DNA of 49,645 bases from an uncultured Bacteroidota bacterium (GTDB taxonomy: Bacteria; Bacteroidota; Bacteroidia; JABEUT01): assembly GCA_903863935.1 (NCBI GenBank), contig CAIPDV010000014.1:1-49645 (forward strand), written 5' to 3'. The translations under genes were made by a program, and so were the position numbers. This document shows positions 1 through 49,645 of this stretch, in pieces (position 1 is the first letter of the stretch; every line of letters begins with the position of its first letter). The notes under the pieces were generated by a model. That model was not told the origin of the DNA and did no database searches. It saw only the letters and a list, made by a program, of their open reading frames with translations.

Positions 1-44
1 CATTGTTATTCTGTTGTTATTTCACTGTTATTTTCATTGTTATT
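1..44. repeat. 11-bp phased TGTTATT array (edge of window)
   Basis: Four exact TGTTATT words start at positions 4, 15, 26 and 38, so spacings are 11, 11 and 12 bases. The array probably continues upstream of the window. The same core TGTTA recurs with about 11-base phasing near 42.8 kb. Bases 45-139 hold no gene that I can see. Confidence 0.6.
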
Positions 45-139
45 TTGGGATATTTTCCACAAAAAAAGGCGGTCAAAATTGCATCGCCTTAATTTCTCCT
101 TGATTTTTTTTCAATGGCAGGAAATACCTTACAGATAAT

Positions 140-1318
140 TTAGTGGTCTTCATATAACTCATTTCTGGAAATAAAAAGACTAGGTTTCTCTACTAACTTT
201 TTATTCTTTCCATGATGATGTTTCCAATGAATATTTTCTTTAACAAGTTTATATTTCTTCCCATTAAATCTGTATCTGTCAGTTAATGTAAAATCAAAAT
301 CATCATGTTGCTTAGCTACATTTTGAACTGCATCCGATGCCTCCTCGGGGCTTTCTATTTGCATTGTTGAATCGAAGCCACTCCGAAGATAATCACCATA
401 CGAAGTTGTAATAATATCAGGAAATAATGAGTCCATTTGCAAGGTATCTATATCAAACCAGGTATCCCAAACATTGCGTTGTCTGTATGTACGGCAAACA
501 TTATCTTTCTGGAATAAAATTTTAAAAGTATTACCTTGAATTTCAAAAATAAAAGCGTTAATATATATAGGCTGTGAAGCACCGCTGACATACGAGCCAA
601 GCAAGCACGCAATAGTATGCTTGCCTAAATTTATTCTGTGTATTGGCGATAAATCCACTGATTCACCATAGAAACCTAAGGCAGGGCAGAAGGCTTCCAG
701 TTTCCAATTGCCACCCTCTTCAATAAATGATGCTAACCCAAGGCAAGCACCCACATACCTGCCTCCTCCATTATAAAAATCGTCAACAAAATGAGCCGTG
801 GAAAAGGAAGCAATTATATGCCTTTTTCCATCTAAATTATATATCAAGGTATCATGGACAAATGTTTCATTCATACCTTCCATAGGAAAATCCAAGGGAA
901 CTTCGCGATCGCAGTCATCTTTATAGCTATGCCTTGGGGTTAGAGGGCTTTGCCAATTTTCAAAATCAATAGAATCATCTGATGAATTCCAAAATTCATA
1001 ATGGTTGCCCGGGAATAATTTAATAAGGGCACTATCTAAATTGAATGCCCCGTAAATAGTTATATCCCGAAACTTGTAGAGGTTAAAGCCAATACTCTTC
1101 GACTTGATTTTTTCAAAAGCATCTTGCCTTTCCTTTCGTTCTTTCGTTGTTACCTTATGCTTAGGTTTCTTAGCCGAATCCTTGTAAACCACATTACGAC
1201 CTATACTTGATTCTCCGCAGGCAGAAGCCAGAAATGATGCATGTATTACTGCATGACATATTATTCCTGTTAATGATAAAACTAAAAATAAAACAACTAA
1301 TTTCCGTGATAGTGCCAC
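140..1318 (-). CDS. hypothetical exported protein, 392 aa
   Basis: I do not recognise the family. The protein opens with two Arg/Lys residues and a hydrophobic stretch (about residues 7-32), consistent with a signal peptide or single N-terminal anchor, so it is probably periplasmic or surface exposed. A Lys/Arg-rich linker follows (about residues 50-75), then a long globular part rich in Asp, Tyr and Phe without repeats or a recognisable motif. There is no T9SS sorting domain at the C-terminus, which ends in a basic His/Lys-rich stretch and an acidic tail. The start is GTG; no better ATG lies upstream in frame. It is convergent with nothing, stands alone, and runs in the same direction as fumC with a 58-base gap, so it could be read through from fumC. 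Coding potential looks real from its length and composition; the function is unknown. Confidence 0.7.
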   Translation of the reverse strand: MALSRKLVVLFLVLSLTGIICHAVIHASFLASACGESSIGRNVVYKDSAKKPKHKVTTKERKERQDAFEKIKSKSIGFNLYKFRDITIYGAFNLDSALIKLFPGNHYEFWNSSDDSIDFENWQSPLTPRHSYKDDCDREVPLDFPMEGMNETFVHDTLIYNLDGKRHIIASFSTAHFVDDFYNGGGRYVGACLGLASFIEEGGNWKLEAFCPALGFYGESVDLSPIHRINLGKHTIACLLGSYVSGASQPIYINAFIFEIQGNTFKILFQKDNVCRTYRQRNVWDTWFDIDTLQMDSLFPDIITTSYGDYLRSGFDSTMQIESPEEASDAVQNVAKQHDDFDFTLTDRYRFNGKKYKLVKENIHWKHHHGKNKKLVEKPSLFISRNELYEDH

Positions 1319-1376
1319 TATGCAAATATCACAAATATTTTTGTTAAGAAAATAATTATCCCGCTAAATATTTCTC

Positions 1377-2768
1377 TTATAATGACCCAATCATCTTGGA
1401 AGGCACCACCCATTGGTCGAACTGCTCACTGGTTAGCAGCCCTAATTCAATAGCTGCTTGTCTCAATGATTTGTTCTCGTGATGGGCTTTCTTCGCAATC
1501 TTGGCGGCATTCTCATACCCGATATGAGTATTGAGGGCGGTTACTAACATAAGTGAGTTCTCCAAGTTCTTTTCGATGGCAGGCATGTTAGGTTCAATAC
1601 CAACAGCACAATGTTCGTTGAAGGAATTACAAGCATCACCAATCAAACGGGCCGAATTGAGCAGGTTAAAAATTATTACCGGTTTAAATACATTCAGTTC
1701 AAAATGTCCGTTCATTCCACCAATGGAAATGGCAGTATCGTTACCTACTACCTGAGCACAAACCATGGTCATGGCTTCACATTGGGTTGGATTTACTTTG
1801 CCGGGCATAATGGATGATCCCGGTTCATTTTCCGGAATGAGTATCTCTCCAATGCCGCAACGTGGACCCGAAGCAAGCAGACGAACATCACTCGCAATTT
1901 TCATTAATGATACAGCCAGTTGCTTTAATGCTCCTGATGTTTCCACCATGGAATCATGCGAAGCAAGCGATTCGAACTTATTCTCCGCCGTTACAAAAGG
2001 CAATCCGGAAATCTCCGATATTTTTTTTGCTACCAACACCGAATAACCATTAGGTGTATTCAATCCTGTACCCACCGCCGAGCCGCCTAATGCAAGTTCC
2101 GATAAATGCGCCAAGGTATTTTTCAACGCTTTAATGCCATGCTCCAATTGAGAAACATAGCCCGAGAATTCTTGCCCTAGCGTTAGTGGAGTAGCATCCA
2201 TCAGGTGTGTACGGCCTATCTTCACTATATCTTTAAAAGCTTTTGCTTTCTTATCGAGTGTATTTTTAAGCAGTTCAACGTTCGGGATTGTGTGCTCAAC
2301 AATCATTTTATAAGCCGCAATGCTCATAGCAGTGGGGAATGTATCATTCGATGATTGTGATTTGTTCACATCGTCATTCGGGTGAATTGATTTCTTTTCG
2401 TCCATCAAACTACCTCCGAGAACCACATGCGCACGGTTAGCCACCACTTCATTCACATTCATATTCGATTGTGTTCCCGAACCTGTTTGCCAAACCACCA
2501 ATGGAAATTCATTATCCAAAGCTCCGGTAAGTATTTCATCACATACATTTGAAATAATATCGCATTTGTCTTTTGGTAAAACACCCAGTTCATTATTGGC
2601 TTGTGCTGCCGCTTTTTTCAAAATAGCAAAAGCATAAATAACTTCTTTTGGCATCAGGTTGCCCCCTATTTTAAAATTGTTGCGGGACCGCTCAGTTTGT
2701 GCGCCCCAGTATTTGTCCGCAGGAATTTCCACAGGACCCATAGTATCTTTTTCTATTCTGATTGACAT
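1377..2768 (-). CDS. fumC: fumarate hydratase class II
   Basis: FumC interconverts fumarate and malate in the TCA cycle, as an iron-independent cytoplasmic homotetramer. The 463-residue length is standard. Visible signatures are WGAQTERS near residue 21, GSGTQSNMN near 96-104, [10 protein letters not shown] with the catalytic base region His188, and the fumarase/aspartase-superfamily signature [11 protein letters not shown] at 317-327, whose Ser318 is on the active-site loop. His188 and Ser318 carry the same numbers as in the E. coli enzyme. Aspartase and argininosuccinate lyase share the last motif, but WGAQTERS and overall length point to fumarase. The ATG start is supported by a promoter-like TAGGTTTG 28 bases upstream on the same strand. 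Confidence 0.97.
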
Positions 2769-2795
2769 AGGAATTTATGTTTAATTTTTGTAATG

Positions 2796-2803
2796 CAAAC
2801 CTA
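2796..2803 (-). promoter_or_regulatory. -7 element (TAGGTTTG) of fumC
   Basis: On the minus strand this reads TAGGTTTG and matches the Bacteroidota sigma-ABfr -7 consensus TAnnTTTG, 28 bases before the fumC ATG. No clear TTG is seen at -33. Confidence 0.5.
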
Positions 2804-2860
2804 TAAAAAAATTGATTGTGAAAATGTGATTCTTTCACAGGACTAGCACTATCAGTAAAC

Positions 2861-2889
2861 TTGCTAATCTGAAAGAACCTTTATCTTTA
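2861..2889 (+). promoter_or_regulatory. promoter of the first NHL-repeat gene
   Basis: TTG at 2861-2863, an 18-base spacer, and TATCTTTA at 2882-2889, close to the Bacteroidota -33/-7 pattern. The ATG lies 27 bases further on. The paralogous gene at 4374 has the same arrangement. Confidence 0.5.
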
Positions 2890-2915
2890 CCTACCTCAAA
2901 AAACCCCTGAACTTT

Positions 2916-4282
2916 ATGAAAACAATTTACAAAACCTTATCAGTAACAGCAATTCTTGCATCTGCATTAATAGCAAAATCACAAAACATTTACACATATG
3001 CCGGTAACGGGGTACAAGGATATAGTGGTGATGGTGGCCAAGCTTCTGCTGCCGAATTGCGTTTCCCATCGAGTATGGGTATGGATAATTTGGGGAACGT
3101 ACTAATTGTTGACCAGGGGAATTATGTTATTCGTAAAGTGAGCCCTTCGGGCGTAATTTCTACAATTGCAGGAATTGGAGTTTCTGGTTTTACCGGAGAC
3201 GGAGGACCAGCCACTGCTGCTGAATTATACTTTCCTCAACAAATTTGGGTTGATACGATTACCTCATTCATTTATATTGCCGACGAAGGTGTTAATCGCA
3301 TACGCCAAATTGACAACGCAGGCATTATAACTACTATAGCAGGTAAAATGGGAGGAGGAGGATACACGGGAGATGGGGTGCAGGCAACCGCAACCAAACT
3401 CAATGGCCCATGGGGGGTTGCACTTGATTTAGCCGGAAACAAATTTATTGGAGACAGTTATAACAACAGGATTCGTAAAGTTGATATTACCGGTATAATA
3501 TCAACAGTGGCGGGCAATGGAGTTAGCGGGTATACAGGAGATGGCGGACCTGCAACTGCCGCTGAAATTTTCGACCCCACAAGCATGAGAACAGATGTTT
3601 CGGGAAATATTTATTGGGGAGAACTGGGAAACGCAGTAATAAGGAAAGTTGATTTATTATCGGGGAACATAAGCACAATTGCAGGTACCCCCTATGGTGG
3701 TTATTCTGGTGATGGTGGGCAGGCTACAGCTGCTGAACTAAACCAACCGACCGATGTTTTTATTGACGGCTCAGGCAATATTTTATTGCTGACTTTTATA
3801 ATAATGTGGTTAGAATGGTTACTCCGGCCGGAATCATTACCACTGTAGCAGGCAATGGTTATGGTGCAGGATTAGGAATTGGCGGGTACACGGGTGACGG
3901 AGGGCCGGCAACAAATGCTGAATTAATGTATCCGCAAAGCATTTATGTAGATAAATCAAGCAATCTTTATATCGCAGATTTCAACAATAGTGCTGTAAGA
4001 GTTGTTACTCCGGTTCCAAGCAATACGAACCATATTACTGTGGCTGATGAACAGTTTACTTTGTACCCCAACCCCGCCAATAGCGTCATTACAATAACAG
4101 CAAGTAAAAACATTGATGCCGTTAAGATCTATGACCTAACAGGACAACTTCTTTCAGAGTATACAAGGCAAAATGGGAAAACAGCACTACTTGATGTAAG
4201 TAATTTTGCAAATGGTTTGTATTTTATTACAGTTTTAAGTAACGGTAAAACGACAACAAAAAAGGCTATTATAAATAAATAA
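2916..4282 (+). pseudogene. NHL-repeat T9SS cargo protein, frameshifted
   Basis: This reads as one gene of about 455 codons split by a one-base deletion. The upstream frame (2916-3848) has a signal peptide (residues 1-22) and four to five NHL-type repeats with the pattern AGxGxxGYxGDGGxAtaAEL...P..v.vD..GN.yIAD...N.iRKV. It then loses the pattern just after a run of four T at 3781-3784. Inserting one T there restores the reading IFIADFYNNVVRMVTPAGII, which continues in the other frame to 4282 through another NHL repeat and a C-terminal T9SS type A sorting domain (FTLYPNPANSVITI ... KAIINK). The intact paralogue at 4374 supports this. NHL repeats form a beta-propeller; the product would be exported and cleaved or anchored by T9SS. 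The break may be a genuine mutation or an assembly error in a homopolymer. Confidence 0.82.
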
Positions 4283-4316
4283 TTTTTTTTCGTTTTGAGG
4301 TTTTATTGTCCTTAGC

Positions 4317-4348
4317 TTGGCTCCTAAACGATAAATATTTTACCTTTA
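4317..4348 (+). promoter_or_regulatory. promoter of the second NHL-repeat gene
   Basis: TTG at 4317-4319, a 21-base spacer and TACCTTTA at 4341-4348, with the ATG 25 bases downstream. It mirrors the promoter before the paralogue at 2916. Confidence 0.5.
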
Positions 4349-4373
4349 TGTCCTGAATCAAACTGAAGTTACT

Positions 4374-5723
4374 ATGAAAATATATTACAAAATATTGACT
4401 GGAGCATTAATTGCCATTGTACCGGTACTTACACAATCTCAAAACATTTCCACATTTGCCGGCACCGGACTGTCGGGCTATTTTGGCGATGGTGGTCAAG
4501 CCACAGACGCAGAGTTAAGTTCTCCCGGAGGGTTATATATGGATAAAACCGGAAACGTTTTAATTGCCGACCAGGGTAATGGTTCCATACGCCAGGTATC
4601 CGCTTCGGGAATAGTAACTACAATTGTTGGGGTTGGTGCAGGTGGTTATTACGGTGATGGCGGCCAGGCTACTGCGGCGGAATTAAGCGCACCGGAACTC
4701 TTATGGGTTGATACTTCTTCGGGCAATTTATTTATTGCCGACCAGTTAAACAACAGGATCCGGAAAGTTGATAACTCAGGTATTATTACCACCGTTGCCG
4801 GGATTGGTGTAAGCGGCTATAGTGGTGACGGTGGGCAGGCTACCGATGCAGAATTAGCAACTCCCATTGCGGTATCATTTGATAATTCAGGCAACATGTA
4901 TATTGCCGATTATAGTACCCATCATATTAGAAAAGTTGACAATAGCGGTGTTATTACAACTATTGCCGGCACAGGAATAGGAGGCTACAATGGAGATGGT
5001 ATTCAGGCTACGGCTGCAGAATTGAATAATCCTTCGAGCGTGCGGGTAGATGCAGCAGGGAATATTTACGTATCCGAAATAAACGGTCAGCGAATCCGGA
5101 AAATTGACCCTAGCGGGATAATTAGTACAATTGCCGGAACGGGTGCAGGAGGATATAATGGAGACGGAATTTCTGCTACAAGTGCTCAGATCTCTGACCC
5201 CTTTGATGTTTTTCTGGATGCTTCGGGAGATGTATTTATTGCTGAATTTATTGGAAACAGAGTAAGAGAAGTGAACACCTCCGGAATGATAAGTACCATT
5301 GCGGGAATTGGTGTAGGTGGTTTCAGTGGCGATGGTGGGCTTGCAACAGCAGCTGAACTGAATTATCCTTTGGCTATTTATGTAGATGCTTCAGCCAATA
5401 TGTACATTGCGGAATGGGGAAATAACCGCGTTCGTTATGTAGGTGGAATTCCTACAGGAACAAACAGAGGAGTTAGCGGAAGTGCACAAGTCTCAGTTTA
5501 TCCTAATCCTGCAAATGATTTGCTTACTATTTACTCCTCAAAAAACATTGATGGTATAAGAGTCTATAATCTTACTGGCGAACTGCTCGACAATTACGAC
5601 TATGGAAACAAAGCCATGATATCAAAACAAATTGATGTGAGCAAATATCCGGCAGGAGTTTACTTTTTAAAAGTAAGAAGTAATGGAGAAGAAATAATTC
5701 GTAAAGCTGTAATAAGCAGGTAG
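4374..5723 (+). CDS. NHL-repeat T9SS cargo protein (intact paralogue)
   Basis: An exported protein of 449 residues. A signal peptide (1-22, ending TQSQ) is followed by about six NHL-type repeats of roughly 54 residues, each with a GYxGDG turn, A.AEL, a P, then vD.sGN.yIAD and a basic RKV strand; together they probably form a six-bladed beta-propeller. The C-terminal 80 residues are a T9SS type A sorting domain starting VSVYPNPANDLLTIYSS and ending in RKAVISR, so it should cross the outer membrane by the type 9 system. It is a tandem duplicate of the frameshifted gene 91 bases upstream, and each copy has its own promoter. The ligand or enzymatic activity of the propeller cannot be read from the sequence. 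Confidence 0.88.
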   Translation: MKIYYKILTGALIAIVPVLTQSQNISTFAGTGLSGYFGDGGQATDAELSSPGGLYMDKTGNVLIADQGNGSIRQVSASGIVTTIVGVGAGGYYGDGGQATAAELSAPELLWVDTSSGNLFIADQLNNRIRKVDNSGIITTVAGIGVSGYSGDGGQATDAELATPIAVSFDNSGNMYIADYSTHHIRKVDNSGVITTIAGTGIGGYNGDGIQATAAELNNPSSVRVDAAGNIYVSEINGQRIRKIDPSGIISTIAGTGAGGYNGDGISATSAQISDPFDVFLDASGDVFIAEFIGNRVREVNTSGMISTIAGIGVGGFSGDGGLATAAELNYPLAIYVDASANMYIAEWGNNRVRYVGGIPTGTNRGVSGSAQVSVYPNPANDLLTIYSSKNIDGIRVYNLTGELLDNYDYGNKAMISKQIDVSKYPAGVYFLKVRSNGEEIIRKAVISR

Positions 5724-5764
5724 GGCAATCAGTTCAAGATTTCGAAGAATTGCTTGTAAATGCT

Positions 5765-6424
5765 TTACGCTTTCATTCTTTTTATTAGAATTTCAATCCA
5801 GTTATTGAATCGTGGGCACTTAGCTAGTATAGAATCGAAGCCATTTTCAAGTGCTATCATTGGGCCATGAAATGTCTTTCGATATTCAGGTATCAATCTT
5901 AATAATCTTTTAGAAGGTGCCGTTGTTGGCCCTTCATTTATTAACTCAGGATTTGGATACTTATCTACAGTATTAATAAGTTCAGTCATATTTTCTGAAG
6001 GTATACTGGTAAAAAGTTCAAACCCGCTTTTTCCTGAAAACAACAACCCTTCAAATTCATGCAATTGAATATATGGAACGAATCTTGAAGAATCAATATC
6101 CTGCGCTATTTCTTTTTCCAAAAAACTGACCCTTTCAACAACATTAACTATTCTTTGGGCCTCTGTATATTTAGGAAAATCATTTTCCAATCGAAAGAAA
6201 TCAATCAACGAGGTAACTATTATATCATTCTCTCTTTTTAAAAGATTCAGAATATTCATTTTAAACCTTACATAACTCATAGAACCACCTTTATGTCCGC
6301 GGCTTGTTTGCAGTTTAATTGCCCTGACATCATTAATTCCTTCGCGGGACATATAATCATAAATGCTACTATTTATGAACTCTTCTTCAGTTGTACCTTC
6401 GGATATAATGTATATTCCCCTCAT
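5765..6424 (-). CDS. DUF4276 family (TOPRIM-like) protein, partner of the upstream ATPase
   Basis: The 219-residue protein has the layout of DUF4276 proteins: EGTTEE at residues 9-14, an Asp in SLIDFF (Asp75), HEFEGLLFS at 122-130 and GPTTAPSKR at about 165-173. DUF4276 is regarded as a TOPRIM-like fold, in which the early Glu and the Asp would bind metal for nuclease chemistry; that activity is inferred, not shown. Its ATG overlaps the TGA of the ATPase gene by the four bases ATGA (6421-6424), so translation is coupled and the two proteins very probably act together. ATPase-plus-TOPRIM pairs such as PARIS (AriA-AriB) and the fused OLD nucleases are anti-phage systems. The downstream neighbour at 5723 is convergent, so this is the last gene of a two-gene unit. 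Confidence 0.85.
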   Translation of the reverse strand: MRGIYIISEGTTEEEFINSSIYDYMSREGINDVRAIKLQTSRGHKGGSMSYVRFKMNILNLLKRENDIIVTSLIDFFRLENDFPKYTEAQRIVNVVERVSFLEKEIAQDIDSSRFVPYIQLHEFEGLLFSGKSGFELFTSIPSENMTELINTVDKYPNPELINEGPTTAPSKRLLRLIPEYRKTFHGPMIALENGFDSILAKCPRFNNWIEILIKRMKA

Positions 6425-7494
6425 TGCGGACGGCCTCCTATAACATTTTTATCCCACAAATCCCCTATAGAGTAGTCCTTAAGCCAGTCACTCAATGATT
6501 CAGTACTTTGTCTTTTAAATATCGTTTGATTATCTTTCTTTTCAACCACAATTACATCGTCCGCCTCAAAGTTATTCAGTAGTTCTATTGATTGAGTTGA
6601 AATAATAATCTGCATTTTAACTGATGCACTTCGAATTATCGCAGCCAGTTTATCAATAGCAAATGGATGCAAGCCTAATTCAGGTTCATCAATAATAATA
6701 GTCGCAGGAGGTTCAGGCTGCAAAAGTAAAGTTGCAAGGCAAATGAATCTTAATGTACCATCTGATAAATAGTGTGCATCACGGTATGCATCACTTCCTT
6801 TTTCAAACCATTTTAAGGAAATATTCCCAGTTGAATCAGGTATTAAATCGAACCTATTAAAAAATGGAGCAACAGAACGTATTGTCTTTTCAATAATATT
6901 AAAATGCTTAGGGTATTCTCCTATTAATCTGTATAAAAATGCTGCGAGATTACCTGCATCTTCATATAAAAAACGATTATCATTTACATTGCAAAATCTT
7001 TTTACAGAAGCAGTAGCACTAGTATCATGAAAATGAAAAATTCGAAATGTTTCAAAATATTTACGTCTTATTTCCGGTAAATTGGATTCCTCAAAACCTC
7101 TTTCACCCGTAAAATTGCGTAAGTCCTGAGGGACTTGATTTTCAAATCCACTCATTTCACCAAGAAATATCAATCTACTATCTTGGGTCGGAAATAGTCT
7201 AAATAAGTAAGTATTTGCATCCACATTATTAATACGGAGAAACTCTATCCTACCTTCTAAAAATGTGGATTGTTTTGCACCAAAATATAAAAAACTATCT
7301 GCCTTGCCGCTATGATATGCGACATAGCCTTGAAGATTTTGGTTCATAATATTTTTCAGGAATCTAAAAAAACTGATTAGATTGCTTTTTCCTGAACCAT
7401 TTGCACCAATTAGTATATTGACAGCTCCTAGCTTAATATCATTAGCCTCTCGAATTGACTTAAAATTTTTTAAACTAATAGAATGAATACTCAT
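6421..7494 (-). CDS. AAA/ABC-type ATPase (RecF/OLD-like), first gene of ATPase-DUF4276 pair
   Basis: A 357-residue SMC/RecF-like ATPase. It starts with the typical SISLKNFKSI strand, then the Walker A GANGSGKS at residues 30-37, a variable middle region, an ABC-like signature LSDGTLRF at about 243-250, and Walker B IIIDEPELGLHP at about 266-277, followed by QIIISTQS, the switch region. I chose the ATG at 7494 because the LKNF motif must lie a few residues from the N-terminus; an upstream in-frame ATG at 7554 would add 20 residues with no family counterpart. There is no TOPRIM domain at its C-terminus; that role seems to be supplied by the overlapping DUF4276 gene. Upstream is the arsC-like gene on the same strand with a gap of 67 bases. 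A role in phage defence or DNA repair is inference. Confidence 0.88.
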   Translation of the reverse strand: MSIHSISLKNFKSIREANDIKLGAVNILIGANGSGKSNLISFFRFLKNIMNQNLQGYVAYHSGKADSFLYFGAKQSTFLEGRIEFLRINNVDANTYLFRLFPTQDSRLIFLGEMSGFENQVPQDLRNFTGERGFEESNLPEIRRKYFETFRIFHFHDTSATASVKRFCNVNDNRFLYEDAGNLAAFLYRLIGEYPKHFNIIEKTIRSVAPFFNRFDLIPDSTGNISLKWFEKGSDAYRDAHYLSDGTLRFICLATLLLQPEPPATIIIDEPELGLHPFAIDKLAAIIRSASVKMQIIISTQSIELLNNFEADDVIVVEKKDNQTIFKRQSTESLSDWLKDYSIGDLWDKNVIGGRPQ

Positions 7495-7561
7495 TTGTTT
7501 TTTATGTCTTATGCTTTCCGGGGCGAAAATTAGCAAAAAATATGCTAACTTCAATTTCAGT

Positions 7562-7921
7562 CTATTTCAATATTTCCACAACCCGCTCTGCCGGGCGGCC
7601 AATAATGGCCTTATTGCCATAGATAGCAACCGGACGTTCAATAAGAATAGGGTTAGTACTCATTACCTTAATCCATTGGGCATCCGTGAGTTTTTTGTCT
7701 TTGTACTTTTCGGCAAATAAAGTTTCTTTTTTACGGAGCAGATCCTGTGGTTTTAACCCTAACTTTTTAATTACATCTTTTAATTCCTTTTCCGTAGGAA
7801 CATCTTTTAGGTACTCTATAATTTCTATTTCACAACCTTGTCCGTTAAGAATATCATAGGCCTCTCTGCATTTTGAACAACGGGGGTTATAGAAAAGAGT
7901 TACTTTCTTTTTTTTACTCAT
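7562..7921 (-). CDS. arsC: ArsC family (glutaredoxin-type arsenate reductase-like) protein
   Basis: The 119-residue length and the N-terminal NPRCSK with the nucleophile Cys15 fit the ArsC/Spx thioredoxin-fold family. The C-terminal RPVAIYGNKAIIGRP holds the arginines that bind the oxyanion in true arsenate reductases. A second cysteine (Cys18) forms a CSKC pair, more redox-like than the classical CSKS. There are no other ars genes here; the gene overlaps the 3' end of pdxA by eight bases and is therefore the second gene of a pdxA-arsC unit. It may be a general glutaredoxin-dependent reductase rather than an arsenic resistance factor. Confidence 0.85.
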   Translation of the reverse strand: MSKKKKVTLFYNPRCSKCREAYDILNGQGCEIEIIEYLKDVPTEKELKDVIKKLGLKPQDLLRKKETLFAEKYKDKKLTDAQWIKVMSTNPILIERPVAIYGNKAIIGRPAERVVEILK

Positions 7922-9008
7922 CTCTTTGGTTCATATTAACAGAGGCTGCTTTCAACGGGTTTGCTGTTGCCTGTTTGTAGTTTTTACGGGTACGAACCAG
8001 ATCGCAGGCAAGATATACCGCATTACGGAATGATTCTTCGTTGGCTTCATTCTTTCCTGCAATATCAAATGCAGTTCCATGGTCGGGCGATGTACGAATA
8101 ACAGGCAATCCTGCGGTGAAATTAACACCCGAATCGAATGCCATATACTTAAATGGGATCAATCCCTGATCATGATACATAGCCAGCACCGCATCAAATT
8201 TTTTAAACATCATGGCACCAAAAAATGCATCTGCCGGATAAGGACCATATGCCAGGATGCCCTCTTGCATAGCCGTTTTAATTGACGGTGCAATTATTTT
8301 TTCTTCTTCCTCCCCTATTGTTCCTGAGTCTCCCGCATGGGGGTTAAGGCCTAGCAAAGCAATTTTGGGTTTATTGATACTGAAATCCTGTTTTAATGAA
8401 GCCGCCAGAATTCTTAATTTCTTTAAAATCCGTTCATGTGTAATAGTTGCAGCAACCGATGCAATTGGCAAATGTTCTGTACACAATGCCACTTTAAGGC
8501 TATCAGAAACCAGCATCATAAGCGAATTGCTCTTACCGAATCTGTCATCAAGATAGGAAGTATGCCCTGCATAGGGAAAGGAATCGGAATGTGTATTGTG
8601 CTTATGGATTGGCGCGGTAACCAGCGCATCTATTTTATTTTTAGACAGTGCCTCACATGCCGCCTCGAAGGATTTGATGGCATACATTCCTCCACTGGAA
8701 GTCAGTCTTCCAAGTTCTATGTTTACTTCTTCGTTATATACATTTACCAGATTAAACTTGCGAGGTACAGCAGCCTCTGCTGAATTGATAGTATTATAAT
8801 TAAAGTTGTCCAGCTTCAGTGTTTTTTTATGATAGGAAATCGTTTTACCGGAACTGAAAAGAACAGGAGTGCATATCTCAAGCATTGCAGGGTCTGCAAA
8901 TGTTTTAATAATCACTTCCAATCCAATTCCATTAATATCGCCCTGCGAAATGCCTATAGTCACGGGCTTTTGAACTGGTATGGAACTCTGATTGGGCGTT
9001 GGTGTCAT
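7914..9008 (-). CDS. pdxA: 4-hydroxythreonine-4-phosphate dehydrogenase
   Basis: PdxA oxidises 4-phosphohydroxy-L-threonine in the DXP-dependent route to pyridoxal 5'-phosphate. The 364 residues include the N-terminal GISQGDINGIGLEV, DALVTAPIHK, YAGHTSYLDD with a metal-binding His, GLNPHAGDSG with the second, AMYHDQGLIPFK with the third, and the C-terminal VIRTSPDHGTAFDIAGK. All three metal-ligand histidines are present. The gene heads a unit with the arsC-like gene, which overlaps its end. PLP is needed by several enzymes of the window (RocD, SpeA-like). Confidence 0.96.
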   Translation of the reverse strand: MTPTPNQSSIPVQKPVTIGISQGDINGIGLEVIIKTFADPAMLEICTPVLFSSGKTISYHKKTLKLDNFNYNTINSAEAAVPRKFNLVNVYNEEVNIELGRLTSSGGMYAIKSFEAACEALSKNKIDALVTAPIHKHNTHSDSFPYAGHTSYLDDRFGKSNSLMMLVSDSLKVALCTEHLPIASVAATITHERILKKLRILAASLKQDFSINKPKIALLGLNPHAGDSGTIGEEEEKIIAPSIKTAMQEGILAYGPYPADAFFGAMMFKKFDAVLAMYHDQGLIPFKYMAFDSGVNFTAGLPVIRTSPDHGTAFDIAGKNEANEESFRNAVYLACDLVRTRKNYKQATANPLKAASVNMNQRDE

Positions 9009-9048
9009 ATATTGAATTGTGAAAGTTATGCGTTAGTTAATATCCTTT

Positions 9049-9525
9049 TTATTGTACTACCTCTTTATTTTCGGGAAGCTTCATTCTTTGAACGGTCACT
9101 CCAAATTTCTGCAAAAAGTCAACCCCTTCATCGGTTGCTATTTTCTTATAATCTCCATAGGAGTGCAGGTAGAACACATGTTTTATTCCTGCTGTGTAAA
9201 TTATCCTTGCGCAAGCAAGGCAAGGTGATAAGGTAACATACATGGTAGCACCTTCCATTGAAGCCTTATTCTTGGCAGCATATAAAATGGCATTCTGCTC
9301 GGCATGAATTGCGAGTGAACAACCGCCTTTGCTATCACGAGGGCATCCGTGTTCAGGCCATTCGTTGTCGCAGTTATGAGTTCCTGCCGGAGGGCCGTTA
9401 TATCCAAGCGAGATGATTCTAGTATCCTTGGCAAGAACTGCACCAACATGCATTTTTACACAGTGGGAACGCTTTGCCAGCTTATCGGCGAGGTCCATAT
9501 ATATTTCATCGAAACTTGGTCGCAT
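9049..9525 (-). CDS. dCMP deaminase family protein
   Basis: A zinc-dependent cytidine/deoxycytidylate deaminase, probably converting dCMP to dUMP for dTTP synthesis. The zinc ligands and catalytic Glu are visible as HAEQNA (His74, Glu76) and PCLAC (Cys102, Cys105). The insert rich in Cys and Asp between residues 50 and 70 (NCDNEWPEHGCPRDS) is typical of bacterial dCMP deaminases of the ComEB type. I start at the ATG at 9525 giving MRPSFDEIYM, the usual N-terminus; an ATG at 9558 would add 11 residues. The promoter-like TACCTTTG at 9573-9580 fits either. It is separated from pdxA by 40 bases. Confidence 0.92.
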   Translation of the reverse strand: MRPSFDEIYMDLADKLAKRSHCVKMHVGAVLAKDTRIISLGYNGPPAGTHNCDNEWPEHGCPRDSKGGCSLAIHAEQNAILYAAKNKASMEGATMYVTLSPCLACARIIYTAGIKHVFYLHSYGDYKKIATDEGVDFLQKFGVTVQRMKLPENKEVVQ

Positions 9526-9572
9526 AGTGAGAAATGAAAGTGAAATTTGAAAAATCAAAAATTATAACCTGC

Positions 9573-9580
9573 CAAAGGTA
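9573..9580 (-). promoter_or_regulatory. -7 element (TACCTTTG) of dCMP deaminase gene
   Basis: On the minus strand TACCTTTG is an exact match to TAnnTTTG, with TTG 22 bases upstream as the -33 element. Confidence 0.55.
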
Positions 9581-9625
9581 GGAAATAAAAGAATTTACAC
9601 TACAAAACCAAGGCTTTGCTCAGGA

Positions 9626-10456
9626 CTAGGCTTTTACCCCGGTATCACTTAAAATAAGCAAAGGCATGTTTGCATGAAATGCCAGTTTTTTGGCATGATC
9701 AGTTCGAAATAAACTGGTCATTGTACTCCGTTTGTGATTAACTACAGCCACCATGTCAATATCGCTTTTCACTTGCAGGTAATTATTTATACCGTTTAAA
9801 ATATTTCCTGCATTAATTATTTTGAATGTATGTTTCACATCTTCGCCAAAAAAATTATCCTCTTCAACACTTTCACTCATATGTTCACCGGAAGGATGTT
9901 CCTCTGAATTTGTCCTGATATGACATATCCTGACCTCTGAATTAAACAGTAAGGCCAAATCTTTAAGGGGCTTTAAACGCTCTATATTTTGATGATTATT
10001 GAAATCAGAACAAAAGAGGATCCGTTTCATCTGCTGGAAGAATGTGTTTCTTGGCACCGCAATAATTGGCTTATCAATTTTTTGGGCGAGGTTAAAGGTA
10101 TTGCTCCCAATAAATACACTTTTGAGTCCATCAGCTCCTTTGGTACCCATAACCACAAGATCCATTTCGGCTAGCATGCCGGATGAAAGTATTCCTGCCA
10201 AAAATTTTGTATTGCTTACTACATGAAAGGAATATTTAACGCTTAATTTCAACCTGTCGTGCCTGCGTAGGGCGTGCATGGTGAATGTTAGCATTTTATC
10301 TTCTATAATTGGTGCGATATTCTTCAATGGCCGCGTACCCGAATACACATGAATGGCAAATATTTCCGCCCCGCTTTTAAAGGCTATTTCGCCTGCAAAC
10401 CTTAATGCATCGGATGAATTATGCGAGAAATCTACCGGAACTAATATCTTTTTCAT
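9626..10456 (-). CDS. tandem universal stress protein (UspA family)
   Basis: The 276-residue cytoplasmic protein holds two Usp domains. The first runs from MKKILVPVDFSHNSSDALRFA to KPIIAVP (about 1-140) and has the ATP-binding pattern VMGTKGADGLKSVFIGSNTF (G-x2-G-x9-G-S/T). The second starts at MKRILFCSDFNNHQN and runs to the end; its nucleotide motif is degenerate (VVNHKRSTMTSLFRTD). Such two-domain proteins are common in Bacteroidota and respond to energy or redox stress, but the specific role is unknown. It has its own upstream region with a possible TATCTTTA, and is divergent from mscL. Confidence 0.92.
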   Translation of the reverse strand: MKKILVPVDFSHNSSDALRFAGEIAFKSGAEIFAIHVYSGTRPLKNIAPIIEDKMLTFTMHALRRHDRLKLSVKYSFHVVSNTKFLAGILSSGMLAEMDLVVMGTKGADGLKSVFIGSNTFNLAQKIDKPIIAVPRNTFFQQMKRILFCSDFNNHQNIERLKPLKDLALLFNSEVRICHIRTNSEEHPSGEHMSESVEEDNFFGEDVKHTFKIINAGNILNGINNYLQVKSDIDMVAVVNHKRSTMTSLFRTDHAKKLAFHANMPLLILSDTGVKA

Positions 10457-10617
10457 TACGTAATTTATTGCTTTTTAACAGGCTAAAGATATTTGAAATA
10501 CATACATGATAAACTGTCATTTATCACATTAAAGCAAAACAAAAATCATTTTAAAACCTTACTTTTACCAAATCAAAAAATTTATATTAGTACCTAAACC
10601 TTAACAAACTATACACT

Positions 10618-11001
10618 ATGTCAGCTATACAGGAATTTAAAAAATTTGCACTTCAGGGCAATGTTATTGACCTTGCAGTAGGTATTGTAATTGGTGCTGC
10701 TTTCAGCAAAATAGTAACCTCCGTAGTTGATGATATAATAACTCCTGCGGTTCTCACTCCGGCTTTAAAAGCAGCTAAACTCAGCGACCTTAGCCAACTC
10801 GTAATTCCGGGCACAGCAATTAAATACGGTAACTTCGTTTCCAATATTATTTCATTTATTATTTTAGCAGCTTCCCTGTTCATTGTAATCAGGCTAATAA
10901 ACCTAGCAAAGAAAAACCAACCTGTTCCGCCACCGACACCAAAAGAACCTTCTTCTACCGATGTTTTACTTACCGAGATAAGGGATCTGTTAAAGAAATA
11001 A
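10618..11001 (+). CDS. mscL: large-conductance mechanosensitive channel
   Basis: MscL is an inner-membrane pentamer that opens under turgor to protect against hypo-osmotic shock. The 127 residues include the conserved N-terminal helix and TM1 (EFKKFALQGNVIDLAVGIVIGAAFSKIV, residues 5-32), a short periplasmic loop, TM2 (about 73-93) and the cytoplasmic helix LLTEIRDLLKK after a proline-rich linker (PVPPPTPKEP). The periplasmic loop is short, as is usual in Bacteroidota homologues. It is a single gene with a TACTTTTA-like element some 60 bases upstream. Confidence 0.96.
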   Translation: MSAIQEFKKFALQGNVIDLAVGIVIGAAFSKIVTSVVDDIITPAVLTPALKAAKLSDLSQLVIPGTAIKYGNFVSNIISFIILAASLFIVIRLINLAKKNQPVPPPTPKEPSSTDVLLTEIRDLLKK

Positions 11002-11043
11002 TTACTGAATCTGAAAAGCAGTATTCTTGCTTTCCTTTCCTGA

Positions 11044-11116
11044 GCCACGCAGGGGACTCGAACCCCCGACCTGCTGATTACGAATCAGCTGCTCTAGCCA
11101 GCTGAGCTAACGTGGC
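11044..11116 (-). tRNA. tRNA-Thr(CGT)
   Basis: Read on the minus strand from 11116, the acceptor GCCACGT pairs with GCGTGGC, the D arm is GCTC/GAGC, the anticodon stem GCTGA/TCAGC encloses the loop TTCGTAA with anticodon CGT (complement of 11080-11082), and the T arm GGGGG-TTCGAGT-CCCCT closes. The anticodon reads ACG threonine codons. The CCA end is not encoded. Confidence 0.95.
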
Positions 11117-11124
11117 GGTTATTT

Positions 11125-11158
11125 AATTATGAATGTTGAATTGTGAATTATGAATTAA
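11125..11158. repeat. quasi-tandem GAATT word repeat on the tyrS stop codon
   Basis: Four copies of the word TGAATK (about 8-9 base period) lie directly beyond the tyrS stop codon, which is itself inside the repeat. A comparable word repeat follows the lipoprotein gene at 25327. See the finding on word repeats at stop codons. Confidence 0.5.
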
Positions 11159-12438
11159 ATGGCTGTTATTAAATAATAGTTTTTCTTTCCTTTTTGCGCA
11201 AGAATATATTTAGTCTTTATAAGGTTATTCATACCGACTACTAAATTCATATCCTCTACTTTTTCCTTATTGATAAATACACCCCCACCCTGTAGCATTT
11301 TTTTTGCTTCTCCTTTTGATGGAAATATGTTTGTATTCAAACTCAGGAAGTCAACAACCGGAATTCCTTTTTCAATTTCCGAAAGAGGTACACTCACCTG
11401 TGGTACTCCTTCAAAAACGGATTGTAAATCCTGCTCAGATAGCTTTAATAAACTTTCACTGGTACCACGTCCAAAAAGCAATTCCGAAGCTTCTAAAGCA
11501 AAATTATAATCGGTTTCCGAATGTACCCTTATAGTAACATCCTTTGCAAGAACTTTCTGCAATATGCGTAAGTGTGGAGCAGCATTATGTTCAGTTTCTA
11601 AATTTTCAATTTCTTCTTTATCGAATAAGGTAAAAATCCGGATATACTTTTTCGCATCCTCATCTGAAACATTCATCCAGAATTGGTAAAACTTATACGA
11701 TGAGGTTTTATTAGGATCAAGCCAAACATTACCTTCTTCTGTTTTGCCAAACTTAGTTCCGTCTGCCTTGGTAACTAAATGGGTTGTTAATGCATAGGCT
11801 TCTCCCCCACCCATTCTTCCGATTAATTCAGTACCAGTAACAATATTTCCCCATTGATCGGAGCCGCCCATTTGCAATTTGCAATTTTTGTTTTTCCAGA
11901 GATAATAAAAATCGTAGCCCTGCACAAGCTGGTAGCTGAACTCGGTAAATGAAATGCCCGTTTCCATACGGTTTTTAACAGAATCTTTAGCAAGCATTTT
12001 GTTCACTGTAACATGCTTGCCCACATCTCTAATAAAATCTAAAAACCGGAATTCCTTAAACCAATCGTAATTATTTACTATTTCGGCAGAATTATCTCCG
12101 CAATTAAAATCGAGAAATTTTTCCAGTTGTTTGCGTTGGCTATTCAGGTTATGCTCTAATATTTCAGCGGTCAGCAGATTTCTTTCCTGCGATTTACCTG
12201 AAGGATCTCCAACCATTCCGGTTGCTCCGCCAACTAAAGCATAGGGCTTGTGCCCTGCTTTTTGAAAATGCAGTAAAGTCATAATTTGAGCCAGATTACC
12301 TACGCCCAATGAATCGGATGTAGGATCAAAGCCAATATAACCACTCACCGAACCGCTGTTAAGCAACTCTTCAGTGCCGGGCATTATGTCGTGTAACATA
12401 CCACGCCAGCGTAATTCTTCTGTAAAACTTAGTTTCAT
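11155..12438 (-). CDS. tyrS: tyrosyl-tRNA synthetase
   Basis: Charges tRNA-Tyr; a class Ic synthetase of 427 residues. The Rossmann part has [11 protein letters not shown], then [28 protein letters not shown] and [10 protein letters not shown]; the KMSKS-equivalent is KFGKT (229-233). The C-terminal S4-like RNA-binding domain follows from about 355 ([22 protein letters not shown]). The HIGH-equivalent reads LGVGNL (44-49), so the residue matching His45 of the Bacillus enzyme is Gly and the one matching His48 is Asn; Thr40 is kept. A promoter-like TATCTTTG lies only eight bases before the ATG, so the mRNA may be nearly leaderless. Confidence 0.96.
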
Positions 12439-12445
12439 GCGGCGG

Positions 12446-12453
12446 CAAAGATA
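12446..12453 (-). promoter_or_regulatory. -7 element (TATCTTTG) of tyrS
   Basis: TATCTTTG on the minus strand ends eight bases before the tyrS ATG. If used, the 5' leader is only a few bases. The region upstream of it is the AAAGTTCATAAAGT inverted repeat. Confidence 0.5.
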
Positions 12454-12455
12454 TT

Positions 12456-12532
12456 AAGTTTATAAAGTTCATAAAGTTTATAAAGGAGAAAGTTGTCTAA
12501 CTTTATGAACTTTTTACTTTATGAACTTTACA
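12456..12532. repeat. inverted repeat of a 14-mer between divergent tyrS and SDR gene
   Basis: AAAGTTCATAAAGT occurs at 12464-12477, and its exact reverse complement occurs twice, at 12500-12513 and 12516-12529, within an AT-rich stretch of related words. It fills the divergent promoter region and could form a hairpin or be an operator; no regulator is known from sequence. Confidence 0.7.
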
Positions 12533-12540
12533 AGCTTATT

Positions 12541-13545
12541 ATGATTTTTGTAACCGGAGGTACGGGTTTTTTAGGCGGACACCTGCTAAGTGAATTGGTA
12601 AAACTGAATGAACCCATATTAGCCCTTAAAAGACCGACCAGTAAAACCATTAACACCGAAAAACTATTTTCTTATAAGTTTGGAAGAGAGGGTGCCTCTT
12701 TATTTAAGAAGATACAATGGGTTGATGGAGATATAATGGACTCTTGGTCACTTTCGGAGGCTATGCAGGGAGCTACCGAAATCTACCATTGTGCGGCAGA
12801 AGTAGATTTGCGCGATGACAACCCCGATTCTATTATTTCCACTGCCGAAAAAGGAACGGAAAATATTGTTAACGCTGCTCTATCATCGGGTGTAGAAAAA
12901 TTTTGCCACGTTAGCTCTGTTGCAGCTTTGGGCAACCCGCCTGAAGGAATGATAACGGAAGAAAGTTTTGAAGATTTCTCTTTCAGGAACTCGCCTTATG
13001 CCATTGGAAAACATTTAGCTGAACAACAAGTTTGGCGCGCCCATGCGGAAGGGTTAAATGTAGTGGTTGTTTGCCCAACAATTATACTTGGCCCATGGAG
13101 CGATTTGAGCAACGGAAGCATAAGTATGTTTCCGTTTATTGATAAAATATCCAAATTTTATACCTGCGGAACTATGGGTTTTGTTGATGTTGCCGATGTT
13201 GTTGAAGTTATAATTCGCCTAATGAAAAACGGACCTTATAATGAACGCTTCAATGTAACCTCCGAGAACCTGAATTTTAAGGATTTTTTTAGTGCTATTT
13301 CAAATGGTATCAACAAACCTCTACCCAAGCACGAATTAAATAGCTTCATGCTGAAAACATTTCAGTTCTTCAATAATCTTGCAAGCAAACAAAAAATAAC
13401 CAACACTATGGTTGAACATGCTACGGGTAGACATATTTTCAGTAACACAAAAGTAAGAGAGGCTTTGAAGTATGAATTTATTCCCGTTAGGCAAACCATT
13501 GCAGCTACCGCAAAATATTATTTAAATGAGAGGGGGAATAAATAA
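12541..13545 (+). CDS. NAD-dependent epimerase/dehydratase (extended SDR)
   Basis: A Rossmann-fold oxidoreductase of 334 residues. The N-terminal cofactor motif is VTGGTGFLGGHL; the catalytic pair is in SPYAIGKHLAE (YxxxK) with a preceding Ser-rich HVSSVAALG strand, and WSDLSNGS follows. It resembles dihydroflavonol-reductase-like members of the extended SDR group, but the substrate cannot be told. I start at the ATG at 12541 (MIFVTGGTGFLGG), which puts the Rossmann motif at the very N-terminus; an upstream ATG at 12493 lies inside the inverted repeat. The end overlaps ruvC by 20 bases. Confidence 0.88.
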   Translation: MIFVTGGTGFLGGHLLSELVKLNEPILALKRPTSKTINTEKLFSYKFGREGASLFKKIQWVDGDIMDSWSLSEAMQGATEIYHCAAEVDLRDDNPDSIISTAEKGTENIVNAALSSGVEKFCHVSSVAALGNPPEGMITEESFEDFSFRNSPYAIGKHLAEQQVWRAHAEGLNVVVVCPTIILGPWSDLSNGSISMFPFIDKISKFYTCGTMGFVDVADVVEVIIRLMKNGPYNERFNVTSENLNFKDFFSAISNGINKPLPKHELNSFMLKTFQFFNNLASKQKITNTMVEHATGRHIFSNTKVREALKYEFIPVRQTIAATAKYYLNERGNK

Positions 13546-14110
13546 CGCCGACCGGGTAATACTTGGTATTGATCCGGGTACAACCATTATGGGATATGGA
13601 ATTATAAAGATATCAGGTAAGGATGCAAGCCTTATTCACATGGATATTATAAGTATGGGCAAACTGCCGAACCATTTTCTCAAGCTCAAAAAAATATTCG
13701 AAGAGACTATCCGGATCATTGAACAATATAAGCCTGATGAAGTAGCTTTGGAAGCTCCATTCTTTGCCAAGAACATTCAATCGATGTTGAAGCTAGGAAG
13801 GGCCCAGGGCATATCGATGGCGGCAGCACTATCGCATAACCTTCCGGTATTTGAATATTCACCCCGAAAGGTAAAACAATCAATAACCGGGAAAGGTTCA
13901 TCCAGCAAAGAACAGGTGGCTATAATGCTTCAACGAATTCTCACCATTCAAACTATGCCTGCCAAGTTAGATGCTACGGATGCACTTGCTGTGGCTATCT
14001 GTCATTTTTTTAATAATAAAGGAGGACTCAGCGCAGCACAACCGGAAAAGAAATTCAACAGTTGGCAAGCGTTTATTAGTGAGAACCCTGGTAAGATAAG
14101 CGGGTTATAA
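13526..14110 (+). CDS. ruvC: crossover junction endodeoxyribonuclease RuvC
   Basis: RuvC resolves Holliday junctions after RuvAB branch migration. The 194-residue protein has the four acidic catalytic residues: Asp16 in GIDPG, Glu76 in ALEAPFF, Asp149 and Asp152 in LDATDALAVAICH. FAKNIQSMLKLGRAQG and the K-rich SPRKVKQSITGKGSSSKEQV are the usual DNA-contact segments. The annotated start is inside the preceding SDR gene, so the two genes are probably co-transcribed. The C-terminal 25 residues are an extra, non-conserved tail. It ends tail-to-tail with the HIT gene, overlapping by six bases. Confidence 0.96.
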   Translation: MRGGINNADRVILGIDPGTTIMGYGIIKISGKDASLIHMDIISMGKLPNHFLKLKKIFEETIRIIEQYKPDEVALEAPFFAKNIQSMLKLGRAQGISMAAALSHNLPVFEYSPRKVKQSITGKGSSSKEQVAIMLQRILTIQTMPAKLDATDALAVAICHFFNNKGGLSAAQPEKKFNSWQAFISENPGKISGL

Positions 14111-14497
14111 AAATTTGCAGATAGCTTCCTGAGTAAATTTAAGTTCTTCGGGAGTTGGTTTCAATTTGGGTTGCGTGAAATTTATATCGCCGATTTTATT
14201 TAAAGGAACAAGGTGGATATGTGCATGTGGCACCTCAAGACCAATAACCGCTACTCCTATCCTTTTGCAGGGCACTGCCTTTTCAATTGCTTTTGCTACT
14301 TTTTTGGCAAAAATGTTCATTTCCGCCAGTAGCTCATCATCCACATTGAATATGTAGTCAATCTCCTTTTTGGGAATAATAAGAGTATGTCCATTAACTA
14401 AGGGGAAAACATCAAGAAACGCAAGACAGTTTTCTGTCTCAGCTATTTTATAACATGGAATTTCTCCTGTAACTATTTTAGAAAATATTGACGCCAT
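14105..14497 (-). CDS. HIT family (histidine triad) nucleotide hydrolase
   Basis: A 130-residue HINT-like protein that probably hydrolyses adenosine 5'-phosphoramidates or similar purine nucleotides. It begins SIFSKIVTGEIPCYKI, has HTLIIPKKE at 37-45 and the triad HAHIHLVP with His91, His93 and His95. It lies two bases downstream of greA and is probably co-transcribed with it. The true substrate is unknown. Confidence 0.94.
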   Translation of the reverse strand: MASIFSKIVTGEIPCYKIAETENCLAFLDVFPLVNGHTLIIPKKEIDYIFNVDDELLAEMNIFAKKVAKAIEKAVPCKRIGVAVIGLEVPHAHIHLVPLNKIGDINFTQPKLKPTPEELKFTQEAICKFL

Positions 14498-14499
14498 TA

Positions 14500-14973
14500 T
14501 CAGATTGAAACTTCCAGAATCTCAAGCCCCATTTCTCCGGCAGGAGTTGTCACTTTAACTGTATCGCCCACCTTCTTCCCTAACAAGCCTTTTGCAACAG
14601 GGGAATTAACAGATATTTTACCTTCTTTAAAGTTGGCTTCGTTTTCTGTTACAATATTGTAGTTAAGAATAGCACCGGTTTTAAGATTCTTTATTTTAAC
14701 TTTTGAAAGAATAAGTACCTTGGTATGGTCCAATGTAGAAGGGTCAATTACCTTAGCATTACTAACTATATCTTCCATTTTGGAAATCTTTAACTCCAAT
14801 AAGCCCTGAGCCTCCTTAGCAGCATGATATTCGGCATTCTCCGATAAATCACCTTTATCCCTGGCCTCTGCTATTTGCCTTGAAATAGATGGCCTTTCAA
14901 CTGATTTTAAATGATGAAGTTCCTTAAGGAGTTTATCTAGCCCTTCCTGGGTAAAATAGGCAGCTTGTGACAT
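14500..14973 (-). CDS. greA: transcription elongation factor GreA
   Basis: GreA rescues backtracked RNA polymerase by stimulating transcript cleavage. The 157 residues comprise the N-terminal coiled coil (to about 75), whose tip carries the acidic DKGDLSENAEY (Asp and Glu at the tip contact the active site), and the C-terminal FKBP-like domain with SPVAKGLLGKKVGDTV. The first gene of a greA-HIT pair; the start is an ATG, with a candidate promoter at 15049-15056. Confidence 0.96.
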   Translation of the reverse strand: MSQAAYFTQEGLDKLLKELHHLKSVERPSISRQIAEARDKGDLSENAEYHAAKEAQGLLELKISKMEDIVSNAKVIDPSTLDHTKVLILSKVKIKNLKTGAILNYNIVTENEANFKEGKISVNSPVAKGLLGKKVGDTVKVTTPAGEMGLEILEVSI

Positions 14974-15013
14974 GAAAAGTACTTTTTAATTATACGTATC
15001 GGTTTTATTTATT

Positions 15014-15045
15014 GAAAAAGGAGAGAATATTCAAACTCTCTCCTT
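15014..15045 (-). terminator. rho-independent terminator of the PorV-like gene
   Basis: On the minus strand the hairpin AAGGAGAG / CTCTCCTT (15018-15045) is followed by a short run of T. It lies 30 bases after the PorV-like stop codon and overlaps the start of the greA leader. Confidence 0.65.
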
Positions 15046-15048
15046 ATG

Positions 15049-15056
15049 CAAATATA
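15049..15056 (-). promoter_or_regulatory. -7 element (TATATTTG) upstream of greA
   Basis: TATATTTG on the minus strand, just upstream of the terminator hairpin. If it serves greA, the leader begins inside that hairpin. Confidence 0.4.
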
Positions 15057-15074
15057 GAAATATTTTTTCAGGAT

Positions 15075-16178
15075 TTACAAATCCATCTTAATTCCGATGG
15101 TATGGCAACCACTGTATGGATTTGTTGACCTGTAAGAGTACGAAATACCAAACAGGGTATGCTTTTTACCAACAGGATATTGTAGTGTAGCACCGGCACA
15201 TAATCCGGTGAATACGGTTAAACGGCCTCCATTTGTAGGGTCGGTGCTTAAATCAGATGTGATACCGTTTTGAAAAATGTAACCCGCTCTGATTGCGAAA
15301 TATGTTTTATAAGCATACTCAACACCTGCCATTTCCTGGTCTTGAGTAAATGAGTTTGATGTAAAGTTGGCAGCTACAGTTAATCTGTGGTTGCCCTTTT
15401 TGCCTGAATCTTTTGCCAAGTAGAAATCATAGGCGGCACCAATATTAACGCGCGAAGGTAATTCATAGGTTTGAGAACGCTGTTGTGCAGTTTCTGTTTG
15501 ACCGCTTGTAGTAACCGGCAGCGCGGTTTCAAATGCAAGTCCGTCACCTGAATATGACATAGCAGGGCCTACGTTTTGCAAAGCAATACCAAAGTGAATA
15601 TTCTGGTTTTTTCCGTCAACATACTGTATTCCTGCATCAATTGCAGCACCAAATGCATGAACACTGGATATAGCTTCAGAAATTAATTTAATATTTACTC
15701 CACCATAAATTTTATCGGAAAAGTGACGGGCATAGGAAGCTCCTATATTAATGATCTGAGGAGTAAAATAACCGATCCCTCCATCCGGATTATCAAATGT
15801 GGTAACATTAATATTTCCCATGTTCATTGACATGATGCTGATACCAAAGGCACCCGATTCCCCTACCGGTTGATTTAATCCTGCGGTAGAGATATGAATA
15901 CCCGAACCTACAAGGTATTCATCACTGGCTAAAATAACTTCAGTTCTATTCAACCTGGCAGTGCCTGCAACATTTAAAAATTGTGCCTCAATACCCTGCA
16001 CACATGCCGTATTTGCATCTGCAAAACCGGTAGTACCGGCCCATGGATCAATTAGCAATTCAGATGCACCAGCCTGCCCTGACCTTCCGGGGTTGCCTGC
16101 TTTTAAATCACTGCAATAGTAGCTTGCTGCAAAGCCTATCATGATTGCTGCTACGGTACTCTTGTTTTTCATATACAC
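15075..16178 (-). CDS. PorV/PorQ family outer-membrane protein
   Basis: An outer-membrane beta-barrel of the FadL-like PorV/PorQ group (367 residues); PorV delivers T9SS cargo to the attachment complex. It shows a signal peptide, then the conserved start SGQAGASELLIDPWAG...GFADANTACVQGIEAQFLNVAGTA and many alternating aromatic/glycine strands ending in HTLFGISYSYRSTNPYSGCHTIGIKMDL. Its own upstream region holds a terminator hairpin (16213-16245), so it is separated from, but adjacent and co-directional with, the 1339-residue T9SS cargo and the TonB receptor. It is probably a paralogue dedicated to this locus; whether it is PorV itself cannot be told. Confidence 0.85.
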   Translation of the reverse strand: MYMKNKSTVAAIMIGFAASYYCSDLKAGNPGRSGQAGASELLIDPWAGTTGFADANTACVQGIEAQFLNVAGTARLNRTEVILASDEYLVGSGIHISTAGLNQPVGESGAFGISIMSMNMGNINVTTFDNPDGGIGYFTPQIINIGASYARHFSDKIYGGVNIKLISEAISSVHAFGAAIDAGIQYVDGKNQNIHFGIALQNVGPAMSYSGDGLAFETALPVTTSGQTETAQQRSQTYELPSRVNIGAAYDFYLAKDSGKKGNHRLTVAANFTSNSFTQDQEMAGVEYAYKTYFAIRAGYIFQNGITSDLSTDPTNGGRLTVFTGLCAGATLQYPVGKKHTLFGISYSYRSTNPYSGCHTIGIKMDL

Positions 16179-16212
16179 ATTTAATATTTTAACTATTCCT
16201 TTTGTTTACTCG

Positions 16213-16245
16213 AAAAACTACCTCTCCGCCGGGGCGGAAAGGTAG
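16213..16245 (-). terminator. terminator after the 1339-residue cargo gene
   Basis: Minus-strand hairpin CTACCT.TCCGCC / GGCGGA.AGGTAG (16218-16245) with a T run opposite 16213-16217, 30 bases after the cargo gene stop. It would separate the cargo gene from the PorV-like gene. Confidence 0.7.
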
Positions 16246-16274
16246 CATTCATTTTCTTTATTTATTAATACAGA

Positions 16275-19200
16275 TCAATATGATGTTAAATCTAAAGGTC
16301 TCATTACTCCAAACCATTTCAAGGTTACTTCCCCAACATTAGGAACAGCCACATGGATCAAATACAAACCACTTGCTATTGGCACGTTGTATTGGTTTTG
16401 CAGATTCCAGTCGGTAAAGGTATCAGGGCTGTTTTTGTTAATCACTTTTACCAAGGTTCCACTTAAAGTAAAAATGGAAATCGTACAAGTAGGTGGCAAA
16501 TTGGTAATTCTAACCCTGGTATCAAGTCTGTTGGTTTCATACCCGGCATAAGCATAGTAAGGATTTGGAACAACATTGATAAGTGCAAGTGCAGCTTGTG
16601 CCGAAGCATTATCATTTGTTACAACCTCTAAACCAGCTGTAGTAAATGAATACATTGGGAAGTTACTGTTCGATGGATTTGCATTCCTCCAGATTGAAGC
16701 CGCATGAAGATTTTTATGTCCGGCGTTCAGGAATGTTTCACCATAAGTAGTATCGTAAGGTTTAGCAACTCTCAATTTAACCGTAGCATCTGTTTCCAGC
16801 AGTTGGTGACCTCTGTTAAGCAGCGGAATATTCACCCACATAACATCATCAAGTGTTCTTTCCTTCCACCACGGTGGTCCGTTAGGTGATGTTCTCCTAA
16901 GGTTGGTAATAATCGTTTTACCAGCATCATAAGAAGGTACACTATAGTCAACTTTATTAGCTATGTTATGATTATGTCCGAATACATATATATAATGTTT
17001 TCCACCGAACACGCTAGTTACACCAAAGTACGAACCTGCACCTGAAGTACCTCCGGAGGAGAATATGATGGAATCAGGGTTCCATTGCATATCGCGTCCA
17101 TTTTGCCCGTTAAGCCATGAATCTTCGCCATAAGCCATGTTTAACCTTTCGCCAGTTTCCAGGTTAATAGCATAACCAGGGAACCAACCCATACCCATAG
17201 GGGATATATAGTTTGCATCACTTGGATTATTTGAAGTATCTGTGGTCGTAGCAAAATGGCCATACTGGTCAATAGAGGCATGTTTTCTTGGCTCCATTTT
17301 AGCCACATTACCTTCAGAAAGAGCTGTTGCATCTTGTTCTTCAAGAACAACGCATCTTGTCCACTTGCTCTTATCTGCAGTAAATACAATATCAACACTG
17401 GCAATGTTTCCAATTGAATCCGCGGTTAAAGGAACTCCTCCCTCACCATATGAAGGGCCATTGTCGCAATCCTGATTTTGACTTGAAACTGCAGCTAATC
17501 CGTAAGGAGCCCATGTTCCGCCAACAATTTGGTTATAATATTGTTCAGGATCGTATGGTCCGTAAGAAATAAATGCTCCGTCAGGATCGGATGTTTTAGG
17601 ATCATCCGCATGAACACCTGAACGAATCCAATACATTGGATTAACAGCAGGCTGAACTGTTGGAAGACTGCTCAACCAGTTCTTATAAGGGTCTGCAAAT
17701 GTAAGGCTACAGTCTGAATCAATAACCAGCTGATTTGCTCCGCCAGGGTATGCAACATTTTGTATGGTTACAGATATTCCAAATTGAGGGAATATTTGTT
17801 CGTACGCATATCCTATGGTAGTATCAGAGAAATCGGTCTCAGTCTGACCGGTTATTGGATTGGTGTAAATTAATTCCCATTTGGTGGAATTGCTTACACC
17901 TTTAGCATCTGGAATGAATTTAACAACAAAGTTCCCGTTTACAACGTTAAGCGGGTCAACCACTTTAACTGTGATTGGACCTTGCCCAGCTAGGTAAGAA
18001 GGGTGCTCCATGTAGCCGTTTGCCAGAATGGTATTGATACTGTTCTGATCTAACTCAATAGAGTTGAAGCCGTTTCCGTGTCCTTCAAGTCTTGTGATAG
18101 GAACACCGGATCCGTAAGAAGAATTTTGAATTGTTCCATATGACTGAGCTTGTGGAATATGAGGATATGCTGTGTACACTTTAATATTCCTTCTTCCTTG
18201 CAGGAATGGTAATTTCTGACCCCATCTTAGGTTAGTGTCAGGGCCACTTGGATTGTAAGGGAAGTAATTATTGTAAGCATATGCAATTGCCATATAATAA
18301 TAAGGTCTGTCATTCACTAAATTTGATTGACCATCTAACTGGAATGCATCACCTTTAAGATCAAATGAGTGTACAATACCTTTATTAGTACCGCTAACCT
18401 CAAGTGTAGGGATAACTGCATTAAGACCGCTATTGAAGATATAGTTGATAATTTGCGATACATTATCCTGAATATCGCACTGAGCAACCAAACGTGCTTT
18501 GGTAGCATCCATAAGTTCAGATGAAGTAACAGTAGAATCAACTAACTGGTAAATCTCGTACCCCTGAAATGCATAATCCGTATCAGTGAACGGAGGCAAA
18601 ATAGTTGGTGATTTTTCAGCATAATGTTCTTTATAGTTATTAGAGGTAACACCGTTTGTAAGGGTAATGATAAGTTCATTATTCAATTCCTGAATTGCCA
18701 TATCAGGTGCATCCGGACCGTTAACAACTTTAAAGCAGTTATTAAACAAACCTTGCGCTAAGTCGGCATCTTGCTGAATCAAACCAATCGGGTAAACATT
18801 TCCTAATCCGCTTGTTCCCGGCTGATCCCAAACACAACCTACAATTACATAATTTACAGCTCCCGGTTGCAGTGTGAAAGGCCCCGCTGACTGCAACAAC
18901 CTCCTGTCTGCAGCAACATCTTTCGATTGTACCTCATCCCACTCTGCTGATTGAACAATATTGTTTGTTCCATAACCGGTTGGGTCAGTATTAACAGCAT
19001 TTGCTGATCCTAAAGCCCCTGCCGGAGTCCATGGGAACATATAACTGCATGGGGTTGAACCTCCGTATCCTGTTCCGCCATAGGTCATAGGAGTTCCATC
19101 TTGCCATAAACCGGTCAGGTATTTATAGTAAGAAGTCTGGTTGGTTGGGTTACCCGTAATTGTAAAGTCATTATTGTAATATACAAACCTTGCCATACCT

Positions 19201-20294
19201 ATGTATCCATTCTTAACATAATGGTTGGTATCGCCTTTATCGGCCTTTGGACCCTGGAAGAACACATCACCTACAGCCGCAGGGCTTGAGTGATATCCAT
19301 ATTCGCAGGCGAATTGTCCACTACCATCGGCATTAAAGGCATGTCCATCGTAACCATAACCCATGTTTCTGCCAACGTCGCAACCAACAAGGTTATCGCC
19401 ACCATTACCCAGATCAAAGTCATCCCAAAAACCAAAGTAGGTTTTATACAAGGCAAATGTTGAACGGTTAATTACCTGGTAGTGGTAGAAAGTCATATTG
19501 TTAATAGCATCGTTGGTTTGGAATGCAAACGCTTGTTCACGAATTTCCAATCCGATAGGAACGCCTCCTGATTCTGTGTGAATATTACCCACATCGTTAA
19601 TTACCCACCATAAGCAAGCATCACCATAAAGTTCGTTCTGGCAATATCCGTTTCCGGTAAGGTCAAATGCAGGGTAATCACCTAATGTAGGATCATAATA
19701 ACCAGTTCCGCCTACATCAATAAAAGGAGCTAAATGGTTTGATTCGCCATAAGCTGGATTACCGCTTCCAGGCCAGTTTAAAATATCGGTTGGAATGCTA
19801 CCGGCAGGTCCACCATTCGGATAGTTGGTATGGAATGTTGAAACCTCCGCACGGGTACAATAGAACATCTTATCCCAGGCAAGACATTCTGATGCAGTAA
19901 TACCACCGGTCAATGTATCAATTGGTCCTGCCCAAAAATCTTCCCCATTCTGACGGTAGGTCATCGCGGCAACTTTAAGCTGATTACCGGCATCGTAACC
20001 GCCAATCCATAAGGCTGCTGCAAACTGAGCACTCACATTTCCGTTAGCAGGTGCAAAGTATTTACTGCAATTTGCTCCCGGATCCCACCACATATCACCT
20101 TCATCCATAATGCGGCACCGGATGTTATTCACATTCAGATAAGCAGCTCCCAAATCCTGGGTACACCCCGACGACATGGTGGAGTGGGTTGTTTTTGAAT
20201 GCCCTTTCAGTTCAACATTAACTGCTGCGTAGCTATAGCCCGCCAACAATAAACACAGAGCCGAAGAGATTAATAATTTACGATGCTTGTTCAT
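16275..20294 (-). CDS. large exported T9SS cargo protein, 1339 aa
   Basis: The signal peptide covers residues 1-23 (LLLAGYSYA). The protein is rich in Asn, Gly, Tyr and Asp, has no obvious repeat or catalytic motif, and ends in a T9SS type A-like sorting domain (about 1245-1339: NVVPNPYYAYAGYETNRLDTRVRI ... then an ASGLYLIHVAVP strand) with an unusual tail KWFGVMRPLDLTSY instead of the common basic ending. The gene lies 57 bases downstream of the TonB receptor on the same strand and upstream of the PorV-like gene, so the three probably build one surface system. The function is not known; a large secreted ligand-binding partner of the receptor is a reasonable guess. Confidence 0.85.
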   Translation of the reverse strand: MNKHRKLLISSALCLLLAGYSYAAVNVELKGHSKTTHSTMSSGCTQDLGAAYLNVNNIRCRIMDEGDMWWDPGANCSKYFAPANGNVSAQFAAALWIGGYDAGNQLKVAAMTYRQNGEDFWAGPIDTLTGGITASECLAWDKMFYCTRAEVSTFHTNYPNGGPAGSIPTDILNWPGSGNPAYGESNHLAPFIDVGGTGYYDPTLGDYPAFDLTGNGYCQNELYGDACLWWVINDVGNIHTESGGVPIGLEIREQAFAFQTNDAINNMTFYHYQVINRSTFALYKTYFGFWDDFDLGNGGDNLVGCDVGRNMGYGYDGHAFNADGSGQFACEYGYHSSPAAVGDVFFQGPKADKGDTNHYVKNGYIGMARFVYYNNDFTITGNPTNQTSYYKYLTGLWQDGTPMTYGGTGYGGSTPCSYMFPWTPAGALGSANAVNTDPTGYGTNNIVQSAEWDEVQSKDVAADRRLLQSAGPFTLQPGAVNYVIVGCVWDQPGTSGLGNVYPIGLIQQDADLAQGLFNNCFKVVNGPDAPDMAIQELNNELIITLTNGVTSNNYKEHYAEKSPTILPPFTDTDYAFQGYEIYQLVDSTVTSSELMDATKARLVAQCDIQDNVSQIINYIFNSGLNAVIPTLEVSGTNKGIVHSFDLKGDAFQLDGQSNLVNDRPYYYMAIAYAYNNYFPYNPSGPDTNLRWGQKLPFLQGRRNIKVYTAYPHIPQAQSYGTIQNSSYGSGVPITRLEGHGNGFNSIELDQNSINTILANGYMEHPSYLAGQGPITVKVVDPLNVVNGNFVVKFIPDAKGVSNSTKWELIYTNPITGQTETDFSDTTIGYAYEQIFPQFGISVTIQNVAYPGGANQLVIDSDCSLTFADPYKNWLSSLPTVQPAVNPMYWIRSGVHADDPKTSDPDGAFISYGPYDPEQYYNQIVGGTWAPYGLAAVSSQNQDCDNGPSYGEGGVPLTADSIGNIASVDIVFTADKSKWTRCVVLEEQDATALSEGNVAKMEPRKHASIDQYGHFATTTDTSNNPSDANYISPMGMGWFPGYAINLETGERLNMAYGEDSWLNGQNGRDMQWNPDSIIFSSGGTSGAGSYFGVTSVFGGKHYIYVFGHNHNIANKVDYSVPSYDAGKTIITNLRRTSPNGPPWWKERTLDDVMWVNIPLLNRGHQLLETDATVKLRVAKPYDTTYGETFLNAGHKNLHAASIWRNANPSNSNFPMYSFTTAGLEVVTNDNASAQAALALINVVPNPYYAYAGYETNRLDTRVRITNLPPTCTISIFTLSGTLVKVINKNSPDTFTDWNLQNQYNVPIASGLYLIHVAVPNVGEVTLKWFGVMRPLDLTSY

Positions 20295-20351
20295 AATTCT
20301 GATTTTTAATATTTACACTGTCAACTTACTATTTGTTTTGTTCTTTTCCGG

Positions 20352-23300
20352 TTAGAAATTAAACACCAACCCAAGACGAGCCTGGCGTGGCAACGAAAAA
20401 TAAGATGGTTGTTTTTCCTGTACCTGATATTGAGCACTATAAGATGCCGGAGAAATCTGACCTGCAACGGTTTGTTTTCCTAATGTGGAGGCAAGGAATC
20501 CGTCGTCGGTTGGGCTACCGGTAAAGTTATACACGTTCAATATATTTTCTGTATTTAAAATATTGGTGCCTTCAATATAAATGGTAAGCTGGCAAGCATG
20601 TTTCTTTACACTAACATGGAACATCTTATCAACTTTTACATCAATACGATTCTGCCATGGAAGGTAAGATCCGTTAATGCTTCCAACTTCAACTACACGG
20701 CTTGGCAACCCAAGACCCTGTTGGGTTGGGGCCGCCCAGCGGGTATATGGTGTTCCTGAACCTGCAAGGAAGTTAATGTTAATACCAGCATTCGACAGTA
20801 TCTGAACATCCTTACCACCATGTGTTTTGATTGTAGGACCATCATAATTTGTTCCAGATGAGAAATGGAAATCAAGATTTGCGGTCAGGGTGTGGCGTTG
20901 GTCGTAATTCAAAGACTGAGGAATTTGCAGGTTAGGTTCGCCAGAACTTGCAAGGTTATATCCTGATGTTGGACCTGAACCGGTACCGGTCGCAAATCCT
21001 AAAGTATAGTTCGCTCTGAATTTAACATCACCTACTCTTCTTAGGTCGAATGCTAAGGTTAAACCTTTTACGGTTCCAAAGTCAAGGTTAGCATATGCTA
21101 AATAACTGGTAGGATAAGCATCCAGATATCTGTATGTTTGTACTTCATCCTTAAACTCACGATAGTAAGCAGAAATAGTAATTGCCATAGTTTGGGCTTC
21201 GTTAAGTACTTGGCTAAATCCTAATTCATAATCGGTAGTTTGTTGAGGTGTTAACGCAGGGTTGCTGAGTACACCGCTAAGGTTACTTTGAATATATAAG
21301 TATTGGGTAGGAGTGAAAATATTATAACCTACACCCGGAGGACGTTGGGTTAAGATATCGTAGTGAGCAAAGAAGTTGGCCTTATTAGTTATAGGGAAAG
21401 AGAAGGCCAAACGTGGGAGTATATTTGTTTTAGGTGCATACGTTGTAAATGCATTCGAACTTATCGTTGTCTGGCTTGGATTTTCCAAATATGGCTGAAT
21501 GTTTCCGCTGGTGGTTCTGGATGCAATAATACCGGGATCTGAAACCAGGTTTCCACTTGCATCATACCAGTTGTTACCGTTTCTATAACCTACAATGGCT
21601 GTAGGACTAAGCGAGTTGTTTACATAAACAACATAGTTTGTTCCTATATTCGATGGAACTTCACCGAGTGATGAGTTGTAACCAACTTCGCCAACTGTTT
21701 TTGCAGGATACAGCAAGTACGGATCTTTCAGTTGATATTCATTCGCATTGAACTGGTCAACACGCAAACCTACGTTGAACATGATAGATTTGATATCGAA
21801 GTTATCTTCAATATAACCTGCCATATATATAGGGCGGTAAGCCCCCATTGCATAGGATAGATTGCCTTTCGAATCTTTCTGATTAAAGAAATCATTAATC
21901 GAAGGTTGGGTACTGAGTAAATTACCTTTGTAATCATACCCAAAATAAGTTACATAAGAACTTCCGTTGTTCAATAGATCGGCAGCACTGAACATATCCA
22001 GTGAATAGGTGCTTGGAGCATAGTTATCCGGTTGTATCCATTGTGTAGAACTTGCGCCGATCTTTTCGCGCAGACTCTTGTCAAACTGTGATTGAGCCGA
22101 ACTGTTTGGCAAGTAGTTATAATTATAGTATGCATTTGTACCTGATTTAACGAGGACAGGGTTAGCAGTATCCAATGCTGACAATTGGAAGTTTGCCAAT
22201 TGACGCATTAAAGTCCATAGTCCTACAGCGTTAATGTTGTACTGACTGATTGAGTTTTGTTCGTATTCAAATCCTAAGTCGATTGAGTTATTGGCAATTT
22301 CAGCCGCAAAATCAGCAGAAAAACGGAAGTGATTATCACTTTCCTGGAACAGGCCACCATATGACCTACCTACGTTATACCATAAAGAATATACGTTACC
22401 CGGACGGTCGCCGTTCATAAGACCTAGGTTTTCTTGTACAGTAGGATAGTTTGTAATATTGCTCGCACCCAAACCATTATACACATCTGTAGTATAATTT
22501 GCTTCAATAGGGTTTAAAGTACCCGGGGTAAATTTCAACACGGAATCCTGGTAAGAATCCATATAATAAGCATATCCCTTTTTACCATCCTTAAATGCAT
22601 AGTGAGGAACAATATATTGGTAGAAATTTCCTACATATCCATAGTCGAAATAGTTTTTACCAAAATTGGCATTTTCAATTTCATTGGCATGGTGAGAATA
22701 CTCAGCCTGAATGCTATAATAAGCATGTTTTATCAATGATTTTTTATCCTTTGTATCAGGTGGGGTGTAGAATTGCTGGGTAAGCCTTATATAACCCTTA
22801 TAATCTGTTGTGATATCAAGCGGATCTTCATCCGAGTTATACATTTGGTAAACAAACGTCCAGTCATGCTGGTGTTGGTACTGGTATGAACCACCAACCG
22901 TAACTTTTACAAGGTCATTAATATGATAATTGATTTTTCCGTTAAATCCGATTATATTTTGTTCATCACTTTGATGCCAGGACTGACTAGTTATTTGATT
23001 TGAAGTTATGAATTCTGCTGAACGGTCGAAACCTCCATTTGGGTTTAAAGTAAGTGGATTCGCTTGCATTGTTGCAAGGTCTGTAGGGTTTAAAAAGGCA
23101 GTACCTACAAAACTTGGATCTTTATCTCTTTGGAAATGATAATCGCCGGAAAGAATGAAATCTATAATAGTGTGCTTGCCTGTATCACCATATTTTGCAC
23201 TGTCTTTTCTCGACCAAATTGGTCCGCCAACAACAAAGTTCGCATCATTATTATGAAACTTATCGAACATATTGGATGAGAAACCCTGAACACTGCCGAA

Positions 23301-23999
23301 GTAGTGGTCAGATCCTGCAAGGGTATTCACTTCTACAATACCACCGGTTACGTCACCATACTTGGCAGGTGTACCGCCTGTGATAACGTTTATCTGGTCA
23401 ACCATACCAATTGGAATGGAACCCAATCCCTGATCGGCAGTTACTTTTTGGCCGTCAATAAAATATACGGTTGCATCTGTTCTGCCACCTTTAATGTTCA
23501 AACCACCTCCTACATCTGATGAATAAACCCCAGGAACAGAAGCTGCTATTGAGTTCACGTCGGTTGCAGCACCTGCATGTATTTCTCCGCTATCCGCTCC
23601 CCCGCCTGTAATGGTAGTAGGAGAAACTAATGGTTTTCTATAAACAACTTTCTGAACTTCTTTAAGAGTAGAGTCACCTGCTTTTACCATAGCAATTTCA
23701 AGGTGAGTGATTTTGTCAGGTGATACAGTAACACCAGTAATGATATAATCGCGATAACCTAAAAATACGGCCTTCACATTATACGCTCCCGGATCGAGTG
23801 GCTTTAACTCAGCGTCACCATTAATATCGGTCGCTGTTCCACCAATTTGTCTGTCACCTTGTTCTACTACAACATTAGCAAAGGGCAATGATTCTTTGGT
23901 AATCTTATCTACCAAGTGCATTTTAATACCTTGGTTCTGGGCAAATATACTGCCTGTGATTAGTAGGGCTACTGCGGAAATGCGTATCTTTCTGAACAT
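20352..23999 (-). CDS. TonB-dependent receptor with carboxypeptidase-regulatory-like domain
   Basis: An outer-membrane receptor of 1215 residues that imports a ligand using TonB energy. A signal peptide (1-21) is followed by a carboxypeptidase D regulatory-like beta-sandwich (about 24-105: SLPFANVVVEQGDRQIGGTATDINGDA...), then the plug (about 150-235: SIAASVPGVYSSDVGGGLNIKGG..., ending GDVTGGIVEVNT) and a 22-stranded barrel ending in an aromatic terminal strand (LPRQARLGLVFNF). No SusD gene is adjacent; the next gene is the 1339-residue T9SS cargo instead. A TAnnTTTG element 40 bases before the ATG gives the trio its probable promoter. The ligand is unknown. Confidence 0.94.
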   Translation of the reverse strand: MFRKIRISAVALLITGSIFAQNQGIKMHLVDKITKESLPFANVVVEQGDRQIGGTATDINGDAELKPLDPGAYNVKAVFLGYRDYIITGVTVSPDKITHLEIAMVKAGDSTLKEVQKVVYRKPLVSPTTITGGGADSGEIHAGAATDVNSIAASVPGVYSSDVGGGLNIKGGRTDATVYFIDGQKVTADQGLGSIPIGMVDQINVITGGTPAKYGDVTGGIVEVNTLAGSDHYFGSVQGFSSNMFDKFHNNDANFVVGGPIWSRKDSAKYGDTGKHTIIDFILSGDYHFQRDKDPSFVGTAFLNPTDLATMQANPLTLNPNGGFDRSAEFITSNQITSQSWHQSDEQNIIGFNGKINYHINDLVKVTVGGSYQYQHQHDWTFVYQMYNSDEDPLDITTDYKGYIRLTQQFYTPPDTKDKKSLIKHAYYSIQAEYSHHANEIENANFGKNYFDYGYVGNFYQYIVPHYAFKDGKKGYAYYMDSYQDSVLKFTPGTLNPIEANYTTDVYNGLGASNITNYPTVQENLGLMNGDRPGNVYSLWYNVGRSYGGLFQESDNHFRFSADFAAEIANNSIDLGFEYEQNSISQYNINAVGLWTLMRQLANFQLSALDTANPVLVKSGTNAYYNYNYLPNSSAQSQFDKSLREKIGASSTQWIQPDNYAPSTYSLDMFSAADLLNNGSSYVTYFGYDYKGNLLSTQPSINDFFNQKDSKGNLSYAMGAYRPIYMAGYIEDNFDIKSIMFNVGLRVDQFNANEYQLKDPYLLYPAKTVGEVGYNSSLGEVPSNIGTNYVVYVNNSLSPTAIVGYRNGNNWYDASGNLVSDPGIIASRTTSGNIQPYLENPSQTTISSNAFTTYAPKTNILPRLAFSFPITNKANFFAHYDILTQRPPGVGYNIFTPTQYLYIQSNLSGVLSNPALTPQQTTDYELGFSQVLNEAQTMAITISAYYREFKDEVQTYRYLDAYPTSYLAYANLDFGTVKGLTLAFDLRRVGDVKFRANYTLGFATGTGSGPTSGYNLASSGEPNLQIPQSLNYDQRHTLTANLDFHFSSGTNYDGPTIKTHGGKDVQILSNAGININFLAGSGTPYTRWAAPTQQGLGLPSRVVEVGSINGSYLPWQNRIDVKVDKMFHVSVKKHACQLTIYIEGTNILNTENILNVYNFTGSPTDDGFLASTLGKQTVAGQISPASYSAQYQVQEKQPSYFSLPRQARLGLVFNF

Positions 24000-24039
24000 A
24001 AAACTTAGTGTTTTGTTAATTTATGTTAAAGCAAACGCA

Positions 24040-24047
24040 CAAATGTA
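24040..24047 (-). promoter_or_regulatory. -7 element (TACATTTG) of the TonB-receptor operon
   Basis: Exact TAnnTTTG on the minus strand, 40 bases before the receptor ATG. No TTG is evident at -33. Confidence 0.5.
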
Positions 24048-24185
24048 AAATTAATTTGCTCTTGAAGTAAACCATTTTGTCGGATAGTATTTTCATAAAC
24101 CACATTAAATATCTAATTTACAGTTACTTATTTTTAATTTTAAAGAAAAAATCATTTTTTTAATAACCTGTTAAAAATCATGTTT

Positions 24186-24193
24186 TATATTTG
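24186..24193 (+). promoter_or_regulatory. unassigned TATATTTG element
   Basis: Plus-strand TAnnTTTG match with no plus-strand gene for 700 bases. It could drive a short non-coding transcript or be chance in AT-rich DNA. Confidence 0.2.
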
Positions 24194-24314
24194 GCCCCTA
24201 TCCGTTCAAATTTCCACCTCTGCTCTCCTATCCCTTGTGCAATAAGGCATTCAGCATTTCGAACACAAAGATAATTCATATTAATACCATGTCAAGCCAC
24301 AATTATTATATGGC

Positions 24315-24350
24315 GGGTTTCACTTATTAAACGGTGGGTTTCACTTATTA
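24315..24350. repeat. direct repeat GGGTTTCACTTATTA, two copies
   Basis: Two identical 15-mers start at 24315 and 24336 or a base from these, 21 bases apart, flanked on both sides by ATTATATGGC. Role unknown. Confidence 0.5.
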
Positions 24351-24363
24351 TATGGCAGAATGG

Positions 24364-24490
24364 GAATTCAATTACGAATTAAAAACGGCGAAGCCTTTAT
24401 ATGTTCAATTGTTAAAAATAGAAATTACACGAATAATTACGAATTTGCGTATTGATAAGGTCGTTATTCCTAATTTTTAATTCGGAATTC
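24364..24490. repeat. inverted repeat ending at a stop codon
   Basis: GAATTC...CGAATTAAAAA at 24364-24385 is mirrored by TTTTTAATTCGGAATTC at 24474-24490. The left arm has a five-base insertion. The right arm reaches the last base of the stop codon of the gene at 24490. Confidence 0.5.
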
Positions 24491-24765
24491 TAGTATATCC
24501 CGCCATTATTGGTCGATTCAGCTTTCTTGGCATCCTTTTTCATACGTTTTCGCACCGCTTTGGTCTGGTGTTTCATATGCGCTTTAAGGGCTGAATCTCT
24601 TGCCTGCTTCGCTTTGCGAGCCATTTTCCATTGTTTCTTTTTCATGTCCTTGGCGGTTTGGGCTCCTGATTTAGGGCTCTTATCCTGTCCAATTGAATTT
24701 TCAATAGAAAACACGCCAATAATTAAGGCGACAACTACTATTGCAACATACTTTAGCTTGCTCAT
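24490..24765 (-). CDS. small basic exported protein, 91 aa
   Basis: I do not recognise the family. Residues 1-27 form a signal peptide or membrane anchor (YVAIVVVALIIGVFSIENSIGQ). The remainder is very rich in Lys, Arg and Ala (KKKQWKMARKAKQARDS, RKRMKKDAKKA), predicted helical and strongly positive, so it may bind a polyanion or the cell surface. It is divergent from the lipoprotein gene at 24899; no obvious TAnnTTTG lies just upstream of its ATG. Coding is supported by the coherent signal peptide and by absence of a better frame, but it remains hypothetical. Confidence 0.6.
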   Translation of the reverse strand: MSKLKYVAIVVVALIIGVFSIENSIGQDKSPKSGAQTAKDMKKKQWKMARKAKQARDSALKAHMKHQTKAVRKRMKKDAKKAESTNNGGIY

Positions 24766-24789
24766 ATAATTTAAAATTCAAAAATACGT

Positions 24790-24797
24790 TATATTTG
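24790..24797 (+). promoter_or_regulatory. -7 element (TATATTTG) of the lipoprotein gene
   Basis: Exact TAnnTTTG, 101 bases before the ATG at 24899. The leader would contain the CAGTTGTCAGT hairpin. Confidence 0.45.
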
Positions 24798-24810
24798 TGA
24801 AATATAGTTA

Positions 24811-24897
24811 ACAGTTGTCAGTCATCAGTGGTCAGTCAATATTCTCATTTTGCCAGCTGACTGATAACTGACAACGGACTACTGATCACTGACAACT
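24811..24897. repeat. hairpin of CAGTTGTCAGT-type words, related to the ends of the 46.2-46.6 kb cassette
   Basis: Left arm (about 24811-24838) and right arm (about 24858-24897) are built of the words CAGTTGTCAGT, CATCAGT, GGTCAGT and their complements, in inverted orientation around a spacer of some 15 bases. The words are those found in the 31-bp inverted repeats flanking the four-helix-bundle gene. No gene lies between the arms here. Confidence 0.6.
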
Positions 24898-24898
24898 T

Positions 24899-25327
24899 AT
24901 GTTCAAACGACTTTTCATATTTAGTTTATTTCTTCTTGGGTTAAATTCCGGATGTAAGAAGAGTTCTTCTACCAATACGGGTGTTCCGAATGTAGCAGTA
25001 AACTTTACTATTGACACTAACAATCCTCAATATAATAATCTCACCATTGTAGGCGGGTGGATGTATGTTTCGGGTGGCTACCTGAACCATGGATTAATTA
25101 TTTACCGTGCCAGTTCAACCCAGTTTTATGCCATGGACCGCACCTGCACCTATAATAACAGTGGTGTAGTTCAGGTTTTAAAAAGCGGTATTATGGCGGT
25201 CGATTCAAGTTGTGGTTCACAGTTCACCATATCCTCTGCCGGAATGGTTAGCAAAGGGCCTGCCAGCCTGGCACTCAAAAACTACCAAACTTCGTTCGAC
25301 GGGGAATACCTTACTGTAAGCAATTAA
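24899..25327 (+). CDS. lipoprotein with degenerate Rieske-like domain
   Basis: The N-terminus is a lipoprotein signal with lipobox LNSGC (Cys19), followed by a Ser/Thr linker. Residues about 35-142 follow the layout of Rieske-like proteins: VNFTIDTNNPQYNNL, GGYLNHGLIIYR, AMDRTCTYN, then AVDSSCGSQFTISSAGMVSKGPAS and LKNYQTSFDGEYLTVSN. In a true Rieske protein the cluster is held by CxH...CxxH; here the two histidines are absent (CTYN, CGSQF), so no [2Fe-2S] centre is expected. It would be anchored to a membrane in the envelope; function unknown. A word-type repeat follows the stop codon. Confidence 0.72.
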   Translation: MFKRLFIFSLFLLGLNSGCKKSSSTNTGVPNVAVNFTIDTNNPQYNNLTIVGGWMYVSGGYLNHGLIIYRASSTQFYAMDRTCTYNNSGVVQVLKSGIMAVDSSCGSQFTISSAGMVSKGPASLALKNYQTSFDGEYLTVSN

Positions 25328-25405
25328 ATTTTGAATGCTGAATTTTGAGTTAAAATTCAAGCGGACAGTAACCCGAACATTATTCCATGCTCCCGATTCT
25401 AATAC

Positions 25406-25654
25406 TTACGAAATATCAAACTTCTCTTTGTTGCAAAAGGGAGGATATATTAAAATCGCTTTACGAACTTCATTCGCGCGATTTATCGATTCCTGCGCCA
25501 AAATAGCACTTTCCGCTGCCTTTTGATAGTTGCCTTCATTCAAATGATAGGCAGCTTCTGAATGATATGCTTCTGCTGCATCTAAATGTCCTTTTGTTTG
25601 TTTTTGATACATATCCTCCGTTCCGGTTTGAGGTAACATGATTATCTTCTTCAT
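25406..25654 (-). CDS. small hypothetical helical protein
   Basis: A likely gene of about 82 codons starting at MKKIIMLPQ (25654); an in-frame ATG at 25708 would add 18 residues. The centre KGHLDAAEAYHSEAAYHLNEGNYQKAAESA is a repeated Ala/Glu-rich helix pair reminiscent of tetratricopeptide-type hairpins. There is no signal peptide or catalytic motif, and no family I can name. It converges on the lipoprotein gene. Confidence 0.5.
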   Translation of the reverse strand: MKKIIMLPQTGTEDMYQKQTKGHLDAAEAYHSEAAYHLNEGNYQKAAESAILAQESINRANEVRKAILIYPPFCNKEKFDIS

Positions 25655-25866
25655 TTTAATGGTAGTTACACGAATCCTCAGTCTTTTTAATTTGAACTCA
25701 GCTAACAAAAGTGCTACTATTGATCAATTGAAGAGTTACACCTTGAGATAATAATCTTACACATATCACTGCTTATCTATTTTAATCTAAATACAGATGC
25801 AATAATCCACACGTCACTGATTACATGCAGTAAGTTTGACTCACAAATATTGATGTTCTGCAAAAT

Positions 25867-25898
25867 AAAAAGAGATGAACAGTTTCCCGCTCATCTCT
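25867..25898 (-). terminator. rho-independent terminator of ahcY
   Basis: Minus-strand hairpin AGAGATGA / TCATCTCT (25871-25898) followed by TTTTATTTTG, 24 bases after the ahcY stop. Confidence 0.75.
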
Positions 25899-25921
25899 TA
25901 TAACTTTAGTTATTAATAAAC

Positions 25922-27241
25922 TTAGTACCTGTAGTATTCAGGTTTGTAAGGACCGCTTACCGGAACACCAATATAGGCAGCCTGATTAGGAGTAAGTTCA
26001 TCCAATTCCACACCAATTTTCTTAAGGTGTAAACGGGCAACTTTTTCATCCAATATTTTAGGCAAGGTATATACTTCGTTTTTGTAAGCTTTATGGTTAT
26101 TCCACAATTCAATTTGAGCCAACACCTGGTTTGTGAACGAGGTTGACATTACAAAAGAAGGGTGACCCATAGCGCAACCTAAGTTTACCAAACGGCCTTC
26201 GGCAAGAACGATAATATCTTTACCATTCACAGTGTATTTATCAACTTGTGGTTTGATGGTATCTTTGGTATGTCCCCAGTTTTCATTCAGCCATGCCATG
26301 TTAATTTCAACATCAAAGTGGCCAATGTTGCAGACAATAGCTTTATCCTTCATATTCAGGAAATGCTTATCGGTAATAATATGGTGGTTACCTGTTGTGG
26401 TAACAACAATATCAGCAAGTTTAACCGCATCTTCCATCTTGCGTACTTCATAGCCTTCCATTGCAGCTTGCAAAGCGCAAATAGGGTCTACTTCGGTAAC
26501 GATTACACGGCACTGAGAATTCTTAAGTGCTTGTGCCGAACCTTTACCTACATCACCAAAACCGGCTACTACAGCCACTTTTCCTGCAAGCATAAGGTCG
26601 GTTGCACGGCGGATGGCATCTACCAATGATTCGCGGCAGCCATATTTATTATCAAATTTCGATTTGGTTACAGAGTCATTCACATTGAATACCGGCATTG
26701 GAAGGGTTCCTTTTTTCATCCTTTCATACAAGCGGTGAACACCTGTGGTGGTTTCTTCGCTAATACCTCTTATTCCGGCAATCAATTCAGGGTTTTTATC
26801 CAATACTATATTAGTAAGGTCTCCCCCATCATCCAAAATCATATTCAATGGCTTGTTATCTGCACCAAAGAACAAGGTTTGTTCAATACACCAGTCGTAA
26901 TCGGCTTCGTTCAGGCCTTTCCATGCATACACAGGGATACCTGCAGCAGCAATAGCAGCAGCAGCATGGTCCTGTGTAGAGAATATATTGCATGAAGACC
27001 ATTGTACTTCAGCACCTAATTCTTTAAGGGTTTCAATAAGCACCGCAGTTTGAATGGTCATGTGAAGACAACCAGCAACACGAGCGCCGGTAAGAGGTTT
27101 GCTCTTGCCATACTCCTCGCGAAGTGCCATTAACCCTGGCATTTCTGCTTCAGCAAGGCCTATTTCTTTACGGCCCCATTCGGCAAGTTTAATGTCGGCA
27201 ACTTTGTAAGTCAATTTCTTTTCTTTTGTGGTTGAACTCAT
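25922..27241 (-). CDS. ahcY: adenosylhomocysteinase
   Basis: AhcY hydrolyses S-adenosylhomocysteine to adenosine and homocysteine with tightly bound NAD+, recycling the by-product of methyltransferases. The 439 residues match the family length. Features are [16 protein letters not shown] near the N-terminus, [40 protein letters not shown] (NAD-binding glycines), and the C-terminal [11 protein letters not shown], whose Lys and Tyr contact NAD. A TACCTTTG element lies 50 bases before the ATG and a clear terminator follows the stop. It forms a single-gene unit, divergent from the PPTase gene. Confidence 0.97.
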
Positions 27242-27291
27242 AATTATGAATTTTGTTTAGGATATTAAGGCTAAATTATCTGAAAGAGGCG

Positions 27292-27299
27292 CAAAGGTA
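27292..27299 (-). promoter_or_regulatory. -7 element (TACCTTTG) of ahcY
   Basis: Exact TAnnTTTG on the minus strand, about 50 bases before the ahcY ATG. Confidence 0.5.
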
Positions 27300-27327
27300 T
27301 GAAAAAGGGTATTAATATTGTAGCATT

Positions 27328-27993
27328 ATGCCTGTAATACTTAAAATTGAACATGCTGATGGCCAGAAAACGGCCGTTTGGGAAATTACCGAAGACGAAT
27401 TTAAGCTTTTGGAATTGGCTAAACTGAACAAGACTGATTCTATCAGGTTATCCCTAATTTCAAACCATGGCAGAAGACTTGAATGGTTGGCAACAAGGGC
27501 TTTATTGACACAATTCTATACAGCTATTCCATCTATTGACTACAAGGAAAATGGGAAACCGTTTTTTAATGATCTGAAGGATAAAATATCAATCAGTCAT
27601 TCCGGAACTATGGTAGCAATTGCATTGCACTCAACCCAAACTCCGGGTATAGATATTGAAATGTTGAATCAAAGGATCTTTAAAATTGCCACCCGTTTTT
27701 TGGGAGATGAAGAGAAAGTTGCCATAGGGAACAATCCAACTGTTGAAGAACTTACCATTGTTTGGGGTGCAAAAGAAGTTTTGTTTAAGATATATGAGCA
27801 TGGAGAGGTTTCATTTAAAGAAGACCTTTTGGTTAAGCCTTTTAAAATTTCACCCAGAGGCAGCTTTTCAGGAATTATTAAAAAAGATGATAAAAACGCA
27901 CATATCCCAATGGAATACATGCAGATTGGAAATTATATGATGGTCCATACGAATTATAGTTATAGTGATTTTGAAAAAAATTCCGAACTTTGA
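27328..27993 (+). CDS. 4'-phosphopantetheinyl transferase superfamily protein
   Basis: A 221-residue Sfp/HetI-type transferase that would transfer phosphopantetheine from CoA to a carrier protein. Visible are the KPFF / SISHSGTMVAIAL region, the Mg-binding GIDIE and the WGAKEVLFKIY motif (W-x2-KE-x3-K). Start ATG at 27328. It overlaps or abuts the GGGP synthase gene downstream, forming a three-gene unit with the ThiE-like gene. No PKS or NRPS cluster is in the window; it may serve the fatty-acid ACP. Confidence 0.92.
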   Translation: MPVILKIEHADGQKTAVWEITEDEFKLLELAKLNKTDSIRLSLISNHGRRLEWLATRALLTQFYTAIPSIDYKENGKPFFNDLKDKISISHSGTMVAIALHSTQTPGIDIEMLNQRIFKIATRFLGDEEKVAIGNNPTVEELTIVWGAKEVLFKIYEHGEVSFKEDLLVKPFKISPRGSFSGIIKKDDKNAHIPMEYMQIGNYMMVHTNYSYSDFEKNSEL

Positions 27994-28018
27994 CACTTTA
28001 ATGCTAAAGCCTGTGGGA

Positions 28019-28777
28019 ATGTCTGCCATCTACGATTCAATAATTGACGGAGTAAAAAAGAAGCGAAAGAAAATTGCGCTTTTGATAGATCCGGATAAAT
28101 TTAAATCAGCAACTGCTCTTAAAAATGGAATTGCAGCCGGAGTAGATTATATTTTTGTTGGCGGAAGCCTTTTATCGGAAGGGAGTTTGCAACGCTGTGT
28201 TGAAACCATTAAAAAAACTACTGATATTCCTTTAGTTCTGTTTCCCGGCTCAACGGACCAGATTGACCCGCATGCTGACGGAATTCTGTTCCTTTCCCTT
28301 ATCTCTGGCCGTAATCCGGACAACCTGATTGGAAAGCATGTGGCAAGCGCACCCATTTTAAAAAAGACCTCACTCGAAATTATTCCAACAGGATATATGC
28401 TGATTGATGGAGGCAACATTACATCCGCTTCCTACATGAGTAATACTATTCCAATTCCATTTAATAAAAGCGATATTGCGGTTTGTACTGCCATGGCAGG
28501 AGAAATGCTCGGTTTAAAACTGATATATCTTGATACTGGCAGCGGCGCACTTAAGCATGTCTCGCCAGCTATGGTAAAGGAGGTCAAAAAAAACATCAAC
28601 ATTCCATTAATTGCCGGTGGAGGAATTAAAACGGCAGAAAACGCTTATGACCTTTGTACTGCAGGGGCAGATATGATTGTAATTGGCACTGTTGCCGAAC
28701 AGTCCCCCGAACTGATTTCAGAAATTGCCAGTGCAGTACGTCAAAGTTCTGACTATATTGCGGCCACAAAAGAGTAG
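28019..28777 (+). CDS. geranylgeranylglyceryl/heptaprenylglyceryl phosphate synthase family protein
   Basis: A TIM-barrel prenyltransferase of the GGGPS/PcrB family, which joins an isoprenoid diphosphate to glycerol 1-phosphate, the first step of ether-lipid formation; such genes are found in several Bacteroidota as well as in archaea. Features: LLIDPDKF near the N-terminus, DYIFVGGSLL, LFPGSTDQI, SLISGRNPDNLIG, PTGYMLIDGG, and the C-terminal phosphate-binding VIGTVAEQ preceded by IPLIAGGGIKT. I prefer the ATG at 28019 (MSAIYDSIIDG), as the family begins a few residues before the DPDK motif; ATG at 27965 or 28001 would overlap or abut the PPTase gene. Operon with the neighbours on both sides. 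Confidence 0.9.
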   Translation: MSAIYDSIIDGVKKKRKKIALLIDPDKFKSATALKNGIAAGVDYIFVGGSLLSEGSLQRCVETIKKTTDIPLVLFPGSTDQIDPHADGILFLSLISGRNPDNLIGKHVASAPILKKTSLEIIPTGYMLIDGGNITSASYMSNTIPIPFNKSDIAVCTAMAGEMLGLKLIYLDTGSGALKHVSPAMVKEVKKNINIPLIAGGGIKTAENAYDLCTAGADMIVIGTVAEQSPELISEIASAVRQSSDYIAATKE

Positions 28778-28779
28778 AA

Positions 28780-29406
28780 ATGAAGCTGATAGTAATTACA
28801 CCATCGAAGAATATAGAGAATGAGCATTACATTTTAGGGAAAATGATTGATATGGGCCTTCCGGCCCTGCATATTCGAAAGCCCAAATTGTCTAGTGAAA
28901 ATCTGAAGAGTTACATTAACCAGTTTACCAAAGCCCAGCAAAAAAAGATTGTTATTCATACACATCATAACCTGTTGTGGAATTTTAACCTGAAAGGCAT
29001 CCACGTTTCGAAACGGCATCGCAGAAGAAAATTCTGGTTTGCTCTTTCAAAAGCTAAACTTCGTTTGCGCCGCGGTAATTTTTTGATTGGTACCGCTTGT
29101 AAAAGCCTTTCATCTCTGGATGAGACTTATCCTAACTTCGATTACGTCATGATTTCACCGGTGTTCACCAATCCGCACGGACACCGCCCTAGCTTTAATC
29201 CCACTACACTTAAAAGATTAATACCAACATACCCCGGTAAAGTAATTGCCAGAGGTGGTGCCACGCTCGACAGTATTCAAAAGGCAAAAGAACTAGGCTT
29301 TGCAGGTATAGCCTTCCAGCGATATATTTGGGATAACCCGGAACCACTTGTTACATTTCAGAATATACTGAACAAGTTTCATGAATTGGCTATTCCTGTG
29401 GAGTAG
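28780..29406 (+). CDS. thiamine phosphate synthase-like (ThiE/TenI) protein
   Basis: A 208-residue TIM-barrel protein resembling ThiE/TenI. The N-terminus LIVITPSKNIENE and LHIRKP, the phosphate-binding VMISPVFTNPHG and GKVIARGGATLDSI fit the fold. The loop that in ThiE usually has a His (GxSxH) reads GTACKSL, and the 60-100 segment is unusually basic (SKRHRRRKF). No other thi gene is near. It starts two bases after the GGGP synthase stop codon, so it is probably co-transcribed. Activity as a real thiamine phosphate synthase is uncertain. Confidence 0.78.
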   Translation: MKLIVITPSKNIENEHYILGKMIDMGLPALHIRKPKLSSENLKSYINQFTKAQQKKIVIHTHHNLLWNFNLKGIHVSKRHRRRKFWFALSKAKLRLRRGNFLIGTACKSLSSLDETYPNFDYVMISPVFTNPHGHRPSFNPTTLKRLIPTYPGKVIARGGATLDSIQKAKELGFAGIAFQRYIWDNPEPLVTFQNILNKFHELAIPVE

Positions 29407-29470
29407 TTGTTTTCCTTTATATTTCTCTTTATTTAATATCTTAAAAAAATGGATACACAATCCTATTTTG

Positions 29471-29478
29471 TATATTTG
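29471..29478 (+). promoter_or_regulatory. -7 element (TATATTTG) of the serine hydrolase gene
   Basis: Exact TAnnTTTG, 17 bases before the ATG at 29496. Confidence 0.5.
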
Positions 29479-29495
29479 AATTTCAATATACAACA

Positions 29496-30629
29496 ATGAA
29501 GAAATTCCTGAAGTGGGTAGGATATGTTTTATTGGCAATTCTGATAATTGCGAATGCCATAATTTTTTTTACCGGCAGGTTCTACATATATAAAGCAGTA
29601 GCTAATACATATCTGAAAGGCAGAACAGGTGTAAGTATTGATGAATATGCCATTTTTTCCAACAGGATTGTTAAAACCGGAAATCCGCAGCCATGGCCAG
29701 TTTCTAAAAATTACAACAAGAAATCGATTTATCCACGTTACCTGGCCGAGTTTAGCAGGTACCAAACGGAGGCTTACGTAATTATTAAAAATGACTCTTT
29801 GTGCTTTGAACAATATTGGGATGGGTACTCCGATACATCTCATACCAATTCCTTTTCCATGGCCAAAAGTATTGTAAGCATCCTTGCAGGGATTGCAATA
29901 CAAGAAGGTAAAATAAAGAGTATTGATGAACATGTATCTGATTTTATTCCTTCGTTTAAATATGGCATGGATAGCCTTCTTACAATTAAAGATCTTCTTA
30001 CCATGAGTTCCGGAATGGATTTTGTGGAAAGCTATTCCAGCCCTTTTGCATATCCTGCTGAAGCATATTACGGCACCAACCTGTTGGAAAATACCCTTAG
30101 GTATAAAGTTGTTAAACAACCGGGCAAAGAATTCTTCTATCAAAGCGGAAATTCTTTTTTATTGGGATATATTATCTCAGTAGCCACCGGGGAGAAACTG
30201 AGTGACTACGCAGCAGAAAAATTATGGCAACCACTCGGAGCCGAACACCCTGCCTTCTGGAGCCTTGACCATGAAGGAGGTTTGGAAAAAGCGTATTGCT
30301 GCTTCAACTCGAATGCACGAGATTTTGCAAGATTAGGTCAGCTTTATCTCGACTCCGGGAAATGGGGTGGCAAGCAACTTGCACCACAAAACTATGTACT
30401 CCAATCCATGAAACCTGCATTAGATGAACACTATGGTTATAACTGGTGGATATTGAATTGCGACGGGCATAACGTTCCCTATTGCCGTGGTATTCTGGGA
30501 CAATATATTTTTGTAATTCCAGATAAGAACATGGTAGTTGTAAGGCTTGGTAAAAAGCGCGGCCAGGTTGAAAACAATGTGCCCTCCGATGCTTTAACAT
30601 ATCTTAGAGCGGCATTCGAAATGAATTGA
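29496..30629 (+). CDS. serine hydrolase (class C beta-lactamase family)
   Basis: A 377-residue penicillin-binding-protein-like hydrolase. The N-terminal hydrophobic stretch (about 7-29, YVLLAILIIANAIIFF) is a membrane anchor or uncleaved signal. The catalytic Ser-x-x-Lys is SFSMAKS (Ser121, Lys124) and the second motif lies in FYQSGNS (Tyr215). WWILNCDGHNVP and GQYIFVIPDKNMVVVRLG form the usual C-terminal strands. Such proteins may act on peptidoglycan, esters or D-amino-acid peptides; beta-lactamase activity cannot be assumed. It has its own promoter and is followed after seven bases by the FAD protein. Confidence 0.9.
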   Translation: MKKFLKWVGYVLLAILIIANAIIFFTGRFYIYKAVANTYLKGRTGVSIDEYAIFSNRIVKTGNPQPWPVSKNYNKKSIYPRYLAEFSRYQTEAYVIIKNDSLCFEQYWDGYSDTSHTNSFSMAKSIVSILAGIAIQEGKIKSIDEHVSDFIPSFKYGMDSLLTIKDLLTMSSGMDFVESYSSPFAYPAEAYYGTNLLENTLRYKVVKQPGKEFFYQSGNSFLLGYIISVATGEKLSDYAAEKLWQPLGAEHPAFWSLDHEGGLEKAYCCFNSNARDFARLGQLYLDSGKWGGKQLAPQNYVLQSMKPALDEHYGYNWWILNCDGHNVPYCRGILGQYIFVIPDKNMVVVRLGKKRGQVENNVPSDALTYLRAAFEMN

Positions 30630-30636
30630 TGAGGAT

Positions 30637-32046
30637 ATGTCTTACACCAAACATATTGTAATTATCGGCGGTGGTTTCTGCGGCTCAATTACCGCTGTTA
30701 ATTTAATGAAGAATGCAAATAGTCCATTAAAAATAACGGTAGTTAATTCCGGCGGGCCATTTATATTAGGTGTTGCATTCAACTCTTACACCTCAAACCA
30801 CCTTTTAAATGTGGCAGCCGCCAACATGAGTGCATTTCCGGACGATATGGCGCATTATGTGAACTGGGTAAAAGGAAAAAAAGAGTATAGCGAATATGAA
30901 ACAGAGCTTTTATCGAAAACATTCCTGCCAAGAAACTTATTTGGTGAATATTTGCGCGACACTTGGGAAACAACAATGGCTTCCAAAAGAAGTGATGTTG
31001 AAGTTAATGTTGTTGAAGACTACGTTACCGACCTTGAATTAATGCAAAATAATTCGGTGAAGGTTTTACTTAAAAGTGGATCTCCACTCATAGCAAACTA
31101 TGTTGTTCTGGCGACAGGCAATTCCCTGCCCCGTAACCCACACATTGCCAATATGGGGTACTATGCAAGTCCAACTTATTTCAGAAACCCGTGGAATATA
31201 AATTCTGTAAGTAACCTGAAACCGGAAGGTGATGTATTAATTATTGGGAATGGACTTACCATGGTAGATACAGTGACCGGACTATTGGAACAGGGGTTCA
31301 AAAACAAAATTTATTCGCTTTCAACGCATGGGTTTGGGGTGCTTCCACACCGTCATTTCGGAATAACATATACCGGATTGGCTAAAGAATTACAAACCAG
31401 GTATGAATTATACAGGCTTGTAGGTATAGTAAATAAACATATTAAAAAAGTACGTAAGCTTGGCATCAGTGCGGGCCCTGTTATTGATTCGCTGCGGCCC
31501 TACAGTCAACGCATTTGGGAATCGCTTACACTCGAGGAGAAGAAAAAATTCCTTTCCCGGTTACGGCATTTGTGGGGTGTTGCGCGCCACCGCCTGCCTG
31601 TATTTGTTTATGATCTTATTCAGAAGCTACGACTTGATGGACAGTTGATAGTTCATGAAGGCAAACTAACAAACATAACAGAGCAGGAAAATGAGGTTAT
31701 TGTCAGTTTTTACAACTCTAAGGAAAAAGACAACGAATCTATATCAGTTCAACGCGTTATAAATTGCACCGGACCTGAAACAAGTATTTTCAAAACTTTA
31801 AACCCACTCCTGAAAAAACTTGCTGAAAAAGGTATTATCTCGTCAGACCCTTTGGAGCTTGGTATTAACACAGATATTAAAACATTTAAAGTAATTAATA
31901 AAGAGGGTGACAGTTTTGGCAATATTTTCACATTAGGCACCAACCTGAAGGGATTATTGTGGGAAACAATTGCTGTTCCTGAATTGCGTATCCAATGCAA
32001 ACAACTATCGAAGGTTTTGCTGGAAGCTTGCGAAAAAGACAAATAA
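30637..32046 (+). CDS. FAD/NAD(P)-binding protein
   Basis: A 469-residue flavoprotein of the FAD/NAD(P)-binding group. The dinucleotide motif IVIIGGGFCGSITAVNL is at residues 7-23, and a second one, VLIIGNGLTMVDT, at about 198-210. NHLLNVAAANMSAF and the C-terminal NIFTLGTNLKGLLWETIAVPELR are conserved in the family. No substrate can be assigned. It sits seven bases after the serine hydrolase gene, so the two are likely one operon, and it ends before a clear bidirectional terminator. Confidence 0.9.
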   Translation: MSYTKHIVIIGGGFCGSITAVNLMKNANSPLKITVVNSGGPFILGVAFNSYTSNHLLNVAAANMSAFPDDMAHYVNWVKGKKEYSEYETELLSKTFLPRNLFGEYLRDTWETTMASKRSDVEVNVVEDYVTDLELMQNNSVKVLLKSGSPLIANYVVLATGNSLPRNPHIANMGYYASPTYFRNPWNINSVSNLKPEGDVLIIGNGLTMVDTVTGLLEQGFKNKIYSLSTHGFGVLPHRHFGITYTGLAKELQTRYELYRLVGIVNKHIKKVRKLGISAGPVIDSLRPYSQRIWESLTLEEKKKFLSRLRHLWGVARHRLPVFVYDLIQKLRLDGQLIVHEGKLTNITEQENEVIVSFYNSKEKDNESISVQRVINCTGPETSIFKTLNPLLKKLAEKGIISSDPLELGINTDIKTFKVINKEGDSFGNIFTLGTNLKGLLWETIAVPELRIQCKQLSKVLLEACEKDK

Positions 32047-32075
32047 AAAAGTCCCCTGTTTAAGGGGACTTTTTT
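32045..32075. terminator. bidirectional rho-independent terminator
   Basis: A-run, stem AGTCCCC / GGGGACT (32050-32070) and T-run lie between the convergent FAD-protein gene and the giant adhesin gene. It works on both strands. Confidence 0.85.
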
Positions 32076-32096
32076 ACAAATCCATTTTATCTATTC

Positions 32097-35000
32097 CTAT
32101 TTGATCAGGCTTAACTTTCCGGTATACGAGTGGTCATTACCCTGGCTATCGGTAACATTTATCAGGTAAACATAGGTGTCTTCCTGGCAAATGGTACTTC
32201 CATTCTTAACAACTCCCGTCCATCCGTTATTCATATCATTAGAATGGAATAACTGCATTCCCCAACGATCGAAAATGTACATTTCAAAAGTTTTAACATA
32301 GGAGCCTTTTGCCATGAAAATATCGTTTATTCCATCTCCGTTCGGAGAGAATGCATCCGGTATATATAAAGTGAATACTGGGTTCACAACAAAACAATTC
32401 GTAATACTATCAACGCAACCATGCATATCAACTACTATTAAAGTAGCACAGAAGGTGCCAGTATCAGGATAGAAGTGCGAAGGATTGCGCAGGTAACTAA
32501 TGGAGTCACCCTGGCCAAATCCCCAGATCCATTGAGAAATAGGATATTTTCCGGTACTGAGATCTGTAAACTGAACTTCCGGACTTAATATATTAATTGG
32601 TTGCGGTGAATAGGTGAAGTTAGCAACAGGAGGAGGAAATACCTTTATCAGGTTTACCGCTTTAAGTGTGCTGCTGCATCCACTATCCGATGTAGCAGTT
32701 AAACTTACTGAGAATACACCTGTATCTTTATAACAGTAAACCGGGGCTTCTACTTTAGAACTGTCACCATTACCGAAACTCCAACCCCATTCTGCTATTC
32801 CACCGGAAGGTATAGTTGTCAGGTTCCTGAACTGTAAACAAAGTGGAATACAACCTTGATGAATATCAGTACTGAAGGATATCTTCGGTAGTGGATCAAT
32901 GGTTATTGGAACGGTTTCAGTCAGCATAGATGAACCACATCCATCCGTTAATTCTATTGTAACAACGGTATCATTCTTTGGAGTGAAGGTAACTGATTGA
33001 GTAGTTTGACCACTTGGCAACCAGAGGTAGTTGTATAGTCCATCGCCTCCTGTTCCGGTTGCAGTTAGGTTAATAGTTCCACCCGGGCAAACTGCAGTTC
33101 TTCCTGCAAATAATAAGGCCAGCGGAGCATCGGTAATTACTTTTACTGAAGCCGTTGCAGTACATCCGTTGTTATCGGTTACAGTAACCGTATACACCGT
33201 TGTTGAAACCGGGAATGTTGTAGTAGTAGCAGTTGTACCACCTGCCGGTGCCCAGCTATAGGTATATGGAGCAGTACCGCCTGTAGCACCAGCTATTAAT
33301 ATAGCCTGAGCTCCTGAGCATACACTTTGAGGTCCGCTTGCAGTTGCTTTTAGTCTGGTTGGTGAAGTTAATGTTATTGCGGCGGTAGCAGTACATCCGT
33401 TCACATCGGTTACAGTCACAGTATATGAACCAGCCGACATACCCGTACCTGTCGCATTGGTTCCACCGGAAGGTGACCAGGCATATTTATATGGCCCTGT
33501 TCCACCGGCAGGTGTGGCGGTTGCCGTTCCATTATTACCACCGAAGCAACTTACATTGGTTGTTGTTGTAGTGGCAGTTAATACCAATGGTTGAGTTATT
33601 GTAGCAGTAACAGAAGCAGTACATCCATTGCCATCCGTAACTGTTACGGTATAAACTCCGGCTGACATACCTGTACCTGTTGAATTAGTTCCACCGGAAG
33701 GTGACCATGAATATGCATAAGGTGCTGTTCCGCCATTTCCTGATGCTGTTGCCGAACCATCACTGGCGCCGTTACATAATACCCCGGTTGTGCCGGTAAT
33801 TGTTACACCCAGCACCGTAGGTTGGGTTATTGTTGCAGTTGCAGTTCCGGTACATCCGTTGATGTCGGTTACAGTTACAGTATACGTTCCGGCCGACAAA
33901 CCCGTGCCCATTGCATTTGTTCCGCCAATAGGCGACCATACATAGGTATAAGGATTTGTACCACCTGTAGGGGTTGCATTTGCAGCACCATTATTTCCAC
34001 CGTTACAACTAACGTTGGAAGATATTGCAGTTGTAACAGTCATTGCTAAAGGTTGAACAATATTCACTGATATGCTGGCAGTACATCCATTCGCATCGGT
34101 TACAGTTACAGTATAGGTTCCTGCGCTTAACCCTGTTCCGGTTGCACCTGTACCACCAATTGGAGCCCATGAATATGTATATCCCGGGGTTCCGCCTCCG
34201 GCAAGCGAAGTAGCAGTTCCATTGTTACCGCCGTTACAACTCACATTAGTAACTCCCGTAATGCTGATCGTTAATAATGGTGGTTCGGTTATTGTAACAG
34301 AGGCTGTTGCAGTACAGCCGTTATTATCGGTCACAGTCACAACATAATATCCTGCTGCCATGCCAGTGCCTGTTGCACCGTTTCCACCGCTTGGGTTCCA
34401 TAAATAAGTATACGGCAATGTACCCCCAACAGCTGTTACTGTTGCTGTTCCGTTAGAACCGCCATTACAAAGCACATTGGTTGATGCAGTAATGCTTGCA
34501 GTTAGCACCGGAGGTTGAGTAATTGTTACTCCCGCAGTGGCTATACAACCATTGTTATCGGTTACAGTTACTGTATATGAACCAGCAGTAAGACCTGTTC
34601 CGGTAGGATTGATTCCACCCGCAGGAGTCCATAAATAAGTATATGGTGTTGTTCCACCAGCTACCGTTACAGTAGAGCTTCCGTTACTGCCGCCAAAACA
34701 ACTAACATTGGTAGTTGCAGTAATATTGGCAGTCAATACAGGAGGTTCGGTAATAGTAACTGTTGTTGATGCAGTACAACCGTTGGCATCTGTTATTGTT
34801 ACGGTATAAGTTCCGGCTGTTAAACCACCCTGCGTTGCATTTGTTCCTCCGGGAGGAGCCCACAAATAAGTGTAGCCTGGAGTTCCACCTCCGGCAGTAA
34901 CAGTTGCGCTACCGTTATTACCACCATTACAAAGCACATTGGTTGATGCACTTATTGTAGCGGTTAATAAGGTAGGTTGAGTTATAGTTACTGTTGCGGT

Positions 35001-38000
35001 TGAAATACATCCATTATTATCCGTTACGGTTACAGTATAATTACCGGCACTTAGTCCGGTTGCGGTTGCATTGGTGTTTCCACCCGGGTTCCATAAATAA
35101 GTATAAGGTAATGATCCGCCTGCGGCAGAAACAGTAGCCGTTCCATCGGCTCCCCCGAAGCAACTAACACCTGTGCTGCCTGTCATAGTAGCCGCAACTA
35201 CGGATGGTTGAGTAACGGTTACGGTAGCAGTTGTAGTACAACCATGGTTATCGGTAACAACTACTGTATAATTACCGGCCAATAATCCGGTTGCTGTTGA
35301 ATTTGTATTCCCGCCGGGACTCCATAAATAAGTATATGGATTTGTTCCGCCAACTGAGTTTACAGTGGCTGTTCCATTTGCAAGGTTACATGTTGCTTGT
35401 GTAAAGCTGGTAGTTGCTGTTAACACTGGTGGCTGAGTAATAGTTACAGAAGTAGTAACCGTACATCCGTTCGCATCGGTAACAGTAACAGTGTATGTAT
35501 TGGCAGATAAATTAGATGCAGTTGCATTTGTTCCACCTGAAGGTGTCCAATTATAGGTATAACCAGGGGTTCCGCCTCCGGCTGTAACAGTTGCACTGCC
35601 ATCACTCAACCCATTACAGCTAACATCGGTTGTTGCCGAAATAGTTGCAGTGACAGGTGTTGGTTCTGTAATAATTACAGGTGCTGTTGCAGTGCATCCG
35701 TTTGCATCGGTTACGGTAACCGTATAGGTTCCGGCTGTTAATCCAGTTCCGGTTGCACCTGTTCCGCCATTCGGATTCCAGTTGTAGGTATAACCGGGGG
35801 TTCCGCCTCCGGCAGTAACAGTAGCACTTCCATTATTTCCTCCGTTACACAGATCATTAACAATAGTAGTTATGTTGGCAGTAACGGGGGTTGGTTGAGT
35901 TATCGTTACTGATGCGGTGGAAATACATCCATTGTTATCAGTAACGGTTACCGTATAATTACCTGCACTTAATCCGGTAGCAGTAGAATTGGTATTTCCA
36001 CCCGGATTCCACAAATAGGTATAAGGAGTTGTTCCGCCAACTGCAGTTACAGTAGCAGTGCCATCTGCCCCGCCATTACAACTTACAGGCGTGCTTCCGG
36101 TAATGGATGCAGTTACGGCAGAGGGTTGGGTAACGGTTGTTGTTGCCGTAGCAGTACATCCGTTTGCATCAGTAACTACTACCGTATATGTTCCGATAGA
36201 TAATCCCGTTGCGGTTGAATTAGTTCCGCCACCCGGTGTCCATATATATGTATAGCCAGGGGTTCCGCCACCTACGGTAGCCGTTGCTGTTCCATTAGGA
36301 AGGTTACAGGAAGCTTGTGTAAACGTTGCTGTAACGGTAAGTACAGGAGGTTGCGTTATAGTAACTGTTGTAGTTCCAATACATCCATTGGCATCGGTAA
36401 CAGTTACAGTGTATGTATTCGCTGAAAGGCCAGTAGCCGTTGAAGCCGTTCCACCGGAAGGTGACCATGAATATTTATACCCAGGGGTTCCGCCTCCGGC
36501 TGTAACTGTTGCACTGCCATTGTTTTGCCCGTTACAACTAACATTTGTAGTTGCTGTTATAGTTGCAGTAACCGGAGTTGGTTCAGTAATAGTAACAGTA
36601 GTTGTAGCAGTACATCCTTTTGAATCGGTGACAGTAACCGTATATGTTCCGGCTGTAAGACCAGTACCCGTAGATCCTGTTCCGCCTATTGGTGTCCAGT
36701 TGTAAGAATAGCCCGGGGTTCCGCCTCCGGCTGTAACTGTCGCGCTGCCATTGGCACCACCGTTACAAAGGTCGTTCACGGTAGCGGTAATAGTTGCAGT
36801 TACAGGTGTAGGTTGAGTAATGGTTACCGTAGTAGTTCCGGTACAACCATTCGCGTCTTTAACTGTTACCGTATATGTTCCGGCTGATAAGCCCGTTGCA
36901 GTAGCATTGGTATTTCCGCCCGGGTTCCATGAATAGGTATATCCGGGGGTTCCGCCTCCGCCGACAACTGTTGCCGAACCATTGGCACCTCCGTTACAAC
37001 TTACCCCTGTGCTTGCCGTTATGGTTGCGGTTACCGGTGAAGGTTGAATGATTATAACTGTAGTTGTGGCAGTACATCCATTCGCATCTGTAACAGTAAC
37101 GGTATAGGTTCCCGCCGAAAGGCCTGTTGCAGTTGCATTAGTTTGATTGGAAGGTGACCACAAATAAGTGTATCCGGGTGTTCCGCCACCAGCGGTAACT
37201 GTTGCGGTGGCATTATTCCCACCACTGCAAAGCACATTTGTAGAACCCGATATGGTTGCCGTTACAACAGGAGGCTGCGTAAGCGTTACGGTAGCCGTGG
37301 CTGTACATCCTTTACTATCGGTTACAACAACCGTATACGTTCCTGCTGAAAGGTTTCCAACAGATTGATTCGTTCCTCCCACCGGGGTCCATACGTAAGT
37401 ATATCCCGGAGTTCCGCCACCTGCGGTAACCTGCGCACTTCCTTTTCCTCCATTGCATAATATGTTTGAAGTGACGTTGGCGTTAGCCGTCACCGGGGTT
37501 GGTTCTGTTATCGTTTCCGATACAGTTTGCGAACAACCATTATTATCAGTCACGGTGAGCGTATATGTTCCAGCGGATAATCCAGTAGCATTAGCACCGG
37601 TTCCGCCACTTGGCGTCCATAAATATGTATACGGGTTTGCACCTCCGGAAACACTCACAGAAATACTACCTGTAGCACTTCCATTACAATTCACGTTCGT
37701 AATACCCAACACCGTAATTATCATTGGTGGCGGCTGTGTGATAGTATAAATTTCCTGTATCTGGCAACCATGGTTATCAGTAACTGTAACCGTGTAAGAG
37801 CCTGCGGTAAGGCCTGTTGCAGTTGCGTTAGTTTGTCCGCCGGGGGCCCATAAATAGGTATATGGAGCTGTACCGCCTGCGGGAGTTACCGTTGCTGTTC
37901 CTGTGGCTCCTCCATTACACTTATCGTTGGTTTGAGATACGGTTGCCGTGAGCACGGGTGGCTGGGTTATGGTTACTGTTGCAGTTCCGGTACAACCGCT

Positions 38001-39392
38001 GTGATCGTGCACCGTTATGGTATACGTCCCCGGACAAAGGCCTGTGGCCGTTGCATTGGTTCCACCGGTAGGTGTCCACGAATAAGTGAACGGAGCTGTT
38101 CCGCCAACTATTGTGGAAGTTGCTATACCATTGCAATTTCCATTACATAAAACATTTTGGGTAATCGTTGCGTTAACTGTTAAGGCACTGCCAACAAGAG
38201 TTACCACCGTTGTTGCAGTTGAACATCCTCCTGCATCAGTAACTGTACATGTGTAAGTACCTGCACTTAAACCCGTGGCTGTTGCTGTTGTTTGTCCGCC
38301 GGGATTCCATAAATAGGTATAAGGCGCATTACCACCCGCCACTGTAACGGTGGCACTTCCGTTATTCCCACCACATGAAGGATTGACCTGTGTGGTTGTT
38401 AAAGTCATTGTGGTAGCAGGTGTGCAGACCTGGCAGGTTGTATTTTGCCAGTAAAAACCTGCTAAACTCCAGGAGTAACAATCGCCTCCGTTATTGGTGT
38501 AAGGATTGAAAACAACGCTTGTCTGACCTGCTGTTGCGCTGGTATTAATTGCGTCCCAGTTCCAGAAAATATTCGGAAAAGTTGCTGTAGTACCGTTGAA
38601 AGTTTCTGTATTTAAACCACCATTTACGTTTATCTGCATATCTCCAAACACACCAAAGGCCGAAGCTGTTCCGGTTGTTGCACAAACATTAATACCGCTG
38701 TAGGTCATGGGCCCCTGCAAATAATACTGAACTATGCAACCATCCCAAAGGCTTATACTTCCGGAATAGGTTGCCGCAGGGTTTTTATAAATTACAATAA
38801 GTGTGCATCCATCTACTTCCCAGCCCGGATTTGAAAATCCGTTCAGGGTAATTTTATAGGCACCATTCCCGCTGATTGCAGCGGTTACGTTAGCCCTGTA
38901 GGTGGCACATCCTGTTTCGCCCCAGCATTTTGGACCCGCCTGACCAATCATGGTTGCCGCATAGGTTGCTGTGGCCGGAACAGGATTGGTAATAGTAGCC
39001 GAAGTAGCCGGTGGTGAAGCCTCTGTGTATGATGCCTCGTAGTAAAGATAAGCCTGTAAAATATTTGAATTTCCTCCGCAAGGCAGCCCGCCGAGGGTCA
39101 TAGTTGTAGGAAAACCGGTTCCGTTTGCATTGAAAGCATAAATAGCACTCCTGGTTTCTGTCAGAACCGATGACTGGGTGTAATTTAATCCGCATACATT
39201 TTGCAAAACATAGCTCTGTCCTAGGGAACTATTACCATTCCCGGTATGGCGTGGACTTTTTAATGAAGTACTGTCTAAAAGTGAATCTATCATCAGACCC
39301 TTTGTGCCCTGATGACAGGTGGGGCAAGGGTTTTGAGCTTCAAGCCCCAGTGTTAAAAATGATAACAGAAGGATTGGTAAATATTTCTTCAT
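32097..39392 (-). CDS. giant SprB-repeat surface adhesin, 2431 aa, gliding-motility C-terminal domain
   Basis: A cell-surface protein exported by T9SS. Order: signal peptide (1-19), a unique N-terminal region with many Cys and Trp (about 20-330), then about 22 SprB repeats of some 76 residues (about 335-2010). Each repeat reads CnGg.nGsAtvt..GGt.pYtY.W.p.g.tna.atgLsaGtYtvtvtD.nGC. Two more divergent modules, two PKD-type domains (about 2170-2335; WGWSFGNGDSS and WIWGFGQGDS) and a gliding-motility-associated C-terminal (type B sorting) domain (about 2337-2431: IPDAFSPNGDGINDIF ... ) follow. SprB proteins in Flavobacterium move along the cell to power gliding. No SprF/PorP gene is adjacent, so a partner would be elsewhere. 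A -7 element lies 82 bases upstream. Confidence 0.95.
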   Translation of the reverse strand: MKKYLPILLLSFLTLGLEAQNPCPTCHQGTKGLMIDSLLDSTSLKSPRHTGNGNSSLGQSYVLQNVCGLNYTQSSVLTETRSAIYAFNANGTGFPTTMTLGGLPCGGNSNILQAYLYYEASYTEASPPATSATITNPVPATATYAATMIGQAGPKCWGETGCATYRANVTAAISGNGAYKITLNGFSNPGWEVDGCTLIVIYKNPAATYSGSISLWDGCIVQYYLQGPMTYSGINVCATTGTASAFGVFGDMQINVNGGLNTETFNGTTATFPNIFWNWDAINTSATAGQTSVVFNPYTNNGGDCYSWSLAGFYWQNTTCQVCTPATTMTLTTTQVNPSCGGNNGSATVTVAGGNAPYTYLWNPGGQTTATATGLSAGTYTCTVTDAGGCSTATTVVTLVGSALTVNATITQNVLCNGNCNGIATSTIVGGTAPFTYSWTPTGGTNATATGLCPGTYTITVHDHSGCTGTATVTITQPPVLTATVSQTNDKCNGGATGTATVTPAGGTAPYTYLWAPGGQTNATATGLTAGSYTVTVTDNHGCQIQEIYTITQPPPMIITVLGITNVNCNGSATGSISVSVSGGANPYTYLWTPSGGTGANATGLSAGTYTLTVTDNNGCSQTVSETITEPTPVTANANVTSNILCNGGKGSAQVTAGGGTPGYTYVWTPVGGTNQSVGNLSAGTYTVVVTDSKGCTATATVTLTQPPVVTATISGSTNVLCSGGNNATATVTAGGGTPGYTYLWSPSNQTNATATGLSAGTYTVTVTDANGCTATTTVIIIQPSPVTATITASTGVSCNGGANGSATVVGGGGTPGYTYSWNPGGNTNATATGLSAGTYTVTVKDANGCTGTTTVTITQPTPVTATITATVNDLCNGGANGSATVTAGGGTPGYSYNWTPIGGTGSTGTGLTAGTYTVTVTDSKGCTATTTVTITEPTPVTATITATTNVSCNGQNNGSATVTAGGGTPGYKYSWSPSGGTASTATGLSANTYTVTVTDANGCIGTTTVTITQPPVLTVTATFTQASCNLPNGTATATVGGGTPGYTYIWTPGGGTNSTATGLSIGTYTVVVTDANGCTATATTTVTQPSAVTASITGSTPVSCNGGADGTATVTAVGGTTPYTYLWNPGGNTNSTATGLSAGNYTVTVTDNNGCISTASVTITQPTPVTANITTIVNDLCNGGNNGSATVTAGGGTPGYTYNWNPNGGTGATGTGLTAGTYTVTVTDANGCTATAPVIITEPTPVTATISATTDVSCNGLSDGSATVTAGGGTPGYTYNWTPSGGTNATASNLSANTYTVTVTDANGCTVTTSVTITQPPVLTATTSFTQATCNLANGTATVNSVGGTNPYTYLWSPGGNTNSTATGLLAGNYTVVVTDNHGCTTTATVTVTQPSVVAATMTGSTGVSCFGGADGTATVSAAGGSLPYTYLWNPGGNTNATATGLSAGNYTVTVTDNNGCISTATVTITQPTLLTATISASTNVLCNGGNNGSATVTAGGGTPGYTYLWAPPGGTNATQGGLTAGTYTVTITDANGCTASTTVTITEPPVLTANITATTNVSCFGGSNGSSTVTVAGGTTPYTYLWTPAGGINPTGTGLTAGSYTVTVTDNNGCIATAGVTITQPPVLTASITASTNVLCNGGSNGTATVTAVGGTLPYTYLWNPSGGNGATGTGMAAGYYVVTVTDNNGCTATASVTITEPPLLTISITGVTNVSCNGGNNGTATSLAGGGTPGYTYSWAPIGGTGATGTGLSAGTYTVTVTDANGCTASISVNIVQPLAMTVTTAISSNVSCNGGNNGAANATPTGGTNPYTYVWSPIGGTNAMGTGLSAGTYTVTVTDINGCTGTATATITQPTVLGVTITGTTGVLCNGASDGSATASGNGGTAPYAYSWSPSGGTNSTGTGMSAGVYTVTVTDGNGCTASVTATITQPLVLTATTTTTNVSCFGGNNGTATATPAGGTGPYKYAWSPSGGTNATGTGMSAGSYTVTVTDVNGCTATAAITLTSPTRLKATASGPQSVCSGAQAILIAGATGGTAPYTYSWAPAGGTTATTTTFPVSTTVYTVTVTDNNGCTATASVKVITDAPLALLFAGRTAVCPGGTINLTATGTGGDGLYNYLWLPSGQTTQSVTFTPKNDTVVTIELTDGCGSSMLTETVPITIDPLPKISFSTDIHQGCIPLCLQFRNLTTIPSGGIAEWGWSFGNGDSSKVEAPVYCYKDTGVFSVSLTATSDSGCSSTLKAVNLIKVFPPPVANFTYSPQPINILSPEVQFTDLSTGKYPISQWIWGFGQGDSISYLRNPSHFYPDTGTFCATLIVVDMHGCVDSITNCFVVNPVFTLYIPDAFSPNGDGINDIFMAKGSYVKTFEMYIFDRWGMQLFHSNDMNNGWTGVVKNGSTICQEDTYVYLINVTDSQGNDHSYTGKLSLIK

Positions 39393-39474
39393 GCAAGAGT
39401 AGTTTTAGAGGTAGTTTCGAGGTAGTTTATAAATATAACTAATAATATCTGTTTTTATTGTAACAAGTATGGGT

Positions 39475-39482
39475 CAAATATA
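39475..39482 (-). promoter_or_regulatory. -7 element (TATATTTG) of the adhesin gene
   Basis: Exact TAnnTTTG on the minus strand. The resulting leader of about 77 bases contains the word ACTACC repeated twice and ACTACT once. Confidence 0.45.
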
Positions 39483-39632
39483 AAATTTATTATGTTGTTT
39501 CCAATGATTGAGGTTTATGAATTTACAAACAGTGAATATTTTTTGTTAAAAAAGAGTGGATTTTGCGATATTTGCCCTCCAAAACTGACAAATTACCCTT
39601 TATACGTAATTTTTCATGATAAGTTATAAAGA

Positions 39633-39640
39633 TACTTTTG
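39633..39640 (+). promoter_or_regulatory. -7 element (TACTTTTG) of ettA
   Basis: Exact TAnnTTTG, 39 bases before the ATG at 39680. Confidence 0.5.
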
Positions 39641-39679
39641 TACTAATTTTAATCGGACCTCACACAATCTAAAAATACC

Positions 39680-41356
39680 ATGGCAGAAGACAGGCAAATT
39701 ATATTTTCAATGGTGAATATCAGCAAGATATTACCATCGGGCAAACAAATTTTAAAGAACATTTATTTATCGTTTTATTACGGTGCAAAAATCGGGGTAA
39801 TCGGGTTGAACGGCTCGGGTAAATCTACCCTTATGAAGATCATTGCCGGGATAGAACAATCTTACGACGGAAAAATTCACGTTTCACCCGGATATAAAGT
39901 GGGATATTTAGAACAAGAACCCAAATTAGACCCTGATAAAACCGTTATAGAAATCGTTCGTGAAGGTGCTGCCGAAACTATGGCGTTATTAAAGGAATAT
40001 GAAGATGTAAATAATAAGTTTTCCGAGCCTATGTCGGACGATGAAATGAACAAGCTGATAGACCGCCAGGCCCGACTAAATGATTTACTCGAACAACACG
40101 ATGCATGGAACCTTGACAACCGCTTGCAAATAGCCATGGATGCGCTCCGCTGCCCGGAGGGTGATGCTCCGATTAAAAACCTTTCTGGTGGTGAAAAGAG
40201 AAGGGTTGCACTGTGCCGATTATTACTTCAAAAACCCGATATTTTGCTTTTGGATGAGCCTACCAACCACTTGGATGCTGAGTCAGTAGATTGGCTGGAG
40301 CATCATTTGCATGAATATGAAGGAACCGTTATTGCCGTAACGCACGATCGTTATTTCTTAGATAATGCAGCAGGCTGGATATTGGAATTAGACCGTGGCG
40401 AAGGTATCCCATGGAAAGGAAATTACTCGGCCTGGTTAGAGCAAAAAGGAAAAAGACTAGCTCAGGAAGAAAAATCGGAATCGAAACGGCAGAAGACGTT
40501 GGCAAAAGAGTTGGAATGGGTGCGTGCAGGTGTTAAGGGCCGTAACGTAAAAAGCAAGGCCAGGCTTGCCAACTACGACAAAATGATGAGCGAGGATGTA
40601 AAAGAAAAAGAAGAAAAACTGGAAATATTTATTCCTAATGGACCACGCCTAGGTAATGAAGTTATTGATGCCACTCACGTTAAAAAAGCATTCGGGAATA
40701 AAGTACTTTTTGATGATTTAAACTTTAGGTTGCCACCTGCCGGAATTATTGGAATTATTGGCCCTAACGGAGCAGGAAAAACCACACTCTTCCGTTTGAT
40801 AATGGGACAAGAAAAAGCGGATGCCGGAGAATTCATAGTAGGCTCAACGGTTAAGATTGGGTATGTGGACCAGGAGCACACCAATGTGGATCCGAACAAA
40901 TCTATCTGGGAAGTTATTTCAGGAGGCAATGAAAACATTATGCTGGGCGGGCGTTTGCTCAACTCTCGCGCCTATGTAGCGCGCTTCAATTTTAGCGGAC
41001 AGGATCAAGGGAAAAAATGCGGAGTACTATCGGGTGGTGAACGAAACCGCTTGCACCTTGCCCTCACCCTACTCTCCGAAGCCAACGTATTACTCCTCGA
41101 TGAACCTACCAACGATATTGACGTAAATACACTCCGTGCGCTTGAAGAAGCTATTGAAGACTTTGCCGGATGTTGCGTTATCATCTCCCACGACCGTTGG
41201 TTCCTCGACAGGGTTTGTACCCACATACTCGCTTTTGAAGGCGACGGACAGGTCTATTATTTTGAAGGCGGCTACTCCGAATACGAGGAGAACAAAAAGA
41301 AACGCTTAGGCGAAGATGCTAATAAGCCTTTCAGACATAAGAAACTGGTGCTCTAG
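39680..41356 (+). CDS. ettA: energy-dependent translational throttle protein EttA (ABC-F)
   Basis: EttA binds the ribosome E site and gates entry into elongation according to the ATP/ADP ratio. The 558-residue ABC-F protein contains two ATP-binding halves: Walker A GLNGSGKST at 42-50 and GPNGAGKTT in the second half, the signatures LSGGEKRRVALCRLLL and LSGGERNRLHLALTLL, and Walker B LLLDEPTNHLD and LLLDEPTNDID. The linker carries the charged arm region. The first Walker B is followed by HDRYFLD, typical of EttA. Single gene with a promoter and AT-rich leader; no terminator hairpin directly follows, but see the repeats beyond its stop. Confidence 0.96.
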   Translation: MAEDRQIIFSMVNISKILPSGKQILKNIYLSFYYGAKIGVIGLNGSGKSTLMKIIAGIEQSYDGKIHVSPGYKVGYLEQEPKLDPDKTVIEIVREGAAETMALLKEYEDVNNKFSEPMSDDEMNKLIDRQARLNDLLEQHDAWNLDNRLQIAMDALRCPEGDAPIKNLSGGEKRRVALCRLLLQKPDILLLDEPTNHLDAESVDWLEHHLHEYEGTVIAVTHDRYFLDNAAGWILELDRGEGIPWKGNYSAWLEQKGKRLAQEEKSESKRQKTLAKELEWVRAGVKGRNVKSKARLANYDKMMSEDVKEKEEKLEIFIPNGPRLGNEVIDATHVKKAFGNKVLFDDLNFRLPPAGIIGIIGPNGAGKTTLFRLIMGQEKADAGEFIVGSTVKIGYVDQEHTNVDPNKSIWEVISGGNENIMLGGRLLNSRAYVARFNFSGQDQGKKCGVLSGGERNRLHLALTLLSEANVLLLDEPTNDIDVNTLRALEEAIEDFAGCCVIISHDRWFLDRVCTHILAFEGDGQVYYFEGGYSEYEENKKKRLGEDANKPFRHKKLVL

Positions 41357-41511
41357 ATATGAGTTATAAGTTATGAGTTATGACCGTTAGTGAGTCATTG
41401 CGAGGCTTTGCGAAGCAACCCCGAAGGGCTCATGAACACCCCAAAAAAATAGAGATGTGAATAATCTTGCCGCTAGGTAGCCCGTTTGCCCTTGCTAAGC
41501 TAAGTGAGATT

Positions 41512-41536
41512 GTCATGCTGAACTTGTTTCAGCATC
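41512..41536 (+). repeat. 25-bp repeat, copy 1 (inverted copy at 42980)
   Basis: Begins GTCATGCTGAACTTG, has its own stem GCTGAA / TTCAGC and is the exact reverse complement of 42980-43004. Confidence 0.75.
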
Positions 41537-41580
41537 CCAATAATACGGACATAAGCCCTGCTTGCCTTGGTCAAACCCTG

Positions 41581-41656
41581 TGAGATTGTCATGTTGAGCG
41601 GTGCGAAACATCTCTTTTAAAATTCAGATCCTTCGTTCCTCAGGATGACAATCTCA
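41581..41656 (+). repeat. 76-base palindromic element, copy 1
   Basis: Ends TGAGATTGTCAT and ATGACAATCTCA form a 12-bp perfect stem. The 32-bp right end (41625-41656) is identical in reverse complement to 43350-43381, and the remainder also matches with a few changes. Confidence 0.8.
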
Positions 41657-41681
41657 CTGGAAAAAACCACATTGCACTTGC

Positions 41682-41743
41682 GCCCCAAACCCCTAAAGGG
41701 GCTTCCATTAGCCCTATTCAAAGCCCCTTTAGGGGTTTGGGGC
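41682..41743. repeat. perfect 23-bp inverted repeat (possible bidirectional terminator)
   Basis: Arms 41682-41704 and 41721-41743 are exact reverse complements with a 16-base loop; the core is CCCCAAACCCCTAAAGGGGC. It sits between convergent genes but lacks a T run, so the role as terminator is possible only. Confidence 0.75.
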
Positions 41744-41771
41744 AAACAAAATAACGGCATAAAACGGCTTA

Positions 41772-42419
41772 TTATTTAATTTCATTACCGTTTTCGTCGA
41801 AGTTTTTTATAACCTTATCTCCTGAACGGTAAAAAACTGTCTCACTTTTTACTTTTCCATTTTCATAATAGTTTTTAGCTTCATCAATTTCCCAACCCCT
41901 CCCTGGGTATGAAACTTCTTCTCTTATATTTCCATTTTTATAATACCCTTTAAAAATTCCTTTCACCATATTATTAAAATACGGTATCTCATATTCTAAT
42001 TCCCCTGTTTCATAATAATCCTTTTCAATTCCATTTAAACCACTATCAGTAAATGGCTGCTCAGCCTTTAGTTTCCCATTTTCGTGATACCATTTTATTA
42101 CCCAATTTCTCTTATTATCATTATCAGGGTATTCTACCTCCAATGTTCTGTTTTTGCGATATTTCCTTCTTATACCGTAACGGTTACCAAATTTATAAAC
42201 CGTCAAATAATAATATTCCGCATTAGTATCTGTTGTTTCATTTTCAATTCCATCAAATACTATATTTACATATTCCAACCACTTCCCTTCTTTCAACCCA
42301 TTCACCATTAAATTCTTTGCTTCCGCTTTATTGGTAAAGCCGCTATCAGGGTAATCTTGCTGTGCATAGCCAACAAAGCCAATAGAAAAAAATAATATAA
42401 GTGACAGAAAAGCCTTCAT
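41772..42419 (-). CDS. exported MORN-variant repeat (YwqK-like) protein
   Basis: A 215-residue exported protein with signal peptide (1-20, SIGFVGYAQQ). Residues about 100-215 contain several MORN-variant repeats of the type xYYENGKxKxExxF: WYHENGKLKAEQPF, DYYETGELEYEIPY, GYYKNGNIREEVSY, NYYENGKVKSETVFY and NFDENGNEIK. This repeat gives the misleading name YwqK-family antitoxin; no toxin is next to it. I start at the ATG at 42419 (MKAFLSLILFF), which leads with the signal peptide; ATG at 42434 adds five residues. The protein probably sits in the periplasm or on the outer membrane; function unknown. Confidence 0.8.
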   Translation of the reverse strand: MKAFLSLILFFSIGFVGYAQQDYPDSGFTNKAEAKNLMVNGLKEGKWLEYVNIVFDGIENETTDTNAEYYYLTVYKFGNRYGIRRKYRKNRTLEVEYPDNDNKRNWVIKWYHENGKLKAEQPFTDSGLNGIEKDYYETGELEYEIPYFNNMVKGIFKGYYKNGNIREEVSYPGRGWEIDEAKNYYENGKVKSETVFYRSGDKVIKNFDENGNEIK

Positions 42420-42479
42420 AAAATAGTTGACCAATTTACAAAATAATTTAATTAGGTTCGTAACCCAAAGTGGATCTCT

Positions 42480-42509
42480 GACACTAATTAGGTCCCACTA
42501 GTTAGTGTC
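42480..42509. repeat. 11-bp imperfect hairpin
   Basis: GACACTAATTA at 42480-42490 and TAGTTAGTGTC at 42499-42509 pair with one mismatch. A T-rich stretch follows on the plus strand, but no plus-strand gene precedes it. Confidence 0.45.
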
Positions 42510-42634
42510 TTTTGTTTTCTGTTATCCCTGTTATTTTGAAAAACAAGTCTCGTTTTTCATTCCTAATTACTAATTATTAATTACTAATTAAATAAACGGT
42601 CAATGACTTTTTAAGAAAACACTTTTTCATGCAT

Positions 42635-42642
42635 TATATTTG
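42635..42642 (+). promoter_or_regulatory. orphan TATATTTG element
   Basis: Exact TAnnTTTG pointing into the CCTGTTA array, with no confident gene downstream before 43075. Confidence 0.3.
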
Positions 42643-42731
42643 CATACAGAAACAAGTTCAGCACAAGTTTCAGAATAAAAACACATGATTCTTTTGAACA
42701 TAATTTTAACGATTTTTGGGCTTAGCGGTTT

Positions 42732-42869
42732 CCTGTTCTGCCCTGTTAATAACAGGGATGTTTGGCGTAACACATTAATAATCAATGTGCATAAAAAATC
42801 AAATTTCCTGTTATTCCGGTATTATTTCCCTGTTACAGTCCTGTTATTGCTCCTGTTACTTCCCTGTTA
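42732..42869. repeat. 11-bp phased CCTGTTA array
   Basis: CCTGTTA starts at 42742, 42807, 42829, 42840, 42852 and 42863, and CCTGTTC at 42732; the last four intervals are 22, 11, 12 and 11. At 42741-42757 one word sits in a perfect palindrome CCCTGTTA-A-TAACAGGG. The phasing near one helical turn and the palindrome suggest protein sites on one face of the DNA. Confidence 0.75.
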
Positions 42870-42979
42870 TTTTGCACAATTTTTATACCAAAACACATGC
42901 TAAATTTATAATTCTACATCAAACCTAGTGTGCATTTCTCTTTTGAACTTAGTGGTAAAATTTGTTTCCGAATTATTGA

Positions 42980-43004
42980 GATGCTGAAACAAGTTCAGCA
43001 TGAC
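42980..43004 (-). repeat. 25-bp repeat, copy 2 (inverted)
   Basis: Exact reverse complement of 41512-41536. Confidence 0.75.
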
Positions 43005-43012
43005 CGAACGCA

Positions 43013-43046
43013 ACTCTTAGCTCTTAGTTCTTACCTCTTAGCTTAA
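43013..43046. repeat. CTCTTAG word repeat
   Basis: Quasi-tandem CTTAG/CTTAC words. The 23 bases 43024-43046 are the exact reverse complement of 48137-48159. Confidence 0.65.
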
Positions 43047-43051
43047 ATACT

Positions 43052-43059
43052 TACCTTTG
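43052..43059 (+). promoter_or_regulatory. -7 element (TACCTTTG) of the 90-aa gene
   Basis: Exact TAnnTTTG, 15 bases before the ATG at 43075, so the leader would be very short. Confidence 0.5.
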
Positions 43060-43074
43060 ACTAAAATAATAACT

Positions 43075-43347
43075 ATGGATTGCGCACCTTTTACAGTAGA
43101 TTTTACAGGAACACCTGAAGAACTTTTCATCCGGATGCAAGCAGCAGCAAGCGAGCAAAACTTTACTCTTGTAAGAGACGCGGATACTATTTCGGTTAAG
43201 GTTTTTGGGATGACTATGGTACAAGCAAGCTATGCCGTTAACGGGCAACAAATAACAATTACTATCACTAAAAATGCTCCCGGTTATGCTTGCGAGAAGA
43301 CCCAGCATATTATTACTAAATTTATTACGGGAGGGAAGGCAGCGTAA
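43075..43347 (+). CDS. small hypothetical cytoplasmic protein, 90 aa
   Basis: Not recognised. No signal peptide. The composition (MDCAPFTVDFTGTPEELFIRMQ, then alternating TISVKVFG, QQITITITKNA) fits a small alpha/beta domain with a helix after the first strand and two later strands, a layout like small regulatory or steroid-binding-type folds, but no family can be asserted. The ATG at 43075 is chosen because a possible TTG start at 43057 lies inside the -7 element. A dispersed palindromic element follows three bases beyond the stop. It converges on argS. Confidence 0.6.
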   Translation: MDCAPFTVDFTGTPEELFIRMQAAASEQNFTLVRDADTISVKVFGMTMVQASYAVNGQQITITITKNAPGYACEKTQHIITKFITGGKAA

Positions 43348-43349
43348 AA

Positions 43350-43424
43350 TGAGATTGTCATCCTGAGGAACGAAGGATCTGTTTTTAAAGCAGATGTTTC
43401 GCTGCGCTCAACATGACAAAGGCA
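43350..43424 (-). repeat. 75-base palindromic element, copy 2 (inverted)
   Basis: Reverse complement of 41581-41656: identical over the first 32 bases and similar to about 43420, with one end of its terminal stem changed. It lies at the stop of the 90-aa gene. Confidence 0.75.
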
Positions 43425-43467
43425 TGGGGTCTGATAAATAAGGTCTAATTGCCAGTCGGGCTCCGAC

Positions 43468-45255
43468 TCACATACGCTCGGGAACATCAATTCCCAATAG
43501 CCAAAAAGCATTTTTAATAACCTGGCCCGTTTGTTTGGAGAGGGCAATACGAAAGCTCCTTACATCTGGATTTTCTTCCTTCAATACTTGGTAGTCGTGG
43601 TAGAAGCCATTGTATTCTTTTACTAAATCGTAGGTGTAATTTGCCACCAATGCAGGGTTGTAGGTATTCGCTGATTCTTTAATGACAGAAGGGAATTCAT
43701 AAATCTTTCTTATCAGATTTCTTTCTTTATCGGCAATATCGGTAACATTGAGGGCGGAGGTGAACCCCGCCCCTACGGCGCGGGATAATAATGAACAAAT
43801 CCGTGCATGGGTATATTGTATGAATGGCCCTGTATTACCTTCAAAATCTACCGATTCACGAGGATTGAACAACATCTTTTTCTTAGGGTCAACCTTCAGA
43901 ATAAAATACTTGAGCGCACCCATGCCAATGGTTTTATACAACTCTTCCGCTTCCGCCGATTCAAAGTTTTCAATCTTGCCAAGTTCTTTAGTAATGTCCC
44001 TAGCAGTATCTACCATTTCCTGCATCAGGTCGTCGGCATCAACAACCGTTCCTTCCCTAGATTTCATTTTTCCTTCGGGAAGTTCCACCATACCATAAGA
44101 AAGATGATAACACCCACTCGCCCATTTATAGCCAAGCTTTTTCAGGATTAAAAACAGAACCTTAAAATGGTATTCCTGCTCATTAGCTACTACGTAGACC
44201 AACTTATCAAACTTATAATCTTGTGATCGCAGAAAGGCGGTACCTAAATCTTGTGTGATATAAACAGAAGTACCGTCGGAACGCAAAACGAGTTTTTCAT
44301 CTAGTCCGTCATGGGTTAAGTCCACCCAAACGGAGTGGTCGGTTCTCCGGTAGAATACTTCTTTAATAAGGCCATCGTCCACTATTTCTTTACCTAATAA
44401 ATAAGTTTCCGATTCGTAATAAATCTTATCAAAATCCACACCCATGGCTTTGTAGGTTTGGTTGAATCCTTCATACACCCAGCCATTCATAGTCTTCCAC
44501 AAATGAATTGTTTCCTCATCCCTACTCTCCCAGTTACGTAGCATTTCCGCAGCTTCTGCCATTAAAGTAGACTTCTTTGCAGCTTCCTCTTCTGATAAAC
44601 CAGAAGCAATTAATTGCTTTAACTCTTCCTTATAATGCTTATCGAATAACACATAATACTTACCGACAAAAAAGTCTCCTTTCAAGCCCGATGAATGCGG
44701 AGTCTCTCCCCCACTCCACTTTTTCCATGACAGCATGGACTTACAAATATGTATGCCTCTATCGTTAATAATATTCACCTTAATTACATTATTACCGGCA
44801 GCTCTTGCTATCTGTGCAACCGCAAAACCTATCAGGTTATTTCTAACGTGACCCAGGTGTAAAGGTTTATTCGAATTAGGGCCCGAGTACTCCACCATCA
44901 CCGAAGGTGAGTTTGTAGTTGGCTCAGTGAAACCATAATTTTTATCCTCCGAAATGGATTTTAAAAATTCAATCCAATAGGATTTTGCTACACTAAGATT
45001 CAGGAAACCTTTAATAACATTGTAGGATTCTATCTCATTTAAATCGTTCTTAATAAACTCGCCCAATTCCTTGGCAGTATCTTCCGGTTTCTTTTTAGAA
45101 TGAGAAACAAACGGAAAAACCACAATAGTAAAATCCCCTTCAAACTCCTCGCGGGTAGATTGAATTGCAATTGAGAGGTTTTCAGTTGGTACATTATAAA
45201 GGCTGTTGACTGCCTTTTTTACAGATTCGGAAATTAGGTTGTGGATGCTTTGCAT
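43468..45255 (-). CDS. argS: arginyl-tRNA synthetase
   Basis: ArgS charges tRNA-Arg. The 595-residue class Ia enzyme has an N-terminal Add-1 domain, the class I motif GPNSNKPLHLGHVRNNL (HLGH at about 137), the tRNA-pocket KLVYVVANEQEYHF, the KMSKS-like region LPEGKMKSREGT, and the C-terminal DALR anticodon-binding domain with FIQYTHARICSLL. It starts two bases after the arginase stop codon, which makes co-transcription with arginase likely. Downstream of it lies the repeat at 43350. Confidence 0.97.
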   Translation of the reverse strand: MQSIHNLISESVKKAVNSLYNVPTENLSIAIQSTREEFEGDFTIVVFPFVSHSKKKPEDTAKELGEFIKNDLNEIESYNVIKGFLNLSVAKSYWIEFLKSISEDKNYGFTEPTTNSPSVMVEYSGPNSNKPLHLGHVRNNLIGFAVAQIARAAGNNVIKVNIINDRGIHICKSMLSWKKWSGGETPHSSGLKGDFFVGKYYVLFDKHYKEELKQLIASGLSEEEAAKKSTLMAEAAEMLRNWESRDEETIHLWKTMNGWVYEGFNQTYKAMGVDFDKIYYESETYLLGKEIVDDGLIKEVFYRRTDHSVWVDLTHDGLDEKLVLRSDGTSVYITQDLGTAFLRSQDYKFDKLVYVVANEQEYHFKVLFLILKKLGYKWASGCYHLSYGMVELPEGKMKSREGTVVDADDLMQEMVDTARDITKELGKIENFESAEAEELYKTIGMGALKYFILKVDPKKKMLFNPRESVDFEGNTGPFIQYTHARICSLLSRAVGAGFTSALNVTDIADKERNLIRKIYEFPSVIKESANTYNPALVANYTYDLVKEYNGFYHDYQVLKEENPDVRSFRIALSKQTGQVIKNAFWLLGIDVPERM

Positions 45256-45257
45256 AG

Positions 45258-46211
45258 TTATATAACTCGGGTAATTTGGTTAGCGGCTTTCTGCAATATT
45301 TCAAAGGCATTTTCAGCCATCAGGTTCTCTCTGTCTAGGGTTGGGTTTATTTCAGTTACTTCAAGGGAAACAATCTTTTTGCTGTAGAGAAGACGAGAAA
45401 TAAAATTACCTGCTTCTCTTTCTGTTAAACCGTTTTTGGTAGGAGTGCCAGTGCCACGAGATATGGACGGGTCCATGCAATCCACATCAAATGAAATATG
45501 AATGATGTCGCATTTATCGAGGTAGTTCAAAACTTCTACACCTGCACGTTCCACACCTTTGGCACGTATTTCAGAAACAGGGTAGTTACGGATATTTAAC
45601 TTTTTAATGATAGAAGTTTCCTGAATTTCCAAATCGCGCATGCTTACATATATCAAATCGGAAGGAAGAATTTTTGGTTTTATTCCACCTAGCGATTTGA
45701 GTTTTTCCCAGTATTCAATAGTTTCTTCTTCGGGATTGTTAACACGGTTCTCCATATTGTCCTCGTCAAGCATTGCTGCAATTGGCATACCATGCATATT
45801 ACCCGACGGCGTTGTATAGGGCGAGTGGATATCGGCATGGGCATCAATCCAAATTACGCCAAGCCTCTTATCAGGACAAGCCATTTTAATTCCTGCAACT
45901 GTCCCAATAGATGAGCTATGGTCTCCAAGTAAAATGATAGGAAATGTATTAGGCGCTTCAACTGCTTTCTGAACTTCCTTCGAAAGTTTATCCACTACTG
46001 TATATACTCCTGCAATACGTTTGGCAAATTCGTTTTTGATTGGCTCCAGTAAAAGACGGTTCTCAACAGGTATCCGGATAGATTTATTCCTTTTAAAGAA
46101 GTAGCTTCCAAAATCTAGGGCAGCAATTTTCAATGCCTCTATACCCATACTAGCCCCACGGGTGCCTGCTCCAATCTCCGATTTTACTTCTATTAATTTT
46201 ATCTGTTTCAT
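45258..46211 (-). CDS. rocF: arginase family protein
   Basis: A binuclear-manganese ureohydrolase of 317 residues; arginase splits L-arginine into ornithine and urea. Metal ligands are GDHS (His98), DAHAD (Asp123, His125, Asp127) and SFDVDCMDP; TGTPTKNGLT follows. In mammalian arginase the residue after DAHAD is I-N; here it is I-H (His129), as in a Bacteroidota variant with DIHSPYTTPSGN. That segment and the neighbouring ornithine aminotransferase favour arginase over agmatinase or formimidoylglutamase. The gene lies between argS and the four-helix-bundle gene, all on the minus strand; the inverted repeat of that cassette begins nine bases before its ATG, so its original promoter may have been displaced. 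Confidence 0.9.
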   Translation of the reverse strand: MKQIKLIEVKSEIGAGTRGASMGIEALKIAALDFGSYFFKRNKSIRIPVENRLLLEPIKNEFAKRIAGVYTVVDKLSKEVQKAVEAPNTFPIILLGDHSSSIGTVAGIKMACPDKRLGVIWIDAHADIHSPYTTPSGNMHGMPIAAMLDEDNMENRVNNPEEETIEYWEKLKSLGGIKPKILPSDLIYVSMRDLEIQETSIIKKLNIRNYPVSEIRAKGVERAGVEVLNYLDKCDIIHISFDVDCMDPSISRGTGTPTKNGLTEREAGNFISRLLYSKKIVSLEVTEINPTLDRENLMAENAFEILQKAANQITRVI

Positions 46212-46219
46212 ACGTTTTA

Positions 46220-46648
46220 GTCGTCAGTTATCAGTGGTCAGTTATCAGTTGGGGTTGATAGATTTTATTAATCCTGTAATTATCATGGAGACTTCAGTCA
46301 CTTTATCAATTAGCAAATTTCGCTTTTTTACATCAATATATTTCAGCCTTTCGGCTAAGTATAGCATTGATTTTACTTCGCTGCACGAACCTAACGCCAT
46401 ATATAAGAAGCGACTGAAATCGGCCAAACTACTTCTGTCAAATCCCTCTGCAATATTATTAGAAATAGATACAGACGCTCTGCAAACCTGGTCTTTGAAT
46501 CCGTAATCTTTCAATATTTTAAATTCCAAGTATATGTCTACAACCAAGTCCTGAGCCTTTTGCCAAGCTATAATATCTTCAAACTTCTTAATTTTCATTT
46601 TTTATTCTAGTAACTTAAACTGACAACTGATGACTGACAACTGACTAC
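46220..46648. mobile_element. four-helix-bundle gene cassette with 31-bp terminal inverted repeats
   Basis: Positions 46220-46250 and 46618-46648 are 31-base inverted repeats matching at 26 positions. The left end is two 14-base copies of GTCAGTTATCAGTK in tandem (46223-46236, 46237-46250). They enclose a single gene, whose stop codon lies inside the left repeat. No target-site duplication is visible and no transposase is present, so the cassette would be non-autonomous if mobile. It sits between arginase and the divergent arginine decarboxylase promoter. Confidence 0.6.
46245..46598 (-). CDS. four-helix-bundle protein (23S rRNA intervening-sequence protein family)
   Basis: A 117-residue, all-helical protein of the S23/IVP four-helix-bundle family, the same fold as the Avd accessory proteins of diversity-generating retroelements. 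Diagnostic are FEDIIAWQKAQDLV near the N-terminus, ISNNIAEGFDRSS, and FLYMALGSCSEVKSML. These proteins form pentamers and some bind nucleic acid; their role outside rRNA introns and retroelements is unknown. No rRNA, reverse transcriptase or variable repeat is in this window, so this copy stands alone. It lies head-to-tail before arginase and argS and may be co-transcribed with them. Confidence 0.92.
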   Translation of the reverse strand: MKIKKFEDIIAWQKAQDLVVDIYLEFKILKDYGFKDQVCRASVSISNNIAEGFDRSSLADFSRFLYMALGSCSEVKSMLYLAERLKYIDVKKRNLLIDKVTEVSMIITGLIKSINPN

Positions 46649-46702
46649 TTGCTCCAAAAGTAACTCACTTACTTTACTGTATTTATTTCAATGTAGATTA
46701 CT

Positions 46703-46710
46703 TACATTTG
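46703..46710 (+). promoter_or_regulatory. -7 element (TACATTTG) of the arginine decarboxylase gene
   Basis: Exact TAnnTTTG, 29 bases before the ATG at 46740. Confidence 0.55.
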
Positions 46711-46739
46711 CGCCATCAACAAAATTTAACTAGCCTGAA

Positions 46740-48140
46740 ATGGAAAACACGTATCTCGATCTCATTCAACAAACCTTCAATTTTCCTCAACAAGACTTTC
46801 GTGTTGAAGATAATGAACTCTACTTTCATGATATCAATTTAATGTCCATAATCAAGCAATATAAAACACCTCTCAAACTTACGTATCTTCCCAAAATCAG
46901 TTCACAAATTCAAAAAGCCAAAAAACTATTTAACGTAGCAATGGCAAAAGCCGATTACAAAGGTAAGTATAGATACTGTTACTGCACTAAAAGCTCTCAT
47001 TTTTCTTTTGTACTTGATGAAGTCCTCTCGAATGAGGATGTTCACCTGGAGACTTCCTCAGCCTTTGACATCCCTATTGTTAAAGACCTTTACAAGGAAG
47101 GCAAGATAACCAAAGAAACAACAATTATCTGCAACGGATACAAGCGCCCGGTATATAAACAATACATCTGCGAATTAATTAATAGCGGGTTTACCAACCT
47201 TATTCCTATACTAGATAACAAAGAGGAATTGGACCATTACAACCGTTATGCAAAAAAGAAATTCAATATTGGAATCCGTATTGCTGCCGAAGAAGAACCA
47301 ACCTTTCCATTTTATACCTCCCGCCTAGGAATTCGCTATCGTGATATTGTAGATTTCTACAAAGAAAAAATCCAGAAGAACCCTAAAGTGCAATTGAAAA
47401 TGCTGCACTTTTTTATTAATACTGGTATTAAAGATGCCATTTATTACTGGACCGAACTTGCAAAATGCCTCAAGGTTTATCACCAGCTAAAAAAGATTTG
47501 CCCTAGCTTAGATTCTCTCAATATTGGTGGAGGGTTGCCGATACGTAACTCACTGGCTTTTGAATTCGATTACGAATACCTGATTGAAGAAATCATTCTC
47601 CAGATTAAAAATTTTTGTGACCAGAATGATATTCCCGAACCTAATATTTATACTGAATTTGGCTCATTTACTGTTGGAGAAAGTGGTGCTGCCATATATT
47701 CTGTGCTCGACAAAAAATGGCAAAACGACCGTGAACTTTGGTATATGATCGACAGTTCCTTCATTACTACTCTGCCTGACACATGGGGAATTAACCAACG
47801 CTTCATTATGCTTGGTATTAACCATTGGGACCATGAATACCAAAAAGTAAACTTGGGCGGGCTTACCTGCGACAGTCTCGATTATTACAATTCTGAATTG
47901 CATACTAATGAGGTTTACTTGCCAAAATTCAATTATAAGGAAGATGAACCCCAGTACGTAGGATTCTTCCATACTGGGGCCTATCAGGAATCGTTGGGTG
48001 GATATGGTGGTATACAGCATTGCCTGATACCTGCCCCAAAGCATGTAATTATTGATAGGGACGAAGATGGTGAAATCACCACACGCCTCTTTGCTAAAGA
48101 ACAAAGCTATAAGAGCATGTTGAAGGTGTTGGGGTATTAA
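46740..48140 (+). CDS. speA: arginine decarboxylase-like PLP enzyme (short Bacteroidota SpeA)
   Basis: A PLP enzyme of the alanine-racemase-fold decarboxylase group, 466 residues. Lys84 in YCTKSSHF is the expected PLP Schiff-base residue; later features are LNIGGGLPIRNS, NIYTEFGSFTVGESGA and CLIPAPKHV. This short form is annotated as arginine decarboxylase in Bacteroidota and would yield agmatine for polyamine or acid-stress pathways; the substrate is inferred from family and from its neighbours (arginase, RocD). It is divergent from the four-helix-bundle gene and has its own promoter. A CTAAGAG word repeat begins at its stop codon. Confidence 0.86.
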   Translation: MENTYLDLIQQTFNFPQQDFRVEDNELYFHDINLMSIIKQYKTPLKLTYLPKISSQIQKAKKLFNVAMAKADYKGKYRYCYCTKSSHFSFVLDEVLSNEDVHLETSSAFDIPIVKDLYKEGKITKETTIICNGYKRPVYKQYICELINSGFTNLIPILDNKEELDHYNRYAKKKFNIGIRIAAEEEPTFPFYTSRLGIRYRDIVDFYKEKIQKNPKVQLKMLHFFINTGIKDAIYYWTELAKCLKVYHQLKKICPSLDSLNIGGGLPIRNSLAFEFDYEYLIEEIILQIKNFCDQNDIPEPNIYTEFGSFTVGESGAAIYSVLDKKWQNDRELWYMIDSSFITTLPDTWGINQRFIMLGINHWDHEYQKVNLGGLTCDSLDYYNSELHTNEVYLPKFNYKEDEPQYVGFFHTGAYQESLGGYGGIQHCLIPAPKHVIIDRDEDGEITTRLFAKEQSYKSMLKVLGY

Positions 48141-48165
48141 GCTAAGAGGTAAGAACTAAAAGTTA
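48137..48165. repeat. CTAAGAG word repeat on the speA stop codon
   Basis: Starts within the TAA stop of the arginine decarboxylase gene. 48137-48159 is an exact reverse complement of 43024-43046. Confidence 0.65.
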
Positions 48166-48172
48166 AGAATAT

Positions 48173-48664
48173 TCACTTTGCAATTATTTGCCCCCAGGTA
48201 GTTTTTAGTATTGTTTTATCATATTCATTGAAGAGTGGGTACCCGCTATCAATAACTTTTAGTTCTTTAAACTTTTTGCTTAGAAATCTCTTTTTAACAA
48301 GAACACAAGGTCCACCTGAAATAGGTAACAAATATTGTGATAATTCCGCCCCTCCCCCTTCTCTTGGTATAATTTTAACTTTCTGCCCTTTAGAATAAGA
48401 GTTTGTGTTACATCCATCAATCACTCTTATTGTATCCCTTTCGGTTTTGACAATTGATACTGCAGCTAAAGCTAGAACGCCGCAACCACATTCAAATTTA
48501 TCATTTATAATTATTTCTCCAGTTACTGTATCTGTTAGTTTAAAATAAACCCATTTAGAAAAAACCTGCTTATTTCTAATATCTGTGATTGAATCGTCAA
48601 TAGTTTGGGAATAGCCAATCGCACTGATTAATAACAACGCCAGTAGCGAACCTATCTTACTCAT
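48173..48664 (-). CDS. exported hypothetical protein, 163 aa
   Basis: Not recognised. A clean signal peptide (MSKIGSLLALLLISAIGYSQ, 1-20) marks it as periplasmic or surface. The mature part has a CGCG pair near residue 58 and a further Cys pair (C85, C120 or so), with mixed beta content and GGPCVLVKKRF; disulphides or a metal site are conceivable. It lies between the RocD gene (13 bases upstream on the same strand) and the converging arginine decarboxylase gene. It may be co-transcribed with rocD, but no functional link is obvious. Confidence 0.7.
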   Translation of the reverse strand: MSKIGSLLALLLISAIGYSQTIDDSITDIRNKQVFSKWVYFKLTDTVTGEIIINDKFECGCGVLALAAVSIVKTERDTIRVIDGCNTNSYSKGQKVKIIPREGGGAELSQYLLPISGGPCVLVKKRFLSKKFKELKVIDSGYPLFNEYDKTILKTTWGQIIAK

Positions 48665-48677
48665 AATGAAATTTTAT

Positions 48678-49645
48678 TTACCCAAGCCCTTCAATCGTCC
48701 TCTTAATAATACTTGCAGCTTCCAGCACTTGGTCTTTTGTTATTACCAGTGGAGGTGCAAATCTTATAATGTGGTCGTGGGTTGGTTTGGCAAGTAGGCC
48801 GTTATCTTTCAGGTGCATGCAAACATCCCAGGCGGTAATGCCATTCATGGGTTTAATTACAATGGCAACAAACAATCCTTTTCCACGAATTACTTCTATT
48901 CGATCTGAAACAATTTTCTTTAATTCATTCAGGAAAAGCGCACCCAGTTCTGCTGCATTTTCCGCCAATCTTTCATCGCGAATAACCTCCAATGCCGCAA
49001 TTGCAACTCTTGCTGCAATAGGGTTTCCACCAAAGGTGGAACCATGCTCCCCAGGCTTGATGCAAAGCATTATTTCATCGTTTGCAAGAACAGCGGATAT
49101 CGGATAAACTCCACCTGACAAGGCTTTACCTAAAATTAAAATATCTGGTTTTACGTCCTCATGATCGCATGCTAACAAAGCACCTGTACGTCCAATTCCA
49201 GTCTGCACTTCATCGGCTATAAAGAGCACATTTTTCTCTTTGCATAAATTCGCAGCAGCCTTTAAATACCCCGCATCAGGCACTACCACTCCTGCTTCAC
49301 CTTGTATAGGCTCAACTAAAAATCCTGCCACATTCGGGTCTTCCAAAGCCTTGCGCAATGCTTCAATGTTGTTGTATGGAATCAATTCTATCCCCGGAGT
49401 ATATGGACCGAAATCCTTGCGTGCATCTAGGTCGCTGCTCATAGATACAATGGTAGTTGTACGTCCGTGAAAGTTTCCTTCACAGGCAATTATCTTCGCT
49501 TTGTTTTCAGGAAGCTTTTTTACGAGATATGCCCATTTCCGGCAAAGTTTAATAGCAGTTTCTACACCTTCCGCTCCTGTGTTCATCGGCAATACCTTAT
49601 CAAACCCGAAAAAAGAAGTTATAAATTCTTCGTACTCTCCAAGGG
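48678..49645 (-). CDS. rocD: ornithine aminotransferase, 5' end beyond the window
   Basis: RocD transfers the delta-amino group of ornithine to 2-oxoglutarate, giving glutamate semialdehyde. The frame stays open to the window edge: translation upstream of 49592 reads [19 protein letters not shown], so the protein is truncated at its N-terminus and only about 322 residues are seen. Class III aminotransferase features are [20 protein letters not shown], the cofactor lysine in [12 protein letters not shown], and [11 protein letters not shown]. The start cannot be given. With arginase it completes the arginine-ornithine-glutamate route; nearby speA offers the competing decarboxylation. Confidence 0.94.

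Follow-up and report, generated by a model that had tools for sequence, protein, structure and literature searches.

The window analyzed here is a 49,645-nt stretch of contig CAIPDV010000014.1 from an uncultured Bacteroidota bacterium. Its minus strand carries a gene for an OLD/RecF-type ABC ATPase followed by a gene for a DUF4276 protein (Table 1). Both proteins match the PADLOC models for HEC-01 over their full length, and we therefore assign the pair to this candidate system rather than to a new one. The two ORFs share the exact ATGA stop/start overlap that a sequence-only reading of the window had described, through which their translation is probably coupled. This overlap is unlikely to be a chance feature, because it measures the same 4 nt in 58/78 relatives and 1 nt in 17/78. 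The pair is codirectional with pdxA-arsC, and scans for promoters and terminators around it, including the gap that precedes the ATPase gene, returned no match above shuffled expectation.

Table 1. Features of the HEC-01 locus and its flanks in the window
Feature	Position	Strand	Evidence or remark
HEC-01A, OLD/RecF-type ABC ATPase, 357 aa	6421..7494	-	First gene; ATG 7494 to stop 6421; AAA_21; PADLOC HEC-01A
HEC-01B, DUF4276 protein, 219 aa	5765..6424	-	ATG 6424 to stop 5765; PF14103, 7e-46; PADLOC HEC-01B, 5.8e-74
ATGA stop/start overlap, 4 bp	6421..6424	-	ORF coordinates
67-nt gap, arsC stop to ATPase start	7495..7561	-	
arsC/Spx-like gene, conserved flank	7562..7921	-	PF03960; syntenic in six congeners
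NHL/TEN_NHL secreted beta-propeller genes	2916..5723	+	Pfam; same variable site, not counted in the system
Fumarase-type lyase gene (fumC), other conserved flank	1377..2768	-	PF00206

The ATPase, HEC-01A

The first protein matches Pfam families AAA_21 (5e-30), AAA_15 (3e-16), and SMC_N (2e-13), and residues 2 to 356 of its 357 match PADLOC HEC-01A (PDLC04175; 2.3e-134). Its AF2 model (pLDDT, 94.5) has a fold like those of SMC/Rad50 heads, PtuA, TsOLD, and GajA, so that the RecF/OLD-like identity first read from the ORF is upheld by both domain and structure searches. Also as first read, both Walker motifs and a signature motif are present, namely, Walker A (GANGSGKS, residues 30 to 37), the signature-like LSDG (243 to 246), and Walker B (IIIDEPE, 266 to 272), and the key residues of all three are invariant in an alignment of 69 ATPase sequences. 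Gln301 (in STQS) stands in place of the ABC switch histidine and is invariant in the ATPase relatives. NCBIfam gave only subthreshold matches, to MADS3 and retron models. The "AbiEii toxin" label of AAA_21 in Pfam was not accepted as evidence for a toxin.

Fold and active site of the DUF4276 protein, HEC-01B

PF14103 (DUF4276) spans nearly the whole of the second protein and is the sole Pfam family found there, confirming that the partner belongs to a family other than the DUF4435 of PARIS; the matching PADLOC model is PDLC04188. Using the AF2 model (pLDDT, 93.3) as a Foldseek query, we obtained E values below 0.001 only for four structures of the C-terminal TOPRIM region of Class 2 OLD proteins (6njx, 6nk8, 6njv, and 6njw; E, 4e-4 to 1e-3; probability, 1.00), at a moderate TM score of ∼0.5. 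The PARIS complex chain 8ux9_A matched weakly (E, 0.21). At the sequence level, a PDB search with the DUF4276 profile returned chance-level matches to adenylate cyclases and no relative. We also used hhalign to compare a profile built from DUF4276 proteins, both near and distant, with TOPRIM sequences of OLD proteins of the same phylum. The alignment had an E value of 4.6e-5 at a modest probability of 68%, against 0.13 to 0.79 for column-shuffled controls, and it paired Glu9 with the glutamate of the OLD VEG motif and Asp75 with the aspartate motif.

Conservation picks out the same positions. Across 90 near and distant DUF4276 proteins, no substitution was seen at Glu9, Glu125, or Lys183, and Asp75 is kept in 89; within the near clade, these three positions and Glu13 do not vary, and 69/70 proteins keep Asp75. 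The EGTTEE motif and Asp75 that the sequence-only reading had singled out are thus both present, with the key residues conserved. The active site of Bp OLD (PMC6755086) is built from E400, from D455/D457 at metal A, from E404/T506/E508 at metal B, and from K562. The spacing in the DUF4276 protein is similar, with E9-x3-E13 resembling E400-x3-E404 and E123-x-E125 resembling T506-x-E508, and the distance to the lysine is 58 residues compared with 54 in Bp OLD. Judged by order and spacing, E125 and K183 are likely equivalents of the OLD residues. We propose Glu9, Glu13, Asp75, Glu123/Glu125, and Lys183 as the candidate catalytic residues. The fold search and the conservation of these residues agree, supporting the earlier reading of the DUF4276 protein as TOPRIM-like, and we regard it as a putative nuclease.

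One catalytic position departs from the canonical pattern. The second aspartate position of the DxD motif is Phe or Tyr in 70/70 near relatives (D-[FY]-[FY]; D-F-F in the window), whereas many distant DUF4276 proteins keep a canonical DxD (DQD, DRD, or DAD). The absence of the second aspartate could mean that the activity of this clade is altered. In Bp OLD, the only contact between the corresponding aspartate and metal A is water mediated, and mutating this residue singly had no visible effect (PMC6755086).

Conservation of the gene pair

Of 80 DUF4276 relatives taken from public genomes, 78 are immediately preceded, in the same orientation, by a homologous ATPase gene; the remaining two are located at contig ends. 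A sample of 296 Bacteroidota genomes, 58 of which had DUF4276 matches (53 over the cutoff), gave the same picture for close and distant members alike: the ATPase gene is directly upstream in 39 of the 40 loci inspected, and in the 40th the DUF4276 match begins 102 nt from the contig end. The ATPase and DUF4276 distance matrices are correlated (r, 0.78; permuted maximum, 0.14), to which shared species history contributes in part. We found no natural fusion of the two proteins and no ORF with both domains in the fetched relatives. The genes form a near-obligate pair, close to inseparable.

A second, short DUF4276-like ORF of 130 aa occurs elsewhere in the same genome (L099:7346-7738; contig C2, 43366-43632, minus strand). 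It covers only the C-terminal half of the domain and has no ATPase gene; downstream are genes for an SMEK_N-domain protein (500 aa) and then an unknown 317-aa protein. This locus is possibly another defense operon or a remnant.

Insertion site and mobility

The order deaminase-pdxA-arsC-fumC is kept in six genomes of the same genus, in which the arsC-fumC interval is 5, 14, 26, or 163 nt or holds unrelated ORFs. The fumarase gene comes directly after arsC in congeners L094, L096, and L097. The site varies across the genus, as two congeners carry different unrelated ORFs there (L093:5445-6143, 232 aa; L095:7086-7892, 268 aa); in the window, it is occupied by the pair and the NHL-repeat genes. 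Neither a DUF4276 relative nor a full-length ATPase relative was detected in 10 same-genus genomes, several of them incomplete. The GC content of the pair is 0.32 to 0.35, compared with about 0.40 for the flanks. No flanking repeat marking the ends of an insertion was evident, and no integrase gene lies beside the pair. Two of the NHL-repeat ORFs, 2916-3848 and 3806-4282, overlap, and only the second has a C-terminal sorting tail, which suggests that a frameshift or an assembly error has divided what is a single gene for a secreted beta-propeller.

Plasmid-borne relatives of the pair occur in Aeromonas, Acinetobacter, Ideonella, Piscirickettsia, and cyanobacteria. Phage records contained no relative and IMG/VR contained only two, suggesting that the pair is not typically phage-borne. 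We conclude that the pair is a mobile two-gene unit present as an accessory insertion at arsC-fumC. That it was inserted between conserved genes had been surmised from the window; the nearly empty or differently filled site in six congeners and the absence of the pair from ten bear this out, and universal conservation at the locus can be set aside.

Two of the plasmids carry other genes of interest nearby. In Acinetobacter pTR11_2 (L102), an 11-kb mobilizable plasmid, the pair has VapBC and tet(39), a tetracycline gene, as neighbors. In Nostoc pCENA543b (L103), it is ∼6 kb from a gene for a Piwi-domain protein that has a PD-(D/E)XK nuclease neighbor.

Defense context and relationship to known systems

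A survey of DUF4276 neighborhoods, which had been suggested as a check on the defense assignment, showed that in 16/78 relatives the pair has a type III mod gene as one immediate neighbor and the res gene as the other, and that in 8 more it is next to one of them; in most relatives, as in the window, the pair adjoins neither gene. The census of neighbors by Pfam family had no control set and carries no enrichment P value. Three plasmid clusters have the orders WYL-SNF2 helicase-[pair]-methyltransferase, helicase-methyltransferase-[pair]-Mrr, and ATP-dependent endonuclease-methyltransferase-[pair]-helicase. The family is therefore found within restriction operons and does occur near defense genes. 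In the window itself, no restriction system adjoins the pair, which stands alone beside housekeeping genes.

The name HEC is expanded as "Hma-embedded candidate" in PMC12111858, which cites Payne et al. (2024, bioRxiv 2024.01.29.577857) for HEC-01. OLD-ABC/TOPRIM dyads have been described as backup suicidal effectors recruited by BREX and Hma-like loci (PMC12839542). The embedding of relatives in restriction clusters agrees with both the name and this report of recruitment. HEC-01 has also been reported in a DefenseFinder survey (PMC12724379), and our literature search found no paper testing HEC-01 or naming DUF4276. The proposal of a candidate defense module thus stands, but the module had already been catalogued. 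Like other HEC-01 loci, the window pair consists of two side-by-side genes; unlike relatives embedded in restriction or Hma-like operons, it is solitary.

Class 2 OLD proteins (GajA of Gabija; Bp and Xcc OLD) likewise couple an OLD-type ATPase to a TOPRIM nuclease, provide the best PDB matches of the DUF4276 model, and have E, D, E, and K catalytic positions in equal order. They differ in the second DxD aspartate, which is Phe/Tyr in the clade studied here, and all OLD nucleases (Class 1 to 3) are single polypeptides, whereas two genes are present in the window. Gabija further includes a UvrD-like GajB helicase gene, in place of which the pair has arsC and NHL genes as neighbors. In PARIS (AriA plus AriB), the ATPase and TOPRIM genes are also separate and linked to RM or BREX systems, but the AriB effector belongs to DUF4435 and the ATPase is longer (AriA is listed with 464 aa in the PDB, against 357 aa here). 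Of the PARIS-like logic put forward in the sequence-only reading, the split into two genes holds, but the DUF4276 model resembles the Class 2 OLD TOPRIM region (E, 4e-4) more closely than it does the PARIS chain. HEC-04/IbfA, of which HEC-04 is reported to be active against T4 and T5 (PMC12111858), also combines ATPase and TOPRIM but as a fused single polypeptide and a separate HEC type. The MAD3 protein of MADS has a similar ATPase (NCBIfam MADS3; E, 4e-27), but the score is 95.5 bits against a cutoff of 420, and no other MADS genes were seen adjacent. PADLOC mad4 was considered as a counterpart of DUF4276 and dropped: matches were weak and limited to 2/70 DUF4276 proteins, and the 110-position model mostly matches ORFs of ∼600 to 800 aa in genomes.

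Proposed mechanism and alternatives

The window locus probably represents HEC-01, a candidate anti-phage system, in a stand-alone form that works as a "split OLD," in which an ATPase sensing infection controls a DUF4276 nuclease. Based on the gene anatomy and on established OLD/PARIS biology, we propose that the ATPase would dimerize or oligomerize and keep the DUF4276 protein inactive within a physical complex. Infection would be sensed through the ATP/ADP state together with a phage protein or DNA intermediate, and the DUF4276 protein would then be freed or licensed for nucleic acid cleavage. In two-metal catalysis, Glu9/Asp75 would serve metal A and Glu13/Glu125 metal B, with Lys183 also taking part, and phage growth would be stopped at the cell's expense, i.e., by abortive infection. 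DNA is a somewhat more likely substrate than tRNA by analogy, given that the nearest folds are OLD DNases; tRNA is also plausible, because the same site geometry occurs in AriB and RNase M5.

Our favored version of the split-OLD explanation, held at slightly less than even confidence, is a nucleotide- or DNA-end-gated system akin to Gabija and OLD, in which phage or host DNA would be nicked by a DUF4276 DNase under the control of the ATPase. The top fold matches, all from C-terminal regions of DNA-cutting Class 2 OLD proteins, and the conserved two-metal residues argue for this version. The fold cannot by itself give the substrate, however, as the site shared with RNase M5 and AriB illustrates, and the clade lacks the second DxD aspartate.

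A second version of the split-OLD explanation, with another substrate and trigger, seems rather unlikely. Here, the ATPase would be a PARIS-like sensor scaffold, and binding of a phage anti-restriction protein would release DUF4276 as a dimeric, tRNA-cutting toxin, so that embedding in type III RM loci would reflect the guarding of a restriction system. The two-gene logic is that of AriA/AriB, of which AriB cleaves RNA with a two-metal TOPRIM site in which E26 is catalytic (PMC12409363). The dyads recruited as suicidal effectors by BREX and Hma and the relatives between mod and res also fit. Against it, the effector is DUF4276 rather than DUF4435, the fold search prefers the OLD TOPRIM over the PARIS chain by the E values given above, and in the window the pair lies beside no restriction system that it could guard.

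It is improbable that the DUF4276 protein here is a degenerate effector, catalytically dead through loss of the second DxD aspartate. The uniform Phe/Tyr in near relatives, set against the DxD of many distant ones, would fit such a loss, but the other catalytic positions have stayed invariant or nearly so in the same clade, and the equivalent Bp OLD residue acts through waters and tolerates single mutation. Least probable of all is a nondefense role in housekeeping DNA repair or the cell cycle, for which the archaeal OLD-family ATPase Cran1 offers a precedent (it is reported to serve the cell cycle rather than defense; PMC12796447) but which is at odds with the patchy presence, the congeners whose site is nearly empty or filled differently, the plasmid carriage, and the embedding in restriction operons.

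Significance

That HEC-01 exists was already known from PADLOC and the DefenseFinder survey, and the window pair is an ordinary member. The present analysis adds a TOPRIM assignment that names the residues, two types of DUF4276 active site, a count of mod-[pair]-res loci, and a comparison of this copy with empty sites. On a broader view, which we consider speculative and unlikely as a whole, DUF4276 would be a TOPRIM branch apart from OLD and AriB with two active-site types, one with DxD and one with EGxTE...D-[FY]-[FY]...HEFE...K and maybe a changed metal site or substrate, and the pairs between mod and res would guard type III restriction and be triggered once phage proteins inhibit it.

HEC-01 is a widespread candidate system that is uncharacterized as far as the literature searched shows. 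The TOPRIM assignment and the named catalytic candidates of DUF4276 open it to point mutation tests. The pair also extends the theme of an OLD-type ATPase combined with exchangeable nucleases, often within restriction operons.
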